A stretch of DNA of 64,000 nt, from NCBI RefSeq assembly GCF_003390325.1, contig NZ_QUOK01000001.1, forward strand, positions 248,001 through 312,000, in the 5' to 3' direction. The position numbers were made by a program, and so were the translations under genes. Each line of letters opens with the position of its first letter. Positions within the stretch are counted from its first letter, which is position 1. Shown in pieces: positions 1 to 64,000 of this stretch. This DNA is from Rhodohalobacter sp. SW132. GTDB taxonomy: Bacteria; Bacteroidota; Rhodothermia; Balneolales; Balneolaceae. The notes beneath the pieces are model-generated. The model did no database searches. It was not told where the DNA came from and saw nothing but the letters and a program-made list of their open reading frames with translations.

Positions 1-1
1 T

Positions 2-418
2 GTGGCAACTTTTGATGATCTGGTAATTACATCAGCTGGAAATCACAGACTGGTTTTCAGTGCAGACGGAATTTCGAGTGTCACTTCCGAACCATTTATT
101 GTGAATCCGGGTGTGGGAAATCCAAGTAATACTACAGCTGAGGTCAATGATGGAATAGTAAATACAGAAACTACGATAACCATAATGGTCAGAGATGATT
201 ATGGGAACCTGGTAGGCGGAGCGGCATCTGAATTATTTGTAGAAATAAGTATGAATAACTCATCAATAGCTGAAGTCATAGAAACCGATTCACTGGGCCA
301 GTATACAGCAAGATATTCTCCTGCCAATACAGGAGAGGATTCAATTGATATCACTCTGAATAATGAGCAAATTAACGGAAGCATCTTTTCAAGTCTGGTA
401 ACCACAAGCGAGGAATAA
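2..418 (+). CDS. C-terminal part of a bacterial Ig-like (invasin/Big_1-type) domain protein, 5' truncated
   Basis: The open frame runs in from the left edge, so this is only the last 138 or so codons of a larger protein. The first codon visible (GTG) is not taken as a start. The visible residues form about one and a half beta-sandwich repeats. The second, about residues 38-130, has the 'T..TITIMVRDDYGNLVGG' and 'G.Y.A.YSPANTGEDSIDITLN' pattern typical of invasin/intimin Big_1 domains ('v.v.v.D..GNpv.g', 'G.ytA.yt....G...v.a'). Such domains act as rods in secreted or surface proteins. No T9SS tail or membrane anchor follows; the protein simply ends at TAA. The upstream part, not seen here, would decide its function. 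Confidence 0.6.
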   Translation: MATFDDLVITSAGNHRLVFSADGISSVTSEPFIVNPGVGNPSNTTAEVNDGIVNTETTITIMVRDDYGNLVGGAASELFVEISMNNSSIAEVIETDSLGQYTARYSPANTGEDSIDITLNNEQINGSIFSSLVTTSEE

Positions 419-642
419 GTCGGAATATCTCAGTCATTTTTCAGTTAATGTTTTTACCTCAGATAAATGTGTATCTGATTTCTGATTAAAGTAGCAGCTC
501 TTCAAATCCTTTCTTTCAATTTCTCCACCATTTTATATGATTGATTCTTTAATAGGAGAATGTATATTAAAACCGGTTTTGCCAATTCTCAATGTAGAGT
601 AACACGCTTAACACTGACAATTTCAAATATATACCATTCAGC

Positions 643-3600
643 ATGTTGAATAATCTACGCTGCAACACACTTACAGTCTTTTTTATCCTTTTACTGATTC
701 CCCTAACTTCAATGGCTCAAACAAACGGGGATAATGAATCTTCCGGCGATAACGAAATAGAATCGAGTCACGAAGGACTGCCTCTTGAAGCTGATCGAAC
801 GGTTCATCTGCAGGCCGAAGAGGGAACCTGGCTCTCCGTTGATGTTCATCCTTCCGGGGAAAAACTGGTTTTTGAATTTATGGGGGATCTTTACGAACTC
901 CCGATTGATGGCGGAGATGCCGTACAGCTGACAAAAGGGATGGCGTTCGATCATCAACCACGATTTAATCCGGACGGTAATAAGATCGTGTTTATATCAG
1001 ATCGCAGCGGCGGTGATAATGTCTGGATTCTGGACCTCGAAACGATGGAGACCGAACAGCGGACTACCGGCAATAATCATCGCTGGCAATCTCCGATATT
1101 TACCCCGGATGGCGAATATATCATAGCGGCCCGGGCAAACCTCAGAGGCGGGGTGCATAAACTAAGAATGTATCATGTGGATGGCGGAAATGGCACCGAA
1201 TTTATTGATACGCCAAATAATCTGAAAACAATCGAACCGGCATTTGGCGGAGACGACAGATACATCTGGTTTTCACAGCGAACCGGTGACTGGAACTACA
1301 ATGCCATCTTTCCTCAATATCAGATTGCTAAATTTGACCGTGATACGGGCGAGCGACATACGCAAACTTCAAGGCTTGGGTCTGCATTTCGCCCCACGCT
1401 ATCGTCCGACGGGAATTGGCTGGTGTATGGAACACGGCATGATACGGAGACCGGACTTCGAATTCGGGATCTCGAAACGGGTGATGAACGCTGGCTTGCG
1501 TATCCCATTCAGCGAGATGATATGGAATCTCGCGGCACACGGGATGTTCTCCCAACGATGGTCTTTACACCGGATAACAGCGCCGTAATTACAACATGGA
1601 GCGGAAAAATCTGGAGATTACCCATCGAAGAGGGAGCCGAAGCCACTGAAATTCCGTTTCGGATAGACACGGAACTGGAACTGGGCCCGCGACTTGATTT
1701 CAAATATCCTATGTCGGACGATGAGCAGTTTGTTGCACGTCAGATTCGTGATGGCGTTCCATCTCCTGATGGCACTCGTCTTGCTTTTACCGTTTTGAAC
1801 GATCTCTATGTGATGGATCTCCCCAATGGCACACCGGAGAAGATCACAGATCTCGGTTTGTCGAAGGCGTTTCCTGTGTGGTCGCCCGATGGAGACTGGA
1901 TTGCGTTTGCGACCTGGGACCCTGAGGAAGGCGGACACATCTACAGAAAAAGAAGCAACGGACGCAGAAGTGCACAGCGGCTCACAGATCAGGCCGGGCT
2001 CTATCAGCAGCTGGCGTGGTCGAAAACAGAGGACCGGATTGTAGCCATTCGAGGGGATCGCCGCGTGTATTACGAATCTCCGGGCCCTGGTGTGCCTCTG
2101 GGTGCCGCCGATTTGGTTTGGCTGCCATCGGACGGCGGTGAGGTCGAGTTTATCACCAGTACAGATGGGCGCCGCACCCCTCACTTTGTAAAAAATGATG
2201 ACCGTATTTATCTGAATCATACTCAGCGGGGATTGATCTCTGTTCGCTATGATGGTACAGATGAACGCCAGCACCTGACCGTAACCGGTTCAACTATTCC
2301 CGGCTCTACTTCTCCGCAGAGTGCGTCTACGATTTTGAAAGCTCCGGAGGGGGACCAGGCGCTGGCACAAGTGGGTAGCGACATCTACACGGTTACCATT
2401 CCCCGTGCAGGGGAAGCACAAAATATCAGCGTTGCCAATCCGGACGGTGCATCTTTTCCGGCAGCAAAACTGACCGATATCGGCGGGCAATTTCCTGCCT
2501 GGGGATGGGATGGCCGCACCGTTCACTGGTCTCTTGGAAACGCGTTTCTGACCTATAATATCGATGATGCCCGTGAGCGGGAACGAGAACAGGAGCGATA
2601 CGATCGCGAAAAAGCGGAACGTGATGAGGATGAGGAAGAAGAGGACAACAATGGAAATGAAGATGCTGAAGAGGATGATGAAAATGGAGAAGAAAACGGC
2701 GATGATCCGGATCGGCCGGAAGATTACCGTCCTGACGAACAGCGTATTGAGGTAGAAATCAACCGGGATATTCCGGATGGTGCGCTGGTTCTGCGGGGCG
2801 GAACTGCAATCACCATGAATGGCTATGAGATTATCGAAAATGCCGATATCGTCATCCGCAACAATCGTATCGAAGCGATCGGCGAGCGGGGTTCGGTCGC
2901 ACTGCCTGAAAATGCAGAAGAGAGAGATGTGAGCGGGCGAACAATCGTACCCGGCTTTGTGGACACACATGCACATGTGCGACCGTTTCGTAATCTCCAT
3001 CAGCCGCAGATCTGGTCATTTATGGCAAATCTCGCGTATGGAGTGACCACACTTCGCGATCCGCAGACCGGTACAACGGATCTGCTGACGTATGCAGACC
3101 AGGTGGAAGCCGGCAATATGATCGGCCCAAGAATCTATCAAACCGGGCCGGGGGTATTCTGGTCTGAACAGCTTCGCGACCTCGATCACACGCGAGATGT
3201 GATGAAGCGATACAGCGACTACTTCGACACCAAAACGATTAAAATGTATGTAGCCGGAAACCGTGAACAGCGTCAGTGGATTTTGCAGGCTTCCAAAGAG
3301 CAGGAGCTGATGCCAACTACGGAGGGCTCCCTCGATATGAAGCTCAACATGACGATGCTGATTGATGGATATCCCGGACAGGAACACAACTACCCGATCT
3401 CGCCGATTTATTCTGATGTAATCCGGACCACCGCTGAATCTCAGATGGCATATACGCCAACTCTGCTGGTGACCTATGGCGGGCCGTGGGCTGAAAACTA
3501 TTTTTTCATGACAGAAAACGCGGCCAACGATCCGAAGCTGCGATACTTCACCCCGCGTGAGGATCTTGATAGAAAAACACGCCGGCGCGGTTCCGGCTGG

Positions 3601-4032
3601 TTTCATGAAGAAGAATATGTAATGGATCGTCAATCACGCATTGTACAGCAGATCTACGATGATGGCGGAATCCTCGGAGTGGGCAGCCACGGTCAGCTAC
3701 AGGGATTGGGTTTTCACTGGGAATTGTGGGCGATGGCATGGGATGATATGGACCCGCACAAGGCACTTCGCACAGCTACCATTCACGGCGCCAAAGCACT
3801 TGGACTGGATGGTGATATCGGTACACTTGAAGAAGGAAAAATGGCGGACCTGTTGATTCTGTCAGGTAATCCGCTTGAAAACCTGCGCAATACAAACACG
3901 ATAGAGCATGTAATGAAGAACGGTCGCCTCTACGATGGTGAAACCCTTCACGAAGAGTGGCCGCGCGTTCAGCCAACCGGAACACTATGGTTCCAACAAA
4001 CCGAGCCTGTCGGCTTACCCGGTGTTGAATAA
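643..4032 (+). CDS. Secreted amidohydrolase with N-terminal TolB/PD40 beta-propeller
   Basis: Predicted periplasmic metal-dependent hydrolase of 1129 residues. A signal peptide covers about residues 1-25 (ending SMAQ). Residues about 60-640 carry repeated PD40/TolB propeller signatures such as 'HQPRFNPDGNKIVFISDRSG' and 'FPVWSPDGDWIAFATWD'. A very acidic, low-complexity linker spans about 643-690. An amidohydrolase domain follows: 'VPGFVDTHAHV' near residue 770 is the metal-binding HxH start, and the end has the usual 'GTLEEGKMADLLIL' strand. This propeller plus amidohydrolase fusion is a known family in Bacteroidota and relatives; its substrate is not established (peptide-like or cyclic amides are the usual guess). 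Start: the ATG directly precedes the signal peptide. It is transcribed convergently with the esterase homologue downstream. Confidence 0.88.
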   Translation: MLNNLRCNTLTVFFILLLIPLTSMAQTNGDNESSGDNEIESSHEGLPLEADRTVHLQAEEGTWLSVDVHPSGEKLVFEFMGDLYELPIDGGDAVQLTKGMAFDHQPRFNPDGNKIVFISDRSGGDNVWILDLETMETEQRTTGNNHRWQSPIFTPDGEYIIAARANLRGGVHKLRMYHVDGGNGTEFIDTPNNLKTIEPAFGGDDRYIWFSQRTGDWNYNAIFPQYQIAKFDRDTGERHTQTSRLGSAFRPTLSSDGNWLVYGTRHDTETGLRIRDLETGDERWLAYPIQRDDMESRGTRDVLPTMVFTPDNSAVITTWSGKIWRLPIEEGAEATEIPFRIDTELELGPRLDFKYPMSDDEQFVARQIRDGVPSPDGTRLAFTVLNDLYVMDLPNGTPEKITDLGLSKAFPVWSPDGDWIAFATWDPEEGGHIYRKRSNGRRSAQRLTDQAGLYQQLAWSKTEDRIVAIRGDRRVYYESPGPGVPLGAADLVWLPSDGGEVEFITSTDGRRTPHFVKNDDRIYLNHTQRGLISVRYDGTDERQHLTVTGSTIPGSTSPQSASTILKAPEGDQALAQVGSDIYTVTIPRAGEAQNISVANPDGASFPAAKLTDIGGQFPAWGWDGRTVHWSLGNAFLTYNIDDAREREREQERYDREKAERDEDEEEEDNNGNEDAEEDDENGEENGDDPDRPEDYRPDEQRIEVEINRDIPDGALVLRGGTAITMNGYEIIENADIVIRNNRIEAIGERGSVALPENAEERDVSGRTIVPGFVDTHAHVRPFRNLHQPQIWSFMANLAYGVTTLRDPQTGTTDLLTYADQVEAGNMIGPRIYQTGPGVFWSEQLRDLDHTRDVMKRYSDYFDTKTIKMYVAGNREQRQWILQASKEQELMPTTEGSLDMKLNMTMLIDGYPGQEHNYPISPIYSDVIRTTAESQMAYTPTLLVTYGGPWAENYFFMTENAANDPKLRYFTPREDLDRKTRRRGSGWFHEEEYVMDRQSRIVQQIYDDGGILGVGSHGQLQGLGFHWELWAMAWDDMDPHKALRTATIHGAKALGLDGDIGTLEEGKMADLLILSGNPLENLRNTNTIEHVMKNGRLYDGETLHEEWPRVQPTGTLWFQQTEPVGLPGVE

Positions 4033-4082
4033 ACGTACCGCGGATCGCTGATCCGCACCTCTACAAAGTAATAAATAAAACC

Positions 4083-4113
4083 AGAGGGGGGGTAGGAAAG
4101 ATTATCCCCCTCT
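4083..4113 (+). terminator. G-run/C-run hairpin after the amidohydrolase gene
   Basis: AGAGGGGG (4083-4090) can pair with CCCCCTCT (4106-4113) about 50 bases past the stop codon. There is no strong T-tract on the + strand, so it is a terminator or RNA-end hairpin only by position. Confidence 0.35.
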
Positions 4114-4179
4114 CTCTCTCATTTCTAATTTTCCTTTAAAAATGAGCTTTTATCCTCCAGAACTGCGATATTTTTCCTG

Positions 4180-4256
4180 CACCCTGCACCCTGCACCCTG
4201 CACCCTGCACCCTGCACCCTGCACCCTGCACCCTGCACCCTGCACCCTACACCCTG
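4180..4256. repeat. Tandem heptanucleotide repeat, 11 copies of CACCCTG
   Basis: Seventy-seven bases made of eleven consecutive 7-bp units; ten are perfect CACCCTG and one (4243-4249) reads CACCCTA. It lies in the convergent intergenic gap between two genes, so it changes no reading frame I consider real. Such arrays usually vary in copy number by slippage. Confidence 0.95.
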
Positions 4257-4272
4257 CCGGTGCTTTTCCGGT

Positions 4273-4288
4273 CCCGGCGAATGCCGGG
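4273..4288. repeat. Small REP-like palindrome CCCGGC-GAAT-GCCGGG
   Basis: A perfect 6-bp stem with a GAAT loop immediately after the heptamer array and before the 3' end of the minus-strand esterase gene. It could act as a 3' transcript hairpin for that gene. Confidence 0.5.
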
Positions 4289-4297
4289 GCACCCTGC

Positions 4298-5623
4298 CTA
4301 ATCCAATACCTCAAGAATATCGGTCTCACGGGTGAATACAAATGCGTTATACCGATCCGGTAAAATGGTGTTCACATAATTTCCCTGGCTTTCATTCGCC
4401 GGATTATAGGTTACGCCGATTGCGCGGTGTGGTATGGAGGATTGCAATGCGGAATTGAGTTCTTCATTATCAAAAATTAGATAAAACCGTGGAAGTCCGG
4501 TGGCCTCCAGCATCTCCTCCCAGCTGCCGGAGCGTGCCTGTGGTGTGCGCATAACTTCCATCTCTGCTTCCCACTCACGTCCTGCGAGAACGTGCCCTTC
4601 ATATGTTCCGAAACCGATTGCAAAAACGTTCTCTTCACCGAGATCTTCCCGCGCAAGCTGGCCGATGTTGTGTGCGCCCTGCCTCGCCATATCCGTTGCC
4701 CGTGCATCTCCAATATGGGTATTGTGCGCCCAGACGATCCCCCGGCTGCCTTCCCCGTAAAATGAAAGTAGCCGCTCTGCCGTGAGATAGAAATGAGACG
4801 CCCGTGCATTCCAGGATTGTGCACCCCGCATCAGGTTGCCCCGATAATGTTCTTCAGCGTTCATTGCTACCTTTGTGTTTTGTTCAGCGTTGAAAAAATG
4901 CCATCCTTTTTCAGTATTTTCACGTACCAGTTGCAGGACATCTGCAAAATCCTCGCTGCAATCTTCACCTGATTGAGATACCATCTGCAAATATTGCTGG
5001 ATGGATCCATGCCGGGTCATGCAAGCAAAATTTCGATCCGCACGTGAGGCTAAATCCGGATCAATCTCTTCAAGATAGCTGATCACCTGCCCCATTGCGT
5101 CCTGTTTGGCGTACAGATCGACCCCGTAGAATCCTACACGTTCATCCGGATTGAGATCACGATTGTACTCGTGCAGCCAGCTGAGTAAATCTTTTACCTC
5201 ATGATTTCGCCACATCCAGAGCGGCCACCGGTTGATGTAATTCATCGCTTCTTCAAGTGTACCCGGACCAGTCTCTATATGCTTCACATACTCATTGATC
5301 CTCGACATCGCCGGCCAGTCACCTTCTACCGCGATAAAATTAAACCCCTTTTCTTCAATCAGGCGTTTACTGAGCTCTGCCCGCTGGGTATAAAATTCGG
5401 ATGTACCGTGAGATGCTTCACCCATCAAAACAAGCGTTCGTTCACCCGCCTGGTTGATGAGTTCATCAAAATCATCGGCCGTTTCAAACGGTATAGCGTT
5501 TTGTGATATAAGGTCACCTGCCTGCTGAGCATCCGCCGGCAATGCCATAAATATACAACCAGAGAAAAGGAGGAGGAGTGACAGTGCTCTCAGCAGATAT
5601 CGTAGAAATGTTAACTTTTGCAT
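4298..5623 (-). CDS. Erythromycin esterase (EreA/succinoglycan-type) family protein
   Basis: A 441-residue secreted or lipid-anchored hydrolase-fold protein. The hydrophobic start ends in 'LLFSGC' (possible lipobox, Cys22) and is followed by 'ADAQQ', which would also suit signal peptidase I. The mature domain has the family signatures 'LVLMGEASHGTSEFYTQR' (Glu and His of the catalytic site), 'FIAVEGDWP', 'GFYGVDLY' and 'WAHNTHIGDA'. Members hydrolyse macrolide lactones in resistance plasmids, but chromosomal homologues of this length usually have unknown substrates, so resistance should not be assumed. It is convergent with the amidohydrolase gene and has no operon partner. Confidence 0.85.
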   Translation of the reverse strand: MQKLTFLRYLLRALSLLLLFSGCIFMALPADAQQAGDLISQNAIPFETADDFDELINQAGERTLVLMGEASHGTSEFYTQRAELSKRLIEEKGFNFIAVEGDWPAMSRINEYVKHIETGPGTLEEAMNYINRWPLWMWRNHEVKDLLSWLHEYNRDLNPDERVGFYGVDLYAKQDAMGQVISYLEEIDPDLASRADRNFACMTRHGSIQQYLQMVSQSGEDCSEDFADVLQLVRENTEKGWHFFNAEQNTKVAMNAEEHYRGNLMRGAQSWNARASHFYLTAERLLSFYGEGSRGIVWAHNTHIGDARATDMARQGAHNIGQLAREDLGEENVFAIGFGTYEGHVLAGREWEAEMEVMRTPQARSGSWEEMLEATGLPRFYLIFDNEELNSALQSSIPHRAIGVTYNPANESQGNYVNTILPDRYNAFVFTRETDILEVLD

Positions 5624-5912
5624 GGATAAATCTTGTTTTTAGATGAATCTTCATTCGAAAATAAGCGGAACGGTTGATGTTTTCATACCCAGGGTTGAGC
5701 AGATAACTGAAGCTTTAAAAGCAATAATATCAATATAGAATGGATAAAAAGGATTTCTAAATTAAATACAACGCGTTCAGTGGTTGAACGAACCGGGCAG
5801 TATTTTCATGTTTTATCAAGTCACTTTAAAAAGAATTCCGTTTCTTTAGTTGCATAATTTATGACAGGTTTGCAAATCGCTGTTCCAGATATAATTCAAC
5901 AAATTTAGATTG

Positions 5913-8324
5913 ATGAAACGACTGATACTTCTACTGATCTTCCCTCTGCTATTTTTAACCTCCTGTAATCTTTTTCGTTCGGCATCGGCTGATCAGCCTG
6001 CCCAGCCCCGCTCGGCACCCGATGGCTACAGCAGTGTAATCACCGGAGATGCAGTAACCAGTCACGGTGTTTTGGATGTCCATTATGTGGATGATAAAAT
6101 TTACTACGAAATTCCCGACTCCCTTCTCGGCAGGGATTTCCTGATGGTGAGTCGCGTGGCAAAAGTGCCTACGAACTTTTTTGGGTTCAGAAGCAGTGGT
6201 TCAAAAACAGCCGAACAGGTTTTTGCATTTGAACGGGTGAGAGATAAAATTAATATCCGAGAGCGTTCCTACAACAGTGTGGCTGCCGATACTCTTCCAA
6301 TCTATCGCTCCGTACAGGCCAATAACTATGAGCCTGTTATTGCAACATTTGATATTGCAGCAACTAACCCGGAGAACGGATCTATCGTCATCCAGATAAA
6401 TGACTTTTTTGAAAATGATGTCCCGGCAATCACAGGGCTTGCGGGATTTTTGCGAAACATGTACCAGGTCCGGCGGCTGGATGCATCCCGCAGTTACATT
6501 GATACCGTGCGGACATTTCCGCAAAATGTAGAAGCGCGCCACGTAATGACGTACGAGGCGATGAGCGCGCCTTCATCAGCCGGAACAAACACCCTCTCTG
6601 TGCTGATGAATCAAAGTATGATTCTGCTTCCCAGAGAACCGATGCGTCCGAGACACCATGACTATCGTGTGGGTTGGTTTACAGTTACACAACTCGATTT
6701 TGGTGCTGATGAACAGAAAGCAGCTACCAGGACACTTATTCGACGCTGGAGACTCGAACCATCAGATCCGGATGCATACGCCCGCGGGGAGCTGGTTGAG
6801 CCAGTAAAACCAATTGTCTACTACGTGGATCCCGGAACGCCGGATGAATATCGCCAGGCGGTGATCGACGGTGTGGAAGACTGGAATGAAGCGTTTGAAG
6901 CTGCCGGGTTTAAAAACGCCATCAGGGCCAAGCTTCCACCAACCGAGGAGGAAGACCCCAATTTTGAGCCGGAAGATATCCGCTATAATATGGTACGCTG
7001 GATCGCGAATACAACGCGGAACGCCACCGGACCGAGTACGTCCGATCCGCGGACCGGAGAGATCATTGCCAGCGATATTTTCTGGTATCACAACCACATC
7101 CGCTCCTACCGAAACCGGCTGCTGCTCGAAACCGGTGCGGCCAACCCCAAGGCACAAAATCTGCGTGTGGATGATGAATATCTGACTGAGGCGATCCGGC
7201 AGGTGATTGCCCACGAAATTGGTCACGCCCTTGGCCTGCCGCACAATATGGCCGCAAATTATGCATACCCGGTAGATTCACTTCGGTCACCAACATTTAC
7301 TGCTGAGTATGGGGTATCGGCATCTGTGATGGATTATGCCCGCCAGAACTACATTGCCCAGCCGGGTGACGGTGTGGAGCGCTTTATCCGAAAAATCGGC
7401 CCGTACGATCGCTATTCGATCAACTGGGGGTACCGCGTGATTCCTGATGCGGAATCAGCCGAAGATGAAATACCTGTGCTGAATGAATGGATTCTGGAAA
7501 AAGCGGGCGACCCGATGTACCGTTTCGGGCAATCCACCGGTTACGATCCGTCGGCTCAAACAGAAACACTATCGAATGATCCGGTCCGGGCTTCAGGTTA
7601 CGGGATGCAAAACCTTCAGCGTGTGGTTCCGAACCTGGTCGAGTGGACATCTACACCCGGACGCGGTTACGATGACCTCCAGGAAATTTACGGTGAGCTG
7701 ATTGGCATGTGGAATCGCTATATCGGTCATGTGGTGACTAACATCGGCGGAGTGTACTACCACCGTCTTGCGAGTGATCAGGAGGGGCAGATTTATACAC
7801 CGGTCGACAAAGAGTATCAGCAGCAGGCGATGGAGTTTTTGAACGAGCATGTTTTCTCCACCCCGGATTGGCTACTCGATAGTGACATCCTGCGTAACAT
7901 TGAACACGCCGGCGCAATAGAGCGGATTCAGAATTTACAGGGGCGGCATCTGAGCAGTGTAATGAGCTCTTCAAGGATGATTCGCCTCATTGAAGACGAA
8001 GCATTCCGTGGTGATGAAGCGTATACACTTGCTGGAATGATCGAAGATCTTCGGAACGGCATTTGGAGCGAACTCGATTCAGGTGAAACGATCGATACCT
8101 ATCGCCGAAATCTGCAGCGAACCTATATCCATCAAATCGGGACAACCATGGAGAGCAGCGATTCTCATGTTGAGCTGAGCGACATCAAACCGATGCTACG
8201 CGATGAATTGCACAGACTGGCTGAGAGAGTTGACTCGACTGTTGAAAACGCTCCCGATCGGATTACACAAGTTCATCTGAGAGATGTTCAACATCGAATT
8301 GATCAGATTCTGAACCCATCTTGA
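5913..8324 (+). CDS. Zinc-dependent metalloprotease lipoprotein (DUF5117/DUF5118/DUF4953 type)
   Basis: About 803 residues. I start at ATG 5913 rather than the TTG one codon earlier. The signal sequence ends 'LLFLTSC', a convincing lipobox, so the protein is probably anchored in a membrane facing the periplasm or outside. The centre holds 'VIAHEIGHALGLPHN' at about residue 430, the HExxHxxGxxH zinc motif of metzincins, followed by a Met-turn-like 'ASVMDYAR'. The flanking N-terminal beta-rich region and the helical C-terminus match the DUF5117-DUF4953-DUF5118 arrangement seen in large Bacteroidota proteases. The natural substrate is unknown. It is divergent from the esterase homologue across 289 bases in which I see nothing distinct. 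Confidence 0.85.
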   Translation: MKRLILLLIFPLLFLTSCNLFRSASADQPAQPRSAPDGYSSVITGDAVTSHGVLDVHYVDDKIYYEIPDSLLGRDFLMVSRVAKVPTNFFGFRSSGSKTAEQVFAFERVRDKINIRERSYNSVAADTLPIYRSVQANNYEPVIATFDIAATNPENGSIVIQINDFFENDVPAITGLAGFLRNMYQVRRLDASRSYIDTVRTFPQNVEARHVMTYEAMSAPSSAGTNTLSVLMNQSMILLPREPMRPRHHDYRVGWFTVTQLDFGADEQKAATRTLIRRWRLEPSDPDAYARGELVEPVKPIVYYVDPGTPDEYRQAVIDGVEDWNEAFEAAGFKNAIRAKLPPTEEEDPNFEPEDIRYNMVRWIANTTRNATGPSTSDPRTGEIIASDIFWYHNHIRSYRNRLLLETGAANPKAQNLRVDDEYLTEAIRQVIAHEIGHALGLPHNMAANYAYPVDSLRSPTFTAEYGVSASVMDYARQNYIAQPGDGVERFIRKIGPYDRYSINWGYRVIPDAESAEDEIPVLNEWILEKAGDPMYRFGQSTGYDPSAQTETLSNDPVRASGYGMQNLQRVVPNLVEWTSTPGRGYDDLQEIYGELIGMWNRYIGHVVTNIGGVYYHRLASDQEGQIYTPVDKEYQQQAMEFLNEHVFSTPDWLLDSDILRNIEHAGAIERIQNLQGRHLSSVMSSSRMIRLIEDEAFRGDEAYTLAGMIEDLRNGIWSELDSGETIDTYRRNLQRTYIHQIGTTMESSDSHVELSDIKPMLRDELHRLAERVDSTVENAPDRITQVHLRDVQHRIDQILNPS

Positions 8325-8336
8325 TTAATGATTATG

Positions 8337-8456
8337 AGGGGGGGGGTATTGACTGATATTTTTTATTTTTAGTCAAATTGCTGTCGCTTTTTTAAGGTAA
8401 ATTTACTTATAATTGCATTTAAGGGGGAGGGTTCTCATCTAATACCCCCCCCCCCT
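8337..8456. repeat. Long inverted repeat made of a G9 tract and a C11 tract
   Basis: A-G9-TATT at 8337-8350 is complementary to AATA-C11-T at 8441-8456, with a loop of about 90 bases. It lies wholly between the metalloprotease and the T9SS gene. Homopolymer tracts of this length are prone to slippage; the hairpin may end the upstream transcript. Confidence 0.7.
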
Positions 8457-8548
8457 GTAATTTATTATTTCCGCAGCGTTGAAATTGGTGTATGAAAATC
8501 AAGGAGTAACTCAACGCTGAGTACTTATCACAATAAAAGGAGATGAAA

Positions 8549-10027
8549 ATGAATAGAGAACTTATACTTACCATACTATTTAGTTTTACTCTGGTATGTA
8601 CGCTGCCTGCACAGGAGAGAACCCTGCAGGAAAAAGAGAATGAAAGAAATCACAGGACAGTTGAACTTCTGAAAAAGCTGCATCCAATTTATACTGCTCA
8701 AAGTCAGCCGGGAAAGTTAGCTGTTTTTCCCAGGCCGGACAGAGCGGAATATCAGCAATGGTTGGATGAGGAATTTGTCCCGCTGAGAAGATATGACCAT
8801 AACTATCAAAATGGGGAAAGAGTGGAGACGGAAATTCTGAACTTCAACAGTCAGAATGAAAGCTGGCAGCCGTATGAGAAATCTATCTATCAGTACAGTT
8901 CGGACGGTCTTGAGTCAATTGTAGATCAGGTTTATGCCGGTGGAAATTATTACAATAGCAGCAGAATCCTTTTCACATATCAGCAAGTGAATGGTATAAC
9001 AACAATCTTTACGGAAACTGAACAGTTTTGGGATTCATCCAATGAAGTTTGGGTAAATGAAGGGCAGATACGCTTCACTGCAGAAGGTGGTCAAATTAGC
9101 ATGTTTGAAGATGGGTTTTGGAATGGGGATCATTGGGTTTATGTGGATCGGACCCTAATATCAGAAGAGAACGGCGATCTGATATTTGTCTATCAAGAAT
9201 TATTTGATGATGAATGGGAAGATCTATACAGGGATACTTATCCTTCCATAACATTCCCGGATCTAATTGACCAGTTTTATGAGTTTTTTATTGATACCAT
9301 TGAATTTGGCTCGGAGATGGCTTATTTCGGGTATCTGCCGGATGTTACGGAGCAAAATTGGACCGGATTCAATTGGGTAGACGATTACAGAAGAGTTACT
9401 GCAGTTACTACAGACCCCAGTACCGGGGAAGTCGAACTGCGATCGGTTATCGAACAGGATAGCGACGGTTCAGAGTGGATAACATTCAGTGAGATTCAGA
9501 TTGAGTATGAAAATGAAAAACCGGTGCTTTTTACCTTATATGAACCAAATTATTACAGTGATGAAGACGAACTGATCAAATTTAGCCAGGAAGTATTTCA
9601 ATACGACCAGAATGATCGGATGACGGAAATAACCCGGACGGAATATATCTACGCATTTGATGGAGACGGGAGTTTACTGGAGGAGGAGATTTTGGATGGA
9701 CGAGTTTTGTTGACTTACGGAGACACATCAACATCTGCTGAACGATTAGACGATACACGTCCGAATACGTATCGTCTGGGGAATGCATACCCCAATCCGT
9801 TCAACCCGCAAACAACCGTTCCTTTTCAGGCCGGTCAAAATGGATTTATCACAATCAAAGTGTACGACCTTTTAGGGCGTTATGTGATGACTCTGGCTCA
9901 AGGAATCTATCCACAGGGTAACCATACCGTAAGGTTTGACGCCTCGGCATTAACGAGTGGAGTTTATATGATCCGAATGGAGGCGCCGGACATGCAACAA
10001 GTAAGACGAGTAACACTATTGAAATAA
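8549..10027 (+). CDS. Secreted protein with T9SS type A C-terminal sorting domain
   Basis: Predicted extracellular protein of about 492 residues with a signal peptide (ending 'LPAQ'). The last 80 or so residues are a textbook Por_Secre_tail: 'NAYPNPFNPQTTVPF', 'ITIKVYDLLGRYVMTL' and 'LTSGVYMIRME'. This domain directs export through the type IX secretion system and is then cleaved. The middle consists of divergent beta-rich repeats with recurring Trp/Asn motifs that I do not recognise. Start: the ATG at 8543 abuts the ribosome binding site AAAAGGAG (8535-8542), leaving no spacing, so ATG 8549 with a 6-base gap is the better start. An A+T-rich leader of about 90 bases follows the C-tract upstream. 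Confidence 0.85.
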   Translation: MNRELILTILFSFTLVCTLPAQERTLQEKENERNHRTVELLKKLHPIYTAQSQPGKLAVFPRPDRAEYQQWLDEEFVPLRRYDHNYQNGERVETEILNFNSQNESWQPYEKSIYQYSSDGLESIVDQVYAGGNYYNSSRILFTYQQVNGITTIFTETEQFWDSSNEVWVNEGQIRFTAEGGQISMFEDGFWNGDHWVYVDRTLISEENGDLIFVYQELFDDEWEDLYRDTYPSITFPDLIDQFYEFFIDTIEFGSEMAYFGYLPDVTEQNWTGFNWVDDYRRVTAVTTDPSTGEVELRSVIEQDSDGSEWITFSEIQIEYENEKPVLFTLYEPNYYSDEDELIKFSQEVFQYDQNDRMTEITRTEYIYAFDGDGSLLEEEILDGRVLLTYGDTSTSAERLDDTRPNTYRLGNAYPNPFNPQTTVPFQAGQNGFITIKVYDLLGRYVMTLAQGIYPQGNHTVRFDASALTSGVYMIRMEAPDMQQVRRVTLLK

Positions 10028-10253
10028 AATATTTTAAGGGGGGATCACTTAACTACCTCCGATACGACATCTCCTATATTTTAAAATAAGAGGAACCCCA
10101 TTTTTGGCAATTTAAACCGAATTTGGTGTTTAAATTCAACCATAAAATGGTTTGTTTAAGGGTTTTACAAAGCCATCCAATAGTAATTGAAATATCTTTA
10201 GTATGAGAGTATTTTTGTATTCAATTTTATAACTGATGAATAAATAATGTTTA

Positions 10254-11267
10254 ATGAACATAGCACTCATTTTCATTTTTTCTGCTCTATTTATTGAACC
10301 ACCTATTCATTATGTAATTGATAATGATGTTGAACTTGTAGAGGTTGGTGATATTCCAATCAAAAACGAGAGAATTCAAATTTCGACTACACAATGGATA
10401 TTGCCATTTGGAGGTAATTTTTTATTCGTGCAATCCAATCCGGTAGGCGTTTCTGCAATGGACGTGGAAACGGGTGATGTAGCTGAGCTGGGATCTGTAG
10501 GGCAAGGGCCTTTTGAATGGAGAACACCGAGATATGCCCAGGTAATTGAAGATGAATTGCTTATCTGGGATGACGGCAATTTGAAGATCATTGGATTTGA
10601 TGAAACCTTTCAGCCAAGCAGGGAATTAACCGGTATCAGACACGGAGTTAGGGCAATTCAATTTACATCTAACGGACTTGCCGGTGTGCTTCATGATGTG
10701 CCAATGAGCGGGGAGTATGTAAAAATTTATAGGTTTAGTGAAGACAATCAGCCCAATTTAAAAGAATCATTTGGTGAAATCTCAGAAGAGGGACGAAAGC
10801 TGATTATGATCCTTCAATCCGGAGGAATTTTGTGGAACGGGGATGATTTGCTGTGGAGTGATCCTGCAGTGCCGGAATTGAATATTTTTAACACAAATGA
10901 AAATAAACACACAAAGATTGCTGTTCCAGATAATGATTTTGCGGTCGAACCCTGGGGGAACAGAAGAGAAAACCGGCGAAATGTTGAAGAATTTATATTT
11001 TCGAACAGCCGGATTGTCTCTCTGCAAAAACTGGATGAATTTATTCTGGTGGAAATAGAGAATTTTAGCGATGACGAATCTTCAATTAGATATCATCTAT
11101 TTGACTTTGATTACAACTATATTGGAAATGTAAATGCTGGGGAGGGTGGTTTTGCAAATTATATAAGAGGTGTGGATGATGGAAATCGTCTGCTATATTG
11201 GGGAGAGGATTATACTGAAACAGGCGAACTAAACAGTATTAAAGCTCGGGAAGTTGTTGTGAGATAG
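10254..11267 (+). CDS. Probable 6-bladed beta-propeller protein
   Basis: A 337-residue protein with a short hydrophobic N-terminus (residues 1-15) that may be a weak signal or anchor. The sequence 'GSVGQGPFEWRTPRYAQVIEDELLIWDDGN' resembles the blade pattern 'G.GPgEf..p..v....d.l.v.D' of the 6-bladed propeller lipoprotein family common in Bacteroidota. Further blades are suggested by 'NGDDLLWSDPAVPELNIF' and the C-terminal 'DDGNRLLYWGEDY'. No catalytic residues are evident and function is unknown. It stands alone, 226 bases after the T9SS gene, in a gap containing a G6 tract near 10038 and otherwise nothing I can name. Confidence 0.6.
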   Translation: MNIALIFIFSALFIEPPIHYVIDNDVELVEVGDIPIKNERIQISTTQWILPFGGNFLFVQSNPVGVSAMDVETGDVAELGSVGQGPFEWRTPRYAQVIEDELLIWDDGNLKIIGFDETFQPSRELTGIRHGVRAIQFTSNGLAGVLHDVPMSGEYVKIYRFSEDNQPNLKESFGEISEEGRKLIMILQSGGILWNGDDLLWSDPAVPELNIFNTNENKHTKIAVPDNDFAVEPWGNRRENRRNVEEFIFSNSRIVSLQKLDEFILVEIENFSDDESSIRYHLFDFDYNYIGNVNAGEGGFANYIRGVDDGNRLLYWGEDYTETGELNSIKAREVVVR

Positions 11268-11311
11268 TATATCTGTCTGTGTAGAACTCAGGTTCAAAAT
11301 AAAAAATCGGC

Positions 11312-11917
11312 TTAGTCACGAAACATCACTTCTTTCTGCAGGGCCTTCTCCAGGCTTTCTTCGTACGCTTTGGAAGAGATCTCAATACATCCGAATTGTG
11401 CCAGGTGCCCTGTGTAGAATTGAGTATCCCACAATGTAAACCCGTTTTTTTCAAGAATACGGTGGCAGTGACAGAGAGCTACTTTGTCCGCTTCTTTTTG
11501 ATGTTTAAACATCGATTCTCCAAAAAATGCACCACCCAGCGAAACGCCGTAAAGTCCGCCTGCGAGGGTGCCTTTTTCATCATACATCTCCACAGAGTGC
11601 GCGTGACCGGCCATATGGAGAACCTCAAACGAACGTATGATGATATCAGAAATCCAGGTTGTATTCCGGCTGGCACACTGCTTCATTACCTCCTTGAAAT
11701 TTGTGTTAATCCGGCAGGTAAATCTGCCCTGACGAATAATTCTCCGAACATTCCCGGATACTCTGAACCGGTCCATCGGGATAATGCCCCGCTGCCGTGC
11801 TGAATACCAGTTGACGGATTTATCATCCCTTGATTCACTCATTGGGAATACCCCTCTGCTATAGGCATCTAAAAGTGCTTCAGGCGGGATAATCTTATTT
11901 TCGGAGTTTTGATGCAT
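11312..11917 (-). CDS. aat: Leucyl/phenylalanyl-tRNA-protein transferase
   Basis: A 201-residue cytosolic enzyme that adds Leu or Phe from tRNA to proteins with N-terminal Lys or Arg, marking them for ClpS/ClpAP. Family hallmarks are present: 'LLDAYSRGVFPM' at the start, 'WYSARQRGIIP', 'TWISDIIIRSFEVLHMAGHAHSVE', 'GGLYGVSLGGAFFGESMF' and 'LWDTQFYTGHLAQFGC'. Length is normal for the short form lacking the N-terminal extension of E. coli Aat. It is monocistronic, divergent from wecB, with no neighbouring clp genes. Confidence 0.95.
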   Translation of the reverse strand: MHQNSENKIIPPEALLDAYSRGVFPMSESRDDKSVNWYSARQRGIIPMDRFRVSGNVRRIIRQGRFTCRINTNFKEVMKQCASRNTTWISDIIIRSFEVLHMAGHAHSVEMYDEKGTLAGGLYGVSLGGAFFGESMFKHQKEADKVALCHCHRILEKNGFTLWDTQFYTGHLAQFGCIEISSKAYEESLEKALQKEVMFRD

Positions 11918-12040
11918 AATTCGCGAAATAATTTATAACTGATGAGGTAACAAAATAAAGATAAGTGTTCTTGAATCGTAGCCGATCCGCAGAATCGTCA
12001 GGCATCAGAACCATTTGGTCCATTCTCGTTTAGAATAAAG

Positions 12041-12057
12041 ATTAGATCAAATCTAAT
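12041..12057. promoter_or_regulatory. Perfect palindrome ATTAGAT-CAA-ATCTAAT upstream of wecB
   Basis: A 7-bp inverted repeat with a 3-base spacer, about 100 bases before the wecB start and in the divergent aat/wecB gap. Position suits an operator, but no cognate regulator is identified. Confidence 0.3.
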
Positions 12058-12159
12058 ATAGTTCTGTATCTCTAAATTATATTTAATTGTCTGTGCCTTT
12101 AACCAGATAAAAACAAATAGTATTTTCAGGCAAAATAAATTGAACAAAAAAAAGAATTT

Positions 12160-13335
12160 ATGCTGATTGACATTATTGCAGGTGCACGCCCGAATTTTAT
12201 GAAAATTGCACCGATCATTCATGAGATTGAGAGAGAGAACAAAGAAGCCGGACTGGATATATCAGATAAGAATTATCTCCAATACCGTCTCATTCATACG
12301 GGCCAGCATTACGACAGGAATATGAGCGGAGCTTTTTTTGAGCAATTAGGTATTCCTGAACCCGATTTGAATCTTGAATCCGGTTCGGGTTCGCAATCTG
12401 AGCAAACCGGGAGAATAATGACCCGGTACGAAAAAGTACTTATTGACAGAAAATCTGATCTGTGTATTGTGGTCGGGGATGTTACATCAACCATGGCGTG
12501 CTCCATCACGGCAAAAAAAATGGGTGTGAAAATCGCGCATGTTGAGGGGGGAATTCGTTCACGTGACTGGACAATGCCCGAGGAGATAAACCGTATTGCA
12601 ACAGACAGCATCACAGATTTTTTCTTTACCACATCTGAAGTAGCGAACAAAAACCTTGCATCAGAAGGTGTAAAAAAAGAGAGGATTTTCTTTGTTGGAA
12701 ATACCATGATTGATACCCTCCTTTCAAATCTCGATAAGTTAAAAAAGCCAGGAGTTTTTGATGAAAAATCATTGAAAAAAGGTGACTTTTTTGTGATGAC
12801 GCTTCACCGGCCTGCGAACGTGGATGAGGAGAAAAAGCTGAAATCACTTATTGATAACATCGCAAAAGGTGTAGAGGGTAAAAAAATAATTTTCCCGGTA
12901 CATCCAAGAACCAAAAAAATATTGGATGATCTGGGCATTTCCCATGAGAACTTAATTTATACCGAACCGCTCGGTTACCTTGAGTTTATCTGGTTAATTA
13001 AACACTCTAAGGCTGTGATTACTGATTCAGGAGGAATTACAGAAGAAACCACAGTACTTGAAATTCCATGCCTCACACTGAGAGACAATACAGAAAGACC
13101 GGAAACCGTAACCCAGGGTACCAACGAACTGATAGGTACAGCTCCTGAAGCTATTGTACCGGCACTGAAAAAATTGATGTCAGGCAACTGGAAAAGCGGA
13201 ACTGTTCCCGAAAAATGGGATGGCAAAGCATCCAAAAGAATTGTTCAGTCTATATATGAGTTGCTTAAAGATGGTCAGTTTAAATTCTACGAACCGTATG
13301 TTGATCATATCCTGATGTTTAAAGCGGAGAACTGA
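12160..13335 (+). CDS. wecB: UDP-N-acetylglucosamine 2-epimerase (non-hydrolysing)
   Basis: A 391-residue cytosolic enzyme interconverting UDP-GlcNAc and UDP-ManNAc, the entry to ManNAc-containing surface glycans. The GT-B fold epimerase motifs are clear: 'GARPNFMKIAPI' near the N-terminus, 'HTGQHYD', 'VVGDVTSTMACSI', 'HVEGGIRSRDWTMPEEINR', 'LHRPANVD' and 'VITDSGGITEETTVL'. Its length fits the bacterial WecB/Cap5P group. No wecC-type dehydrogenase follows; the nearest sugar genes are the polysaccharide locus at 17.2-23.4 kb, which includes a UDP-sugar 4-epimerase. Confidence 0.93.
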   Translation: MLIDIIAGARPNFMKIAPIIHEIERENKEAGLDISDKNYLQYRLIHTGQHYDRNMSGAFFEQLGIPEPDLNLESGSGSQSEQTGRIMTRYEKVLIDRKSDLCIVVGDVTSTMACSITAKKMGVKIAHVEGGIRSRDWTMPEEINRIATDSITDFFFTTSEVANKNLASEGVKKERIFFVGNTMIDTLLSNLDKLKKPGVFDEKSLKKGDFFVMTLHRPANVDEEKKLKSLIDNIAKGVEGKKIIFPVHPRTKKILDDLGISHENLIYTEPLGYLEFIWLIKHSKAVITDSGGITEETTVLEIPCLTLRDNTERPETVTQGTNELIGTAPEAIVPALKKLMSGNWKSGTVPEKWDGKASKRIVQSIYELLKDGQFKFYEPYVDHILMFKAEN

Positions 13336-13613
13336 GTAGGTTATCGTTCGTTATCTTTCCGAAGCCATGTCTGAAACGTTGGCATTGATATGTACCATCC
13401 TCTGCAGAATGAAAAAAGCATGACTCAATAGAAATCTGCAGGTTTTTGTGATTTGCAAAAGCATATGAGGAAACATATTAGAGTGTGAATAACTCGCCTT
13501 GCAGATATCATTCACGAATCGTATTGTAGACCCAATTAACATCCGGCTTCTGCCGGTATTGATTGATAGGAATCAATACGGAAAAATAAGATTAACCAAA
13601 ACAGGGAAGATTC

Positions 13614-15719
13614 GTGGATCTACTTATACTTACTCCGCTGGCGGCTATTATTGCGCTTATCGCAGCTTACATCCTTGCAAGGGGTGTGCTGAAATCACCA
13701 ACCGGCGACGAAACCATGAACGGGATTGCCGATGCAATTCGTGAAGGTGCCGGCGCATATATGAACAGGCAGTACAAAACCATAACCTATGTTGCGATTG
13801 CCATCATTGTGGTTTTTGCAATTATTTCACTTCTGCAGGAAGGGCAGGCGGCAACAACCTGGTGGTGGACTACCATAGGTTTTGCTGTGGGAGCGCTATT
13901 TTCTGCATTCAGCGGATATGCAGGAATGACAATCGCAGTAAGAGCGAACGTTCGCGTAGCTGAAGCAGCCAAAAGCGGACTCCCGGGAGCCCTGAAGCTT
14001 GCATTTAACGGAGGTGCGGTTTCTGGTCTCGCTGTAGCGGGCCTTGCACTTCTTGGAGTTGCCGGATTTTTCTATCTCTTTAATAACATTCTGGGTCTTG
14101 CAGACCCGGTAAATCCACTGGTCGGATTTGCATTTGGCTCCTGCCTCGTTTCACTGTTTGCCCGGGTTGGCGGGGGGATTTATACCAAAGCTGCCGATGT
14201 GGGGGCTGACCTCGTCGGTAAAGTAGAAGCCGGAATTCCGGAGGATGACCCCAGGAATCCCGCCGTAATTGCCGATAACGTTGGTGATAATGTGGGAGAC
14301 TGCGCCGGGATGGGTGCCGATCTTTTTGAAACGTACGCTGTGACAGCAATCGGGGCAATTCTTTTAGGATACCTGCTGCCGGATGTGGCTGCAGTTACTG
14401 AGCTGGTTACCTACCCGTTATACCTGGGAGCGTTTGCAATACTTGCGAGCATCGTTTCCGTATTTTTTGTTCGAATGGGCAAAGATGGTAACATTATGAA
14501 GGCCCTCTACAAAGGCATGTACGCCAGCGCAGCAATATCAATCGCCGGTTTTGCATACATCACGTATCTTGTGTTTGCTGATTTTGATTATTCCATTATC
14601 GCACATTTAAGCAACGCCCCAACCGGCTGGCTCGATCTCTTTTATGCAACAGTCGTCGGGATTTTTGTGGTGATTGGTCTCGTGCTGGTAACCGAATATT
14701 ACACTTCTACAAAATATTCACCGGTGAAAAAAATTGCGAAGTCCTCGGAAACAGGTGCTGCTACAAATATTATCAGCGGACTTGCCGTAGGTCTTGAAAG
14801 TACGTTTGTACCAACTCTGATTATGGTTTTTGCTCTTTTCCTATCCTACATGTTTGCAGGGCTCTACGGAATTGCAGTTGCGGCTGTTGCCATGCTGAGC
14901 GTGACCGGAATCATCATCGCCATGGATACGTATGGCCCGATTACCGATAATGCCGGCGGAATTGCGGAGATGAGTAATCTGCCTGAAGAAGTTCGCAACA
15001 ATACCGATGCACTTGATGCGGTCGGAAACACCACGAAAGCGGTCACAAAAGGATATGCAATCGGTTCAGCAGCACTGGCCGCCCTGGTGCTTTTCGCTGA
15101 TTACATCTTTAACCTCGAAAAAGCGATGGGAGACGGCAGCGTTACATTTCTGCTGAACGATCCGATCGTTCTGGTTGGATTATTCATTGGTGCGATGCTG
15201 CCATTTCTGTTTGCATCCTTTTTAATGGAGTCTGTCGGAAGAGCTGCAGGTGCTGTAATCGAAGAGGTTCGGCGGCAGTTCCGCGAAATGCCGGGCATCA
15301 TGAAAGGAGAACAGAAACCGGAATATGGCGCATGTGTGGATATTGTAACCAAATCAGCACTCAAAGAGATGGTAATTCCCGGATTAATGGCCGTATTTGC
15401 TCCTCTTATTGTAGGATTCCTGTGGGGACCTCTCGCGCTTGGAGGATTGCTGATCGGTGTGATTGCATCCGGACTCATGGTGGCACTGATGATGTCGAAC
15501 GGTGGCGGAGCCTGGGATAACGCCAAAAAGTATATCGAGGATGGCAATCACGGCGGCAAGAATAGCGAAGCTCATGCGGCGTCTGTTGTTGGTGACACCG
15601 TTGGGGATCCCTACAAAGATACTGCCGGCCCATCCATCAACCCTCTCATTAAGGTAATAAATACAGTGGCTCTGATTTTTGCAACTTTAATCGCTTCTGT
15701 TGGGGGTATTCTGCTGTAA
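13614..15719 (+). CDS. hppA: K+-independent membrane-bound proton-translocating pyrophosphatase
   Basis: A 701-residue integral membrane pump hydrolysing PPi to drive ion export, with about 16 helices. The pyrophosphate-binding loops are intact: '[33 protein letters not shown]' carries the DX7KXE-type core, and there are matching Asp clusters '[16 protein letters not shown]' and '[22 protein letters not shown]'. The motif 'GNTTKA' at about residues 471-476 has Lys475 where K+-dependent enzymes have Ala; established knowledge of the family makes this the K+-independent, H+-pumping class. It starts with GTG at 13614 after AGGGAAGA. A small hairpin (GTATTGATT-N6-AATCAATAC, 13557-13580) lies in the leader, and a strong terminator follows. 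Confidence 0.95.
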
Positions 15720-15746
15720 TACACTCATAGATTGATTCGCATTTTA

Positions 15747-15784
15747 AAACCTCCTTCTGTTTTATAACGGAAGGAGGTTTTTTT
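15747..15784 (+). terminator. Rho-independent terminator of hppA
   Basis: An 11-bp stem AAACCTCCTTC (15747-15757) / GAAGGAGGTTT (15770-15780) with a 12-base loop, followed by a T-run. It begins 27 bases after the hppA stop. Confidence 0.9.
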
Positions 15785-15889
15785 GTATCACAGATTTGAG
15801 AGGTGTAACGCGGATCGCATATCCTTTGTAAGTTCAGTTAAAACTCAAGATCAATCTATGATGTCAATCTGTGGTTGAGTATTCTAAGG

Positions 15890-16071
15890 CACAGAGCCAT
15901 CTAAAACAGATTATAAAGAGAGTTTGCATTACTGCCCGTCTGCAAGCTGTTTCTTCGGCTGACGCGGTGAAGGATACCAATTAGCCGGGAAAACCAGCCG
16001 ACCGATGGGTATCTCAAAGCATTCTGTCAATCAATAAAAAAAGCCTGTGAGCGTAAACTCACAGGCTTTTT
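15890..16071 (+). ncRNA. Possible small structured RNA upstream of a terminator
   Basis: There is no plausible ORF here. TCGGCTG (15955-15961) can pair with CAGCCGA (15995-16001), and GATACC (15973-15978) with GGTATC (16008-16013). The two pairings interleave, so they would form a pseudoknot or alternative folds. The stretch then runs straight into an intrinsic terminator at 16037-16071. The composition is more G+C-rich than the flanks. It matches no RNA family I can name (tmRNA, SRP RNA and RNase P cores are absent); 6S-like is one possibility. Boundaries are a guess. Confidence 0.3.
16037..16071. terminator. Bidirectional terminator between hppA region and the thioester lipoprotein gene
   Basis: A-rich flank, GCCTGTGAG (16043-16051), loop CGTAAA, CTCACAGGC (16058-16066), T-run. 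It ends the minus-strand lipoprotein transcript and could also end a + strand small RNA. Confidence 0.85.
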
Positions 16072-16108
16072 AGTGATTTAACAGATTTATGTAAATGAAG
16101 AGATACTA

Positions 16109-16768
16109 CTACTCCACCGTCATAATAACAGTTTGAACATCAGCAGGTGTTTCTGCAATAATTGCATATTTGGTGCCTTCTGTAAACTCAAAATCTTCAT
16201 AACCTGACTCAACAATTTCCAGAATATTGGTGACTTTGTCGTAATCAAAGTTGGGATCGCCATTATCTCTCATTCTTGGCGGAAGGTCTTCAATAGCTAC
16301 CTCGTGCATATTAAATTCAGGGAATCCTCTGAGAGACCAGATTGCTATCTGAATTTCTCGATAGGTAAGTTGCGAATCAGAAGACATCAGGTCTTCTTTA
16401 ATGTTAAGCAGGTAGTTTAACCTGTTCCAGCCTCTAACATTTAAGGTAGAGTAGAGGGATACATTCTCATATACACCTTCATTTGAATCGATCGGTTTTA
16501 ACCAATCAATACACCAGCCTTCCCCAGTTGCCCCTTCTTGAATTGTGGCATTTTGTTCGATCCCGTTAAATTCCAGGACAAAATAAGATTCAGGCCCGCG
16601 GTTAACGGTAATTGTAGAATTTTGTGCCCCCTCGATGGGGGTTACATCTTCAACAGGGTCCAGTGATTCGGAGAGATCACCATCCGTGCTTGAACTTCTG
16701 CATGATGAAAAAAGGAGTGCAAAACTAATGCTCAATAAAATAATTGCTGTTATATTAGTAACTTTCAT
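16109..16768 (-). CDS. Lipoprotein with a predicted internal-thioester (TQXA/TED-like) domain
   Basis: I start at ATG 16766-16768 (219 residues) because it immediately precedes a lipoprotein signal ending 'ALLFSSC'; a longer frame to 16870 adds an unlikely 34-residue leader. The mature part has 'GEGWCIDWLKPI' (Cys86) and, 54 residues later, 'REIQIAIWSL' (Gln140). This Cys ... Q-x-A-I-W pair, with 'WNRLNYLLN' between them, is the hallmark of thioester domains (TQXA/TED) in surface adhesins, where Cys and Gln form an internal thioester that bonds covalently to host or surface amines. Those domains are best known from Gram-positive bacteria, so the assignment here is an inference from motif and order. 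It is monocistronic, with its own terminator. Confidence 0.6.
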   Translation of the reverse strand: MKVTNITAIILLSISFALLFSSCRSSSTDGDLSESLDPVEDVTPIEGAQNSTITVNRGPESYFVLEFNGIEQNATIQEGATGEGWCIDWLKPIDSNEGVYENVSLYSTLNVRGWNRLNYLLNIKEDLMSSDSQLTYREIQIAIWSLRGFPEFNMHEVAIEDLPPRMRDNGDPNFDYDKVTNILEIVESGYEDFEFTEGTKYAIIAETPADVQTVIMTVE

Positions 16769-17240
16769 AAGAATATTAAAAGTAAAAGTGGTATTTAGAT
16801 GATATTTTGTTTGGAAAAAAGATAAATTAAGAGGCTTATCAACTCGCCTTTCAAAATAGAAACTGAACAAGTCAATTATGAATTAATTTGCTCTAACGTA
16901 CCCGTTCACACTTATAACACATACTCTATCTCTATGTTTGTTTATGGAGAATTGTATCCGGAAGGATTGGAACAAAAAAAATACTATCGGCTATGTTCTA
17001 TTAATTACAAGTTTGACGGTACTGTAACAGCAGGAATTGTTTTATGTTTCATAAGTTCTCTGGTGATACGGATTGCGTTCTCATATAAATGGAATGAAAG
17101 CCTGTAATTAGAAAAGCTTAAGTTTTGGATGTATATAAGCTTTTTTTACAGTCTTAACTTCTGAAGAATTTAATTTTTGATAGCTTATCTATTCTTTAAT
17201 TTAAGCCTTCAATTAATCAGTAAATAAAAAAAGAGATTCT
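16769..17240. other. 472-base gap between the lipoprotein and the ABC exporter
   Basis: Mostly A+T-rich. It contains an open frame without an early start codon (16826-17107). The only ATG in it, at 16934, would give a 57-residue protein with one hydrophobic stretch (about residues 33-47); there is no ribosome binding site. It ends just before a hairpin, AAAAGCTTA (17112-17120) / TAAGCTTTT (17136-17144) plus T-run. This may be a gene remnant or a short gene with its terminator; I cannot decide. Confidence 0.3.
17112..17147 (+). terminator. Terminator-like hairpin before the ABC exporter gene
   Basis: A 9-bp stem AAAAGCTTA/TAAGCTTTT with a 15-base loop and seven Ts (17141-17147). No well supported gene lies upstream on this strand. 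Confidence 0.5.
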
Positions 17241-19043
17241 TTGTCTTTAATTTCAACTATCAAATTCTATTTTTCGGTTTACCGTAGGTTTATAGGCCGA
17301 AGAGTATACATTGTATTTGTACTTACAGCCGCAGTAGCCATTGCAGAAGGACTTGGCATTACGCTTCTGTTACCTTTAATTGAAGCGGCAGATGCGGGTG
17401 GCTCAACAGATAGGGAGGTGAGCGGAGTTACAGCAGCATTGACTTCATTTTTGGATTACGTTGGAATCGGGAGTTCAATGGTAGGGATTCTTCTTTTTAT
17501 TGGTGTAGTTTTCATTGGAAAGGGTGTACTGAAATTTGGTGAAGGTGCCTATATGAGTTACCTGAAAGCTCGGCTGATGGTAGAGATTAAAGGTAAAATG
17601 TTTGATGCCTACAGTACTATGGATTACGGGTATTACATCGAAAGGAATACAGGGCACTTCATCAATATTATAAATGGCCAGATAGGGAGTTTCATAGGAT
17701 CTTTCAAAACTTTCAAAAGTTTCCTTTCCACAATTATTATGACGGTTGCCTATCTTTCAGTAGCGGTATTGCTTGCCTGGAGATTTGCACTGATGGCGCT
17801 TGTTGTCGGGGTTATTATACTTTTCCTGTTTCGGTGGCTGAATGAATTTGTTAAAGATCTTTCGAGGAAGGCAGCCGCTGAAGCCAGTGAATTGAATAAA
17901 TTTTTAGTGCAATCCCTTCAAGGATTTAAATATCTCGCATCAACTTCAGAAATGAGCTTTCTGAAAAATGGAATATATGGTAGTATTAAAAAACTTTCAG
18001 AATACCAGTACAAAAAGGGGCTGGCCAGTTCTTTTACAACAGCTATTAAAGAACCAGTTTCAGTATTATTTTTACTTTTTGTAATTATTATACAGGTGGC
18101 TGTATTCGACGCTCCTGTGGCTCCCATTTTTGTAGCACTCATTCTCTTCCACCGGGGGATGCAGCAGGTGATAGGAGTGCAGAAAGAATGGCAGGCTACA
18201 CTTGATAATGCGGGATCCCTTGAGATGGTGATCGATGAGTTTAATTCTGTGAGATCTCAACAAGAACCAGTGGGTAAGATAGAGGTCCCGAAATTAAGTG
18301 ATAGCATAAGTTTTGAGGATGTGTCGTATGCATATAATATAGATGATGGGGACGTTCTTAAAAATATCGATCTTAAGATCCCCGTAAATCAGACAGTAGC
18401 TTTTGTTGGTGAGTCAGGTGCTGGCAAATCTACACTTATTGACATGCTCACATTAATGCTTCGACCCAGGCTGGGAGAAATCTACATAGATGGCGTTGCG
18501 GGTAGTGATGTTGAGAGAAAGTCATGGAGATCTCAAATAGGTTATGTTTCTCAGGAAACCGTTGTATTTGATGATACGGTTGCCAATAACATCAATCTTT
18601 GGAAGGGAGATTATGAAAATGATCCCGAGGTGAGAGAAAGAGTTTGTGAGGCGGCTGAAAAGGCCTATGCGCTGGATTTTATTAATGAACTGCCAGACGG
18701 TTTTGATACCGTTGTAGGCGACAGGGGGGTGCGGCTTTCCGGCGGTCAGCGGCAACGTTTGTTTATTGCAAGGGAACTCTTCAAAATGCCCAATCTCTTG
18801 ATTTTGGATGAAGCTACGAGTGCGCTTGACTCAGATTCTGAAAGTTTTATCCAGCAAAGTATTGATAATTTAAAAGGGTCGATGACCGTTGTCATTATTG
18901 CGCACAGACTTTCAACCATTAAGAACTCTGATAAAATTTATGTTTTAGATGAAGGACGCGTTGTTGAATATGGGTCATATGACGAGTTAACGGTAGAAAG
19001 GAATGGTCGGTTTCGGGAGATGGTGGAAATGCAAAGTCTTTAA
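17241..19043 (+). CDS. ABC exporter (fused permease and ATPase), polysaccharide/lipid flippase type
   Basis: A 600-residue half-transporter. Six predicted helices span about residues 20-320, then a nucleotide-binding domain. Walker A 'GESGAGKST' is near residue 391, the signature 'LSGGQRQR' near 499, Walker B 'LLILDEATSALD' follows, then the switch His in 'VIIAHRL'. Homologues of this length (MsbA/PglK-like) flip lipid-linked sugars or lipids across the inner membrane. The following genes encode a Wzz/BY-kinase, an SLBB protein and a sugar epimerase, so export of a surface glycan precursor is likely. The apparent start is TTG 17241 with a weak AAGAG upstream. Lower G+C than the flanking genes suggests the locus is variable between strains. 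Confidence 0.88.
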   Translation: MSLISTIKFYFSVYRRFIGRRVYIVFVLTAAVAIAEGLGITLLLPLIEAADAGGSTDREVSGVTAALTSFLDYVGIGSSMVGILLFIGVVFIGKGVLKFGEGAYMSYLKARLMVEIKGKMFDAYSTMDYGYYIERNTGHFINIINGQIGSFIGSFKTFKSFLSTIIMTVAYLSVAVLLAWRFALMALVVGVIILFLFRWLNEFVKDLSRKAAAEASELNKFLVQSLQGFKYLASTSEMSFLKNGIYGSIKKLSEYQYKKGLASSFTTAIKEPVSVLFLLFVIIIQVAVFDAPVAPIFVALILFHRGMQQVIGVQKEWQATLDNAGSLEMVIDEFNSVRSQQEPVGKIEVPKLSDSISFEDVSYAYNIDDGDVLKNIDLKIPVNQTVAFVGESGAGKSTLIDMLTLMLRPRLGEIYIDGVAGSDVERKSWRSQIGYVSQETVVFDDTVANNINLWKGDYENDPEVRERVCEAAEKAYALDFINELPDGFDTVVGDRGVRLSGGQRQRLFIARELFKMPNLLILDEATSALDSDSESFIQQSIDNLKGSMTVVIIAHRLSTIKNSDKIYVLDEGRVVEYGSYDELTVERNGRFREMVEMQSL

Positions 19044-19287
19044 TATATAAGTTAAGGGCTTAAATTACGTTGAGATCGAAAAGAAACAATATGGGTATTA
19101 AAGGTGTTTAATACTTGCCCATATGAGTAATTACAAGGTGGATTAGGAATCGTTAATTCTCAATTAAACTCAGTTTTATTTCTGTATTTTGAATATTATT
19201 TCGAAAGACGAGTAAAAAATTGTTTTTAAAATTAGCAGCTATTTGTAGCTCATACGGATTTAAATAAGAGTAAGAGGTTAAAATATA

Positions 19288-21636
19288 ATGTCACAGTCAA
19301 TTCAAAAAAATAATAATGGGAATGGAGAGGATCGTAATGGATATGATCAAATCTCAACATTCTCAATCCCCAAACAGGACCAAAACGATGGTTTGGATCC
19401 GAAAACCATTGTATTTACAATTTTTCGGTATAAATGGTTAATTCTGCTGTTTTTGATTGCAGGGGGTACAGCCGCATGGTTTTACGCTGATACAATCACG
19501 CCTGAGTATCAAACCACAGGTACTCTTCTGATTAGTTCACCGGATAGAGGCGGCCAGAATGAACTTTCCAGAATCATCAATCAAACAACCGGAGGGACAA
19601 ATGCAACTCTTGCAAATGAAATGCAGATTATTCAATCCCGTTCGTTTGCCAGGCAGGTTGCAAGAAAACTGATGGAAGATGATGAGGTGGATATTAATGA
19701 ACTACCTGCTTTTTGGAGAGAAAGCGACGATGGTTCTGTTTATCAAAGGGAGTTGGAAGGCGTTGCAAATAGTATAAGAAGCGGGATTAAACTACAGTTA
19801 GTAAACCGGGATTCAGATATTATTGAAGTCAGTTATATAAGCGAATCTCCTGTCGAAACAGCGACTATGGTAAATGCTGCAATGAATGTATATGTTGAGC
19901 AGTCAACTGCCCAAAATCGGCAGGCTGCTGATTCCACGACAAGTTTTTTGGAAAGGGAAAGAGCTGAGCTGAAGAGCCGACTTGCAGAAGCTGAGCAAGA
20001 ACTGGAAAACTTTATGGATCGGACAGGGATAGTAAGGGTAGATAATCAGGCGACCTCTGCAGTAAACAGGCGAGAGCAAATTCGGGCAGAAATAGAAGAA
20101 GTACAGTTAGATCTTGAAGCTACAGAACTGGCCATCCAAAACCAGGAAGAAGAGCTCGAGCGTATCAGGCCAGGATTAATAAATGATTTTTCTGAAGCCA
20201 TTGCACCACGTATTCAGGGTTATCAGGAAACACTTCGTGAATATGAAAGGGAACGCTATCTGATCCTTTCAAACTATCCAAATGTACGGCAGCGGGAGGA
20301 ACCCCCTTCTAGGCTAAAGTTTTTAGACGAACAGATTGATGATCTTAAAGAAAGAATCGCGGAATTATCCTCTGAAATCTTCTCTGAAGAAGATGAATAT
20401 ATGGGGATGGAAACCGCCGAGCGGACCAGAATGGTTACCGATATTCAGAATCGGTTGGTAGAACTTCGACTACAAAAAAATCAGCAGGAGTCAAGAATTC
20501 AGGTCCTTGAAGAACGCCGAAGGGAAGCAGATGATAGTTTCCGCACACTGCCAAACGAGATGATTCAGCTTGTTCAACTTCAGAGAAATGTAGAAGAACA
20601 AGAACAGCTTTATCTGGATGTTTCAAGGCAGTATGCAGAAATGTCTACCTGGAGAGAAACCCGCTTTGGTAATGGCAGGATTATTGATTTAGCGACTGTA
20701 CCGGGCGGACCCATTAGCCCAAATAAAATTTTAATACTAATGATGGGTATTGTTCTCGCAGGTATGGTTGCAGGAGCTATCATCCTGGTAAGAGAATTCT
20801 TTGATAATACAATTTCAAGTATCGGTACGATTAAAACTCAGGATCTGCCAATGCTGGCGGCTATCCCTTCACTTAAGAAGATATCAGTGAAAAATGGAAA
20901 CGGCTCCGGTGATTATAAAGTGGGTAAAGGTAAGATTCCCAATGAAATGGTCCTGTTCAGAGATCGTTCTCACGTTATTTCTGAATCTATCCGGAGACTT
21001 AAAAATAATATCATTTTTCAAAACTCTGATAACATACCCAAAACAATAGCAATTACCAGTTCTGAAAAAGGTGAGGGTAAATCAACTATTGCGTGTAATC
21101 TGGCTATTGCTTTTGCAGACGAGGGTTACAAAACCCTGATGATCGATACAGACTTCAGACGGCCAAGAGTCCACACTCTGTTTGGCCTTCCTAATGAAAA
21201 AGGAATCAGTAACCTGGTAAAAGGCGATAGCGCTGCCTCAGAAATTATTCAGAGTTCAGAGATTAAATTCCTCAAAGTCATTTCCGCTGGTTCGAATATC
21301 CTGAGACCCGAATCTATCGTGAATGACAAAAAGTTTAATGAGTTTCTTGAGAAGATGGATAAACTGTTTGATGTAATAATTTTGGATACTCCTCCATTTG
21401 GTATTATCAGTGATTCTACTTCTCTGCTGAGAAAGGCAGATGCAACTGTGATGGTCGCTAAATACCGTAAAACAAATAAAGAAGTCTACATGCACACGCT
21501 GGATGAATTAAGGCGAATAAATGCAAATGTTTGCGGTATGGTGCTCAATGACTTTGAGCCTAAAAAAGATCCGGCATCCCATTATGGTTCAGGATATTAT
21601 AAGTCTTTATACGATGGGTATGGAGCGTATGCCTGA
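19288..21636 (+). CDS. Wzc-like polysaccharide co-polymerase / bacterial tyrosine kinase
   Basis: A 782-residue inner-membrane protein controlling polysaccharide chain length. A Wzz-type region begins with a helix at about residues 48-68, followed by a large periplasmic coiled-coil segment (about 200-450, rich in Glu/Arg heptads). A second helix lies near 490-510, preceded by the proline-rich 'PGGPISPNKILI'. The cytosolic BY-kinase domain has Walker A 'SSEKGEGKST' at 591-600, Walker A' 'TLMIDTDFRRPRVH' and Walker B 'VIILDTPP'. The tail has clustered tyrosines ('HYGSGYYKSLYDGYGAYA'), the usual autophosphorylation site. Family knowledge predicts cycling phosphorylation that governs capsule or exopolysaccharide assembly with the adjacent SLBB protein. 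Confidence 0.93.
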   Translation: MSQSIQKNNNGNGEDRNGYDQISTFSIPKQDQNDGLDPKTIVFTIFRYKWLILLFLIAGGTAAWFYADTITPEYQTTGTLLISSPDRGGQNELSRIINQTTGGTNATLANEMQIIQSRSFARQVARKLMEDDEVDINELPAFWRESDDGSVYQRELEGVANSIRSGIKLQLVNRDSDIIEVSYISESPVETATMVNAAMNVYVEQSTAQNRQAADSTTSFLERERAELKSRLAEAEQELENFMDRTGIVRVDNQATSAVNRREQIRAEIEEVQLDLEATELAIQNQEEELERIRPGLINDFSEAIAPRIQGYQETLREYERERYLILSNYPNVRQREEPPSRLKFLDEQIDDLKERIAELSSEIFSEEDEYMGMETAERTRMVTDIQNRLVELRLQKNQQESRIQVLEERRREADDSFRTLPNEMIQLVQLQRNVEEQEQLYLDVSRQYAEMSTWRETRFGNGRIIDLATVPGGPISPNKILILMMGIVLAGMVAGAIILVREFFDNTISSIGTIKTQDLPMLAAIPSLKKISVKNGNGSGDYKVGKGKIPNEMVLFRDRSHVISESIRRLKNNIIFQNSDNIPKTIAITSSEKGEGKSTIACNLAIAFADEGYKTLMIDTDFRRPRVHTLFGLPNEKGISNLVKGDSAASEIIQSSEIKFLKVISAGSNILRPESIVNDKKFNEFLEKMDKLFDVIILDTPPFGIISDSTSLLRKADATVMVAKYRKTNKEVYMHTLDELRRINANVCGMVLNDFEPKKDPASHYGSGYYKSLYDGYGAYA

Positions 21637-21718
21637 TGATCAATATTTTCCCGAATGTATTTTTTATAGAAAATGTCACGGGCTGAGACTAAACCTAAAT
21701 CACAGACAAGAATAGAAG

Positions 21719-22228
21719 ATGTACAGGCTTTTTTACGTAATTTCACTTAGTATTATTATATCATTATTTTGCAGTTTAAATGTATTTGCCCAACAACAAG
21801 CAGACCGATTCGTTCGGGTTGCTGAATTAGGCCAGCTGGTTGATTCTGTAAATGTATGGGGAGATGTAAATAGTGCCGGACGTTACCTGGTGCCAGAGGG
21901 TACCAATATACCTGAGCTAATATCCTATAGCCAGGGTTATAATACATTGCGTGGCAGGGAGGCTGAGTTAGATTGGTCCCAGGTTCATTTAGAGATTAAA
22001 GTGTCACGTTTAAATCAGGCGGAACAGTCCATGGAAGTAGTTTATTTTCGGTATCAATACCATGATGCTGAACCGGTGGAAATGTTTGATTTTATACTCC
22101 AGAACAACGATATCGTCACACTTCAACTCAGACGGAGCCCTTCATTAAGAGACTATGTGCAAGTGATTAGCTCTTCACTGGGGGCAGTTGCTACATCTTT
22201 ACTACTCATCGAACGACTGAGAGATTAA
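21719..22228 (+). CDS. Small secreted SLBB-domain protein, polysaccharide export associated
   Basis: 169 residues with a signal peptide (ending 'NVFAQQ'). Residues about 38-75 read 'LVDSVNVWGDVNSAGRYLVPEGTNIPELIS', matching the SLBB beta-grasp pattern 'v.V.GeV..PG.y.....tl.dli..AGG'. The C-terminus has a hydrophobic helix ('VISSSLGAVATSLLLI'). It lacks the Poly_export domain of Wza, so it is not the outer-membrane channel itself. Standing 82 bases after the BY-kinase gene, it probably works in the same export apparatus, but no biochemical role can be read from sequence. Confidence 0.7.
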   Translation: MYRLFYVISLSIIISLFCSLNVFAQQQADRFVRVAELGQLVDSVNVWGDVNSAGRYLVPEGTNIPELISYSQGYNTLRGREAELDWSQVHLEIKVSRLNQAEQSMEVVYFRYQYHDAEPVEMFDFILQNNDIVTLQLRRSPSLRDYVQVISSSLGAVATSLLLIERLRD

Positions 22229-22317
22229 ATCAGAATATTTATATTTCCGGTTGATGTACGTTCAATTTTCATTGTTAATTGGTAATATTGGGTGCATTTC
22301 TATTGTATTTTAAGGAG

Positions 22318-22346
22318 ATATCATGAAAAACTCAGTTTCATGATAT
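22318..22346. promoter_or_regulatory. Hairpin containing a six-codon mini-ORF upstream of the epimerase
   Basis: ATATCATGAAA (22318-22328) and TTTCATGATAT (22336-22346) form an 11-bp stem. AAGGAG (22312-22317) precedes an ATG (22323) that opens MKNSVS-stop inside the hairpin, 74 bases before the epimerase start. This could be a leader-type regulator or chance. Confidence 0.3.
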
Positions 22347-22419
22347 TTCAAAAATTCCGTTTAATCAGTACTTATAGCTTTTCAAGTATTTCCTTAATCA
22401 AAAGACATAAACAATACTC

Positions 22420-23379
22420 ATGAACTTATTGATAACCGGCGGAGCAGGCTTTATTGGCAGTAACCTGGTTGAACACTTTCTGAATAGAGATAATGTAAAT
22501 ATAGTTCGGGTATTGGATGATTTAAGTACAGGTAGTTACAATAATCTTCGTGAATTCGAAAAAAACCCCAAATTTGAATTTGTAAAAGGTTCCATCTGCG
22601 ATTATCAAACCTGTCTTGAAGCTTGTGATGGTATTGATAAAATTTCTCATCAGGCAGCCCTTGGATCTGTACCCCGTTCTATAGAAAATCCTATGCGAAC
22701 TACAGAGGTTAATGTGTTGGGTACGGTTAATATATTACATGCTGCTGCTGAGAAAAATGTGTCTCGAATTGTTTTGGCGTGTAGTTCGAGTACCTATGGC
22801 GATAGTGCTGATCTTCCAAAAGTTGAAGGTAATATTGGGAAGCCTCTCAGCCCATATGCGGTGAGTAAAGTATCGGTTGAGCAGTATGCAGAGGTGTTTA
22901 GTAAAGTATATGGGCTTACATTTATTGGTTTACGCTACTTTAATATTTTTGGGAAAAAACAGGATCCGGAAAATCCATATGCAGCAGTAATTCCAATTTT
23001 TTGTAAAGCTTACCTCGATGGTGTATCTCCAACTATCAATGGGGATGGTAAAACCACCCGGGATTTTACCCATGTTTCAAATGCTATTCAGGCAAATGAG
23101 CTTGCACTGACAACTGAAAAGAAGGAAGCTCTTAATGAAATCTACAATATCGCTTGCGGAGACCGTGTTTCATTAATGAATATGGTAGAAATTTTAGAAG
23201 AAATCAGCGGGAATGTAGTGAAGATTAATTACGGTCCGGAAAGGCCAGGTGATGTAAAACATTCACTGGCAGATATTAGTAAAGCGAGAGAACGTCTTGA
23301 CTATAATCCTGAAGTTTTTTTTAGGGAAGGACTTGAAAAGGCTTATCAGTACTATAAAAAGATTTACGATAAGCAATGA
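22420..23379 (+). CDS. NAD-dependent UDP-sugar epimerase (SDR family, WbpP-like)
   Basis: A 319-residue extended short-chain dehydrogenase/reductase. It starts with the Rossmann motif 'ITGGAGFIGSNLVEHF' and has Ser-Ser-Ser-Thr-Tyr at the active site ('CSSSTYGD'). The catalytic YxxxK is in 'SPYAVSKVSVEQYAEVF'. The substrate-side stretches 'GSVPRSIENP' and 'FNIFGKKQDPENPYAAVIP' resemble the UDP-GlcNAc C4-epimerase (WbpP/TviC) subgroup rather than GalE of central metabolism, so UDP-GlcNAc to UDP-GalNAc is the likely reaction. It is the last clear gene of the polysaccharide locus. Confidence 0.85.
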   Translation: MNLLITGGAGFIGSNLVEHFLNRDNVNIVRVLDDLSTGSYNNLREFEKNPKFEFVKGSICDYQTCLEACDGIDKISHQAALGSVPRSIENPMRTTEVNVLGTVNILHAAAEKNVSRIVLACSSSTYGDSADLPKVEGNIGKPLSPYAVSKVSVEQYAEVFSKVYGLTFIGLRYFNIFGKKQDPENPYAAVIPIFCKAYLDGVSPTINGDGKTTRDFTHVSNAIQANELALTTEKKEALNEIYNIACGDRVSLMNMVEILEEISGNVVKINYGPERPGDVKHSLADISKARERLDYNPEVFFREGLEKAYQYYKKIYDKQ

Positions 23380-23867
23380 GAATTTTATGTCATCTCTAAA
23401 GAGTTTTTAAAAAAGCGATACATACTATTTTCAATAGCCTGTCTTTAAATAAGTATTCGCAATAGTACTGGAGGGCTTTGCTGCAAAGAAATGCAATGTG
23501 CATAAACTGTGTAAACACAGATCATACATTAAGAGATTTTAACTGAGAAAAGAATACTGTAAGATCGGTTTTAGCTATATTAAATAAAAAACAGCTGTCC
23601 TAAACATATCAGATACTCGCTAAAAAGTCATGTTTTCGTTTCTTCAGGATCAGTTTTTTGCAGGTTTAAATCCGATCCCATTCTTTGTTATCGCTGAAGT
23701 TGCAGATTAATTTGCTGAGTCTCGAAGAAATTCTGTTTAAATCTTCGGTACAATCAGTGATAATCTGACACGGGAGTGAACCCTGCTGGACGAGAAACAG
23801 ATCAGATGATTTTCGCGATTTTAAATTTATTTGTTTTCGTTTATTGTTTTGGACCGTTGTGAAATAA
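23380..23867. other. 488-base gap without a recognised gene
   Basis: A+T-rich. A minus-strand frame (about 23666-23830) reads like the tail of a small helical protein ('ITDCTEDLNRISSRLSKLI') but lacks a credible start and ribosome binding site, so it may be a gene remnant. I see no terminator or tRNA. Confidence 0.3.
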
Positions 23868-23885
23868 ATGAATCTATTAATGGTT

Positions 23886-24257
23886 ATGGGAAAAAAATCT
23901 CTAATATTCACCATAGTTTTATTTGTAATAATAACTTTACCTCAGCATTCGAATGCACAGTATAAAGAGGCACTCCAGTTTGCAACACTTTCTCCAACCA
24001 TTATGGTTATCTATAGCAGTGAACTTGAACACTACCAGAAAAACCATTTTACACTAAGTACTATTGGATATCTTGGAAGCTATATTATCACAGATTCTAT
24101 TTGGAAATCGGCATTAATAGCACTTCTGCTGGGAGCTTCTAAAGAACTGATATATGACGGTCTAATGGGACGTGGAGAGCCTCTATGGGACGATATGAAG
24201 TGGAATACATTGGGTGTGTTTCAGGGAATAGGATTTACATTGTCGTTAAAAATCTGA
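23886..24257 (+). CDS. Small exported YfiM/DUF2279-like protein
   Basis: About 123 residues starting at ATG 23886; an in-frame ATG at 23868 adds six residues and is less natural before the signal peptide. The signal peptide ends 'PQHSNAQ'. The conserved pattern is 'LLGASKELIYDGLMGRGEPLWDDMKWNTLGV', the 'G..KE..D.....G...s..D...N..G' motif of small YfiM-type envelope proteins whose role is not known. Two hydrophobic stretches suggest it sits in or on a membrane. It is not clearly linked to its neighbours; the next gene is convergent. Confidence 0.5.
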   Translation: MGKKSLIFTIVLFVIITLPQHSNAQYKEALQFATLSPTIMVIYSSELEHYQKNHFTLSTIGYLGSYIITDSIWKSALIALLLGASKELIYDGLMGRGEPLWDDMKWNTLGVFQGIGFTLSLKI

Positions 24258-24310
24258 TTTTAAAATACGATTTTATGTATCTCCTTTATCAAATTGAATA
24301 TTCTTAAAAA

Positions 24311-24341
24311 GACCTCCAAGGTTTGGGAAGCCTTGGAGGTC
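24311..24341. repeat. CTCCAAGG-family palindrome, copy 1 (possible bidirectional terminator)
   Basis: GACCTCCAAGG (24311-24321) and CCTTGGAGGTC (24331-24341) form an 11-bp perfect inverted repeat between two convergent genes. It is related in core sequence to the elements at 26491 and 59195. Confidence 0.8.
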
Positions 24342-24347
24342 TCAACT

Positions 24348-25085
24348 TCAAGCTAACAACATCTTCGCGCCCGCAATCACCAGAACAATTGCCAGCATTA
24401 GTCGAATAAGTTTGGGGTCGGCCGTTTTCACTCCAAAACGTGAACCAAGATATCCCCCGATAAGAACGGGCAGGGCAAAGAGTGCCGCAGTTGACCAGAG
24501 GATCTCCGTAGTAAAAAGGTGACCGCCAAGGCCGCTTAGCGAGTTCATCAACACAAAGAGAGCTGAGACGGCCGCAATCTGACGAATCGTGCCCCATCCG
24601 AGAAAGAGGATCAGCGGACTGAGAAAAATTCCGCCTCCCACACCAACCAGGCCGGACAAAAAACCTATGCCGGCGCCGGATAATAGAGCTACGGGTATGT
24701 TGACGGGTCTCGGGTTGCCTTCATCATACTTCCAGTAGGTTTTGAAGATAATTGCCCCGGCCATGAGCAGCAGCACAGCGCCGACTATGATGAAAAAGAG
24801 ATCTATTTCAAGCTGCAGATACCCGCCGGCAAACGCTGCTGGAATGGAGGCAATGGCAAAAGGCCAAAAAAGCTTCCAGACAAAATATCCCTTTCGGCTG
24901 TAGTTAGTGAGCGCCACGGAAGAGACCAGGATGTTCAGGCAGAGAATGACCGGCACAAGTTCCGGCGAAAAGTATCCTGATATTGCAAGAACGGCCATAT
25001 ATCCGGATGCCCCGCCATGTCCTACCGAACTGTAGATGAAGGCGATGAGGAAAAAGAGAATGAAAAGGTAGATCGGCAGATCCAA
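24348..25085 (-). CDS. TauE/SafE-family membrane permease
   Basis: 245 residues, eight or so predicted helices. The N-terminal 'FLIAFIYSSVGHGGASGYMA' and the internal repeat 'GIGFLSGLVGVGGGIFLSPLILFLGW' are the paired glycine-rich signatures of the TauE/SafE (DUF81) family, exporters of sulfite, sulfoacetate and other anions. The specific substrate cannot be inferred. The apparent start is TTG at 25083-25085 because no ATG in frame precedes it. Its end lies 6 bases from the palindromic terminator. It is divergent from the molybdopterin genes, so the two may share a control region. Confidence 0.82.
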   Translation of the reverse strand: MDLPIYLFILFFLIAFIYSSVGHGGASGYMAVLAISGYFSPELVPVILCLNILVSSVALTNYSRKGYFVWKLFWPFAIASIPAAFAGGYLQLEIDLFFIIVGAVLLLMAGAIIFKTYWKYDEGNPRPVNIPVALLSGAGIGFLSGLVGVGGGIFLSPLILFLGWGTIRQIAAVSALFVLMNSLSGLGGHLFTTEILWSTAALFALPVLIGGYLGSRFGVKTADPKLIRLMLAIVLVIAGAKMLLA

Positions 25086-25251
25086 GCGTCCGGATGCATT
25101 TTGGTTAATTTTAACTGTCGAAAATAGAGAAATTGTGATCGTTTGGGAAATGCTGATATTTCCGGACTTATCCCTGTGGCTTGTTTGGTGCTTCTTCAGT
25201 TCATCGGTATATTATTTTAAATCAGCATTTTTGATCTGTTATCAGTCAGCT

Positions 25252-25503
25252 ATGAATCAAACCATATCGATCAAATACTTCAGCGTTTTATCAGAGATCA
25301 CCGGCAAACGTCAGGAAAAGCTTCCGATTAACGAAGGCGATACTCTCGATGATGTTCTTTCTTCAATTTCTGAGCGTTTTCCCGGAATTGAGAAATATCG
25401 TCCGCATATCCGTGCAGCGGTGAATCAAAACTACGAGGAGTTCGATTTCAAACCGAAACAGAACGATGAAATTGTATTCATCACACCGGTTTCTGGAGGT
25501 TGA
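25252..25503 (+). CDS. moaD: Molybdopterin synthase small subunit MoaD
   Basis: An 83-residue beta-grasp sulfur carrier. I start at ATG 25252 ('MNQTISIKYFSVLSEITGK'); an upstream open frame adds 39 hydrophobic residues unlike any MoaD. The protein ends 'ITPVSGG', the obligatory C-terminal Gly-Gly that is adenylated and thiocarboxylated before sulfur transfer to precursor Z. Its TGA overlaps the neighbouring moaA ATG region (TGATG at 25501-25505), implying coupled translation. It supplies molybdenum cofactor for the nitrate reductase of the island. Confidence 0.9.
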   Translation: MNQTISIKYFSVLSEITGKRQEKLPINEGDTLDDVLSSISERFPGIEKYRPHIRAAVNQNYEEFDFKPKQNDEIVFITPVSGG

Positions 25504-25508
25504 TGATT

Positions 25509-26480
<972 letters not shown>

Positions 26481-26490
26481 CTTGGTGAAT

Positions 26491-26523
26491 AACCCTCCAA
26501 GGGTTCAGAACCCTTGGAGGGTT
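26491..26523. repeat. CTCCAAGG-family palindrome, copy 2
   Basis: AACCCTCCAAGGGTT (26491-26505), loop CAG, AACCCTTGGAGGGTT (26509-26523): a perfect 15-bp inverted repeat in the 62-base gap between moaA and moaE. It is nearly identical to the element at 59195-59227. Confidence 0.92.
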
Positions 26524-26542
26524 TGGACTTGAAAATTTTCCT

Positions 26543-27007
26543 ATGAAGAATAACGAATCCATATTTATCGATGTACAGCAAGAGACACTCAACCTCCAAA
26601 AGGCCTCCGATTTTGTAAATCATCCGGAAGCGGGTGCTGTGAATCTATTTGTTGGCACAACACGTAATCATCACGACGGGAAGAGGGTAATTGAACTCTA
26701 TTACGACTGTTACAGGGAGATGGCGATTAAGGAGCTGCGAAAAATAGCGGAGAAAATGCTCGAAAAGCACGACCTCAAACGAATCTGGATCACACACCGG
26801 ACCGGATTAGTGCCGATCGGGGAAGCTTCGATTATTTTGGCCGTTAGTTCTGCCCACCGTAAAAACGCTTTTGAGGCCACAGCCGAAGCGATGGAGCTTA
26901 TAAAAAAAGAGGTGCCAATCTGGAAAAAAGAGCGGTTTGGGGATGAAACCGTGTGGAAGGAGGAGAAGCTGATTGAGAACGACGGGGAAGGTAAAGGGGA
27001 GAAGTGA
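26543..27007 (+). CDS. moaE: Molybdopterin synthase catalytic subunit MoaE
   Basis: A 154-residue cytosolic enzyme that receives sulfur from MoaD thiocarboxylate to make molybdopterin. Signatures include 'GAVNLFVGTTRNHHDGKRV', 'LYYDCYREMAIKELRKIAEK', 'RIWITHRTGLVPIGEASI' and 'VPIWKKERFGDETVWKE' (active-site Lys pair). Its separation from moaA by a perfect palindromic repeat, rather than the tight overlap seen for moaD-moaA, suggests a repeat inserted within the operon. The C-terminus is extended by a short charged tail. Confidence 0.94.
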   Translation: MKNNESIFIDVQQETLNLQKASDFVNHPEAGAVNLFVGTTRNHHDGKRVIELYYDCYREMAIKELRKIAEKMLEKHDLKRIWITHRTGLVPIGEASIILAVSSAHRKNAFEATAEAMELIKKEVPIWKKERFGDETVWKEEKLIENDGEGKGEK

Positions 27008-27199
27008 AAAGTCACTATTTAGACAGTGTTTCGCTGTGCGCAGAAACGACTTTTTGTCTATTATCTTGATGAATACCTACGGCACATTGCTTTCCAAGAG
27101 TTAAATGAATCACAAACTTGCGTATGTAGTGAGGGTAACCTGAATAGCGTTGATGATATGCCTAGGTTGCGCCTTATTATACCCGAATAAATCAATCCA

Positions 27200-28171
27200 A
27201 TGAAAGCGATACTACTAAAGGAGTACGGATTGCCGGATGTTCTTGAGATCGGTGAAGCTGAAAACCCTGTTCCGAATGACGAGGAAGTTTTGGTGAGAAT
27301 TCACTCAGCATCGATCAATGATTGGGACTGGGGAATAGTCAGGGGTAAACCATTTGTGATTCGTCTGTTTTTCGGTCTGGCAAAGCCAAAAATAAACATT
27401 CCTGGTGTAGACATTTCAGGGAAAATTGAAGCAGTTGGCGGTAACGTGAGGTCCTTTAACATCGGTGATGAGATATACTGTGATCTGTCGGAATGCGGAT
27501 GTGGCGGATTTGCCGAATACGTTTGCGTGCCTGAAAAAGACTTGTCTAAAAAACCTTCTAATATAAGTCATAATGATGCCTCTGCTCTGCCGCATGCCGG
27601 ATTACTCGCTCTTCAGGGACTGGTGGGGAAGGGAAAGGTAAAATCCGGACAGAGTGTGCTGATCAATGGTGCCGGTGGCGGTGTCGGAACCCTGGGAATT
27701 CAAATCCTGAAACCGTATGGGGTAAAGGTGACCGGCGTTGACAGCGGCGAAAAACTCGGTTTGATGACATCGCTGGGATTTGACAGCGTGGTCGATTATA
27801 AAAAAGCGGACTTTACCGATACCGGAGAAAAATATGACCTTATCCTTGATACAAAATCAAACAGATCCTTGTTTAAATACGCGCGATCTCTCAAGAAAAA
27901 TGGCGCCTATATCACCGTTGGTGGATCGATGTATAGGTTGTTAGAGGTTGCATTGTTAGGTTCACTCATATCACTTTTTACCGGTAAAAAGCTGAGCGTA
28001 CTCATTCATCAGCCAAATAAAGGTCTAGATCAGATTTCCAGACTTGTGGAAGAGGGACAAATAAAACCGGTTGTGGATGGCCCCTACGGATTTGATAAAA
28101 TCCCTGAGTTGATTCAGTATTTCGGTGAGGGCAGGCATTTGGGAAAGATCGTCGTTGAAATTGAAAAATAA
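27200..28171 (+). CDS. NAD(P)-dependent medium-chain alcohol dehydrogenase/quinone oxidoreductase-like protein
   Basis: 323 residues. The N-terminal GroES-like half begins 'MKAILLKEYGLPDVLEIGEAENPVPNDEEVLVRI' and includes 'GVDISGKIEAVGGNVRSFNIGDEIY'. The Rossmann half has 'INGAGGGVGTLGIQILKPYG'. The catalytic-zinc ligands of true alcohol dehydrogenases are not in place, so this is the zinc-independent quinone-oxidoreductase-like class (COG0604). The physiological substrate is unknown. It lies between moaE and the nap region but nothing ties it to either. Confidence 0.82.
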   Translation: MKAILLKEYGLPDVLEIGEAENPVPNDEEVLVRIHSASINDWDWGIVRGKPFVIRLFFGLAKPKINIPGVDISGKIEAVGGNVRSFNIGDEIYCDLSECGCGGFAEYVCVPEKDLSKKPSNISHNDASALPHAGLLALQGLVGKGKVKSGQSVLINGAGGGVGTLGIQILKPYGVKVTGVDSGEKLGLMTSLGFDSVVDYKKADFTDTGEKYDLILDTKSNRSLFKYARSLKKNGAYITVGGSMYRLLEVALLGSLISLFTGKKLSVLIHQPNKGLDQISRLVEEGQIKPVVDGPYGFDKIPELIQYFGEGRHLGKIVVEIEK

Positions 28172-28194
28172 TGCCCCACAATAAAATCTGTAGT

Positions 28195-29511
28195 TCAAAA
28201 AGTGAATTCGGCCTGGAACCATAATTTGCTTGTGCCGGGAAGAGTGCTGCTTCCCCGAAAATCGGCGTATTTTATCAAAAAGCTGAGATTTTCGCTGATC
28301 TGCTTGCTGAGGGATGCATTCAATTCTCTTCCCAAATAGTCACCTGATTCGTCGCCGTAAAACCAGTGGTGTTTAGCAAGCATTGCCAAATCCCACGGAA
28401 GCTGTGTGGACGCATAGATATTCAAATCCCTGAGTCCGCCGGCCGGTGTTGACAAGAAAAGATCACTCCAGCCCTGAAATGCGTGTAGAGTGGCCAATGG
28501 TGTTTGAAATGAGACGTCTGAATCACTTCCCAATACCTCTATCGCGACCCCGGCCCTGCCGATATTTCGCTTGACAACGCTTATATCGGTCAGTGAATAA
28601 TCTGCAGAAAAGTCCATCGGATTGTTGCCGCTGTTTTGCTGAAGTGCATAGGACCCGGTATAGAGAAGTGAAAGATCATCGGTTAAACCTACCGTGCCGT
28701 TCACTCTGAACCCAACCGTTCGGGAAGACAATGCCGGCTGATTCTCAAAATCGAGGGAGTATAAAAAAGCGGTGAGCGTGCTGCCGGGTACGAGTTCACT
28801 GTAGGTCAGATTTGCAACATGTGAGTCGGATGTGAATATTCCCGCCGGGTGGGAGGGGCCAAAAACACGGTTTACCTGCCAGATGTAGCTATACTCAAGT
28901 TTCAGATTCTCCACACCGAAAGAGGTATTGAGTGTAGCAGCATCAAAGGTTTGTTCGTTCTGTCTCCATCCAACATTGCCGACAAATCGTGCGCTGCTGT
29001 GAATCACTCTCTGACGCCCGATCCGTACCATCAGATCGATGGAGCTTTCCTGGAACTGAGCATATAACTGGTTCATCACGGTCATTCGCGGGTCGGCAAT
29101 CGCAGCTCTGTCGGGCTGATTATTTAAACCGGCCGCGTTGTAGGTTTCCCGGCTGATCGGACGGAGATCTAAAAATTCGGCATAGGCGGAGATTCCATTC
29201 AGTGGCTGTGTGCTGTACCCAAGACGCAGGCGGTTGGTGACTGCAAAAGCATCCCTGGCAGCATCCGTTTGGACCAGCTCCGAGCGGAGACGATTATTCA
29301 GATGAATGCTTCCCCCGGTAATGGCTCTGATCAGCCTGTTCCCATTTTCCTGTTGAGCTGATGAAGGAGCTGAATCAGCGTGCTGAACGGATTGAAGTGA
29401 ATCAGAAGCAACCGGGGGATCGGGTGACATTGTGGGAATGGCGCTCAAGCTTGATGTACAAATTGTAATTGCGAATACTGAGATGAGAACGTTCCGAAAG
29501 CAAATTTTCAT
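28195..29511 (-). CDS. Outer-membrane beta-barrel porin, alginate-export-like
   Basis: 438 residues with a signal peptide (ending about 'SSLSA'), a Ser/Gln-rich linker to about residue 55, then alternating amphipathic strands. It ends in 'LWFQAEFTF', the C-terminal aromatic expected of a barrel handled by Bam. The patterns 'NRLRLGYSTQPLNGISAYAEFLD' and 'DLMVRIGRQRVIHSSARFVGNVGWRQNEQTFDA' are those of the Alginate_exp family of porins. Placed next to the periplasmic nitrate reductase genes, it might serve anion entry, but that is only positional inference. It is separated from them by a 292-base gap with an inverted repeat. Confidence 0.72.
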   Translation of the reverse strand: MKICFRNVLISVFAITICTSSLSAIPTMSPDPPVASDSLQSVQHADSAPSSAQQENGNRLIRAITGGSIHLNNRLRSELVQTDAARDAFAVTNRLRLGYSTQPLNGISAYAEFLDLRPISRETYNAAGLNNQPDRAAIADPRMTVMNQLYAQFQESSIDLMVRIGRQRVIHSSARFVGNVGWRQNEQTFDAATLNTSFGVENLKLEYSYIWQVNRVFGPSHPAGIFTSDSHVANLTYSELVPGSTLTAFLYSLDFENQPALSSRTVGFRVNGTVGLTDDLSLLYTGSYALQQNSGNNPMDFSADYSLTDISVVKRNIGRAGVAIEVLGSDSDVSFQTPLATLHAFQGWSDLFLSTPAGGLRDLNIYASTQLPWDLAMLAKHHWFYGDESGDYLGRELNASLSKQISENLSFLIKYADFRGSSTLPGTSKLWFQAEFTF

Positions 29512-29697
29512 AGTGTGGCAGGATTAGTTTTAACCCGGGTAGGATTGCAGTAAATAGCAGCAATCGGAGAGTTATTTAATAAAGGGTGATCCGCTTTGTA
29601 AGAAGAGATCAAAAGTAGTGAATCCGTAGCGTTGATCCTGTTTTATGCACTTTCCGACGATCATAATTCTCACAATAATAAGTGTTATGTCAATCCT

Positions 29698-29764
29698 AAA
29701 CCTGTCAGGTTTGAAGAATAAAAACACTGCTATATAGGTAAAAGCCAATAAACCTGACAGGTTT
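29698..29764. repeat. Inverted pair of the AAACCTG-x-CAGGTTT repeat
   Basis: AAACCTGTCAGGTTT (29698-29712) and its exact reverse complement AAACCTGACAGGTTT (29750-29764), separated by 37 bases. Each arm is itself almost palindromic. It lies downstream of the small membrane-protein gene of the nap cluster (minus strand) and may terminate it. Confidence 0.88.
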
Positions 29765-29803
29765 TACCCGGTAGTTTACCGATGACACGACACCAGCTTC
29801 ATT

Positions 29804-30055
29804 CTACTCACTATCCAATACTCTGCGGTTTTTCAGATCGCGGAAAACGGCAACAACATATAGTGCAACACCCAGAATCATTATAGGCATTCCCATGAAT
29901 ACACCGAGGCCTACGCTCCAGGATTGAAATCCAAAGATCAGAAAGATGAGGACGAGAAGCATACCTGCCATCGTACAAAGGATAGCGGCCCGAACCAGTC
30001 TGTCGACTTCCTGAGGGACTTGATCGTGTTGTGACGTGTTTTCTGTGTTACTCAT
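29804..30055 (-). CDS. Small two-helix membrane protein of the nap cluster
   Basis: 83 residues. A soluble N-terminus ('MSNTENTSQHDQVPQEVDRLVRAA') precedes two transmembrane helices at about 25-45 and 52-72. Its start overlaps the last codons of the tetraheme cytochrome gene by 8 bases (30048-30055), so the two are translationally coupled. I do not recognise the family. By position it may be an accessory or anchor subunit for the nitrate-reducing complex, in the place where nap operons often carry small genes such as napE. Confidence 0.6.
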   Translation of the reverse strand: MSNTENTSQHDQVPQEVDRLVRAAILCTMAGMLLVLIFLIFGFQSWSVGLGVFMGMPIMILGVALYVVAVFRDLKNRRVLDSE

Positions 30056-31004
30056 TCAGGGCCTCCACAAGTTTTTCCAGTTCTTTGATGTCAATCTCAC
30101 TAATCTGGGATGCAGTTTGACGTTCTGTGCGATGGTGTTCGGGTACATCATCCCGTTCCTGCGGGGTGGGATGAGCCGGGCCGTGACAGGAGGTGCAGCT
30201 CACCTCGTCTGTCCGGAATTTATCCGCCAGCGCAAGGTGGCTTGGAACATCCCGGTACGCCGTTGTACCGCCGTGGCACGCCGTGCAGTTCATGTTTGGA
30301 TAGCTGCCCGCATATCGGATAGGATCTTCCCAAGTGCGGGTTACAAACAGAAGCCAGTGTCGGAATCCGTCGCGCTTCCCCTCAAAAGTGCCGTGTGCGC
30401 CGTAGGTCGTATGGCATGTGTAGCATTGATACTCCGAAATCCATTGATTTTTGAAGTGACGCGCAGCAAGTGTTGAACTTTCGGGATCGTACAGGTCGTT
30501 CACAAACGGATCCATCACATGGCAGGTACCACACGATTCAACCGTTTTTGTGGTCTCCAGCACGGTAGCACTGGTTCCAAGTCCAACAATCACCGGCAGC
30601 ACAAACAGGCTGATGATCAGCAGCAGCCGGTAGTTCATTCGGTTGATGCGACTCTTGTACACAAACTCAATCAGAATCAGAATAAAAAGTGCAGTAACCA
30701 CTGCAAAAATTCCGGCAAGCCGCATCAGTTCGCCCACCGTAATTCCTTTTTCGGCAGCCGGCGAAACGGGCTGAAGCTGATCTCCTTGCCCCTGCATGAA
30801 AAATGCGTAGGTGCTGCCATAAAGTGTGGCTTTGGATTCTTCAACCGACATTTCACTTCTGTCAAACTCGTGATAACTTTCAAACAGAGCCTGATCCTGG
30901 CTCGAGTCATCAACCACGTAAATTCCAATGATTGCAACAGCAAGGCCAGTGGCTACCAGGAAGATCAAAAAAGAGAATAACAGGTTGGATCTTTGTTTTT
31001 CCAT
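30048..31004 (-). CDS. Membrane tetraheme cytochrome c, NapC/NirT-like quinol dehydrogenase
   Basis: 318 residues from ATG 31002-31004 ('MEKQRSNLLF'); a longer frame to 31064 overlaps napA and is unlikely. Four CXXCH heme sites are visible: C158-H162, C194-H198, C240-H244 and C270-H274, with 'CGTCHVMDPF' typical of NapC/NirT. Unlike ordinary NapC, which has one anchor helix, this protein has three: about 9-30, 95-117 and 125-147, with a roughly 60-residue loop after the first. Its proposed role is to oxidise quinol and pass electrons directly to NapA, since no napB is present. It sits 20 bases after napA and overlaps the next small gene. Confidence 0.88.
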   Translation of the reverse strand: MEKQRSNLLFSFLIFLVATGLAVAIIGIYVVDDSSQDQALFESYHEFDRSEMSVEESKATLYGSTYAFFMQGQGDQLQPVSPAAEKGITVGELMRLAGIFAVVTALFILILIEFVYKSRINRMNYRLLLIISLFVLPVIVGLGTSATVLETTKTVESCGTCHVMDPFVNDLYDPESSTLAARHFKNQWISEYQCYTCHTTYGAHGTFEGKRDGFRHWLLFVTRTWEDPIRYAGSYPNMNCTACHGGTTAYRDVPSHLALADKFRTDEVSCTSCHGPAHPTPQERDDVPEHHRTERQTASQISEIDIKELEKLVEALNE

Positions 31005-31024
31005 AACGAACAGGTTTATTAATA

Positions 31025-33364
31025 TCAGGCTTGAACTGATGCTTTTTCGATGTTGACCGCGCACCGTTTATAATCGGGCTGACGGGAGAAGGGGTCTACC
31101 GCATCGCTGGTTATTTTGTTCACAAGATGTTTGGCTGAGTGCATCGTGGCAAAGACCAATCCCTCGCGAATATTGTTGGTAATGCGCGTGACAAAATCTG
31201 CATCACCGCGGCGGCTGTAAACGTTTACCATATCTCCTTCACTCAGTCCATATCGCTGTGCATCGGCTGGGTGAACTTCAAGAAAATCGGTATCTACACT
31301 TTTCAGATCCTCAATTCCCCGGGTAATAGTTTCCGTATGCCAGTGTTCCAGAACGCGGCCGGTGGTGAGTGTCAGCGGATACTCCTCATCGGTCGGCTCA
31401 TAGGGCGGTTCCTGCTCGTGCAGATAGATAATTGCCCTGCCGTCGGGACGTGCATAAAAATCGAGCCGTGCATCTTCATTACGCACCATCGGGTCCGATC
31501 CCGGTACAAATCTTCGGCAGGTTCCGGGGTGATCTTCATCGGGACACGGCCAGAGAATTCCGGGCTGATTCTTCAGACGCTCATAGGTAATTCCTTCAAA
31601 ATTGTAGTATGACTGTCCTGAGATCTTTCTCCACTCGTTCCAGATATCCTCCTGGGTTCGATTTGGGAAGAGATCAGAATGACCAAGGCGATCGGCCAGA
31701 TCGATCAAAATGTCGAAATCGCTGCGGGCTTCGCCCTGCGGTTCGGCCAGTTTGGGTACATAGTGATATCTTCGTTCCGACTGGCTGAACACGCCGCTCT
31801 TTTCCACCCACATCGCCGCGGGGAGAACTACATCAGCATACTTTGTGGTTTCGGTGGGATGAAATGCGTCAGCAACCACCACAAACGTTCGCTCCATCGC
31901 CTCGCGATAGGGTAAAATGTTGGGAAGGGAGTGAATGGGATTGGTGGACATAATCAGCGTGCAGTCCACATCTCCTGCATGCATCGCCTGGAAAAGCGCC
32001 ATGGTATGATACCCGGGATTGGGGCTGATTCTGCCCTCCGGCACATTCCACAGCTCCTCCATTTCACGCCGGTGATCCGGGTTGGCGACGGCCCGTCCTG
32101 TCGGAAGTGCATGAGCCAGTGCTCCCGTATCACGGATTCCACCGCCGGCATTCGGCTGTCCCGTCAGTGAAAACGGAGTAGCTCCCGGCCGGCCGATCTG
32201 TCCTGTGAGAAGGTGCATCGCCATCACCAGCCGGTTGGAAGCTGTACCTTGTGTCTGCTGATTCAGCCCCATCGTCCAGAAACTCATCGTTGCCGGCGCA
32301 TTTCCGAACCGGAAAGCCGCTTCACGGATCTGCTCCGGAGAGATACCGCAAGTGGCCGACGCCTGCTCAGGTGTGTAATTCTCAAGATTAGCCCTGAAAT
32401 GCTCCAGTGTGATCTGATTACCTCCCTCCTGGAATCGCAGATAATCCTCGATCATCTCCTCATCAATCACCCCGCGGCGGAAAAATTCATAAATCATGGA
32501 GTTGTAGAGGGATACATCGGTGCCGGGACGAATTTGCAGGTGGAGATCGGCCCGCTTGGCGGTGTTTGTTTTTCGCGGATCTACCACGATAATGGTTGTG
32601 TTGGGATTGGCGCGCTTTCGGTCCAGTACCCGTTCCCAGATAATGGGGTGGCAGTCTGCCATATTCGATCCGGTAATGAAAAAGCAGTCGGCGTGATCGG
32701 TATCTTCGTAGCAGCCCATCGGTTCATCCTTTCCAAAAACCGAGGTATATCCCACAGCGGCAGATGCCATACAGAGGCGCGGATTCCCATCCACATTATT
32801 GGTGCCGATTCCTGCTTTGAAAAGTTTATTGGCCGTATAACTCTCCTCAGTAAAGAGCTGTCCGCTCCCGTAGTAAGCCACACTGTCGGGGCCTTTCTCT
32901 TCAATGGCCCTGTTGAAGCGGGAGGCGATCAGCTCCATCGCTTCGTCCCAGCTCGCGCGCTCCAGCTCGCCATTTTTGCGGATGAGAGGATAGTGAAGCC
33001 GGTCATCGGCGTAAAGAATCTCGCGGTTTAAAATTCCTTTAATGCAGAGTCGTCCGCGGTTGTGGGCATCGGGGTCACCTTTCACATCCACCACCCGTCC
33101 GTCGTTCATGCCGATCAATACGCCGCACCCGGTTCCGCAAAACCGGCAGACTCCCTGGTGCCAGCTGTCTACATCAATCACGGGCTGGCGTTCCCAGAGC
33201 TCGCCACAGCCAGACATAAGCGACCCGGTAAACACGCCGGCAGCCGATAGCGATGCAAGGCGCATAAACTCTCTGCGGGTAAAGCCTAAATATTCATCTG
33301 AAGGGGAATCGGGTGATTTTGATTGAGTGTCGCTTTTTGGGGTTCCATTTTTCTTTTGTTTCAT
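31025..33364 (-). CDS. napA: Periplasmic nitrate reductase catalytic subunit NapA-like (Mo-bisMGD)
   Basis: 779 residues from ATG 33362-33364. A Tat signal is seen at 'GFTRREFMRLAS' (Arg30-Arg31), so the enzyme is exported folded; 'LMSGC' (Cys53) just after it could alternatively be a lipid attachment site. The 4Fe-4S cluster ligands are C73, C76, C80 and C107 ('CRFCGTGCGVLIG ... GRLCIKG'). Cys198 in 'GNPRLCMASAAVGYTSVFGKDEPMGCYED' is the expected Mo ligand and matches NapA strongly, as distinct from formate dehydrogenases. It reduces nitrate to nitrite in the periplasm. The cluster lacks napB, napD, napG and napH within the window. moeA and mobA are divergent from it. Confidence 0.9.
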   Translation of the reverse strand: MKQKKNGTPKSDTQSKSPDSPSDEYLGFTRREFMRLASLSAAGVFTGSLMSGCGELWERQPVIDVDSWHQGVCRFCGTGCGVLIGMNDGRVVDVKGDPDAHNRGRLCIKGILNREILYADDRLHYPLIRKNGELERASWDEAMELIASRFNRAIEEKGPDSVAYYGSGQLFTEESYTANKLFKAGIGTNNVDGNPRLCMASAAVGYTSVFGKDEPMGCYEDTDHADCFFITGSNMADCHPIIWERVLDRKRANPNTTIIVVDPRKTNTAKRADLHLQIRPGTDVSLYNSMIYEFFRRGVIDEEMIEDYLRFQEGGNQITLEHFRANLENYTPEQASATCGISPEQIREAAFRFGNAPATMSFWTMGLNQQTQGTASNRLVMAMHLLTGQIGRPGATPFSLTGQPNAGGGIRDTGALAHALPTGRAVANPDHRREMEELWNVPEGRISPNPGYHTMALFQAMHAGDVDCTLIMSTNPIHSLPNILPYREAMERTFVVVADAFHPTETTKYADVVLPAAMWVEKSGVFSQSERRYHYVPKLAEPQGEARSDFDILIDLADRLGHSDLFPNRTQEDIWNEWRKISGQSYYNFEGITYERLKNQPGILWPCPDEDHPGTCRRFVPGSDPMVRNEDARLDFYARPDGRAIIYLHEQEPPYEPTDEEYPLTLTTGRVLEHWHTETITRGIEDLKSVDTDFLEVHPADAQRYGLSEGDMVNVYSRRGDADFVTRITNNIREGLVFATMHSAKHLVNKITSDAVDPFSRQPDYKRCAVNIEKASVQA

Positions 33365-33570
33365 CCGCAAAATCAAGTTGGCAAGTGTTACAATGAATTA
33401 AAACAGTATACTTTTTGAGATGATCTCTTACAAATAGAAACGGTTATTTATATTCATTTTAAGATTGAAGGTGTAATAGATAGCATTTGCGATCAGTTAC
33501 AGAATTCCCTTTTATTCCACACTAAATCACTTCATTTTATAAAGCCTAACACTTGACGCAACCCTACCCT

Positions 33571-34776
33571 ATGTCTGACTCGAATCAAACCGACTTTCTT
33601 CCCGTTGATGTTGCCTTAAAACGAATTTTAGATGCCGTTATACCGGTCGGCGAATCGGAGCTGATCTCTTCTAAAGAATCGGAAGGCCGAATTTTAGCTG
33701 ATGATCTGAATGCACAGCACGATATTCCGGCATTTGATAATTCAGCGCTGGATGGCTACATCTTTTTGACGAAAGATCTTGAGAGCGGACAGCGGAAATT
33801 CAGAGTAGACGGCGAGATCCGGCCGGAGGAGGACCAGCCGGGAGATCTGAAACCGGAAACGTGCAGGGAGATCATGACCGGTTCACCAGTGCCGCCCGGT
33901 AACTGTACGGTAGTTCCGATTGAGATGATTTCTGAATCAAACGGTGAAGTTGTTGTGAATGAGGTTCCGGACCGAAATCCAATCCGAAAACAGGGAGAAG
34001 GATACCAAAAAGGAAAGGCTGTTTTGCCTAAAGGTACGGTGATCCGTCCGTATGAGATCGGACTGATGATCGAATCGGGAAATATGAACTGCACGGTACT
34101 TTCACAAATCAATATGGCGGTTCAGGTGACCGGCTCTGAAATCAATGAGGAGCGAAATTCTAACGGCCCGGTTCTCAACGGATTGATCAGCCACTGGCCC
34201 GGCACAACGGTGAGGGAGTGGCCGGTGCTGGATGATGACCCTGCACTTGTAAAAGAGCGGATGCTCAGGCTGAAAGATTCGGCCGATGTAGTTCTCACCA
34301 CCGGGGGGATTTCAATGGGGAAACACGACTATATCCTGGGAGCGATGGAGGAGCTTGGTGCGGAAGTGATCGTCCGTAAAATAGAACAAAAGCCGGGCAA
34401 ACCGATCACGGTGACCCGGCTTGATGGAACACTTTTTTTCCACCTGCCCGGAAACCCGATCTCGGCCGTTTTTACCGCGGAGTATTATGCCCGAAAAGCT
34501 GTTTACAAGATGCTGGGACTCAAAAGTGACGAAAAAATGGTTGCAGCTGCCGGTAAACTTGAAAATCACCGACCGGGAAAAACTCTTTTTGTACCGGGCA
34601 AATTGCAATTGGATGAAGAAAACCGGCTGACCGTTTCCAGCGAAGGCGTAATGAAATCACACCTGATGCAGCTCTACCGCGATTCGGACGTGTACGTGAG
34701 GCTCGATCCGGAAACAGAAATCGATGCCGGTGAACGAGTTGAGGTTACTCCTTATACCACAACCCGCCTGTCATGA
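33571..34776 (+). CDS. moeA: Molybdopterin molybdotransferase MoeA
   Basis: 401 residues starting at ATG 33571 (a TTG six codons earlier is less likely). It inserts molybdate into adenylylated molybdopterin. Visible family motifs include 'LAQHDIPAFDNSALDGY'-like text (residues about 48-62), 'EIMTGSPVPPGNCTVVPIE', 'VLTTGGISMGKHDYI' (the molybdopterin-binding loop) and 'KPGKPITV ... FHLPGNPISAVFT'. It ends in ATGA, overlapping mobA by 4 bases. Being divergent from napA across 206 bases, the promoter region is probably shared and may respond to the same signal. Confidence 0.94.
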   Translation: MSDSNQTDFLPVDVALKRILDAVIPVGESELISSKESEGRILADDLNAQHDIPAFDNSALDGYIFLTKDLESGQRKFRVDGEIRPEEDQPGDLKPETCREIMTGSPVPPGNCTVVPIEMISESNGEVVVNEVPDRNPIRKQGEGYQKGKAVLPKGTVIRPYEIGLMIESGNMNCTVLSQINMAVQVTGSEINEERNSNGPVLNGLISHWPGTTVREWPVLDDDPALVKERMLRLKDSADVVLTTGGISMGKHDYILGAMEELGAEVIVRKIEQKPGKPITVTRLDGTLFFHLPGNPISAVFTAEYYARKAVYKMLGLKSDEKMVAAAGKLENHRPGKTLFVPGKLQLDEENRLTVSSEGVMKSHLMQLYRDSDVYVRLDPETEIDAGERVEVTPYTTTRLS

Positions 34777-35351
34777 AATCCGGACGCAAACTCTATATCC
34801 TTTGCGGGGGGCAATCACGCAGAATGGGCCGCGACAAGGCGATGGTTGAGTTGCGTGGGGAAAGACTGCTGGATCGTCAAATTAATAAAGGGGAGAACTA
34901 TTTTGATGAGGTGGTGTTGCTCTGCGGACAAAACAGCTACCCGGTGGAGAACCGCCAATTGACCGACCGGGTCGAAAATGCGGGGCCGCTGTCCGGGATT
35001 CTTGAAGCGTTAAAAGATGGCGCTGAGAATTCCTTAAAGGAAATCGCAATTCTTCCAGTGGACCTGCCGGGGATTTCGGAAGATACAATTCAGCAATTGG
35101 CTTTATCAAAGTTAAATGAATCTGATCAGGCTCTTCTGATAAAATCAGGCGAAGACCTTCAGCCGCTTGCCGGGGTCTATTCTGTGGATCTGGCAAGTGA
35201 ACTTGAGCACTTTCTAAAAATCGGCAACCGGATGGTTTTTGCGTTTGTGAACGGTTTAGAATATTCAGTAATAGAGGTGGGTCAGGAAGAGTTAAAAAAT
35301 CTCAATCAGCCGGATGATGTTCGCTGGTTTGAAAAGAGGGATATGAACTAA
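34773..35351 (+). CDS. mobA: Molybdenum cofactor guanylyltransferase MobA
   Basis: 192 residues. It transfers GMP to Mo-molybdopterin, giving the bis-MGD cofactor that NapA needs. The nucleotide-binding loop 'LYILCGGQSRRMGRDKAMVEL' (consensus LAGGxSxRMGxDK) and the Mg-binding 'AILPVDLPGISEDTI' are present. Start and stop overlap moeA by ATGA, indicating translational coupling. Placing moeA and mobA next to napA is consistent with the island carrying its own cofactor supply. Confidence 0.92.
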   Translation: MKSGRKLYILCGGQSRRMGRDKAMVELRGERLLDRQINKGENYFDEVVLLCGQNSYPVENRQLTDRVENAGPLSGILEALKDGAENSLKEIAILPVDLPGISEDTIQQLALSKLNESDQALLIKSGEDLQPLAGVYSVDLASELEHFLKIGNRMVFAFVNGLEYSVIEVGQEELKNLNQPDDVRWFEKRDMN

Positions 35352-35546
35352 ATACCATAAACCAATCTACTCTCGTACAGGTGCTCATCACCGGGACGCA
35401 AGGTGAAAACAGCTCAGCTGTTGCAGAGTGTATGAACAAGTATGGAAGATGTCATAGTGGAGTGTGGGATAACGATACAAAACCATAAAACTAAATGCCT
35501 TAAACCAATCTGATCTATCAACCTTCAGCTTGTTTTCAAATATGCA

Positions 35547-35960
35547 CTATCTATTTCTGTAAGACACTACCCGCTGCCAGATCAATCCGGCAAAGATCAG
35601 AATACTGATCGCTAACAGGGATCGACCGATGAGGGCATTAGCAGAGATATTTGGTGAAAAAGAAGAGAGGACAAGAAAAATCAACCCGATATTAAAGAGG
35701 AACACCATTACCCATGCGGGGAGAACCGGACCGCGGCGCTCACCTTCCAGTTTTTTGGGAAAGATCCAGTATGCGGTTCCGATCACAAATTGTACCAGCC
35801 AGCCCCAGATCGCCAGCTCGTAGTGAACAGGAAGCAGCGACCACAATGCTGGATGCAGATCGGCTGCTTTGTGAGTCAATATCAAACCGCCCGCCATTGC
35901 GGAGACCAGCAGCCAGATCATGGAGATTCGGATCATCCAGATGGAGGGCTTTGGTATCAT
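35547..35960 (-). CDS. Four-helix membrane protein, heme-copper-oxidase-half-like (paralogue of next gene)
   Basis: 137 residues with four predicted helices. The central pattern 'PVHYELAIWGWLVQFVIGTAYWIFPKK' (His, GW, then G-x-x-Y-W-x-F-P) resembles the His-containing helix of heme-copper oxidase or NnrS-type proteins. The gene is preceded by a paralogue with the same layout and overlaps it by ATGA (35957-35960). Small proteins of this kind occur in denitrification loci, but I know no demonstrated role. A heme-binding function is only a suggestion, as a single conserved His is visible. Confidence 0.6.
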   Translation of the reverse strand: MIPKPSIWMIRISMIWLLVSAMAGGLILTHKAADLHPALWSLLPVHYELAIWGWLVQFVIGTAYWIFPKKLEGERRGPVLPAWVMVFLFNIGLIFLVLSSFSPNISANALIGRSLLAISILIFAGLIWQRVVSYRNR

Positions 35961-36388
35961 GTCCGGCTCCGTTTTCGTTCATTACGAGTCTGCAATCGCG
36001 GCCAGATTTCTGCGATATAACAGATTGTGGCAGCTACCTGCAGGAGGGATGATGTAAGTGCCAGGATTGTAGCCAGAGGTCTGTGCTGAATCAGCGGCAA
36101 AAAAGGTTCCATCAGGAATCGGATCATCAAACCAGAATTTAGCAGCCAGAAGGTGAGCCAGCAGAGAACCGATTCGCGTTTCTTTTTATCGCGATGCTTT
36201 CGCGGAAACAACCAGATTGATACCCCGATGATCACCTGTGTAATCCATCCAACTACCAGCATGTGCCAGTAGACCGGCAGCAACAACCCGGAACTGACAG
36301 CAGGAATCTCCGAAACAAGTGCCAGCACCACCCCGGTGATGAAGTAAATTATTCCGGCTTTTATGAACCAGCGTGTTACTCTTGGCAT
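35957..36388 (-). CDS. Four-helix membrane protein, heme-copper-oxidase-half-like
   Basis: 143 residues, four predicted helices. 'PVYWHMLVVGWITQVIIGVSIWLFPRK' aligns with the same segment of the downstream paralogue; the His is shifted by one residue between the two. The basic loop 'KHRDKKKRES' after helix 2 also recurs in weaker form. The two genes overlap by 4 bases and probably form a heterodimer or arose by tandem duplication. The nearby CopD-like gene upstream makes a three-gene membrane set on the minus strand, separated from it by a hairpin. Confidence 0.6.
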   Translation of the reverse strand: MPRVTRWFIKAGIIYFITGVVLALVSEIPAVSSGLLLPVYWHMLVVGWITQVIIGVSIWLFPRKHRDKKKRESVLCWLTFWLLNSGLMIRFLMEPFLPLIQHRPLATILALTSSLLQVAATICYIAEIWPRLQTRNERKRSRT

Positions 36389-36406
36389 TTATAACCCATC
36401 TCCTGT

Positions 36407-36445
36407 CCCCTTCCCTATGCCAAAAATCGTGGCACAGGGAAGGGG
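36407..36445. terminator. Strong hairpin between the CopD-like gene and the paired four-helix genes
   Basis: CCCCTTCCCTATGCC (36407-36421) pairs with GGCACAGGGAAGGGG (36431-36445) with one G-T wobble and a 9-base loop. It lies 3' of the minus-strand CopD-like gene. No T-run follows on that strand, so it may stabilise or attenuate rather than terminate. Confidence 0.55.
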
Positions 36446-36488
36446 TACTTATTTTAGCGTTTACTATTCAAATCAAAAATATCACTCC

Positions 36489-37034
36489 CTATCCTCTTAC
36501 CAATGTAACCGCGTAATATAATATGCCTAATCCAAGAAGAAGATTGATACGCCCGGCCCAGCTGGTGACTTTTCTGAAACGTTGGGTTCGGGCACTGTCC
36601 GGTTCTTGATCCATTAATTGTGCCGCTTTCGGACCGAGCCAGAAATCGTGTATACCGCTCAGGGCCAGGACCCATCCAAAAAGGTGGAGTTTACCTGCCA
36701 GACGTGAACCATAGGTGGTTTGCCAGAAGTCGATGGAGAAGATCGTTTCTACTGTAAATCCGCGGCCGATCAGGGCGGTGAATCCGGTTAGGATCAGCAG
36801 CGGAAAGATCAGCCAGCTCAACCGGCTGAAGCGTGTGCCCAGCTCGGTAAAGAGCAGTCCCCGCTGGCTCGAAAGTTTTTTTCGTGTAGCCGGAACCAAA
36901 ACGGCAGCTGTAAAGAGCATTCCGCCAATCCAGAACGTAACGAAAATAAGATGGATAAATACGGACCAGGTGTACACGGATATTGATTTATGTTGATGGA
37001 TGATTTCTTTCAGCTTCAACTGAAAGAAATGCAT
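36489..37034 (-). CDS. CopD-like integral membrane protein
   Basis: 181 residues, five or so helices. 'SVFIHLIFVTFWIGGMLFTAAVLVPATR' near the N-terminus and 'SRLAGKLHLFGWVLALSGIHDFWLGPKA' further on match the CopD/DUF2269-type pattern with His residues near helix ends. CopD members are linked with copper uptake or export, which would fit a locus encoding a copper nitrite reductase and CuA oxidase-like proteins. That link is inferred from context only. Confidence 0.6.
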   Translation of the reverse strand: MHFFQLKLKEIIHQHKSISVYTWSVFIHLIFVTFWIGGMLFTAAVLVPATRKKLSSQRGLLFTELGTRFSRLSWLIFPLLILTGFTALIGRGFTVETIFSIDFWQTTYGSRLAGKLHLFGWVLALSGIHDFWLGPKAAQLMDQEPDSARTQRFRKVTSWAGRINLLLGLGILYYAVTLVRG

Positions 37035-37148
37035 TAATTGTGAAGCTGAAATTAATAATAAGGAGTATGATGTCTTTTAATTTGAGGAAATTTATATTCT
37101 TTTTAAAATCGATCGATCCATAGGAAATTTACTGTGGTAAGATAGTTC

Positions 37149-38918
37149 TCAAAAGCTGTCTGCCAGCTCATTTTGTCCTTCAATGATATGCAGAGAAGTA
37201 TTGATTGAAACTTCATCCAACACCTGAATGTAGCCGGATGGCCAGTGAATGGTCAATTGGTCAACATCCGAATCGGAAAGACCGAAGAAGAGCGATTTGG
37301 TGCTGGAGCTTTGATATGAACCCCCGCTTTTGACTTCCTGTATGATTTTATGCCCGTCTGTTCGTTCAAGGTGAATTCTCGCTCCGATTGCATCCCGGTT
37401 CGATTCGGTGCCTTCGAGAGTCAGTTTCATCCAGTGGTTATTGTTTTGTGTAATGTTCGTTAACAATTGTGGCTGTCCGCCGTCAATGTTGGAGATCACC
37501 AGATCAGGTTTGCCGTTGTTCAGGATGTCGATAACTGCCAGCCCCCTGGAAACACTGTTATTTTGAAAGGTGCCGGCGGAAAGAGTTTTATCTTCAAACT
37601 TCCCATTTCCATCATTTTTGAAAAAGAGATTTTCTGCGTCTTCGGGGTTGATATCCCAAACAGGTCCTGCAGCCATAACAAGGTCGAGGTGACCGTTTTG
37701 ATTAAAATCGGCAAATTCAATGCCCCAGCCGGATGATCGCCGGCTTGGATTCAGCCCGGAATAGTGTGTTGCATAGTCGAAACGCAGGTCTCCAAAATTT
37801 CTGAACAGGGAGATCATGGACCCCTCGAGATTTGTAGTAACGAGGTCGAGATTTCCGCTGCTGTTAAAATCAGACGCGTTCACACCCATGCTGCTTTTTA
37901 CTTCGTTTACCCCTGCTGATGCCCCGACATCCGTAAAGGTTCCGTCTCCCCGGTTCAGGTAGAGCCGGTTTCGTGTAAGGTCGTTGGCGATGTAGAGATC
38001 GGGCCGGCCATTGTTATTAAAATCAAGCCAGACGGCAGAAAGCCCTTTGCCTCCACTGTTATTTACGCCAGCTTCTTTCGTAACATTGGTAAAGGTGCCA
38101 TCACCATTATTCTTGTATAGAAATGACTCCTGCGCTTTAAAGAAAGCCGGGAATAACTGACGTTCACCATACTGTGCCGGGTTGTTGATATCCCAGTCAA
38201 CATTGTTGACAATATACAGATCGAGATAGCCATTGTTGTTGAAGTCAGCTGCTGAAGCGGCAGAGCCAAAGCATGGATAATCGCCGCAGCGGCCATCCAG
38301 AATTAAACCGGATTCATCGGTGACATCGGTGAAGATTCCGCCATCGTTGCGGAAAAGCTGACCGCCATCGTATGAAGCGATATAGAGATCTTGCCGGCCG
38401 TTGTTGTTGTAATCAAAAAAGAGGGCTCCCTGCGTATAGCCTCTGATGTTACTCAACCCGGCCTCCTCTGTAATATCAAGAAATGTACCGTCGCCCATAT
38501 TTTTGAAGAGGCTGGGGGGCGAGATTGATTCATCGGATGGATCAGCAAAAGAGGGCATGCTGACAAAGAAGATATCTTCAAATCCATCTCCGTCTACATC
38601 ACCTACAGCTACACCGCCTCCCATTACTTCCAGGTAGGATGGATTTGACCCGTTAACTTTTGCCCGCTTGAATACATTTAAACCGGACTGTGTTGTGATG
38701 TCTTCAAATGTGAATACGTCGGAGTCTTCGATTCCACCGGCTTGCAGGAACGTCTCTTCCACAGGAATCCAGGGTTCGTTAAAAACCAGGTTCAAAACAG
38801 GTATTTCGTGCGGACCGTAATTATTGACGGCCAGCAAAACCTGGGCGAGCAGAAAAAGCGTGCCAAATACTTTTACTTTTGTTGAAAGCTTGCCGTTGTT
38901 ATTTACTTGCTCATCCAT
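37149..38918 (-). CDS. CRTAC1/ASPIC-UnbV FG-GAP repeat protein
   Basis: 589 residues. One hydrophobic helix lies near the N-terminus (about 18-35), then at least six FG-GAP/VCBS repeats with the calcium-binding 'DxDxDG'-like loops ('GDVDGDGFEDIFFV', 'FDYNNNGRQDLYIA', 'LDFNNNGRPDLYIANDL', 'FNQNGHLDLVMA'). A C-terminal ASPIC/UnbV domain ends with 'LTIHWPSGYIQVLDEVSINTSLHIIEG'. It is an extracytoplasmic propeller protein; the family is abundant in this phylum but has no agreed function. Its start overlaps the end of the permease gene by 8 bases, so the pair is co-translated. Confidence 0.88.
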   Translation of the reverse strand: MDEQVNNNGKLSTKVKVFGTLFLLAQVLLAVNNYGPHEIPVLNLVFNEPWIPVEETFLQAGGIEDSDVFTFEDITTQSGLNVFKRAKVNGSNPSYLEVMGGGVAVGDVDGDGFEDIFFVSMPSFADPSDESISPPSLFKNMGDGTFLDITEEAGLSNIRGYTQGALFFDYNNNGRQDLYIASYDGGQLFRNDGGIFTDVTDESGLILDGRCGDYPCFGSAASAADFNNNGYLDLYIVNNVDWDINNPAQYGERQLFPAFFKAQESFLYKNNGDGTFTNVTKEAGVNNSGGKGLSAVWLDFNNNGRPDLYIANDLTRNRLYLNRGDGTFTDVGASAGVNEVKSSMGVNASDFNSSGNLDLVTTNLEGSMISLFRNFGDLRFDYATHYSGLNPSRRSSGWGIEFADFNQNGHLDLVMAAGPVWDINPEDAENLFFKNDGNGKFEDKTLSAGTFQNNSVSRGLAVIDILNNGKPDLVISNIDGGQPQLLTNITQNNNHWMKLTLEGTESNRDAIGARIHLERTDGHKIIQEVKSGGSYQSSSTKSLFFGLSDSDVDQLTIHWPSGYIQVLDEVSINTSLHIIEGQNELADSF

Positions 38919-40080
38919 AGGCGGTCATCAGGTATTCAACGGTTAAACCGGTGGCAACTCCCATCAGGAAAGTGGCTCCCATTAACAAAAGCGGGGCTGT
39001 GTGACCCACATCTTTCTTAAGCATAAAGTAGGTAACAATACTTACCGAGGGGGCTGTAACCAGGAGTGCTGCAGCGGGTCCCATTCCCATCCCGATAAAC
39101 AGGAAGCCCAGGACAAGAGGAATTTCAAAAAGAGTGGGAATTGCAATTAATGTACCGAATGCGGCTAACACAACAATAGCGATAAATCCACTTCCAAGAT
39201 AGGTTTCAACGGCACCCGGAGGAAGCATAAGGCGGATCATAGCAGCCAGGAACATGGCACCGGTCATGGGAATGAATAATCGGTACGCGATCTCTAAGCT
39301 GCTGTTCCACCAGTTTTTTAAGGCCAGTAATCCGGCCTCTGTCCACCCGGGATTATCCTCAATCGTATCCAGAATTGTGCAGCTTTGATTTTCGGCTGCA
39401 GCTGCTTGTTTTTCAAGATAATCGGCAGCGGAAAGCTTGCTCCTGCGGTTGCTGAATTGAACGGCAAGTTTTACAATCAGCGGGGTGAAAAGTACTACAA
39501 GCAATACCGAAGCTACAATTCGGCCCCATGCAGCGGGACCGGGAAACAAAACAAATATGGTTGTTAATCCCATGATGTTTAAAAGAGAAGCCCCCATTAC
39601 AACTCCCAGGGTAGTTTCGGTGTTGGCTCCCCGTTGTTTCCAGCCGAGAGCTACCGGTACCGAACAGGCGCTGCACATCATAAGTGGAGCACCGAGCAAG
39701 CCTCCATAAGTTGATCCTTTGGTACCGCTTGAGTTCAGCAGCCTGCGAATCACTCCCTGAGGCAGAACCAGGCTGGTAATGGCACCTCCAATCAGAAAAG
39801 CAAAAGCCATTCCGATGGCGTTGTTGTCAGCCATATTAATACCTGTTGGAATCCACGAAAGCCAGTAGGGCCATCCGTCACGCGACATGATTTCTGTAAA
39901 CGTGTTGGGAGCACCTGTTGCCAGCACTGTGAGGATTTCAGACTTCTCCTGCACAGAAGGCCAGCGGGTGTAACTCATAAATATCCACCAGAGAAACAGA
40001 GTGATTCCAATCCCAAACCATGTTTGTTTAGGAATAGAACGAAGACCAGCTGCTGATTTATTGAAGAGGGCTCGAAGCAT
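38911..40080 (-). CDS. DUF318/ArsP-type membrane permease
   Basis: 389 residues with eight to ten helices. The core 'GLLGAPLMMCSACSVPVALGWKQRG' and the matching C-terminal half 'ATLIAIPTLFEIPLVLGFLFIGMGMGPAAALLVTAPSVS' are typical of the PF03773 permease family. Its members include ArsP (organoarsenical export) and copper- or metal-related transporters. The CxxC-like 'CSAC' could bind a metal. The substrate is unknown. The gene is followed, with 8-base overlap, by the CRTAC1 gene. A palindromic site TTGAACAAATTCAA lies 35-48 bases upstream of its start. Confidence 0.75.
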   Translation of the reverse strand: MLRALFNKSAAGLRSIPKQTWFGIGITLFLWWIFMSYTRWPSVQEKSEILTVLATGAPNTFTEIMSRDGWPYWLSWIPTGINMADNNAIGMAFAFLIGGAITSLVLPQGVIRRLLNSSGTKGSTYGGLLGAPLMMCSACSVPVALGWKQRGANTETTLGVVMGASLLNIMGLTTIFVLFPGPAAWGRIVASVLLVVLFTPLIVKLAVQFSNRRSKLSAADYLEKQAAAAENQSCTILDTIEDNPGWTEAGLLALKNWWNSSLEIAYRLFIPMTGAMFLAAMIRLMLPPGAVETYLGSGFIAIVVLAAFGTLIAIPTLFEIPLVLGFLFIGMGMGPAAALLVTAPSVSIVTYFMLKKDVGHTAPLLLMGATFLMGVATGLTVEYLMTAYG

Positions 40081-40114
40081 TAAAAGTAATTAAGAGTATT
40101 TTGTATGATAATAC

Positions 40115-40128
40115 TTGAACAAATTCAA
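40115..40128. promoter_or_regulatory. Possible Crp/Fnr-type box TTGAACAAATTCAA
   Basis: A perfect palindrome TTGAA-CAAA-TTCAA, close to the Fnr/Dnr consensus TTGAT-N4-ATCAA, just upstream of the permease/CRTAC1 pair. A Crp/Fnr-family regulator is encoded at 46.6-47.3 kb, but the link is speculative. Confidence 0.45.
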
Positions 40129-40301
40129 TCTGTCAAGAAGAATATGGAATATTAAAATTTATATGGCGTTCACTATTTAGGTCAGTAAAGCTCTCGAGAA
40201 AACTTTACTACATAGGTATCACTGTTATCAGAGAATTGTGTTTAAGGACACTATACTTGTGTACAAAAAGCATCTTTCAACTACATCATCATGAAAAAAA
40301 C

Positions 40302-41459
40302 CTATTCGTAAGATACCTGGGTTAAACGCATAAGCTCAGTTTTGATTTCAGGTCTTGGAAACAACTGCAATCCATCTCTCAGCAGATTCAGGTATAAAAG
40401 ATCCGTATCCGTTTGATCAAATTCGTCCATCAGGATTTGGGGATCAATTCCATCCATGCTTTTTACCAGGTAGAGAAGAGCATCTTCAAGAGTTCCGCTG
40501 AAAAAACCTGACTTGGTTTTCAGGTCTACTTCCAGGTCGTTACCATGAAGGGCCAGTTTCATTAAACCGCTAAGATTATAGATGCTGTAGTGAAGCGGCC
40601 GCGGCCGGCGCGTTTCATATTTTTGACGGCCGGACAAGCTTATTTGCCGGGCAATTCTGCTGCGGGTTATTTCTTCCATGTGGTGAATGGCAAAATCATT
40701 CTGATCCACAAATCGTGCAAATGTAACCACCTGCAGATCATACCACGTACCATGATTATTTTTTGATTGCATTTCCGTTTGGCCAAAATCACTGTTTCTC
40801 AGCCAATTCAGGTAGTGGGTAAACCACGCCCTGAGACCTTGTTCAATTTCAATATTCCAGTAATCAGAATATCTCAATACCGGAATGGATTCTATTACAC
40901 GGATCAGCCACCAGGTATCGATCACGCCGTATGAACGTCCGGAGTTTCGGCCCTTCACCATTTGAGCATGATCCAGGTGTGGATACATGGCGGTGTTGTC
41001 ATCAACGAACCAGGTTAGCAGCTGTTCAATGGCTTTATCAGCAAACTCTTCTTCACCACTCATCTTGTAAGCGTTAGTCAGGGTTTCTACGCGCTGTGCC
41101 ATTTCTATCATTTTGGGCAGATCAGATTTATCGGAGCGAGTCTCCGGGTTCACTTCACCATCCTTGCGAATATAGGGTGTGCCATCTTTCGAATCAGGAT
41201 CAGGCCACCAGTAGCACGCCAAACTCAGGTAGGTGCGGGGATTATTTATCAATGAATTACCGGGTTTATCGATAACAGAAACGGGGGATAGATCAAGCAG
41301 TTCTTGTGCATAATCGAAAGGAATATTCCCGGTTTCATTCATTTCAAATCGATCTGGGTCTAGATCAGCAGAGCCGGCATCAGAGCGAGTATCATTTTCA
41401 AAACAGCCAATGCTAAATAGGGATCCAAAAAGTAAAACTTCAAGAACTATTCTATTCAT
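40302..41459 (-). CDS. Alginate lyase family (PL5-like) secreted protein
   Basis: 385 residues. The N-terminus 'LLFGSLFSIGC' suggests a lipoprotein (Cys19). The region 'YLSLACYWWPDPDSKDGTPYIRKDGEVNPE' and the motif 'NNHGTWYDLQ', which carries the catalytic Asn/His of alginate lyase (alpha/alpha barrel), support the family; 'GVIDTWWLIRVIESI' and the C-terminal 'PRPLHYSIYNLSGL' also match. It would cleave mannuronan-type or related uronic-acid polymers. No other polysaccharide-utilisation genes (SusC/D) are adjacent, so its part in metabolism is not clear. Confidence 0.82.
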   Translation of the reverse strand: MNRIVLEVLLFGSLFSIGCFENDTRSDAGSADLDPDRFEMNETGNIPFDYAQELLDLSPVSVIDKPGNSLINNPRTYLSLACYWWPDPDSKDGTPYIRKDGEVNPETRSDKSDLPKMIEMAQRVETLTNAYKMSGEEEFADKAIEQLLTWFVDDNTAMYPHLDHAQMVKGRNSGRSYGVIDTWWLIRVIESIPVLRYSDYWNIEIEQGLRAWFTHYLNWLRNSDFGQTEMQSKNNHGTWYDLQVVTFARFVDQNDFAIHHMEEITRSRIARQISLSGRQKYETRRPRPLHYSIYNLSGLMKLALHGNDLEVDLKTKSGFFSGTLEDALLYLVKSMDGIDPQILMDEFDQTDTDLLYLNLLRDGLQLFPRPEIKTELMRLTQVSYE

Positions 41460-41530
41460 AAGCGCACTTGATAGAAAATTTCAGGTTACCAGTAAGCTCA
41501 AATGACTACCTGAGATATGGTTTAGATTAA

Positions 41531-41680
41531 TTCACGAGGGCTTTGCAAAACCGTGCTTTCGTCAAATTTCGGCGTTATCGTGGAATCGAAATCCTCACGT
41601 ATTGTACATACGCTCCGGTTCCGATTCCACTCTGGTCTTGAACTATGGCAAAATCCCGGGTTTTGCAAAACCCTCTTCAC
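41531..41680. mobile_element. 140-bp MITE with terminal inverted repeats and TTCAC target-site duplication
   Basis: The ends GAGGGCTTTGCAAAACC (41536-41552) and GGTTTTGCAAAACCCTC (41659-41675) match as inverted repeats at 16 of 17 positions. The element 41536-41675 is flanked by direct TTCAC on both sides (41531-41535 and 41676-41680), a 5-bp target duplication. A second, internal inverted repeat (GTGGAATCG near 41580, CGATTCCAC near 41621) makes most of the element self-complementary. It has no transposase, so it is non-autonomous. It lies between the alginate lyase and nirK, close to the nirK control region. Confidence 0.88.
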
Positions 41681-41720
41681 TTGAAATACAAATAAGCTTT
41701 TAAAACTACCTGTAATAAAT

Positions 41721-41744
41721 ATTAAAGACTATTTTGTCTTTAAT
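41721..41744. promoter_or_regulatory. Palindromic operator upstream of nirK: ATTAAAGAC-N6-GTCTTTAAT
   Basis: A perfect 9-bp inverted repeat with a 6-base spacer, about 125 bases before the nirK ATG. The inner core AAAGAC-N6-GTCTTT follows the same pattern as the two ATAGAT-N6-ATCTAT sites in front of the Rrf2 gene, consistent with one shared regulator. Confidence 0.55.
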
Positions 41745-41867
41745 TTAAAAATAAACTACATTACATGTGGATAAAAGATTTAAATCGTGCTAATTCAGCC
41801 GGACAGTACGCTTTTTTTGAAACTTATTGTATCACTTACTAATTGTGAACCATACACTTACAAACCC

Positions 41868-43556
41868 ATGGAAAAGAAACTTACAACTAACAATTATGCA
41901 AAACTGGGACTGGCAACCGCCCTGATTTTCATAATATCGATTATGGCAGCAGTGGAAACAGCACTTGCGTGTCCGGCGTGTAATGCGCTGTACAAGAAAC
42001 AGATTGAGGAAGATATGAAAGGCACGCTCGTCGGTAAAGAGCTGATGGCTGCCATGCAGGCGCAGGCAAACCTGCCGCTTGAGTTTTCTGAGGCAACCAG
42101 CCACCTCTTCAGAAGTGAGCAAAACACCGCATCGCAGGATCACGATTTTATCGAGGTCATTGAACGGGATGCGAACCTTTCCATTCCGGCAACGGGGTAT
42201 GTAGATCAGGAAGTGGAGGCGGATGTCAGCTTTACCGTTGAACTGGATGAAGGACTGGCTTACCTGGGTAACGGTGTAGTGTACGACGGTTTTCGAACGA
42301 ATCGATCTGTGCCGGGCCCGACCATTCGGGTAACCGAAGGAGATATTGTTGAGATTGTAGTTCAGAATAACGGCAGGATTCCCCATGGAGCTTCTATTCA
42401 TGCAGCCTATACACAGACATCTAAATATCTTGGTGAAATACCGGCCGGTCAGTCAAAATCAGTGAAGTTCAAAGCAACCATCCCTGGTATTTATATGTAC
42501 CACTGTGCACCGGGCGGCCATGCAATTCCAATGCATGTGATGTTCGGCCAGTACGGTATGATCATTGTTGAACCGGCTGAACAGAAGTTTAAGCTTGAGG
42601 AAGAGCTGGGCCACGGACCGGATTTAGAGATCGACCTGATTCAGCATGAATGGTATTCCAGTGGAAAAAATGCTGTAGAAGGGAATCCCACCTATGTAAC
42701 GTTTAACGGCGAGATCTTCAAGTATGTTAAAGAGCCTATCACAGCTAAACCGGGCGATTATGTACGGATCAACTTTATGAATGTAGGCCCGAATCTGCTC
42801 TCCACATTTCACCTTGTGGGAATCATATGGGATTACGCGTACTGGCAGGGCCATCCCGAAAATGTTTTGGTCGGTGGACAAACGGTTACAGCCGGACCAT
42901 CTGATACCTTTGTGATTGAGTTTCGTGTTCCGCCGGACGAAGGTGCCTACACCATGCTTTCTCACGCTGTGGGATCAACCAGCCGGGGGGCAATCGGACT
43001 GCTGGTAGCCGACCGGGATGCCGATACTCCGAAGAGAATTGAAGCAACGGGGCCTGTTTACTCAGAGGAAGAACTGGCTGAATTGATGGAAGATGCGAAC
43101 AGAATTATGTCACCGTTCAGGGCAGGAACACCGGACATCGATCCGCCACACACCTATGGTCCCGAAACGAATGAGGTGACGGTACGAATTATCGGAAACT
43201 CCTATTACCCGAAAACCCTGGAAATTGATCCGGGAACAAAAGTAACCTGGATCAATGAAGATGTATTCAGTTACCTGGCAGGTGAGTTTTCCGGAATTCA
43301 TAATGTGGTGTCGACAGAAGGACCCACAAACCTGAACTCCCCGATGCTGGCTCATGCTGAGACCTGGAGCTACACATTTGAAGAGGAGGGTGAATACAGC
43401 TACATTTGTACGCCGCACCCCTATATGGAAGGAATAGTACGGGTGCGTGCAACAGACTCAGATCGTGATATGGCCTCGTTTATGTGGACGACAATTCCGG
43501 CCCTGCTTGCACTATTCATCGCCATTGCGGCATGGAAACGTAAACCGGAAGAGTAG
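41868..43556 (+). CDS. nirK: Copper nitrite reductase NirK-like, with extra C-terminal cupredoxin and membrane anchor
   Basis: 562 residues from ATG 41868. A signal helix (about 15-33) is followed by 'ACPACN' (C35, C38; not a heme motif). Two NirK cupredoxin domains span about 75-390. Type 1 copper ligands H173, C213 and H223 are present, but the axial position has Gln228 instead of Met. Type 2 ligands H178, H212 and H366 are present. By my hand alignment the catalytic Asp is Ser176 and the catalytic His is Ile320. A third cupredoxin (about 440-535) has an intact type 1 set H478, C514, H517, M520. A C-terminal helix (about 540-556) anchors it. The expected reaction is nitrite to NO in the periplasm; the substitutions make this less certain. 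Confidence 0.8.
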   Translation: MEKKLTTNNYAKLGLATALIFIISIMAAVETALACPACNALYKKQIEEDMKGTLVGKELMAAMQAQANLPLEFSEATSHLFRSEQNTASQDHDFIEVIERDANLSIPATGYVDQEVEADVSFTVELDEGLAYLGNGVVYDGFRTNRSVPGPTIRVTEGDIVEIVVQNNGRIPHGASIHAAYTQTSKYLGEIPAGQSKSVKFKATIPGIYMYHCAPGGHAIPMHVMFGQYGMIIVEPAEQKFKLEEELGHGPDLEIDLIQHEWYSSGKNAVEGNPTYVTFNGEIFKYVKEPITAKPGDYVRINFMNVGPNLLSTFHLVGIIWDYAYWQGHPENVLVGGQTVTAGPSDTFVIEFRVPPDEGAYTMLSHAVGSTSRGAIGLLVADRDADTPKRIEATGPVYSEEELAELMEDANRIMSPFRAGTPDIDPPHTYGPETNEVTVRIIGNSYYPKTLEIDPGTKVTWINEDVFSYLAGEFSGIHNVVSTEGPTNLNSPMLAHAETWSYTFEEEGEYSYICTPHPYMEGIVRVRATDSDRDMASFMWTTIPALLALFIAIAAWKRKPEE

Positions 43557-43582
43557 TGAAAACCTAAATTATCTCCGCGTTC

Positions 43583-43645
43583 AACCGGATAATTATCGTT
43601 TAGATCTTGTTTTTATGATCTAAAGATGAGTATCCGGTTTTTTTA
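43583..43645 (+). terminator. nirK terminator hairpin
   Basis: AACCGGATA (43583-43591) pairs with TATCCGGTT (43631-43639), with an inner stem TTTAGATC (43599-43606)/GATCTAAA (43617-43624), followed by seven Ts. It starts 27 bases after the stop. The remaining gap to 43978 shows no credible gene. Confidence 0.85.
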
Positions 43646-43978
43646 TGTGCCGGAGTTCGGTCATGGTTTTCTTGCAGAATTCTTCAACAAAATTTATGTG
43701 CTTAAAGATGGCTGGACTGAATGGTTTGTTCCAGGCATAATATCCGTCACTTCGCGTAAGCACCGGACTAAGAAAGAGCCAATTTCATTTCTCACAACTC
43801 ATCGTTTATTCTTCTTCGATAACTCGCTTACATCCACTCTTTCAATAATCCTACTATTGGGATTAGAAACAGTGCATTCTTAAAATTTAAATAATTCTGT
43901 AAAGGAACATTGACATGGTCTGGTTTTAGTGTATATTGTGTAAAGCTTACTTAACATAAAGACAATTAACATAGACTC

Positions 43979-44401
43979 ATGAAAAAACAAGAAAGTGATG
44001 CTATTGACTGGCCGGGCCAAACAAGGGATGCTACTATCCGACTTGCAAAATGGACAATATTATGGGTGCTGACTGTGGCAATCCCTGCGTTTGGTCCGGC
44101 ATTATTTTGGGGAGAAAATCATCTGATCAACTCTCTTGCAATACTGTTAAATGTGGGGGTTGGTATTGGAATGATCATGGCAAGCATTAATCATCTTAAA
44201 ATGCAAGATGAGATGATGCAAAAAGTACAACTTGAGGCAATGGGATTTTCACTTGGTGTGGGCGTTGTGGCCGGAATTGCTTTTACTATGTTAGATACAA
44301 CAAATGTGATACCATTTGATGCCGAAATAAGCTATCTGGTGATGATCATTGCGATTACGTATCTCGTTTCTGTATTCATCAACCTGAGGAGGTACAAGTG
44401 A
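43979..44401 (+). CDS. Four-helix membrane protein paired with an XRE regulator
   Basis: 140 residues. A polar N-terminus (about 25 residues) is followed by four predicted helices at about 26-46, 50-70, 85-108 and 116-134. The family is unknown to me, though small membrane proteins of this form are commonly encoded directly before a short XRE-type regulator, as here. Its last four bases overlap the regulator's GTG start (44398-44401), which implies coordinate expression. The pair may sense a membrane or redox signal; that is inference from arrangement. Confidence 0.65.
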   Translation: MKKQESDAIDWPGQTRDATIRLAKWTILWVLTVAIPAFGPALFWGENHLINSLAILLNVGVGIGMIMASINHLKMQDEMMQKVQLEAMGFSLGVGVVAGIAFTMLDTTNVIPFDAEISYLVMIIAITYLVSVFINLRRYK

Positions 44402-44598
44402 AAAACAGACTCAAAGTACTGCGGGCTGAACATGACTGGACCCAGGCAGACCTGGCCAGCGAATTAGAAGTATCACGGCAGACGGTGAACGCCATTGAAA
44501 CCGGGAAGTATGATCCCAGTTTACCCCTGGCCTTTAAAATTGCACGGCTGTTTGATAAAAGAATAGAAGAAATTTTCCTGGATGAAGAAACAAATTAA
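44398..44598 (+). CDS. XRE/HTH_3 transcriptional regulator (66 residues)
   Basis: A short Cro/C1-type regulator made almost entirely of the helix-turn-helix: 'LKVLRAEHDWTQADLASELEVSRQTVNAIETGKYDPSLPLAFKIARLF', with the usual 'IFLDEE' tail. Start is GTG 44398, overlapping the stop of the upstream membrane gene. Proteins of this size act as dimeric repressors and are typically regulated by, or regulate, the membrane partner encoded with them. Confidence 0.88.
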   Translation: MKNRLKVLRAEHDWTQADLASELEVSRQTVNAIETGKYDPSLPLAFKIARLFDKRIEEIFLDEETN

Positions 44599-44703
44599 TA
44601 TTGATGCGGGATCGTAGTAAGAAGTCTGAACAGGCTTTGTAAAATCCCCCTAAAGTATTCATCTTGATCTTCTTTCAGCATATGAATCGTTTATTGATGC
44701 GTT

Positions 44704-45867
44704 ATGAAACCACTATCCAAACTTACCGAAGGCATACATCAGAGTGACATCAGGTCGGTTACCGCACGTGTGAATGCGGTGAATGGCATTAACCTGGGAC
44801 AGGGAATCTGTGATATGCCGGCACCGGATTCCATCAAAGAGGGAGCGAAGAAGGCGATCGATCAGGACAGATCCATTTATGCTCCTTTTGGCGGTGCGGA
44901 TCCGCTGGTGGATCGGATTGTTGAAAAGGTGAAGACGTTCAATCAGACCCCTATCCAGGGAGCCGAAAATATTATGGTCACAGCAGGTTCAACCGGGGCT
45001 TTTGCAACGGCTGCCTTTGCGCTGCTCAATCCCGGCGATGAAGTGATCCAGTTTGAACCTCTGTACGGCTATCATAGTAAGCTGCTGGAGCTGCGCGGGG
45101 TAAAACAGATATCACTGGCACTCCACAGTCCCTCATGGGAGGTTGATTTCCACAAACTTGAATCGCTGATAACCCCAAAGACCAAGGCGATCGTACTCAC
45201 CACGCCCAATAATCCCTGCGGGAAAGTGTGGAGCCGGAAGGAGCTGGAAACGCTGCTGTCCCTGTTGATTAAACATGACATCTACGCCATCACTGACGAA
45301 GTGTATGAGTACATGACCTACGATGGCCGGGAACACATTTCACTGGCATCCATGGATGGAGCATTCGAACGGACTATCACACTGAGCAGTTTTTCCAAAA
45401 CATTTAATATGACCGGGTGGAGACTTGGGTATGCATCGGGACCGAAGGAGATTATCGGAAAGATGGGTTTGCTGAACGATATTCTCTACATTTGTGCCCC
45501 CACGCCTTTGCAGCACGGCCTTGCGGATGGATTTGCCACAGAGAGCAGGTATTACGAGCAGTTACTAAGGGATTACGATAAAAAACGGACCATGATGTGC
45601 AGTGCGCTGGAGTCGGCCGGTTTTGATGTGCCCTGGCCGGAAGGCGCCTATTATGTTTTGGCGAGCTTTCGTCCGATGGCTGATCAGCCCGGATTTAGCA
45701 ACGACCAAACTGCCTGCAGCACCCTGATTGACCGCGTGGGAATTGGCTCGGTGCCGGGCGGATCGTTCTATTCAAACCCCAAAGACGGCAAATACCTGCT
45801 GCGGTTCTGCTTTGCCAAGAAAGAAAACGAGCTTAAAGAAGCCTGCCGGAGACTTGAGGGGCTTTAA
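44704..45867 (+). CDS. Pyridoxal-phosphate-dependent aminotransferase, class I/II
   Basis: 387 residues, fold type I. The PLP lysine is in 'LSSFSKTFNMTGWRLGYA', with the aminotransferase motifs 'NGINLGQGICDMPAPDSI', 'VTAGSTGAFATAAFALLNPGDEV', 'LTTPNNPCGKVWSRKELE' and 'DEVYEYMTYDG'. Overall it resembles the aspartate/kynurenine/methionine aminotransferase group (COG0436). Its substrate cannot be assigned. It is convergent with the next gene and overlaps it by four bases; both end in this spot. Confidence 0.9.
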   Translation: MKPLSKLTEGIHQSDIRSVTARVNAVNGINLGQGICDMPAPDSIKEGAKKAIDQDRSIYAPFGGADPLVDRIVEKVKTFNQTPIQGAENIMVTAGSTGAFATAAFALLNPGDEVIQFEPLYGYHSKLLELRGVKQISLALHSPSWEVDFHKLESLITPKTKAIVLTTPNNPCGKVWSRKELETLLSLLIKHDIYAITDEVYEYMTYDGREHISLASMDGAFERTITLSSFSKTFNMTGWRLGYASGPKEIIGKMGLLNDILYICAPTPLQHGLADGFATESRYYEQLLRDYDKKRTMMCSALESAGFDVPWPEGAYYVLASFRPMADQPGFSNDQTACSTLIDRVGIGSVPGGSFYSNPKDGKYLLRFCFAKKENELKEACRRLEGL

Positions 45868-46463
45868 TGGGTATGATCCACAGACTTTTCTGCTTTTACA
45901 GCGCTGTAAACCGGCGCCGCGTAGTGCATGAACTCCACATACTTAAGAACAAACTTCCGGCCCGCTTCAACATCATTTGTGTCAAATTCTTTGGCTTCCA
46001 TCATTTCATCGAAGTAGGCGTGCAGCCCGGCTTCAAATTCACGGACAATAAGATCGCGAAGCTCTTTGAGTGATCCGGTTTCCAGGGCATGGTCTCCGGC
46101 CGGTATCACAGGACCGAAATCGGTGCCTGCAGGTTTCAACCCGGTATAGGTTGCACCTTCCGATTCGCGGTGGAGCCGTACCAGGGTTTCAAAGAAATAC
46201 ATATCGGCCATCTCCCTGACCTGTTCATTTTCGTCTCTCACATCAAGTGCTTGCTGAAACGATTCCCGGATTTGACCTTCCTGTTCTTTGTTCACCCAAA
46301 TCAGGACCAGGTTGACATCCCCGGTCATAAGAGCTTCCTGTGCGGCCAGCACCACTGGCCCGTCCATACTGTCGCAGTGGGCTTCGGCCTGGTTCGGCAG
46401 CATCAAACCTGTAAAGAGTAGTGTTATTATTAGAAGTGAGGAATTTAAAACTGTTGAATACAT
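45864..46463 (-). CDS. DUF6448-type small exported protein
   Basis: 199 residues from ATG 46461-46463. I prefer this start because GGAG lies six bases upstream, within the sequence ATGGAGAACACG; longer frames to 46502 add only a hydrophilic leader. A signal peptide (ending 'NQAEA') precedes 'HCDSMDGPVVLAAQEAL', a sequence signature I associate with DUF6448. The mature domain is helical with conserved 'WVNKEQEGQIRESF' and ends in His-rich 'VDHTH'. Its function is not known. It lies next to a Crp/Fnr regulator gene and is transcribed from the same strand. Confidence 0.65.
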   Translation of the reverse strand: MYSTVLNSSLLIITLLFTGLMLPNQAEAHCDSMDGPVVLAAQEALMTGDVNLVLIWVNKEQEGQIRESFQQALDVRDENEQVREMADMYFFETLVRLHRESEGATYTGLKPAGTDFGPVIPAGDHALETGSLKELRDLIVREFEAGLHAYFDEMMEAKEFDTNDVEAGRKFVLKYVEFMHYAAPVYSAVKAEKSVDHTH

Positions 46464-46581
46464 CGTGTTCTCCATTTGATATTGTTGATTTGTACACAAC
46501 ATACAGGAGTACAGCCGGCACTAAAATGAGCTGGATCAAAGAAGTGCAAAAAAGGTTGAAAATAATATTTCAGTGTGTAAT

Positions 46582-47331
46582 TTATGTGCCGGAAATAACT
46601 GCAGAGAGTGCATCTTTATCATTAATAGCAACCCATAGCCGTCCTGATGTGATCATCTCTTCCTGCTGAAACCGGCTCATAATCCGACTTGCGGTTTCGG
46701 TGGAGGTTCCAGTCATATCCGCCAGATCTTTGCGGGAAAGCGGCAGCTGTAATAAAATTCCAACCGTTTTCTTCTCTCCAAATTTTTCACATAATTTCAA
46801 CAGGATATGGGCAATCCGTTTTTCAACAGAAAGTGTGGTGAGATGATGGATTTGCTCCCTGGCAGAGGTTAGTTTTTTTGTGGTAATATCCAGAATTGAA
46901 ACGGCAATGGAAGAATTCGTATTCAGAACTGAACGAAATTCCCTGTTCCCGATTGAAAGGATGCAGACATCGCTTTGTGCAGTGGCTGTTTCAGAATAAC
47001 GATCTTCACCCAGTTCATTCAGGCTGCCGAAATATTCTCCAGGCTTCAGCATATCCACCAGGATCTCTTTGCCATCTTTAGTAAAACGGCTCAGCTTAAC
47101 AGCCCCATAAACCACAACTCTAAGTAACGTTGCAATATCTCCCTCTTCGTAGATCGAGTGGCCGGCTGAGAAATGTGATGCGCTGAATTTTTCATTTACC
47201 TGCTGCAAGGCTTCTCTGTCAAGACTCTGAAAAAACGGAATCATCCCCAGCTTTTCCATTCGCACATCAACCGTGCAATGGTGCTTTTTTATAGATGGAG
47301 ATTCCAGGGGTGTAGTTCTTTTTTGAGACAT
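46582..47331 (-). CDS. Crp/Fnr-family transcriptional regulator
   Basis: 249 residues. An N-terminal cNMP-binding-like beta-barrel ('GHSIYEEGDIATLLRVVVYGAVKLSR', 'GEYFGSLNELG') is followed by a dimer helix and a winged-helix domain with 'LSRKDLADMTGTSTETASRIMSRFQQEEMI', the Crp/Fnr recognition helix. There is a single Cys (in 'HHCTVDV') near the N-terminus, so it is not an Fnr-type four-cysteine oxygen sensor. A Dnr/Nnr-like NO or anaerobiosis sensor fits the context best. A 27-base inverted repeat (47370-47396) lies 39 bases upstream. It is flanked by genes linked with NO and nitrite stress. Confidence 0.9.
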   Translation of the reverse strand: MSQKRTTPLESPSIKKHHCTVDVRMEKLGMIPFFQSLDREALQQVNEKFSASHFSAGHSIYEEGDIATLLRVVVYGAVKLSRFTKDGKEILVDMLKPGEYFGSLNELGEDRYSETATAQSDVCILSIGNREFRSVLNTNSSIAVSILDITTKKLTSAREQIHHLTTLSVEKRIAHILLKLCEKFGEKKTVGILLQLPLSRKDLADMTGTSTETASRIMSRFQQEEMITSGRLWVAINDKDALSAVISGT

Positions 47332-47369
47332 ATATTTACATTAAAAAGACCAGGCTGATTTTCAAAGCC

Positions 47370-47396
47370 ATTCAGGATTTGTATACAATCCTGAAT
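47370..47396. repeat. Inverted repeat between DUF2249 and Crp/Fnr genes
   Basis: ATTCAGGATT (47370-47379), 7-base spacer TGTATAC, AATCCTGAAT (47387-47396). It lies just past the stop of the minus-strand DUF2249 gene and 39 bases before the regulator start. It is either a terminator or an operator; no T-run on the minus strand. Confidence 0.5.
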
Positions 47397-47402
47397 TATT
47401 TA

Positions 47403-48155
47403 TCAACTTTCTTCTTCAAGCTTCATCACCTTCACTTTCCACTCCTTCGGCATTGTCATCAGGTACTCCCACTTGAAAGGTTCTGAATTTTCCGCTTCCA
47501 TCTGGTAGTAGAGCGGTTTGGGATCGTGATCGTTGATGAAAACAAAGGCTTCTCCCGGCTTCAGGTCATCAAATGCCTCGAAAACCATATCATGACGTTT
47601 GGCCGGAGGATGAGGGCGCACATCAAACTTGTTGACGACCGTAATGTCCGTTGCATCGATATCATTTTCAGCTTTTTTAGTGACGTGAATAATGGTTTCA
47701 TTGTCATCTTGCTTTTTGTACTCCCAGGTGTGATCCCCTTCAAATTTATTTTGAAAGATTTGGTGGATTTCCTCCGGTTTTTCTGAAGCCCTGATCTCCA
47801 TCACATCTCCCGGAAGCATCATCCCGTAGCGATGAAAAAGGGTGTATTTCCAGTCTTTTTTATCGGCTTTTCGCAGATCGATCAGTGTAGAGACATCGTT
47901 GTCTTTGTCAGCTTCTGAATCAGCCGTTCGTGTAACCCGAACTTTCCATTCCTCGGGATCGCGCTGCAGGTATTCCCATCCCACTACATCCCCAAAGATG
48001 GATCGGAATTCGTAATAAAGCGGCTTCGGATCATGATCGTTTATAAAAACAAAACTATCCCCTGCCGGCAGATCTTTAAAAAGCTTCAGCAGTTTCTCGT
48101 GGCGTTTGATCGGGATCAGTATTCGTACATCGAATTCATCGGTTGTTATGTTCAT
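47403..48155 (-). CDS. Protein with three DUF2249 domains
   Basis: 250 residues, no signal, so cytosolic. Three DUF2249-type domains are seen: residues about 1-75 and 175-248 are near copies ('FDVR ... RHEKLLKLFKDLPAGDSFVFINDHDPKPLYYEF' versus 'FDVR ... RHDMVFEAFDDLKPGEAFVFINDHDPKPLYYQ'). A more divergent middle copy (about 90-165) lacks the 'NDHDPKPL' loop. Family members occur near denitrification and NO-detoxification genes and resemble TusA-like folds. The His-rich 'DHDP' loop may bind metal. Domain function is not established. It lies with the RIC-like and regulator genes on the same strand. Confidence 0.85.
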   Translation of the reverse strand: MNITTDEFDVRILIPIKRHEKLLKLFKDLPAGDSFVFINDHDPKPLYYEFRSIFGDVVGWEYLQRDPEEWKVRVTRTADSEADKDNDVSTLIDLRKADKKDWKYTLFHRYGMMLPGDVMEIRASEKPEEIHQIFQNKFEGDHTWEYKKQDDNETIIHVTKKAENDIDATDITVVNKFDVRPHPPAKRHDMVFEAFDDLKPGEAFVFINDHDPKPLYYQMEAENSEPFKWEYLMTMPKEWKVKVMKLEEES

Positions 48156-48213
48156 TGGAGGTGTTATTATATTATATAGTTATAAGAGTATTTTATCTTG
48201 TAAATAATATAAT

Positions 48214-48555
48214 TTATCGATTGTTTTCTGACTGTGAATCACTCCGCCAGTAATTGTTCGCTGCGGCCACCGTTTGAAAATGAACGGCTACTACATGGGA
48301 TGAAGCAATCAGGGCATCCGGATCTTTTGCGTAGACTTCACGCAGCATAAACAGAACCTCCTTATCCGGCTGTGCGGATGTTACTCCTTTACGGGCCAAC
48401 TGAATAGCTACCTGGAAGCCTTCTTCAGGAGTGTCGGTAATCAGGCTGAGTTCGGTATCTTTATTCCGCTCTGAATCCATTTCAGCCTGGGCATAACTGG
48501 CTGATACGGATACCAACAGAAGCATTGCTGCGATTAGTAGTGATTTTGCGTTCAT
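48214..48555 (-). CDS. Small exported protein of unknown function
   Basis: 113 residues with a clear signal peptide (ending 'ASYAQA'). The mature part (about 90 residues) contains 'FQVAIQLARKGVTSAQPDKEVLFMLREVYAKDPDAL' and looks helical. I do not recognise a family. Its position, 30 bases after a DUF488 gene and before DUF2249, places it in the NO-stress gene group on the minus strand. Start chosen at the ATG directly before the signal. Confidence 0.5.
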   Translation of the reverse strand: MNAKSLLIAAMLLLVSVSASYAQAEMDSERNKDTELSLITDTPEEGFQVAIQLARKGVTSAQPDKEVLFMLREVYAKDPDALIASSHVVAVHFQTVAAANNYWRSDSQSENNR

Positions 48556-48584
48556 ATGGATTGTTGCTTTTTTTAGGGTTTGAT

Positions 48585-48953
48585 TTAACTGTTATCGGAA
48601 GCTTTTTCCAGGAACTCTTTTAAAACAATTGCGTGATTGTGTGTCTCGTCCTTTGTGGCATAAAGAAGCGTAACTTTTTGATCCCCGGCTAAATCAAGCA
48701 GTTTTTCAACCGGTTCTTCCTTTGAAGCCAGCTCATGTTCATACCGTTTTTTAAACTCTTGAAACTTGTCCGGATCGTGATCAAACCACTTCCGTAATTC
48801 CGGTGATGGTGTGATCTCTTTCATCCATTTATCCAGTTTAGCGTCCTCTTTTGAGACGCCACGCGGCCAAAGGCGGTCCACCAGCACCCGGCAACCATCC
48901 TCATCCGATTGTTCTTCATAAATTCGTTTGATTTGAAGGTTGAGGGTGCTCAT
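48585..48953 (-). CDS. DUF488 family protein
   Basis: 122 residues from ATG 48951-48953 ('MSTLNLQIKRIYEEQ'); a longer frame adds eight residues. It has the strong family pattern 'RVLVDRLWPRGVSKEDAKLDKWMKEITPSPELRKWFDHDPDKFQEFKKRYEHEL', ending 'VTLLYATKDETHNHAIVLKEFL'. The domain is common in bacteria and has no firm function; some homologues sit near heme or nitrite genes, as here. It lies 24 bases after the Fe-S-type regulator gene, suggesting one transcript. Confidence 0.85.
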   Translation of the reverse strand: MSTLNLQIKRIYEEQSDEDGCRVLVDRLWPRGVSKEDAKLDKWMKEITPSPELRKWFDHDPDKFQEFKKRYEHELASKEEPVEKLLDLAGDQKVTLLYATKDETHNHAIVLKEFLEKASDNS

Positions 48954-48977
48954 TAAGCTAAAGTCACAAAATTTCAC

Positions 48978-49613
48978 TTAACCATTTACAGGAATCTCAT
49001 AGGTACAGGAGAAATCCCCATCAGCGATGTAGCTTGTTCGCTCAACATTTTTATTAAACAGTTTCCGGTAAAACATCGCCTCCAGTTTACAGGGCAGCCG
49101 CGTTTCTTTCACCACTTCTCTGAACGGACAGTTGCACTCTTTGATGGTGATGGTTCCGTCTTCCGAATCCAATTCAGCCTCCGGCATGAAGCCTTCCTCT
49201 TCAAGAAATCCCATCAGCTTGTCGAGTTGTGATTTTAAATCATTTTCAGATGCCTCGTCCATTCTGTTCCGGGCTTTCTTCAGGCGCTCCTCCCAGAAGG
49301 ATTCAAAAAACTGTTCAATCGTCTGCTCATCCCCCTGCTCTTTTAAAAACTTCAGAAGCTCCCGAATGAGATCGGATTCTGAGGAAGGGAAAAGGCGATT
49401 CCCTTTTGGGGTGATTTGGTACTGCAGGCTGGGGCGGCCGGGACCTGACCGAATGTATTCACGGCGGATATATCCATATCTTTCGAGCTGTAGAAAATGC
49501 TCTCTGAGGGTGGTTTTAGCCAGCTCGGTATGAGTGACGGCTTCATCCATCGAAAGCGTGCCTTTTTGTTTAATCAGGTCAAGGAGGTCTTTTTTAGGCC
49601 CGGTATAAATCAT
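48978..49613 (-). CDS. Winged-helix regulator with C-terminal cysteines (SufR/COG2345-like)
   Basis: 211 residues. The N-terminal winged helix reads 'KKDLLDLIKQKGTLSMDEAVTHTELAKTTLREHFLQLERYGYIRRE', with 'GRPSLQYQITPKG' as the wing. The C-terminal half has 'ECNCPFREVVKETRLPCKLEAMFY ... DFSCTYEI', that is C-x12-C-x27-C, close to the cysteine layout of SufR-like iron-sulfur regulators, which lose the cluster on exposure to oxidants or NO. One cysteine of the SufR set appears to be missing. Sensing NO or Fe-S state would suit the adjoining RIC-like repair gene, which precedes it on the minus strand. Confidence 0.78.
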   Translation of the reverse strand: MIYTGPKKDLLDLIKQKGTLSMDEAVTHTELAKTTLREHFLQLERYGYIRREYIRSGPGRPSLQYQITPKGNRLFPSSESDLIRELLKFLKEQGDEQTIEQFFESFWEERLKKARNRMDEASENDLKSQLDKLMGFLEEEGFMPEAELDSEDGTITIKECNCPFREVVKETRLPCKLEAMFYRKLFNKNVERTSYIADGDFSCTYEIPVNG

Positions 49614-49631
49614 AATAAAGTGGGTTACAGA

Positions 49632-50375
49632 CTATGTGGAATACAACTGATTTTTAATCAGGGGGAATAAATGCTCTTGCTCAATGGAGAAATATCTCTC
49701 AAGTTGGGTGGATAAATCTGCCAGGTTTTTGTTCATAATCCTCAATGTTGAACACGCTCCGGCAGGATGTTTAAAGCCATCACTGAACTCCCGGATTTTA
49801 TCCATCTCTTTTTTAATTTTCGGGCGATCCGATTCCAGGATCTCAAGGGCCCGTTTCAGATCTCTTACCTTGCCATACAGAATGGATTCCTTCCGATCAT
49901 TTAGTTCATTTGCCATCGGAAAGAGCGTTTCATTTTCAAGCGACAGGTAGAGCTTAAGCTGATTGTTCAGGGTATTAAAATGCCACTCAATGTTTTTCAG
50001 CCAGGTGTATTGATTTCCGTGAACAAGCTGAACCCTGGGCAGGTCGCGGGAAATTTCGGTGAGCAGCTCCCGGATACAGGGCTGGACAGAATCTGACAGC
50101 CAATTGACCCAGTGTGATAGATCCTCTTTAAAATCCGGATTCTCAGGGGTATTTTTTATACACCCGGGTTCTGCATGATTTTTTTGGATCCAGCTCAAAA
50201 GTTCCTCTTCATTCCACTGGCGCTGCTGACACACTGATCGCAACGTCTGATCCTGATACTGCTCCGGCTTCATGCCTATTGAGTTCAGCAGTTTCGCTGC
50301 GTTTTGATCAGATGAAATAATCTGGTTGATAGTTGCTTCCGGTGTCAGTTTGGGTAGTGTTTTTTCGGTACTCAT
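49632..50375 (-). CDS. RIC-like iron-sulfur repair / hemerythrin-type protein
   Basis: 247 residues. The N-terminal ScdA_N/DUF542 region ('TPEATINQIISSDQNAAKLLNSIGM') is followed by a four-helix hemerythrin-like domain. Possible di-iron ligands are in 'VHGNQYTWLKNIEWHFNTL', 'LENETLFP', 'FKHPAGAC' and 'IEQEHLFPL'. Compared with YtfE/ScdA the N-terminal Cys pair and some His are not evident, so it is a divergent member. RIC proteins rebuild Fe-S clusters damaged by nitrosative or oxidative stress. It is the first gene of the minus-strand group 46.6-50.4 kb and lies next to a ferredoxin remnant. Confidence 0.72.
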   Translation of the reverse strand: MSTEKTLPKLTPEATINQIISSDQNAAKLLNSIGMKPEQYQDQTLRSVCQQRQWNEEELLSWIQKNHAEPGCIKNTPENPDFKEDLSHWVNWLSDSVQPCIRELLTEISRDLPRVQLVHGNQYTWLKNIEWHFNTLNNQLKLYLSLENETLFPMANELNDRKESILYGKVRDLKRALEILESDRPKIKKEMDKIREFSDGFKHPAGACSTLRIMNKNLADLSTQLERYFSIEQEHLFPLIKNQLYST

Positions 50376-50538
50376 GGTAGAGTCGTTTTATTTGTTTCAC
50401 TACACCAAAACTACGGATCTTAAAACATTAAAACAATAAAATAGGAAATAACCGTTTTTATTGTTGTAATTAAATTCCCGGACGGTTACCTTTTGTTAGT
50501 AATGAAAATTTATAAATGAAAGGTGCAGTACGGCGTAG

Positions 50539-50920
50539 GCCGTAAACGAACCCTGTATTAAATGTAAATACACAAACTGTGCGGCCGTTTGCCCGGTGGA
50601 TGCATTTCGTGAAGGGCCGAATGTTTTAACGATCGACCCGCTCGAATGTATCGATTGTGATGCCAGCGTAAGCGAATGCCCCGTAGAGGCGAACTGAATA
50701 TCGAATAATGAACCGCTGAATAAAGAATGTCGAAGGGATTTACAAATGTTCGACATTCAGCCTTTGATATTCAATATTCGATATTTAAAATCTGGATATC
50801 TTTTGCATTGATTGATCTCGTTATGGGGATGAGTCAAAAACAAAAGATCCGCTGCCCGATGCAGATGACTGGGCTGATGTTGAGGATAAACACGAACACC
50901 TTGCAGAAAAATGGGAGTGA
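50539..50920 (+). pseudogene. FdxA-like ferredoxin pseudogene, interrupted by a 132-bp repeat
   Basis: Fragment A (50539-50697) encodes '[27 protein letters not shown]' and 'DPLECIDC', clearly an FdxA-type seven-iron ferredoxin. Its reading frame has an upstream TAG (50536-50538), and one expected cluster Cys is now Ser ('CIDCDAS'). It stops where the first 132-bp repeat begins. Fragment B (50816-50920) is in a different frame and gives the C-terminus, 'KDPLPDADDWADVEDKHEHLAEKWE' and a stop. Roughly 25 middle residues are missing. Near the 5' end a small palindrome (TACGGC-GTAG-GCCGTA, 50529-50544) has probably destroyed the start. Confidence 0.82.
50689..50820 (+). repeat. 132-bp repeat, copy 1 (inside the ferredoxin pseudogene)
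   Basis: Begins GCGAACTGAATATCG and ends GATTGATCTCG. It is about 94 percent identical to copy 2 (8 differences I can count). It contains long inverted segments built of GAATATCGAAT / GAATGTCGAA and TTCGACATTC / ATATTCGA, so it can fold into a hairpin, as palindromic repeats in Bacteroidota do. Confidence 0.92.
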
Positions 50921-50921
50921 A

Positions 50922-51053
50922 GCGAACTGAATATCGAATAATGAACCGCTGAATAAAGAATGTCGAAGGGGTTTACAAATGTTCGACATTCAGCGTTTGA
51001 TATTCAATATTCGACATTTAAAACCTGGATAATTATTGCACTGATTGATCTCG
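50922..51053 (+). repeat. 132-bp repeat, copy 2
   Basis: Same length and ends as copy 1, starting two bases after the ferredoxin fragment's stop. The two direct copies bracket the 101-base ferredoxin C-terminal fragment. From 51054 to 51195 I see only a small GC-rich inverted segment (51141-51175) and no gene. Confidence 0.92.
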
Positions 51054-51195
51054 ATCCAGACATTGATTCAAAAAGATTCCGGGACTGTCATAGCCCTGAT
51101 TACAAAATCAACGGATGCTGGGGGCTGAGTCCGAAACACCGACGCTGACAGGACCTTCGGACGCTGTTAGGTCATGTTAATAAACCAAACAACCA

Positions 51196-51525
51196 ATGAG
51201 CAGAGAATTACACATAAGGCGTGAGGCAGCCCGGAGGTTTTGGGGCGTTATCGATCCCGAGTTGGGCGTAAACATTGTAGATCTGGGATTGATTTACCGG
51301 ATGTTCATGAGGGATGACGATACGTTTGTTGTGGAATATACCACCACAACAGCGGGCTGCCCTATGCGTCGTTATTTGCAGAGAAAAATTGAAGAGGCCC
51401 TGCAATCCATCGAGGAAATTGAGAAGTTCGAAACGAAACTGGTTTTTGAACCGGAATGGTCTGTGGAGATGATCGTGGAAGGGGTAGAGTTTTTCTCCGT
51501 TCCGCCACCTATGATGTCGGGTTAA
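51196..51525 (+). CDS. DUF59/MIP18-type metal-sulfur cluster assembly factor
   Basis: 109 residues, cytosolic. The pattern 'FWGVIDPELGVNIVDLGLIYRMFMRDDDTFVVEYTTTTAGCPMRRYL' is the classic DUF59 fold (VxDPExxxxxVDLGLI ... GCP) with its single conserved Cys. Family members (SufT, PaaD) help mature Fe-S proteins. Its TAA overlaps the ATG of the following NnrS-like gene (TAATG, 51523-51527), so the two are coupled. Placed beside NO-linked genes, it may assist Fe-S repair or assembly under NO. Confidence 0.88.
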   Translation: MSRELHIRREAARRFWGVIDPELGVNIVDLGLIYRMFMRDDDTFVVEYTTTTAGCPMRRYLQRKIEEALQSIEEIEKFETKLVFEPEWSVEMIVEGVEFFSVPPPMMSG

Positions 51526-52628
51526 TGAACATGAATAAAACAAAACTGCTGGATCTGTTTTTTGGCATCCTGCTGGTTACGGCCGGAATGGGTCTTCTGT
51601 TGGGACTCTACACCGGTTTGATCCGTATGGGCCTTTCGATGCCTACGGCATTTGAACTGGACGCGATGGCCCACGGGCCACTGATGATTAATGGGTTCCT
51701 GGCTACACTGATTTCGCTTGAACGCGGCGCTGCGCTTGAAAAATTGTGGAGCTATATCGCCCCATTCTCATTTTTCCTGGCAACTCTTCTGCTGATGACC
51801 GGCTACGTCTATGTGGGTGGATTTTTTCTGCTCCTCGGCTCCCTGTTTTTGGTCATCATTATGGGATATCTCTGCTACTTGCAGTCGGTGGTGCATCACT
51901 ACATTATGGCTGCCGGCGCTGTTACCCTGCTGATCGGAAATGTTCTTTTTATTCTGAATGCACCCGTTTTTGAACTGATCGGCTGGTGGATCGCTTTTCC
52001 GCTGCTCACCATTTTCGGGGAGAGGTTGGAGATGAACCGGATTATGCGTCCGCCCAAAAAAGCGCAGCATCTGTTTGCCGGATTGATTACAGCGTGGATT
52101 ATTTCGCTTGCCATTATCCATTGCCACCGGGATTTCGCCTGGCTGGTCAACTCCCTGTTTTTGATCGGAATTGCCGTCTGGCTAATCCGGTTTGATGTAG
52201 CCCGGCGAACCATAAAATCGCGAGAATGGACCCGCTACAGCGCCTGGTGCCTCCTCACGGGATATGGCTGGCTGATCATTGCCGGAATTCTCGGGATGAT
52301 CTACGGCTTGCCGGCAGCGGGATATATTTATGATGCGCTTCTGCATATCTTTTTTGTGGGATTTGTCTTCAGCATGATCTTTGCCCACGCTTCGATCATT
52401 ATCCCGTCACTAACTGGGGAACTGGTTCCCTGGAGCCGATACTTCTACATGCCGTTTTTTCTTCTCCACGGTTTTCTGCTGATTCGTGTAGTGGGCGATC
52501 TTCTGTATGTAACCGAAATCAGAATCTGGGGAAGTTATGGCAACGTCGCGGCCATTTTGCTCTTTCTTGGCGGAATTCTCTTTCAACTGACCTTTAGACA
52601 ACCGACTCCGGCCTTTTCGCAAACATAG
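51525..52628 (+). CDS. NnrS-like multi-spanning membrane protein
   Basis: 367 residues from ATG 51525 (a second ATG at 51531 is equally possible); a longer open frame to 51456 lies within the preceding gene. Eleven or twelve helices are predicted. 'MAHGPLMINGFLATLISLERGAAL', 'LHIFFVGFVFSMIFAHASIIIPSLTG' and further His in helix ends ('HHYIM', 'HCHRDFAW') match the NnrS family, heme- and copper-containing membrane proteins that protect against nitrosative stress. A role in dealing with NO is expected from family and context; biochemical activity of NnrS remains poorly defined. Confidence 0.8.
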   Translation: MNMNKTKLLDLFFGILLVTAGMGLLLGLYTGLIRMGLSMPTAFELDAMAHGPLMINGFLATLISLERGAALEKLWSYIAPFSFFLATLLLMTGYVYVGGFFLLLGSLFLVIIMGYLCYLQSVVHHYIMAAGAVTLLIGNVLFILNAPVFELIGWWIAFPLLTIFGERLEMNRIMRPPKKAQHLFAGLITAWIISLAIIHCHRDFAWLVNSLFLIGIAVWLIRFDVARRTIKSREWTRYSAWCLLTGYGWLIIAGILGMIYGLPAAGYIYDALLHIFFVGFVFSMIFAHASIIIPSLTGELVPWSRYFYMPFFLLHGFLLIRVVGDLLYVTEIRIWGSYGNVAAILLFLGGILFQLTFRQPTPAFSQT

Positions 52629-52663
52629 TGTTAAACCCAATTTTATGACAAGAGATTATCGGA

Positions 52664-53041
52664 ATGAGTGATATTACAAATGATAGTGACATCAAAACCC
52701 TTGTTTATGAATTTTATGATAAAGTGCAGCAGGATGAACGGCTTGGATTTATTTTCAATGATTATGCCGATGTAAACTGGGACCATCACCTGCCCCGGAT
52801 GGTTGATTTTTGGTCAAATTTACTGTTTCAAACCCGCCGGTACCACGGCCGGCCTTTCCGGCAGCATCTTCCGCTGCCTATACAAAAAGATGACTTTGCC
52901 CGATGGCTATCGTTATTTGAAGAGACCGTGGACGAGCATTTTGAAGGTGAAAAAGCTGATTTTGCCAAAGAAATGGCATCAAAAATAGCATTCTCATTTT
53001 CTATTCGGCTGGAGATGGAAGGGAAATACAAGAATCCATAA
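52664..53041 (+). CDS. Truncated hemoglobin (group III)
   Basis: 125 residues. The start 'SDIKTLVYEFYDKVQQDERLGFIF' and 'DVNWDHHLPRMVDFWSNLLFQTRRYHGRPFRQHLPLPI' follow the group III trHb pattern, with the proximal His in 'FRQHLPLPIQKDDFARWLSLFEETV'. Such globins bind O2 and NO and are often thought to convert NO to nitrate. It lies 35 bases after the NnrS-like gene and 9 bases before a cytochrome c', so all three fit an NO-defence transcript. Confidence 0.85.
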   Translation: MSDITNDSDIKTLVYEFYDKVQQDERLGFIFNDYADVNWDHHLPRMVDFWSNLLFQTRRYHGRPFRQHLPLPIQKDDFARWLSLFEETVDEHFEGEKADFAKEMASKIAFSFSIRLEMEGKYKNP

Positions 53042-53050
53042 TCAATTTCT

Positions 53051-53560
53051 ATGAAATACAATATCAATACAATTCTAACCGGGTCGTTTTTCCTGCTGGT
53101 ATTTATCGGGCTGGCCGTTGCTCATTTTCAGAATAAGGGCCAGGATACCGATACCAAACAGGACGTAGAAACAGAAAGCATCACTCAGCCGCTGGAACTG
53201 TCCACGATCATGCGCATGCTGATGATCGATATGCATACCATAAATGAAGGGATCTATACTAAAAATTTCGATCTGATTGAGCAGGGGGCAGCCAACATAA
53301 ATAATCATCCGCCGCTTTCAACTGAAAGCCGCCAGCTGGTTCAGGGTACTCTGGGCGAGAGGATGGATGTTTTTGGTTCTTTCGATCAAACTGTTCATTC
53401 AAGGGCAGATTCTCTGCGTGAGGCAGCACGGAGCCAGGATATGAACAGGGTGATGGAGCATTACAACGTGATTCAACAGGGATGTGTAAACTGCCATACG
53501 GCATTCCAGGAGGAGATTCGTCGCGAATGTCTCAAACGACAATTACAGAACAGGGAGTAG
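53051..53560 (+). CDS. Membrane-anchored cytochrome c'-like protein
   Basis: 169 residues. One N-terminal helix (about 8-26) serves as signal or anchor. The rest is a helical domain, with the single heme motif 'GCVNCH' near the C-terminus (about residues 148-152), the layout of class II cytochromes c (c'). In these the heme iron is five-coordinate and binds NO. The protein is therefore a candidate periplasmic NO sink. It follows the globin gene by 9 bases and precedes a 66-residue gene by one base. Confidence 0.78.
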   Translation: MKYNINTILTGSFFLLVFIGLAVAHFQNKGQDTDTKQDVETESITQPLELSTIMRMLMIDMHTINEGIYTKNFDLIEQGAANINNHPPLSTESRQLVQGTLGERMDVFGSFDQTVHSRADSLREAARSQDMNRVMEHYNVIQQGCVNCHTAFQEEIRRECLKRQLQNRE

Positions 53561-53561
53561 T

Positions 53562-53762
53562 ATGGATGATTCACCAGATAAGATTAAATCTGAAAGACGG
53601 CTTGCGGAAACTATTCGTGAGGAATGCTTAAAAGCGGCGCGAGAGGGATTTATGGACGCCTCAATGAGCGGACTATGCGCGGAGGGTGCAATGGAAGCGG
53701 CCATCAGTGCAATTCAAAAGCTGGATCTCAATAAAGTGATTGAAAATCATCGTTCAAAATGA
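53562..53762 (+). CDS. Small conserved-looking protein (66 residues)
   Basis: A helical cytosolic protein. 'LAETIREECLKAAREGFMDASMSGLCAEGAMEAAISAIQKLDLNKVI' contains two Cys and a repeated Ala/Gly-rich helix pattern. I do not know a characterised family. The frame overlaps the next gene by ATGA (53759-53762) and starts right after the cytochrome c' stop, so it is likely translated as part of the same transcript. Confidence 0.6.
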   Translation: MDDSPDKIKSERRLAETIREECLKAAREGFMDASMSGLCAEGAMEAAISAIQKLDLNKVIENHRSK

Positions 53763-53944
53763 AACAACCGATCATCGGATTTCACAAAGATGAAGAAGAC
53801 GATTGGGTGGCTGACCTTAAATGCGGCCATACGCAGCATGTTCGTCACGATCCGCCGTGGCAGATTCGGCCGTGGGTGACGACAGAAGAAGGAAGAAGCC
53901 GTTACATCGGGCATGAGTTGAACTGCAAAAAATGTGACCAGTAA
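53759..53944 (+). CDS. DUF3565 family zinc-site protein
   Basis: 61 residues: 'IIGFHKDEEDDWVADLKCGHTQHVRHDPPWQIRPWVTTEEGRSRYIGHELNCKKCD' is the DUF3565 pattern, with conserved Cys, His and a final Cys-x2-Cys that could bind zinc. The function is unknown. It is the last gene of the tightly spaced plus-strand set that begins with DUF59 at 51196. Confidence 0.88.
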   Translation: MKQPIIGFHKDEEDDWVADLKCGHTQHVRHDPPWQIRPWVTTEEGRSRYIGHELNCKKCDQ

Positions 53945-54301
53945 AATTAAGACAGAATGTGTTTAAAAAACTTAGCTCTGATATGTTCATCAATGAATAA
54001 AAATCGAACAATTTTAACCGACTATTAAATTTTGCCAAAGTTGCGATAGAAATCCCTTATCATTGGAAGCGGTGCCACCTATTATTATCAGTTACTTACA
54101 CGTCAGGTATATCCGTAAGTGATTGAAAATCAATAAATTCCGGGTTCTATTGTAGTAGATTATCCCTACCTTTGTCAGCTCAAAATAACTATCAGAATAA
54201 ACTACAGATTCGGGCTTTAATTAACTCAGGTATTGGCATTTGCAGATGTACAATCTTGAGCCATCCTCCTGTCTGCCCATGTTCAATTTTTTAGATTTTT
54301 A
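53945..54301. other. 357-base promoter region before the SulP gene
   Basis: No gene. The sequence TACCTTTG (54167-54174) matches the Bacteroidota -7 element TAnnTTTG, but the nearest TTG upstream (54150-54152) is 14 bases away, closer than usual, so I do not annotate it as a promoter. I see no terminator here. Confidence 0.3.
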
Positions 54302-55831
54302 ATGAAAAAGTTTTTTTCGCTGTTTGAATTTTCCACTGACGTAAACTATAGAATTGAAGTCCTTGCCGGACTTACCGTTGCGATGGCACTTATCCCGGAG
54401 GCGCTGGCGTTTGCCATCATCGCCGGTCTCTCACCACTGACCGGACTTTATGCTGCGTTTGTCGTGGGACTGGTTGCGGCTATCTTAGGCGGCCGGCCGG
54501 GTATGATATCCGGTGCAACAGGTGCTATTGCAGTGATCATTGTAAGTTTGGCGCTTTCACACGGGCCGGAATATGTCTTTGCCGCTGTGGTATTGGCAGG
54601 TATTTTACAGCTCATTGCAGGTGTATTGAAAATGGGTAAGCTGATGCGGCTTGTTCCTCACTCCGTAATTTTCGGATTTGTAAACGGTTTAGCCATTATC
54701 ATTTTTATGTCTCAGTTGAATGAATTCAAAAATCCGGCCGGGGAGTGGCTGACCGGTTCTGCACTTTATATTCTTTTAGGATTGGTTCTGTTGACAATGC
54801 TGATTATTTGGGGCCTGCCGAAAATCACTACGGCACTGCCGCCATCTCTGGCTGCCATTCTCATTATATTTGGGATTGTTGCCTTTTTTGGAATTGATAC
54901 CCGCACCGTGGGTGATATTGCATCGATCCAGGGAGGATTTCCTCCATTTCACATTCCCCAGGTTCCATTCACAATGGCCACCTTTATGCTGATTCTTCCC
55001 TATGCCGCAATCATGGCTGCCGTTGGGTTGATCGAAAGCCTGCTGACTCTGAATATTATTGATGAAATTACCGAAACACGCGGACGCAGCAATAAAGAAG
55101 CTATGGCACAGGGAACTGCCAACGTAATGTCGGGTTTCTTTTCCGGAATGGGCGGCTGTGCCATGCTGGGACAAAGCCTGATCAATGTCTCCTCGGGATC
55201 ACGTACACGAATTTCCGGTATTGTGGCCGCATTAATGCTGCTGGTTTTTATCATGTTCGGGGCCGGCGTGATCGAACTTTTGCCGATGGCTGCGCTCACC
55301 GGTCTGATGATAATGGTTGCGATTGGGACCTTTGAGTGGGCAAGCTTAAAAACCTTCAACCGAATGCCTAAATCAGATATTTTAGTGATGGTTCTGGTGA
55401 CCTTGGTAACGGTAATCCTGCATAACCTTGCACTTGCTGTGATCATCGGGGTGATTATTGCAGCCCTTGTATTTGCCTGGGATAATGCCACCCGTATCCG
55501 CGCCCGAAAGCGCTGGGATGAAAATGGCGCAAAACATTACGAGATTTACGGTCCTCTCTTTTTTGGATCTGTATCTGTATTTAATGATAAGTTTGATGTT
55601 CTAAATGACCCCGATGAGGTTGTGATCAATTTCCGAGAGAGTCGGGTTGTGGATATGTCTGCCATTGAAGCGCTGAATAAAATCACCGAACGCTATCATA
55701 AAAACGGAAAGCGCGTTCATCTCACCCACCTCAGCAGGGATTGCCGGAAACTTCTGCAAAATGCGGACGCTATCATTGAGGTAAATATCTTGGAGGATCC
55801 CACGTACAAGATTGTTTCGGATGCGGTATAG
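54302..55831 (+). CDS. SulP/SLC26 family anion transporter with STAS domain
   Basis: 509 residues. Ten to twelve helices lie in residues about 1-395, including the signature 'AGLTVAMALIPEALAFAIIAGLSPLTGLYAAFVVGLVAAILGGRPGMISGATGAIAV'. A C-terminal STAS domain (about 415-505) follows, with 'HYEIYGPLFFGSVSVFNDKF' and 'VVDMSAIEALNKITERYHKNGKRVHL'. SulP proteins move sulfate, bicarbonate or, in some cases, nitrate or molybdate; sequence alone cannot pick the anion here. It does not share a transcript with its neighbours, since the next gene is convergent. Confidence 0.9.
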   Translation: MKKFFSLFEFSTDVNYRIEVLAGLTVAMALIPEALAFAIIAGLSPLTGLYAAFVVGLVAAILGGRPGMISGATGAIAVIIVSLALSHGPEYVFAAVVLAGILQLIAGVLKMGKLMRLVPHSVIFGFVNGLAIIIFMSQLNEFKNPAGEWLTGSALYILLGLVLLTMLIIWGLPKITTALPPSLAAILIIFGIVAFFGIDTRTVGDIASIQGGFPPFHIPQVPFTMATFMLILPYAAIMAAVGLIESLLTLNIIDEITETRGRSNKEAMAQGTANVMSGFFSGMGGCAMLGQSLINVSSGSRTRISGIVAALMLLVFIMFGAGVIELLPMAALTGLMIMVAIGTFEWASLKTFNRMPKSDILVMVLVTLVTVILHNLALAVIIGVIIAALVFAWDNATRIRARKRWDENGAKHYEIYGPLFFGSVSVFNDKFDVLNDPDEVVINFRESRVVDMSAIEALNKITERYHKNGKRVHLTHLSRDCRKLLQNADAIIEVNILEDPTYKIVSDAV

Positions 55832-55862
55832 CGAAGCGAAACACTAAGAAATGAAATACGGG

Positions 55863-56393
55863 TTATTCTTCATTACCATACCAGCGATAGCCCTGCTGAT
55901 CATTAAATTTGAGTACGATCCTGTCTCCCTTCTCAATCTCTACTTGTCGTTTCTGGCTATGATTCCATTCAACTTCACCATCAATGTGGTTTCCAAATTG
56001 TACTTCAAGTGTATGGCTTCCGGGATCGAGCGGAATGTTGATGATACCGTTGCTGTATCCCCTTCGGAAAATTCCACTGGGACGGTATCGGTCTTCAAAT
56101 AACACAGTTCCGGTATCTGAAACCCGGACAACCACATCGGATCTGCTTTCAACCTGTTGTTCTCCCCTCCGCTGCATATGATCGAGCCGTCCTCCTTCAT
56201 CCTGTTCCTTGGCGTAGATGGGTGCACCTTCCAATTTAAAAGAGATGATCAATTCTGATTCCCGTTCAGGCAGCGGCATATCGGCAGAGCTGAGCAAAAC
56301 CGTGATTCCGGATAGTAAACCCAGGACTAAAAATCCAGCGGCGAGCTGCTTCCAAATCGATTGGGACTGATTGTTAACGGTTCTCTTTTTCAC
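55863..56393 (-). CDS. Membrane-anchored protein of unknown function, NO-reductase operon end
   Basis: 176 residues. One helix at about 15-36 anchors it, and the rest (about 40-170) is predicted beta-rich: 'SELIISFKLEGAPIYA', 'RSDVVVRVSDTGTVLFEDRYRPSGIFRRG' and 'IPLDPGSHTLEVQFGNHIDGE' look like a small beta-sandwich. No recognised family. Its start overlaps the end of the cytochrome b fusion gene by 20 bases, making it the last gene of that minus-strand operon; it may be an accessory subunit. Confidence 0.55.
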   Translation of the reverse strand: MKKRTVNNQSQSIWKQLAAGFLVLGLLSGITVLLSSADMPLPERESELIISFKLEGAPIYAKEQDEGGRLDHMQRRGEQQVESRSDVVVRVSDTGTVLFEDRYRPSGIFRRGYSNGIINIPLDPGSHTLEVQFGNHIDGEVEWNHSQKRQVEIEKGDRIVLKFNDQQGYRWYGNEE

Positions 56394-58008
56394 GGGATCC
56401 CCTGAATTGCTGAGCTTCGGTTAAAAATTTGCTGAAATCGGGTTTATCCAGTTTCAGGTATAGAATTCTGTCCACTTCATACCGGTCTTTGCGAAACTCG
56501 GGATGGCGCTCACCTTCAATGCGGTCGCCGAGCCAATCGGCTCCCAGCCTGAAATCGGGATCCGATTCGCACCCGGAAACGAGTACTCCCTCGGCACCTT
56601 TTTTCAAAGCTCTTTCAATCAGTGTAGGGTGTACCCAACCGGCGCAGGGCAATGTAGCAACCAGGTAGCCGGGCATCTCTTTACACTCACCGGTTTCTGA
56701 GTCGATTGTAAGCAGGCTGCCGGCGCTATTTCCGCAAACAAACGCGATAAACTGGCCTTCCAGAGTGCGATTCTCCTCATCCAGCCACTTATCAATTTTG
56801 CTGCGAATCTCCCACGGTGAAAGGTTCGGATATTCAACCGCAACCGGGTCACAGGACCCTACACAAATTCCGCATGAAACGCAGATCGACGGGTCGATAT
56901 TTGCTACAAACTCGCTCTTTTTGGGATTGCCCTTTTCACGCGGCACCATGCTGATGGCGTTGTAGGGACAGTCGTGGAAGCATTGCGTACAACCGTTGCA
57001 TTTAATTTCATCGATAACCGGCTGGGTGTCTTCTTTCTGCCGCTTCATGATCCATGGGACACTTGATACGGCGATGAAACCTACAAGAAAGATGAGCCAG
57101 AGAGTTCCGCCTTGCAGCCTTTCAGTTAAAATAAGTGGAAGAAGGTAGAAGTAATCAATCGTTACATTTTCCGGAGCAGACATCAAGTCAGCCGGCCCCT
57201 CAACATCGGCAGGGAACAGAAGGGATACGATGACAAGTGAGCCCAGAAGCAGAATGGAGAAGTTTCGGTTTGTAATGAATGCGGGTTTATTTAATCGGGC
57301 TACATGCAGCCAGATCGCTATACCGAACGCAATCGGGATTAGCATATGCATAAAAAAGACGATCAGGAACAGAACAGAGTTGAAGCTGTCATCCGTCAGG
57401 AATGATGCTTTCAGAGGTTCAGCAAAAATGGGGAGCACATCAATCATTTTGGCGGTACCGGTTGCGATCATGGCGGCCCGTTCATCCCAAACCAGCCAGT
57501 AGCCGAGCCAGCCGTCAAACCAGATAAGCAGAACGGCAATAATTCCGGTAATCCAGGCCAGCCAACGCGATCCGCTAAAGCGCCCGGCAAAGAAAACTTT
57601 AAAGGCATGAAACAGCACAAACAACATGAAGGCATCGGAGCTGTATCGGTGCAGGCTGCGTATCAGCTCGGCGGTGTAGGGCTTGTCACTCATTGAAACC
57701 ACAGAATCATAGGCATAGTGAACGCTCGGGCTATACCAGATCAGCAGTGCGAACCCGGTGATAACCGCCACAACAAACATAAAGTTTGCGATCGCACCCG
57801 CCTGGATAAAGGGATGGTAGTTCTCCGGGATATATCGAAGCGTTACACCATCCAGTTTTCGGAACCAGCGATCAACTCTGTCTAAAAACCGGCGCCCGCG
57901 CAGGGAGGAATCAGGCACCGCCTCGGAAGCTTTTACGATATTGGTTTTGAAATCCTGCCACTCGTAAAAGGTGTTGTTGGTTTTTTTGTCGTTGGAGTTG
58001 TTGCTCAT
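56374..58008 (-). CDS. Cytochrome b6-like / 2x[4Fe-4S] ferredoxin / MvhD-type fusion protein
   Basis: 544 residues from ATG 58006-58008. Residues about 60-245 form a cytochrome b with heme ligand pairs H120/H134 and H221/H235. A further helix lies near 300-320. A double ferredoxin domain follows, with C337, C340, C343, C347 and C376, C379, C382, C386. The last 120 residues ('FIAFVCGNSAGSLL', 'ATLPCAGWVHPTLIERALKKGAEGVLVSGCESDPDFRLGADW') are the MvhD/FlpD-type hydrogenase iron-sulfur domain, in which two of the usual cysteines seem replaced (the CxxC and GCxxxxC patterns are incomplete). It likely passes electrons between quinol, Fe-S centres and the downstream heme-copper enzyme; direction and donor are unknown. 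Confidence 0.8.
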   Translation of the reverse strand: MSNNSNDKKTNNTFYEWQDFKTNIVKASEAVPDSSLRGRRFLDRVDRWFRKLDGVTLRYIPENYHPFIQAGAIANFMFVVAVITGFALLIWYSPSVHYAYDSVVSMSDKPYTAELIRSLHRYSSDAFMLFVLFHAFKVFFAGRFSGSRWLAWITGIIAVLLIWFDGWLGYWLVWDERAAMIATGTAKMIDVLPIFAEPLKASFLTDDSFNSVLFLIVFFMHMLIPIAFGIAIWLHVARLNKPAFITNRNFSILLLGSLVIVSLLFPADVEGPADLMSAPENVTIDYFYLLPLILTERLQGGTLWLIFLVGFIAVSSVPWIMKRQKEDTQPVIDEIKCNGCTQCFHDCPYNAISMVPREKGNPKKSEFVANIDPSICVSCGICVGSCDPVAVEYPNLSPWEIRSKIDKWLDEENRTLEGQFIAFVCGNSAGSLLTIDSETGECKEMPGYLVATLPCAGWVHPTLIERALKKGAEGVLVSGCESDPDFRLGADWLGDRIEGERHPEFRKDRYEVDRILYLKLDKPDFSKFLTEAQQFRGSREKENR

Positions 58009-58060
58009 GTTCGATTTGTTGGTAGGTTTAGTGAAAAGGCAAAAGTGAAAAGGCAAATAC

Positions 58061-58171
58061 AGACCTGCCAGAATACGATAGTACCTGGCAGAGCCTGGAT
58101 TTATGCCCATTATTCGTGGAAAAGACTCTGCCAGGATCCACTGAAATGCGCAGCGGAACTCTGGCAGGTCT
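58061..58171. repeat. Nested inverted repeats of the CCTGCCAG type
   Basis: Outer arms AGACCTGCCAGA (58061-58072) and TCTGGCAGGTCT (58160-58171); inner arms CCTGGCAGAG (58084-58093) and CTCTGCCAGG (58126-58135). The whole 111 bp can fold as a double stem. It lies between the SCO gene and the fusion gene on the minus strand. A direct 14-base repeat (GTGAAAAGGCAAA type, 58031-58058) adjoins it. Confidence 0.85.
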
Positions 58172-58241
58172 TTGACTTCACCCCAGGTACTGAGAAGTCT
58201 TAAACTTTTCTCTTCTCACTTTTCACTTTGTCTTCTATAAC

Positions 58242-59180
58242 TCACTCCAAAATTTCAGTTAATTCTTTCGGTTTTTCTTCCTCGATCAACAGCTGGAGAG
58301 CCTGCCCCATCCACTCTTCCTGTATTTCTCCCAGCGTGAACCGAAAGGCAATTTTGCCCTGCCTGTCAATAATGTAAAACAGGTTAACGTGATCCATCAC
58401 GCCGGTTTCAGCATCCCTGTACCTGGAGACGTTCAACTTGTCGAGAACTTTGTCTACAGTAGCGGGATCACCAGTGAGCATGTGTGAATTTGGATTATCG
58501 AGCTGGTAAAACCCTGCCACACGTTTCAGAAGATCGGGCCTGTCTCTTTCCGGCTGCATGGTGATTGCCATCAGCGCTACCTCTTCCTGTTCATCTGGAT
58601 TTAAACGATCCAGCACACGCTTTACCTGGTCCAGAATCATAGGACAGGTGTCGGCGCAGGTTGCGTAAACGGAGGTCAGAATTACCACATCACCCCGATG
58701 GTCATCCAGACTGATTTTTTCTTCATTTTGATTGATCAGTTCAAAGCTCGGTGGAGTTAAAGCAATTCGGAGTGTATTCGGGCGAAATTCAAAATCTTCT
58801 TCTGTTGGAACTTCATACATCAGGAGAAATGAAGCGCCGATTACCATTACCAGTGCAAACGAAGATGCGGCATACCTGGTGATGATCGCAGGTTTGGCAT
58901 AGACCTCTTTGAGCGGTTCAATCCAAACAAAGAGGATCACACCAACAAGCATCAGCGGATTGAATGTGAACATTGCAAAGTAGATCCACTCCATTGAACC
59001 GGTTTCGGGATCGTATCCAAAGCACCAAACTTTGAAGTCTTCGGCAAAGGCACCCCACGTGGAATCGGTGACGGGTACAAATGCCATAACCATAATCATG
59101 ATCCAGGACAGAAACATCGTACTGATCATAAAAGAGGGAAAGCGCCAGGATGTGAAAAAGTTTTCGATTCGTTCGATCAT
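58242..59180 (-). CDS. SCO1/SenC-type copper chaperone with three N-terminal helices
   Basis: 312 residues. Helices at about 16-37, 66-88 and 103-122 precede a thioredoxin-fold SCO domain with C175 and C179 ('YATCADTCPM', the CxxxC copper site) and the conserved His264 ('GVMDHVNLFYIID'). SCO proteins load copper into CuA of subunit II or act as thiol reductases. The extra membrane region is unusual; ordinary SCO has one anchor. It belongs to the NO-reductase-like operon, 56 bases after subunit I, separated by a palindrome. Confidence 0.88.
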   Translation of the reverse strand: MIERIENFFTSWRFPSFMISTMFLSWIMIMVMAFVPVTDSTWGAFAEDFKVWCFGYDPETGSMEWIYFAMFTFNPLMLVGVILFVWIEPLKEVYAKPAIITRYAASSFALVMVIGASFLLMYEVPTEEDFEFRPNTLRIALTPPSFELINQNEEKISLDDHRGDVVILTSVYATCADTCPMILDQVKRVLDRLNPDEQEEVALMAITMQPERDRPDLLKRVAGFYQLDNPNSHMLTGDPATVDKVLDKLNVSRYRDAETGVMDHVNLFYIIDRQGKIAFRFTLGEIQEEWMGQALQLLIEEEKPKELTEILE

Positions 59181-59194
59181 GATGGTTTTTTTTT

Positions 59195-59227
59195 AACCCT
59201 CCAAGGGTTCAAAACCCTTGGAGGGTT
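59195..59227. repeat. CTCCAAGG-family palindrome, copy 3
   Basis: AACCCTCCAAGGGTT (59195-59209), loop CAA, AACCCTTGGAGGGTT (59213-59227): perfect 15-bp inverted repeat between subunit I and SCO genes, differing from the copy at 26491 only in the loop. Confidence 0.92.
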
Positions 59228-59235
59228 AGACATGA

Positions 59236-60996
59236 TTAACTTATATGCCACAGATCCGTCAGGGCAGCCCAGTTTGCGAAGTAGTAGATCGCAAAACTGA
59301 GAAGGAAAATGAGCACCAGAACAATAGTTCCGGGTGTTTTTACATGCTCGTAATCTTTCCCTTCCTCTTCATAACCCCTGCTGATCAGATCGTCAGTCAT
59401 TTTCTGCTCCCGGTCGTTTTGCCAGGTTGGCATTTTCTTGCCCTTGAGCGACGGGCCGAAGAAAACGGCTGCGACAATCAGTACGATAAATAGCAGCAGG
59501 CCGATGAAGGCGATGACGCCACCAACCCCGAGAACACCCAGGAAGAAATGGGCAATTGGGTCGAAGCCGGTTTCCAGGTTCGCCCCGCTAAAATCACTGT
59601 CATAGGTCCGGCGTGGTACACCGTAAGTGCCTGCAAATGACATGCCCAGGGACATCACCACAATTCCACCGCCGAATAACCAGGGTTGAATGCGTGCCAG
59701 AGTTTTCATGTAGAAATCTTTCTGGAAAATCAGCGGAACCAGGTAGTAACAGAGCCCCATAAAGGCAAGGGTTGTACCTCCCACAACAGTGGCGTGAAAG
59801 TGGCCGGGAATCTTGAGAGTATTGTGAGCCATGATGTTGATCTGCTCTGTTCCCAGTGTCACACCGGTGATTCCGCCGATAAACCCGAAAATAATCACGG
59901 ACAACGCAACTGCTGAGAAACCGGGGTCTTTCCAGGGAAGTTTGGCGAACCAGCCAAAAATCCCTTTGGTGTAGCCTTTCCGGCGCATTGCTACCTCCAT
60001 CGATGCCGGTACGGTGTAGCCGTGAATCATGGATGCAAGTACGGCAAGATACATCGCGTAGGAGGTGTTCCAGATCTTCCATTCGGCGCTGAAACCAGGA
60101 TCAACCAGGAGATGGTGGGCTGCAGCAAGATTGATAAACAGGATATAAAGAATGAATGCCCCGCGACACACCGTTTCGTTAAGAGGTTTGGCCCCCGTAC
60201 TCATCGTGGCAACAAAGTACCATACGGCAACCATTGCGGCCACATTGATCTGCTGGGAGTGATGGCCCAGCCCCCACCAGAAAAGCCGGTAGACACCGGG
60301 ATCCATCATCTCCATCCAGCCCATAGACCAGAAAAAGGTTGGGACCAGCGCAATGGCTCCGTGAACCAGGGCTACCACCGCGATGATGGCAGCCGTTGCA
60401 GCCCCGAAAGTGACCAGCGGCATGGAGCCTTCGTAGGTTTTATTTTTTTTGGCGATGTAGAGCGTGGCAAAGAAATTAAAACAGACGACCAGAGCTCCTA
60501 CTGCAAATAGGATGATTCCGAGATAGAATATCGGATGGGCTTCGAGTGGCGGATAGGAGGTCAGCATCACATCGGCGCGGCCATCCAGGATGATGTAGTT
60601 GGTAAGGATAGCGCCCGCCGCCATAAGGGCAAGTGATACATGGGCCAGCTTTTTGGAAAACATTTTGGTGTTAAGCAGCGTGGTGCTGGCAAAATAGAGA
60701 ATGGCCATCTCGAAAAAGATAATCCAGAATACCAGCATGTTTACCCCGTGAAGGGTCAGCATCCGGTAATACCAGATATCATTCAGAAGCATGATGTTGG
60801 ACCATCGCGTAAGCGCTAAGGAAATTGCCGCCACAGCACCTATAAGCAGAAATATAACCGCCAATACAGCATTAACCTTTACAAAAAATTCAGCTTTTGT
60901 GAAGATGGATAAGCCGGTTGTGTCACATATTCTATGCGCTGCGGATTTAACCAGGCTGCTATCAGTTTCAGATATAGTAGTAGATTCAGTACTCAT
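59236..60996 (-). CDS. Heme-copper oxidase-family subunit I with Tyr to Gln change: probable NO reductase
   Basis: 586 residues from ATG 60994-60996 ('MSTESTTISE'). It has at least twelve helices. Low-spin heme ligand His83 is in 'LTLHGVNM'. CuB ligands are His245 and the pair His294-His295; the high-spin heme ligand region is 'GHFHATV' (H399, H401). The residue four after His245, where A- and B-type oxidases carry the cross-linked Tyr, is Gln249 ('GHHSQQIN'). Without that Tyr, oxygen reduction is unlikely; NO reductases of the heme-copper superfamily often lack it. The spacing of 49 residues between CuB histidines fits the B-type line. Partners here are a CuA subunit II and SCO. Confidence 0.83.
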   Translation of the reverse strand: MSTESTTISETDSSLVKSAAHRICDTTGLSIFTKAEFFVKVNAVLAVIFLLIGAVAAISLALTRWSNIMLLNDIWYYRMLTLHGVNMLVFWIIFFEMAILYFASTTLLNTKMFSKKLAHVSLALMAAGAILTNYIILDGRADVMLTSYPPLEAHPIFYLGIILFAVGALVVCFNFFATLYIAKKNKTYEGSMPLVTFGAATAAIIAVVALVHGAIALVPTFFWSMGWMEMMDPGVYRLFWWGLGHHSQQINVAAMVAVWYFVATMSTGAKPLNETVCRGAFILYILFINLAAAHHLLVDPGFSAEWKIWNTSYAMYLAVLASMIHGYTVPASMEVAMRRKGYTKGIFGWFAKLPWKDPGFSAVALSVIIFGFIGGITGVTLGTEQINIMAHNTLKIPGHFHATVVGGTTLAFMGLCYYLVPLIFQKDFYMKTLARIQPWLFGGGIVVMSLGMSFAGTYGVPRRTYDSDFSGANLETGFDPIAHFFLGVLGVGGVIAFIGLLLFIVLIVAAVFFGPSLKGKKMPTWQNDREQKMTDDLISRGYEEEGKDYEHVKTPGTIVLVLIFLLSFAIYYFANWAALTDLWHIS

Positions 60997-61013
60997 TCGT
61001 TCATTCCCGTTTT

Positions 61014-61538
61014 TTATTCTACGATTATTTTTCCGGTCATCCGGTGATGCCCGATTCCGCAAAATTCATTGCAGATAATGCTGAACTCCCCGGCGGTGGT
61101 GGGCGTAATCGTCATCACATAGTCGTAACCCGGTAATACATGGAGATTCATATTTAGTGGAATCAGTGAGAAGCCGTGCTGCAGGTCTGCCGAAGAGATG
61201 TGAATCCGGTAGGTTTGATCCTTCTTTAGTTTTAAGACCGGGTACCACTCCCACATCTGCCCGAGCAGATAAGCGTCGCCGCCGGGTGCGGGCTCAACGA
61301 TCGGTATGTTGTTCATTTCACCAACTTGATTGGTTTCAATGAACTGATTTACACGCTGAATGAAATCGGCCGGTTCAACTTGGTAGGTTTCACTTGGGGC
61401 GTTCTGCTTCCCCTGGAAGTGCCACCAGGGCATTGTTACCGACATCACCAGGCACCAGGCCAGTGCCAGGCCTACCCACAGGCGTTCAGCTCCCGTAGGT
61501 GTTCGATACCAGTTTCCTTTTGGATGGAATATGCTCAT
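61014..61538 (-). CDS. CuA-type subunit II of the heme-copper NO-reductase-like complex
   Basis: 174 residues. One N-terminal helix (about 20-38) anchors a cupredoxin domain in the periplasm. The CuA ligands are complete: His121, C156-x-E158-x-C160, His164 and Met167 ('IICNEFCGIGHHRM'). It has one transmembrane helix, as in B-type oxidases. It would take electrons from a periplasmic donor and pass them to subunit I, whose start lies 17 bases downstream. It is followed on the minus strand by SCO and the cytochrome b fusion. Confidence 0.92.
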   Translation of the reverse strand: MSIFHPKGNWYRTPTGAERLWVGLALAWCLVMSVTMPWWHFQGKQNAPSETYQVEPADFIQRVNQFIETNQVGEMNNIPIVEPAPGGDAYLLGQMWEWYPVLKLKKDQTYRIHISSADLQHGFSLIPLNMNLHVLPGYDYVMTITPTTAGEFSIICNEFCGIGHHRMTGKIIVE

Positions 61539-61557
61539 GGTTTTAAAGTTTTAATTG

Positions 61558-61704
61558 TTAGGGTAAGAGTCCTTTTGAAATGTTTAACAGTTCGATCAGG
61601 CCCCAGATGGTGTAAGAGAGAAACGGTATTGTAATACCGAGAATCAGAAGTAGCCAAATGTTGTCCATGAACCTCTGTATCAGGTGTGGTTTTTCATTTT
61701 CCAT
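61558..61704 (-). CDS. 48-residue single-helix membrane peptide in the NO-reductase operon
   Basis: A short gene below the usual length cut-off. It starts at ATG 61702-61704, only four bases after the stop of the preceding heme-copper-like gene, and ends at TAA 61558-61560, 19 bases before the CuA subunit start. The sequence has one hydrophobic helix of about 20 residues ('NIWLLLILGITIPFLSYTIWG'-like core) with a charged N-terminus ('MENEKPHLIQRF'). Small single-helix subunits are frequent in terminal oxidase complexes (CcoQ/subunit IIa type), so a structural subunit is the natural reading. Confidence 0.65.
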   Translation of the reverse strand: MENEKPHLIQRFMDNIWLLLILGITIPFLSYTIWGLIELLNISKGLLP

Positions 61705-61708
61705 GATG

Positions 61709-63127
61709 TTATCTGTTTTGACTGTTGGTATAGGATTTCACAACGATATAGATAAAAAGTATCCCGCCGGCCATAGCAAGCAGGCCACCCAGACTCATCA
61801 AGCCAAGTCCCGTTAGAGCTTCGACGGAGTATATATTTTGATCCTGTCCAAAAAGTTTGCGGCCCATTCCCATCATGCCGGCGATTGCAAAACCGATCAC
61901 AAACATCGTTTGGCCAAAACCAAACAGCAGGGGCTGGAGCTTCATAAGCCGTATCGATTTGCGGGTTGTTAACTGATAACCATACTCCTTCAACAGTATG
62001 AATACCATCACCATATAGGCTACCGTAACCCCACCGAGGGATGCGTGATAGTGTGCAGGGATAAGTGTGCTGGAACCGCGTATCATCGCGCCGAGTACAA
62101 AGCCGGTGACGGTAAGAAGTGCGCTTACCAAAAATCCATTGAAATAGAGGCTGCGGAACGGATTTTTCTGCTTGTTTAATCTGCTGTAGTGTAGCCAGAT
62201 AGCCCTGGAGCCCAGGATGAGATAGATTGTTACGACAGGAAATATGAACCATCTCATCAACTGGGTGTAGCCGCTGTAGTAGAGTTGGTCACCGGTGCCA
62301 TTCAATAATAAAATAGGTGACAGCACAGCCGGTACCGCTAAAACGGATAGCAGAATAAAATTCACACGCTTTCCGACGGGTATCTTGCCGGTGATTTTGT
62401 AGATCAGAATCAACCACACAGTGAGCATCCCAAGGACATTGGCAAATTGCAGAATGTGACCACCACCCCACATGATCAACTCATAATAGAGCGTTCGATC
62501 AATTGTGTTGGATGTCAACATCCAGGAGATCATAAAGGTAAAGATTGCAGCCATAACCACGATGCCGGCGTAACGAATTGCAAGCTGGGCAGCAGGGTTA
62601 AAAAATGAGGGCGGCGATTCCGGTTTGGGAATTGAGAAAACAGAAAGATTCCCGGGAAATGTGATAAGGATACCTGCGCTAAATACTAAAAGGCCGCCAA
62701 TGAAGACGGGATGGTCAAGTACCGGAATGTAGTTGGCCAGAATGGGTTCGGCTCCCTTGAAAAAGATGGAAGCGATCATAAGAAGTAATCCACACAGGGC
62801 AAGCTTTGTACCAGCAGCCATCTGAAGGAAACTTACAGAGCGGTTTAACGAAACATGGAGAACTGAGAGAAACGCATAAAACCACACAACAAGGGCAAAA
62901 TCAACATGTAATACCAGAGATTTCCTTGCAAATAGAGGATCTCCAATAAACTCAGCGGTTCCCGGAGTTCGGGCAATAACAATAACAGCTGAAAACAGAC
63001 CGGATAGCAGAAGACTGAATAATCCAATCTTCAGCCAGCTGCGGGAATAGTCCTTTTCTGAAGCCAGAGCGGATGCCTGCCAGATTTCAATCGGTAAGGA
63101 GATCGCTTTTTTTACAATGGGCAGCAT
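61709..63127 (-). CDS. Heme-copper-oxidase-like membrane protein lacking the CuB His pair
   Basis: 472 residues, about twelve helices. It aligns with the oxidase subunit I pattern at His74 ('LHVDFALVVWFYAFLSVLH'), His224 ('MWGGGHILQFANVLGML') and 'PAHYHASLGG' (H359, H361). At the expected place for the CuB His pair (about residues 272-275) it has 'LLLN', and four after His224 it has Phe228. Heme binding could thus be kept while copper is not. I take it as a paralogue with changed function, such as a NO-binding or assembly subunit, or one of the unusual NO-reductase types. It is the first gene of the operon, divergent from the Rrf2 gene. Confidence 0.75.
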   Translation of the reverse strand: MLPIVKKAISLPIEIWQASALASEKDYSRSWLKIGLFSLLLSGLFSAVIVIARTPGTAEFIGDPLFARKSLVLHVDFALVVWFYAFLSVLHVSLNRSVSFLQMAAGTKLALCGLLLMIASIFFKGAEPILANYIPVLDHPVFIGGLLVFSAGILITFPGNLSVFSIPKPESPPSFFNPAAQLAIRYAGIVVMAAIFTFMISWMLTSNTIDRTLYYELIMWGGGHILQFANVLGMLTVWLILIYKITGKIPVGKRVNFILLSVLAVPAVLSPILLLNGTGDQLYYSGYTQLMRWFIFPVVTIYLILGSRAIWLHYSRLNKQKNPFRSLYFNGFLVSALLTVTGFVLGAMIRGSSTLIPAHYHASLGGVTVAYMVMVFILLKEYGYQLTTRKSIRLMKLQPLLFGFGQTMFVIGFAIAGMMGMGRKLFGQDQNIYSVEALTGLGLMSLGGLLAMAGGILFIYIVVKSYTNSQNR

Positions 63128-63142
63128 ATTTCCATTATTTCA

Positions 63143-63176
63143 ATAGATGTTTATATCTATAGATACTGATATCTAT
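63143..63176. promoter_or_regulatory. Two overlapping ATAGAT-N6-ATCTAT operators in front of the NO-reductase operon and Rrf2 gene
   Basis: Site 1 is 63143-63160 and site 2 is 63159-63176; each is a perfect 6-bp inverted repeat with a 6-base spacer. A further half site ATAGAT lies at 63192-63197. They occupy the divergent gap and probably bind the adjacent Rrf2 regulator. The same architecture (AAAGAC-N6-GTCTTT) lies upstream of nirK. Confidence 0.7.
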
Positions 63177-63266
63177 AATATCATCTTCTTAATAGATAGG
63201 CAAGTCTACTAATACTTTTTTTACTACCTTAAACGCTGAATAAAGAAATCAAACGACCACACAAAT

Positions 63267-63707
63267 ATGTTTTTAAACCAGACCTCCCACTATGCGCTTC
63301 GTGCTATGACCGGGCTTGTGATATCAGAAACAGATGAACCGGTGGGTTCAAAAAGGCTGGCTGAAGTGACAAGTGTCCCCTCTCACTATTTGTCAAAGAT
63401 TATGCGTAAAATGGTTAAGGCGGGATATGTTGAATCCAGAAAAGGGCACGGCGGCGGATTTACTTTGAAAGTAGCTCCTGACAAAATTCGAATCATTGAT
63501 GTGTTGAATGCATCCGGATTCGATCTGGAGGATCAGCCTTGTGTATTTGGTTTTGACAGTTGCGGAGATGATAATCCTTGTGCCCTCCATCCCGTATGGA
63601 AGCAATTGAAAACCTGTTTTACTGACTGGTCACATAATACCACCTTAGAGGATATTCGAAGAGAAAGCAGTAAACTGGAGGATGTAAAAAGGTGGGTAAA
63701 AGAGTGA
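63267..63707 (+). CDS. Rrf2-family regulator, NsrR-like
   Basis: 146 residues. A winged-helix N-terminus 'MFLNQTSHYALRAMTGLVI' and 'VPSHYLSKIMRKMVKAGYVESRKGHGGGFTLKVAPDKI' are typical of Rrf2. Three cysteines at 92, 99 and 105 ('PCVFGFDSCGDDNPCALH', C-x6-C-x5-C) closely match the Fe-S ligand positions of NsrR and IscR. NsrR loses repression when its cluster reacts with NO. Placed head to head with the NO-reductase-like operon and flanked by palindromes, it is the likely local NO sensor. IscR-type sensing of Fe-S status cannot be excluded. Confidence 0.88.
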   Translation: MFLNQTSHYALRAMTGLVISETDEPVGSKRLAEVTSVPSHYLSKIMRKMVKAGYVESRKGHGGGFTLKVAPDKIRIIDVLNASGFDLEDQPCVFGFDSCGDDNPCALHPVWKQLKTCFTDWSHNTTLEDIRRESSKLEDVKRWVKE

Positions 63708-63872
63708 TAATCTCGTTTATAGTATTCATAATTTAGAAGCTTTTGAAGCTATTTCCTTAACCTGCCAAATCAGAATTGACATCGAAGTAGTTCATTAAAT
63801 TTTCAATACCTCAATCAGCCGGATAATGTTTGGTTGATATGAGAAAAGAAATCTTAACCAACCATTTATTTA

Positions 63873-64000
63873 ATGAATCTCAAAAATCAAACCGCCATCG
63901 TAACCGGAGCCAGTAAAGGAATTGGACTGGCGATATCTAAAGCACTGAACAGTGAAGGGGTACAAGTAGCGGGATGGAGCCGTACACCACCCGAAAAATA
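63873..64000 (+). CDS. Short-chain dehydrogenase/reductase, 3' truncated by window end
   Basis: The first 42 codons are visible: 'LKNQTAIVTGASKGIGLAIS' is the classical SDR TGxxxGxG Rossmann motif, with a following 'GVQVAGWSR' strand that ends near the cofactor-specificity position. The catalytic part lies outside the window. It starts at ATG 63873, 165 bases after the Rrf2 gene. Confidence 0.85.
   Translation, partial: MNLKNQTAIVTGASKGIGLAISKALNSEGVQVAGWSRTPPEK

Follow-up and report, generated by a model that had tools for sequence, protein, structure and literature searches.

The eNOR-type NO reductases are widespread and poorly characterised, and the supply of electrons to their CuA site is the question on which the protein described here bears. 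In the descriptions that we located, an eNOR has two subunits; the active-site residue of subunit I is Gln instead of the cross-linked Tyr, and a CuA-type subunit II adjoins it (Hemp and Gennis; PMC8756737, residue in its Table A4). Ferredoxin and MvhD are a known electron-transfer pair in HdrA (PMC9012536; PMC12054007). MvhD docks on flavoproteins (PMC9012536), and in Sporomusa ovata, MvhD was detected chiefly in the membranes (PMC9430772). In the cupric reductase CcoG/FixG, two [4Fe-4S] clusters are combined with an Ig-like domain in the periplasm (PMC7558416).

Our analysis points to an eNOR branch with a predicted membrane redox module added, which is new here as far as our incomplete coverage of the literature goes. 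In the window (the whole stretch of 64,000 nucleotides that was analysed), the ORF for a cytochrome b–ferredoxin–FlpD fusion of 544 aa lies on the minus strand at 58008..56374; no long ORF was found on the plus strand across 56374-58008. A 578-aa version with an alternative start at 58110 was rejected because the N-termini of relatives align with the 58008 start. The fusion and the genes around it are as follows.

55863..56393, minus strand: ORF of 176 aa with a GTG start and a 20-nt overlap with the fusion gene; TM helix and extracytoplasmic beta-sandwich
56374..58008, minus strand: fusion protein of 544 aa; cytochrome b (helices A-F), then 2x[4Fe-4S] ferredoxin, then FlpD/MvhD domain
58242..59180, minus strand: membrane-anchored copper chaperone of the SCO1/SenC family (PF02630)
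59236..60996, minus strand: heme-copper subunit I (COX1) of the eNOR type, with Gln (GHHSQQ) replacing the cross-linked Tyr; start inferred from relatives
61014..61538, minus strand: CuA subunit II of the COX2 family, motif CNEFCGIGHHRM (CxxxCxxxH)
61709..63127, minus strand: degenerate COX1-like protein of 472 aa, conserved upstream in Balneolaceae
63267..63707, plus strand: divergent regulator of the Rrf2 family (PF02082), conserved in Balneolaceae loci

Like the described eNORs, subunit I carries Gln where oxidases have the cross-linked Tyr, and a gene for a CuA-type subunit II adjoins its own. In the active-site alignment, Gln was present in all subunit I rows of the fusion clade and of the sister eNOR branch, and Tyr in ordinary oxidases. 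NO is the presumed substrate of this branch of subunit I. In contrast to the two-subunit enzymes, the branch adds SCO, the cytochrome b–ferredoxin–FlpD protein and a TM beta-sandwich part. The 472-aa COX1-like protein keeps heme-copper-type His residues 74, 224, 359 and 361, and its CuB His pair is gone; it may bind two hemes without copper. In L038, subunit I (11458-13137) is the most divergent Bacteroidota eNOR in the fusion branch and reads GHFK, not GHFH, at the heme-ligand motif, which would reflect either a sequencing error or an altered heme site.

The co-occurrence of this domain order with a CuA-type subunit I lacking Tyr, raised in a preliminary description of this DNA, was borne out in other genomes. 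The gene order CuA subunit II, subunit I, (cyoE), SCO and fusion was found in 14/14 informative non-redundant loci, the window included, and so the fusion does not sit mostly beside unrelated operons; in the genomes searched, none was found apart from an eNOR operon. These loci span Balneolaceae, other Bacteroidota, a KSB1-group genome and an alphaproteobacterial plasmid, with L009 excluded as it begins inside the fusion gene. The fusion was present in 8 of 394 Bacteroidota genomes, exactly those with a subunit I at at least 50% identity, and in 2 of 82 KSB1-phylum genomes. Seven further Bacteroidota genomes have a subunit I at 42-45% identity. In the sister eNOR branch, neither fusion nor SCO adjoined subunit I in the five neighbourhoods read among these seven (L066 and L068-L071; the poorly parsed L067 is left out of this count). 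In the sister operons L066 and L069-L071, subunit I is followed by a third gene, for a protein of about 260 aa without a Pfam match. The subunit I tree is compatible with a single gain of the fusion and also with its loss in the sister branch. On the plasmid (L077; NZ_CP156080.1, 10963-17502), which belongs to Defluviimonas, the same operon has genes for heme o synthase and a hemerythrin-family protein added, and this copy suggests that the operon spread horizontally.

The domain matches of the fusion are far above chance. Pfam placed Cytochrome_B at residues 59-240 (1e-21), Fer4_7 at residues 336-386 (2e-8) and FlpD (PF02662) at residues 421-535 (34 bits against a cut-off of 22.3), the last in agreement with the C-terminal hydrogenase-delta/MvhD-like domain of the preliminary description. 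The parts of the chain are laid out as follows.

57289..57834, minus strand: cytochrome b helices A-D (PF00033), residues 59-240, with the invariant His120, His134, His221 and His235 as heme b ligands
57043..57282, minus strand: residues 243-322, covering the ef loop and helices E-F; Asp285 stands where PEWY has Glu (profile against b6f subunit IV)
56836..57021, minus strand: 8Fe ferredoxin domain, residues 330-391, with eight invariant Cys
56404..56748, minus strand: FlpD/MvhD domain (PF02662), residues 421-535, with Cys425, Cys442, Cys455 and Cys480 as candidate cluster ligands

Four heme-b histidines and eight ferredoxin cysteines had been read in this single chain from the start, and comparison with relatives confirms both sets. 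The histidines (120, 134, 221 and 235, in helices B and D) and the cysteines (337, 340, 343, 347, 376, 379, 382 and 386) were invariant in a 13-row alignment and also in the Defluviimonas protein. A PDB sequence search returned cytochromes b6 as the solved structures closest to the first part of the fusion. The structure model of the 544-aa chain was modest (whole-model pLDDT 67), with firm matches for the cytochrome b part alone, where residues 65-322 could be superposed on bc1 cytochrome b across its helices A-F (Z 19.8; 251 aligned at an rmsd of 3.1 A). Beyond the four-helix heme bundle, the fusion has the ef loop of cytochrome b, absent from the earlier account. A profile of residues 196-322 found b6f subunit IV (E 8e-4) and aligned Asp285, which is invariant in 14 sequences, to the Glu of PEWY; the Pro of this motif is not retained. 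The fold match to helices A-F and Asp285 make a Qo-like site for quinol likely, on the outer face of the membrane. With six helices, the chain would return to the cytosol for its ferredoxin and FlpD parts, and the final TM helix would then carry the beta-sandwich to the outside.

Similar to cytochrome b6 with subunit IV and to bc1 cytochrome b, the fusion has two predicted b hemes, a cd region reading GYxLxWD and an acidic ef-loop residue at the PEWY place. Unlike them, it lacks helices G-H and has ferredoxin and FlpD domains attached. A further difference is that no Rieske gene was found in any fusion operon, and that the operon has no gene for cytochrome c1/f. Three fusion genomes (G208, G004 and G176) gave no Rieske domain match at all, which indicates that the cytochrome b of the fusion does not need a Rieske protein.

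The ferredoxin and FlpD parts follow each other as in HdrA2, the type Ia HdrA with a fused MvhD, and segment 568-711 of the HdrA2 profile matched residues 326-482 of the fusion (65 bits). In contrast to HdrA2 and MvhD, the fusion has no flavin domain, its canonical MvhD cysteines are partly replaced, and a membrane cytochrome b is joined to it. A profile of the FlpD part built from seven relatives gave significant PDB matches to MvhD/VhuD-type chains only. Two MvhD cysteines had been thought lost, and at the canonical positions of the window protein this is correct: the first pair (CxxC) has Ser428 in place of its second Cys, and GCxxxxC lacks its second Cys. A fourth conserved Cys is nevertheless always present at a shifted place. 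While Cys425, Cys455 and Cys480 are invariant, Cys442 occurs in the 12 sequences without the canonical GCxxxxC/GCxxC cysteine, and the two that have this cysteine (L038 and P0002) lack Cys442. Only two proteins retain the second Cys of GCxxxxC: that of Defluviimonas and, at a closer spacing (CxxC), that of L038. His460, which is invariant in the Bacteroidota/KSB1 sequences, was rejected as a simple replacement ligand since it also stands beside the second Cys in L038; Cys442 fits better. The finding of four candidate Cys ligands in every sequence argues for a metal cluster retained in the FlpD domain. It is decidedly unlikely that this domain is a cofactor-free remnant for docking alone, a reading compatible with any other given here. 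Although two canonical cysteines are gone from the window protein, and, across distant relatives, the 544 aa vary most in the FlpD and ef-loop segments, three cysteines are invariant and the fourth is always at one of two places, swapped between branches.

The fusion gene was initially taken as the end of its operon. This must be revised, as the 176-aa ORF that overlaps it (56393..55863) is its missing C-terminal part. In full-length relatives, the protein extends about 175 residues beyond the window version; the ORF has about 705-725 codons in every relative with a complete frame (Balneolaceae and same-class genomes), and the KSB1 copy is extended likewise. This added C-terminal stretch starts with a TM helix, and AlphaFold2 modelled the roughly 130 residues after it as a beta-sandwich (pLDDT 85). 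At the junction, the two frames would become one if a GAAAAAG run were a single A shorter, and the split in the window comes either from a genuine mutation or from a single-base error of assembly. Two distant relatives, Defluviimonas (L077) and L038, also carry this domain as a separate overlapping gene, so a natural gene split in the window is possible. The beta-sandwich matched no Pfam family, FixG_C included, and a fold search gave no firm relative (best Z about 9) and no FixG-type chains among the matches listed. This TM and beta-sandwich part would probably anchor or dock the module on the outer side.

Taken together, the wire-like anatomy, from an outer quinol site to inner Fe-S centres, and the fixed CuA-eNOR operon lead us to propose, with a probability of roughly 0.4, that the fusion is a dedicated electron-input subunit of an eNOR-type NO reductase complex. 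The outer-side Qo-like site and two b hemes, joined to the two inner-side [4Fe-4S] clusters and an MvhD-like centre, would act as a trans-membrane wire. Its electrons would come from menaquinol or from a cytosolic donor docking on the MvhD domain, and would pass to the CuA of subunit II and from there, through the Gln-type heme-copper site, to NO. The physical complex, the direction of flow, the use of quinone and the cofactors bound are all parts of this model that we infer. In its favour are the constant operon order, the match of the eight Bacteroidota genomes with the subunit I branch, the shared active-site Gln, the invariant heme His, ferredoxin Cys and Asp285, and the bc1-type fold with its ef loop. 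The pairing of ferredoxin with MvhD and the membrane location of the Sporomusa ovata MvhD also fit, and conservation is higher in the cytochrome b and ferredoxin parts than in SCO. Further, NosZ was present in 10/10 fusion genomes tested (with no control set of non-fusion relatives), and NirK is encoded less than 1 kb from subunit II in G275 and less than 3 kb from the upstream end of the operon in G306. The unusual electron input to a denitrification enzyme hinted at in the preliminary description is thus the best, though tentative, reading on grounds of operon linkage, conserved ligands and NosZ.

Several observations weigh against an input subunit. The operon encodes no cytosolic partner and no Rieske protein or cytochrome c to accept the high-potential electron, and a related eNOR branch manages without the fusion. 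In addition, NrfD-type proteins were found in 10/10 fusion genomes, and from these a route to CuA through Alternative Complex III and cytochrome c probably exists. The idea that the fusion is explained by the absence of any other quinol-to-cytochrome c route was rejected on the same finding. Elsewhere in the window, positions 47403-53560 encode a triple DUF2249 protein, a hemerythrin-domain (RIC-like) protein, a DUF59-like protein, a weak NnrS-like membrane protein, a truncated globin and a cytochrome c'-like protein; this cluster looks like one for NO/nitrosative stress handling.

The tight coupling to SCO fits an assembly role as well. The fusion always directly follows SCO, and their frames overlap or abut in five loci (L008, L036, L037, L038 and L077), with overlap in L008, L036, L037 and L077. 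By analogy with the [4Fe-4S] protein CcoG, which serves cbb3 oxidase, the fusion would then be an assembly or maintenance factor, moving electrons across the membrane to keep the SCO cysteines and copper reduced, or to reduce Cu(II) for insertion at CuA/CuB. We consider this somewhat unlikely. It is consistent with the joint absence of SCO and fusion from non-fusion eNOR operons, with heme o synthase in the same gene block in Defluviimonas, and with several likenesses to CcoG/FixG: a membrane protein with a gene after the oxidase structural genes, and a layout of TM helices, two [4Fe-4S] (predicted in the fusion), a further TM helix and a C-terminal extracytoplasmic beta-sandwich. However, CcoG is not known to contain b hemes, a bc-type quinol site or an MvhD domain. 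The beta-sandwich of the fusion has no sequence match to FixG_C, FixG_C proteins already exist elsewhere in some fusion genomes, and the greater conservation of the cytochrome b and ferredoxin parts relative to SCO does not favour a SCO helper.

The module could also be an oxidoreductase in its own right that links menaquinone with a cytosolic flavoprotein or ferredoxin, comparable to a Qmo- or NarHI-like redox loop, and merely co-expressed with the NO reductase. Quinone-linked enzymes in general combine cytochrome b with Fe-S centres on the inner side, and the ferredoxin–MvhD pair matches the HdrA2 tail, with MvhD able to dock on flavoproteins. Nevertheless, this is unlikely, as the fusion was never found apart from the eNOR operon in the genomes searched and no catalytic subunit adjoins it. 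HdrA gave no match over cut-off in ten fusion genomes, a result that also counts against the HdrA-like flavin subunits QmoA/QmoB, and none of these is encoded in the operon. The absence of HdrA also bears on classical MvhD–HdrA flavin-based bifurcation feeding denitrification, at which the preliminary description had hinted. The FlpD domain of the fusion is over the Pfam cut-off, but the genome of the window has no second FlpD domain and two canonical MvhD cysteines are gone; classical bifurcation is thus not supported and seems barely credible. Another version, also very unlikely, is a quinol-based bifurcating NO reductase, in which menaquinol at the Qo-like site would give one electron to CuA and the strongly oxidising reaction of NO and the other, via the b hemes, to the [4Fe-4S] clusters and MvhD on the inner side, making low-potential reductant (NADH or reduced ferredoxin) in the cytosol. 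If true, the low-potential branch of a Q-cycle would here exit via iron-sulfur centres and not return to quinone.

No paper found in our literature search places the domain trio in an eNOR operon; since coverage was incomplete, an earlier description is possible. The trio appeared in a single incidental table, Table A3 of PMC8756737, where RME88945.1 combines PRK03735 (cytochrome b6), DMSOR_beta-like and FlpD with a C1 cytochrome c. This entry, compared by its listing alone, has the same three domain types in one ORF and differs from the fusion in the extra cytochrome c domain; it is given there without operon or function.

In conclusion, an MvhD domain occurs here in organisms in which HdrA was not found, and a cultured carrier, Fodinibius halophilus, exists. 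If the fusion is an assembly factor, it would be a heme-containing helper for copper-site assembly. If it is an electron-input subunit, it would show that a CuA NO reductase can be supplied directly from quinol or from the cytosol. As NO reductase makes N2O, its electron supply bears on greenhouse gas production.

Follow-up and report, generated by a model that had tools for sequence, protein, structure and literature searches.

A putative eNOR-type nitric oxide reductase encoded beside a CuB-less heme-copper paralogue in Rhodohalobacter sp. SW132

Introduction

A gene in a 64,000-nucleotide stretch of the Rhodohalobacter sp. SW132 genome (contig NZ_QUOK01000001.1, positions 248,001 to 312,000; hereafter, the window) encodes a heme-copper subunit I with glutamine in place of the active-site tyrosine. 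This raises the question of whether the enzyme reduces O2 or NO, and to which family it belongs. A sequence-only reading of the window had proposed an NO reductase (NOR) of either the eNOR or the CuA-NOR kind. The eNORs of Rhodothermus marinus and other organisms are reportedly treated by Hemp & Gennis 2008 and Murali et al. 2024 (doi 10.1073/pnas.2316422121).

Subunit I and Its Active Site

The gene belongs to a minus-strand operon transcribed in the order paralogue, CuA subunit II, subunit I, SCO and cytochrome b/two [4Fe-4S]/FlpD. The features of this locus are as follows:

61709..63127 (-), CuB-less heme-copper paralogue, 472 aa, first gene of the operon
61014..61538 (-), CuA subunit II, 174 aa, matching Pfam COX2 and NCBIfam CoxB
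59236..60996 (-), very probable eNOR subunit I, 586 aa, assigned by COX1 match, residues and clade
58242..59180 (-), SCO-type copper chaperone with an N-terminal TM region, CxxxC (175/179) and H264
56374..58110 (-), protein with cytochrome b, two [4Fe-4S] and an FlpD/MvhD domain, assigned by domain matches and conserved residues
55863..56393 (-), TM segment and extracytoplasmic domain in a second frame, overlapping the cytochrome b gene
63267..63707 (+), Rrf2-family regulator with C92, C99 and C105, divergent from the operon

The subunit I reading frame runs from an ATG at 60996 to a stop ending at 59236 and has no internal stops. Its product matched Pfam COX1 (1e-70), and no NCBIfam model matched it at or above the cut-off. 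The low-spin heme ligands are H83 and H401, H399 is the ligand of the high-spin heme, and H245, H294 and H295 are those of CuB. In an L-INS-i alignment of eNOR, B-type, A-type, C-type, cNOR and qNOR sequences, these six metal-binding histidine columns were common to all groups. The reading frame and the alignment confirmed the earlier claim that the CuB and heme histidines are intact and that Gln249 replaces Tyr at His245+4.

Every one of the 29 eNOR rows has Gln at column 249, where the B-type (9/9) and A-type (4/4) rows have Tyr. At the TM7 column where C-type oxidases carry their tyrosine (I288 here), 28 of the 29 eNOR rows have Ile and the remaining one has Leu, so the active-site tyrosine is not supplied from TM7. 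A B-type oxygen reductase is expected to have Tyr in TM6, or in TM7 as in the C-type; subunit I has Q249 in TM6 and I288 in TM7. Furthermore, Q248 and Q249 were both present in 83/83 homologues from many phyla (the genome-scan matches together with the window protein), and Gln249 therefore cannot be put down to a chance substitution or to a sequencing error. Within the tree set, E96, Y284 and H325 were also invariant in the eNOR rows only.

According to PMC8756737, eNOR has one predicted proton channel. At the residue level, one putative K-type channel is present here, comprising Y260, S322 and H325 of subunit I, all invariant in the eNOR rows, together with E18 of subunit II, which lies near the start of a TM helix and is kept in 90% or more of 80 sequences. 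The ba3 oxidase positions are partly kept, with Y250 (alignment numbering) replaced by V256 and T318 by H325. Confidence in the predicted model of subunit I is low for parts of the active-site region (residues 381-394, pLDDT <50).

Family Assignment

Among solved structures, the closest to subunit I was Thermus ba3 subunit I (~1e-46), with A-type structures far behind (~1e-7). The protein shares with the Thermus thermophilus ba3 oxidase its fold, metal ligands, Y and S at the K-channel positions and the CuA subunit, but the cross-linked Tyr of ba3 is Gln here, and identity is only ~25-33%. This structural match (E ~1e-46), the retained K-channel-like residues and the NCBIfam and plasmid records that label homologues as oxidases could be taken to indicate a B-type oxidase that has lost its tyrosine and still has O2 reduction as its main job. 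Against this stand the Gln found without exception among the homologues and the phylogeny.

The tree for the family call was built without the CuB-less paralogues, from eNOR, B-type, A-type, C-type, cNOR and qNOR rows. All 29 sampled Gln-type rows formed one clade with support of 100/99, apart from each of the other groups, including the Tyr-bearing B-type. The protein was checked for a position well within an O2-reducing clade and for a Tyr contributed by another helix, and neither was found. The clade includes the R. marinus protein (L152) and plasmid-borne proteins of Defluviimonas, Thermomicrobium roseum and Thermus thermophilus, which supports the membership in a Rhodothermus-type eNOR group suggested in the sequence-only reading. 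The Sinorhizobium meliloti NorB and Cupriavidus necator qNOR fall outside it. The eNOR and B-type groups appeared as sisters with weak support (54/32), and so the B-type origin of eNOR rests on similarity and on the literature (PMC11388526).

According to Table A4 of PMC8756737, the active-site residue is Gln in eNOR, Asn in CuA-NOR and sNOR, Asp in gNOR, Glu in cNOR and qNOR, and Tyr in oxidases. The cNOR and qNOR enzymes (NorBC, NorZ) share the reaction and the heme-copper superfamily but have the active-site Glu and no CuA, whereas the window enzyme has a CuA subunit and Gln. The bNOR or CuA-NOR of Bacillus azotoformans is closer in kind: like the window enzyme, it is a CuA-bearing, oxidase-like NO reductase with a non-Tyr active site, and it is also a B-type relative. 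However, the residue given for CuA-NOR here is Asn (PMC8756737), and judging by this residue we regard such an identity as extremely improbable. Of the two families originally proposed, eNOR is thus supported by Gln and by the clade, and CuA-NOR is not.

Based on the above results, subunit I is very probably the catalytic subunit of an eNOR, that is, a B-type-oxidase-like heme-copper NO reductase, and its NO-reducing activity is predicted from sequence. The window protein is a further member of a family already known and biochemically characterised. PMC11388526, citing Murali 2024, counts eNOR among four NOR families with biochemical characterisation and describes it as NO-reducing. A broader role or a different substrate has been considered for homologues of eNOR (PMC8756737). 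Nitrite reduction to N2O supports the growth of a verrucomicrobial isolate that has NirK and eNOR (PMC13274419). The R. marinus enzyme is 44% identical to subunit I over the whole length and lacks a paralogue or cytochrome b/FeS neighbour, so the function is transferred over some distance.

Denitrification Genes in the Window and Genome

The host genome (5.08 Mb, 98% complete), which its nearest relatives mark as Balneolaceae-like, contains, in addition to the eNOR, one A-type and one B-type oxidase, both with Tyr. NosZ is also encoded in the genome (891 bits), and two other denitrification genes share the island with the operon:

31025..33376 (-), NapA/NasA-like molybdenum nitrate reductase, NapA model 3.8e-188, below the curated cut-off
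41787..43556 (+), NirK-type copper nitrite reductase with a C-terminal cupredoxin domain

The NirK-type protein matched Cu_nitrite_red at 8e-39, below the curated cut-off, and its C-terminal domain is amicyanin/plastocyanin-like (amicyanin, 5.8e-18). The presence of Nap-like, NirK and NosZ proteins in one genome suggests full denitrification.

Whole-genome searches with NorB and qNOR queries, the latter run without a positive control, detected no classical cNOR or qNOR. A PF00115 genome scan had controls but missed the paralogue, and a very divergent NOR could escape it. As far as these searches detect, the absence of NorB/NorC noted earlier for the island holds across the whole genome, and the eNOR is the sole candidate NOR detected for the step from NirK to NosZ. 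With a denitrification island, no other NOR found and Tyr-bearing A- and B-type oxidases already at hand, the view of subunit I as mainly an O2-reducing oxidase becomes highly improbable.

The Rrf2 regulator has a Cys spacing like that of Fe-S Rrf2 regulators, e.g., NsrR, and an Rrf2 gene was found near the eNOR in 26/69 loci. The window also contains genes for a cytochrome c'-like protein, a globin and a hemerythrin. These neighbours would fit an eNOR serving mainly for NO detoxification at low O2 rather than for respiratory energy conservation, a role that is compatible with the eNOR assignment. We consider this emphasis rather unlikely, given the Nap-like, NirK and NosZ set and the conserved proton-channel-like residues.

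A broken NorB was considered at 35343-36382, where PF00115 fragments with stops were found. The reading frames show two intact 4-TM ORFs, and there is therefore no classical-NOR pseudogene there. These are tandem related 4-TM proteins of ~137-143 aa (35550-35960 and 35960-36388, minus strand) with a weak COX1/NnrS-like resemblance. Separately, 51456-52628 encodes an NnrS-like 12-TM protein with no Pfam or NCBIfam match, which matches an ORF near a NOR gene on pHG1 (L165:35871-37184) with 154 bits.

Subunit II and Accessory Proteins

The full CuA subunit and the SCO gene ascribed to the operon were verified at 61538-61014 and 59180-58242, respectively. The CuA site of subunit II is complete (H121, C156, E158, C160, H164 and M167), and 90% or more of 80 sequences retain its ligands.

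The cytochrome b/FeS/FlpD protein contains H154, H168, H255 and H269, i.e., two bis-His pairs for two hemes b, and eight Fe-S Cys. The gene stops at 56374-56393 (minus strand), where the domain encoded at 55863..56393 takes over in an overlapping frame, whereas close relatives such as L156, L070, L071 and L129 have a single ORF of ~720-735 aa with this domain as its C-terminal portion. Here the gene may be genuinely split, or a frameshift or an error of assembly may have divided it.

The window enzyme shares with the R. marinus and other eNORs the Gln for Tyr, the QQ motif, the three CuB histidines and the adjacent CuA subunit II. In the R. marinus locus only subunits II and I stand together, without a paralogue or a cytochrome b/FeS neighbour. 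Unlike R. marinus, the clade of the window adds SCO, the cytochrome b/FeS/FlpD gene and, in most loci, the CuB-less paralogue.

The CuB-Less Paralogue

The first gene of the operon, which lies outside the gene covered by the sequence-only reading, is the most unusual part of the operon. A PDB sequence search with its product gave no match, and the likeness to heme-copper proteins came from a fold search: the predicted fold is that of a heme-copper subunit I (pLDDT 92), with Z ~30 over ~420 aligned residues at 3.3 A against oxidase subunits I (VIA-align). Across 51 sequences H74, H224, H359 and H361 do not vary, and both heme sites therefore seem to be intact.

Only one CuB histidine (H224) is kept, and the HH of TM7 is replaced by S270-P271. 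The TM7 pair was replaced in all 16 paralogue rows (S/A/G, then mostly P), and in the alignment neither the Tyr/Gln at +4 nor the K-channel residues are retained. With both TM7 CuB histidines missing, the protein cannot hold a normal heme/CuB site. In the tree, the paralogues form their own clade (100) beside eNOR; for a split before the eNOR diversification versus one inside the larger clade of the window, the AU test gave p 0.56.

For the accessory proteins (the paralogue, cytochrome b/FeS and SCO), the most likely roles are to join the enzyme, to feed it or to help in making it. The paralogue may act as a structural or electron-transfer partner, as an NO-binding regulator or as an assembly factor. 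We tentatively suggest, at somewhat less than even chance, a larger eNOR complex in which the paralogue would be a diheme pseudo-subunit and the cytochrome b/FeS/FlpD protein would feed electrons from the quinone pool or the cytoplasm. In such a complex the paralogue would possibly be a heterodimer partner or an electron wire, and His224, left without its CuB partners, might even serve as a ligand of the former high-spin heme.

Proposed Function

The reading best supported for subunit I is that it catalyses NO reduction in the same way as other heme-copper NORs. Electrons would pass from a putative periplasmic donor to CuA of subunit II, then to the low-spin heme and on to the high-spin heme/CuB, where two NO would be converted into N2O. 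The Q248-Q249 pair would stand in for the cross-linked tyrosine with which oxidases cleave O2. Protons may be drawn from the cytoplasm along a conserved polar K-channel-side path (Y260, S322 and H325 of subunit I; E18 of subunit II), and NO reduction may thus conserve energy. In the host genome, the eNOR would link NirK, the NO producer, to NosZ, the N2O consumer. The conserved bis-His pairs, eight Fe-S Cys and FlpD domain suggest that the cytochrome b/FeS/FlpD protein may deliver electrons from quinol or a cytoplasmic donor, or may act with SCO in copper-site reduction during assembly.

Since none of the NCBIfam NOR models recognised the protein and related records carry oxidase annotations, eNOR genes are easily filed as cytochrome oxidases. 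Consequently, some genomes with NirK and NosZ that seem to lack a NOR may in fact belong to complete denitrifiers and be sources of N2O. The linked CuB-less paralogue provides a concrete test of the reuse of a dead heme-copper subunit, and its linkage also bears on whether the eNOR here takes electrons by a route other than cytochrome c.

Distribution across Genomes

The 80 retrieved loci came from Balneolota, Bacteroidota, Verrucomicrobiota, Myxococcota, Planctomycetota, Gemmatimonadota, Spirochaetota and others. The paralogue adjoins the eNOR in 52 of the 69 loci with enough upstream sequence, and all five operon genes are present in 42/58 fully covered loci. Among 388 Verrucomicrobiota genomes, the paralogue was found in 8 and a close eNOR in 9, with both co-occurring and adjacent in 8/8 (Fisher p 7.6e-16, uncorrected for relatedness). 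Among 59 relatives, the paralogue and a close eNOR were found in the same 6 genomes, side by side. A tblastn search of plasmids with the paralogue gave no match.

When 25 eNOR-bearing genomes were searched whole, several had no paralogue orthologue, and in one Planctomycetota genome the paralogue was unlinked. The paralogue is therefore optional for eNOR generally and characteristic of most of the branch of the window; if R. marinus is typical, it is not required for NO reduction as such. The literature searched, with Murali 2024, the main eNOR paper, outside it, yielded neither a CuB-less heme-copper paralogue beside a NOR nor a description of the five-gene arrangement, for which a prior description is possible. 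The arrangement with the CuB-less paralogue may be an undescribed variant.

Gemmatimonadota loci and one Acidobacteriota locus (L132, L135, L137, L140-L142, L146 and L148) have no paralogue, and their cytochrome b/FeS gene is divergent, upstream of the CuA gene. The subunit I ORFs of Myxococcota-like and Planctomycetota loci (L080, L083, L084, L109-L113, L119, L121 and L125) stop early (...AW). In seven early-stop loci the last TM helix (TPGT...YYFANWKALADVW) lies in another frame just downstream and is probably a separate small gene, whereas in the window this helix is fused to subunit I. Heme o synthase genes stand directly 3' of the eNOR in Defluviimonas (L158, 9721-10602) and Thermomicrobium (L159, 9823-11625), hinting at heme o or a in these two eNORs.
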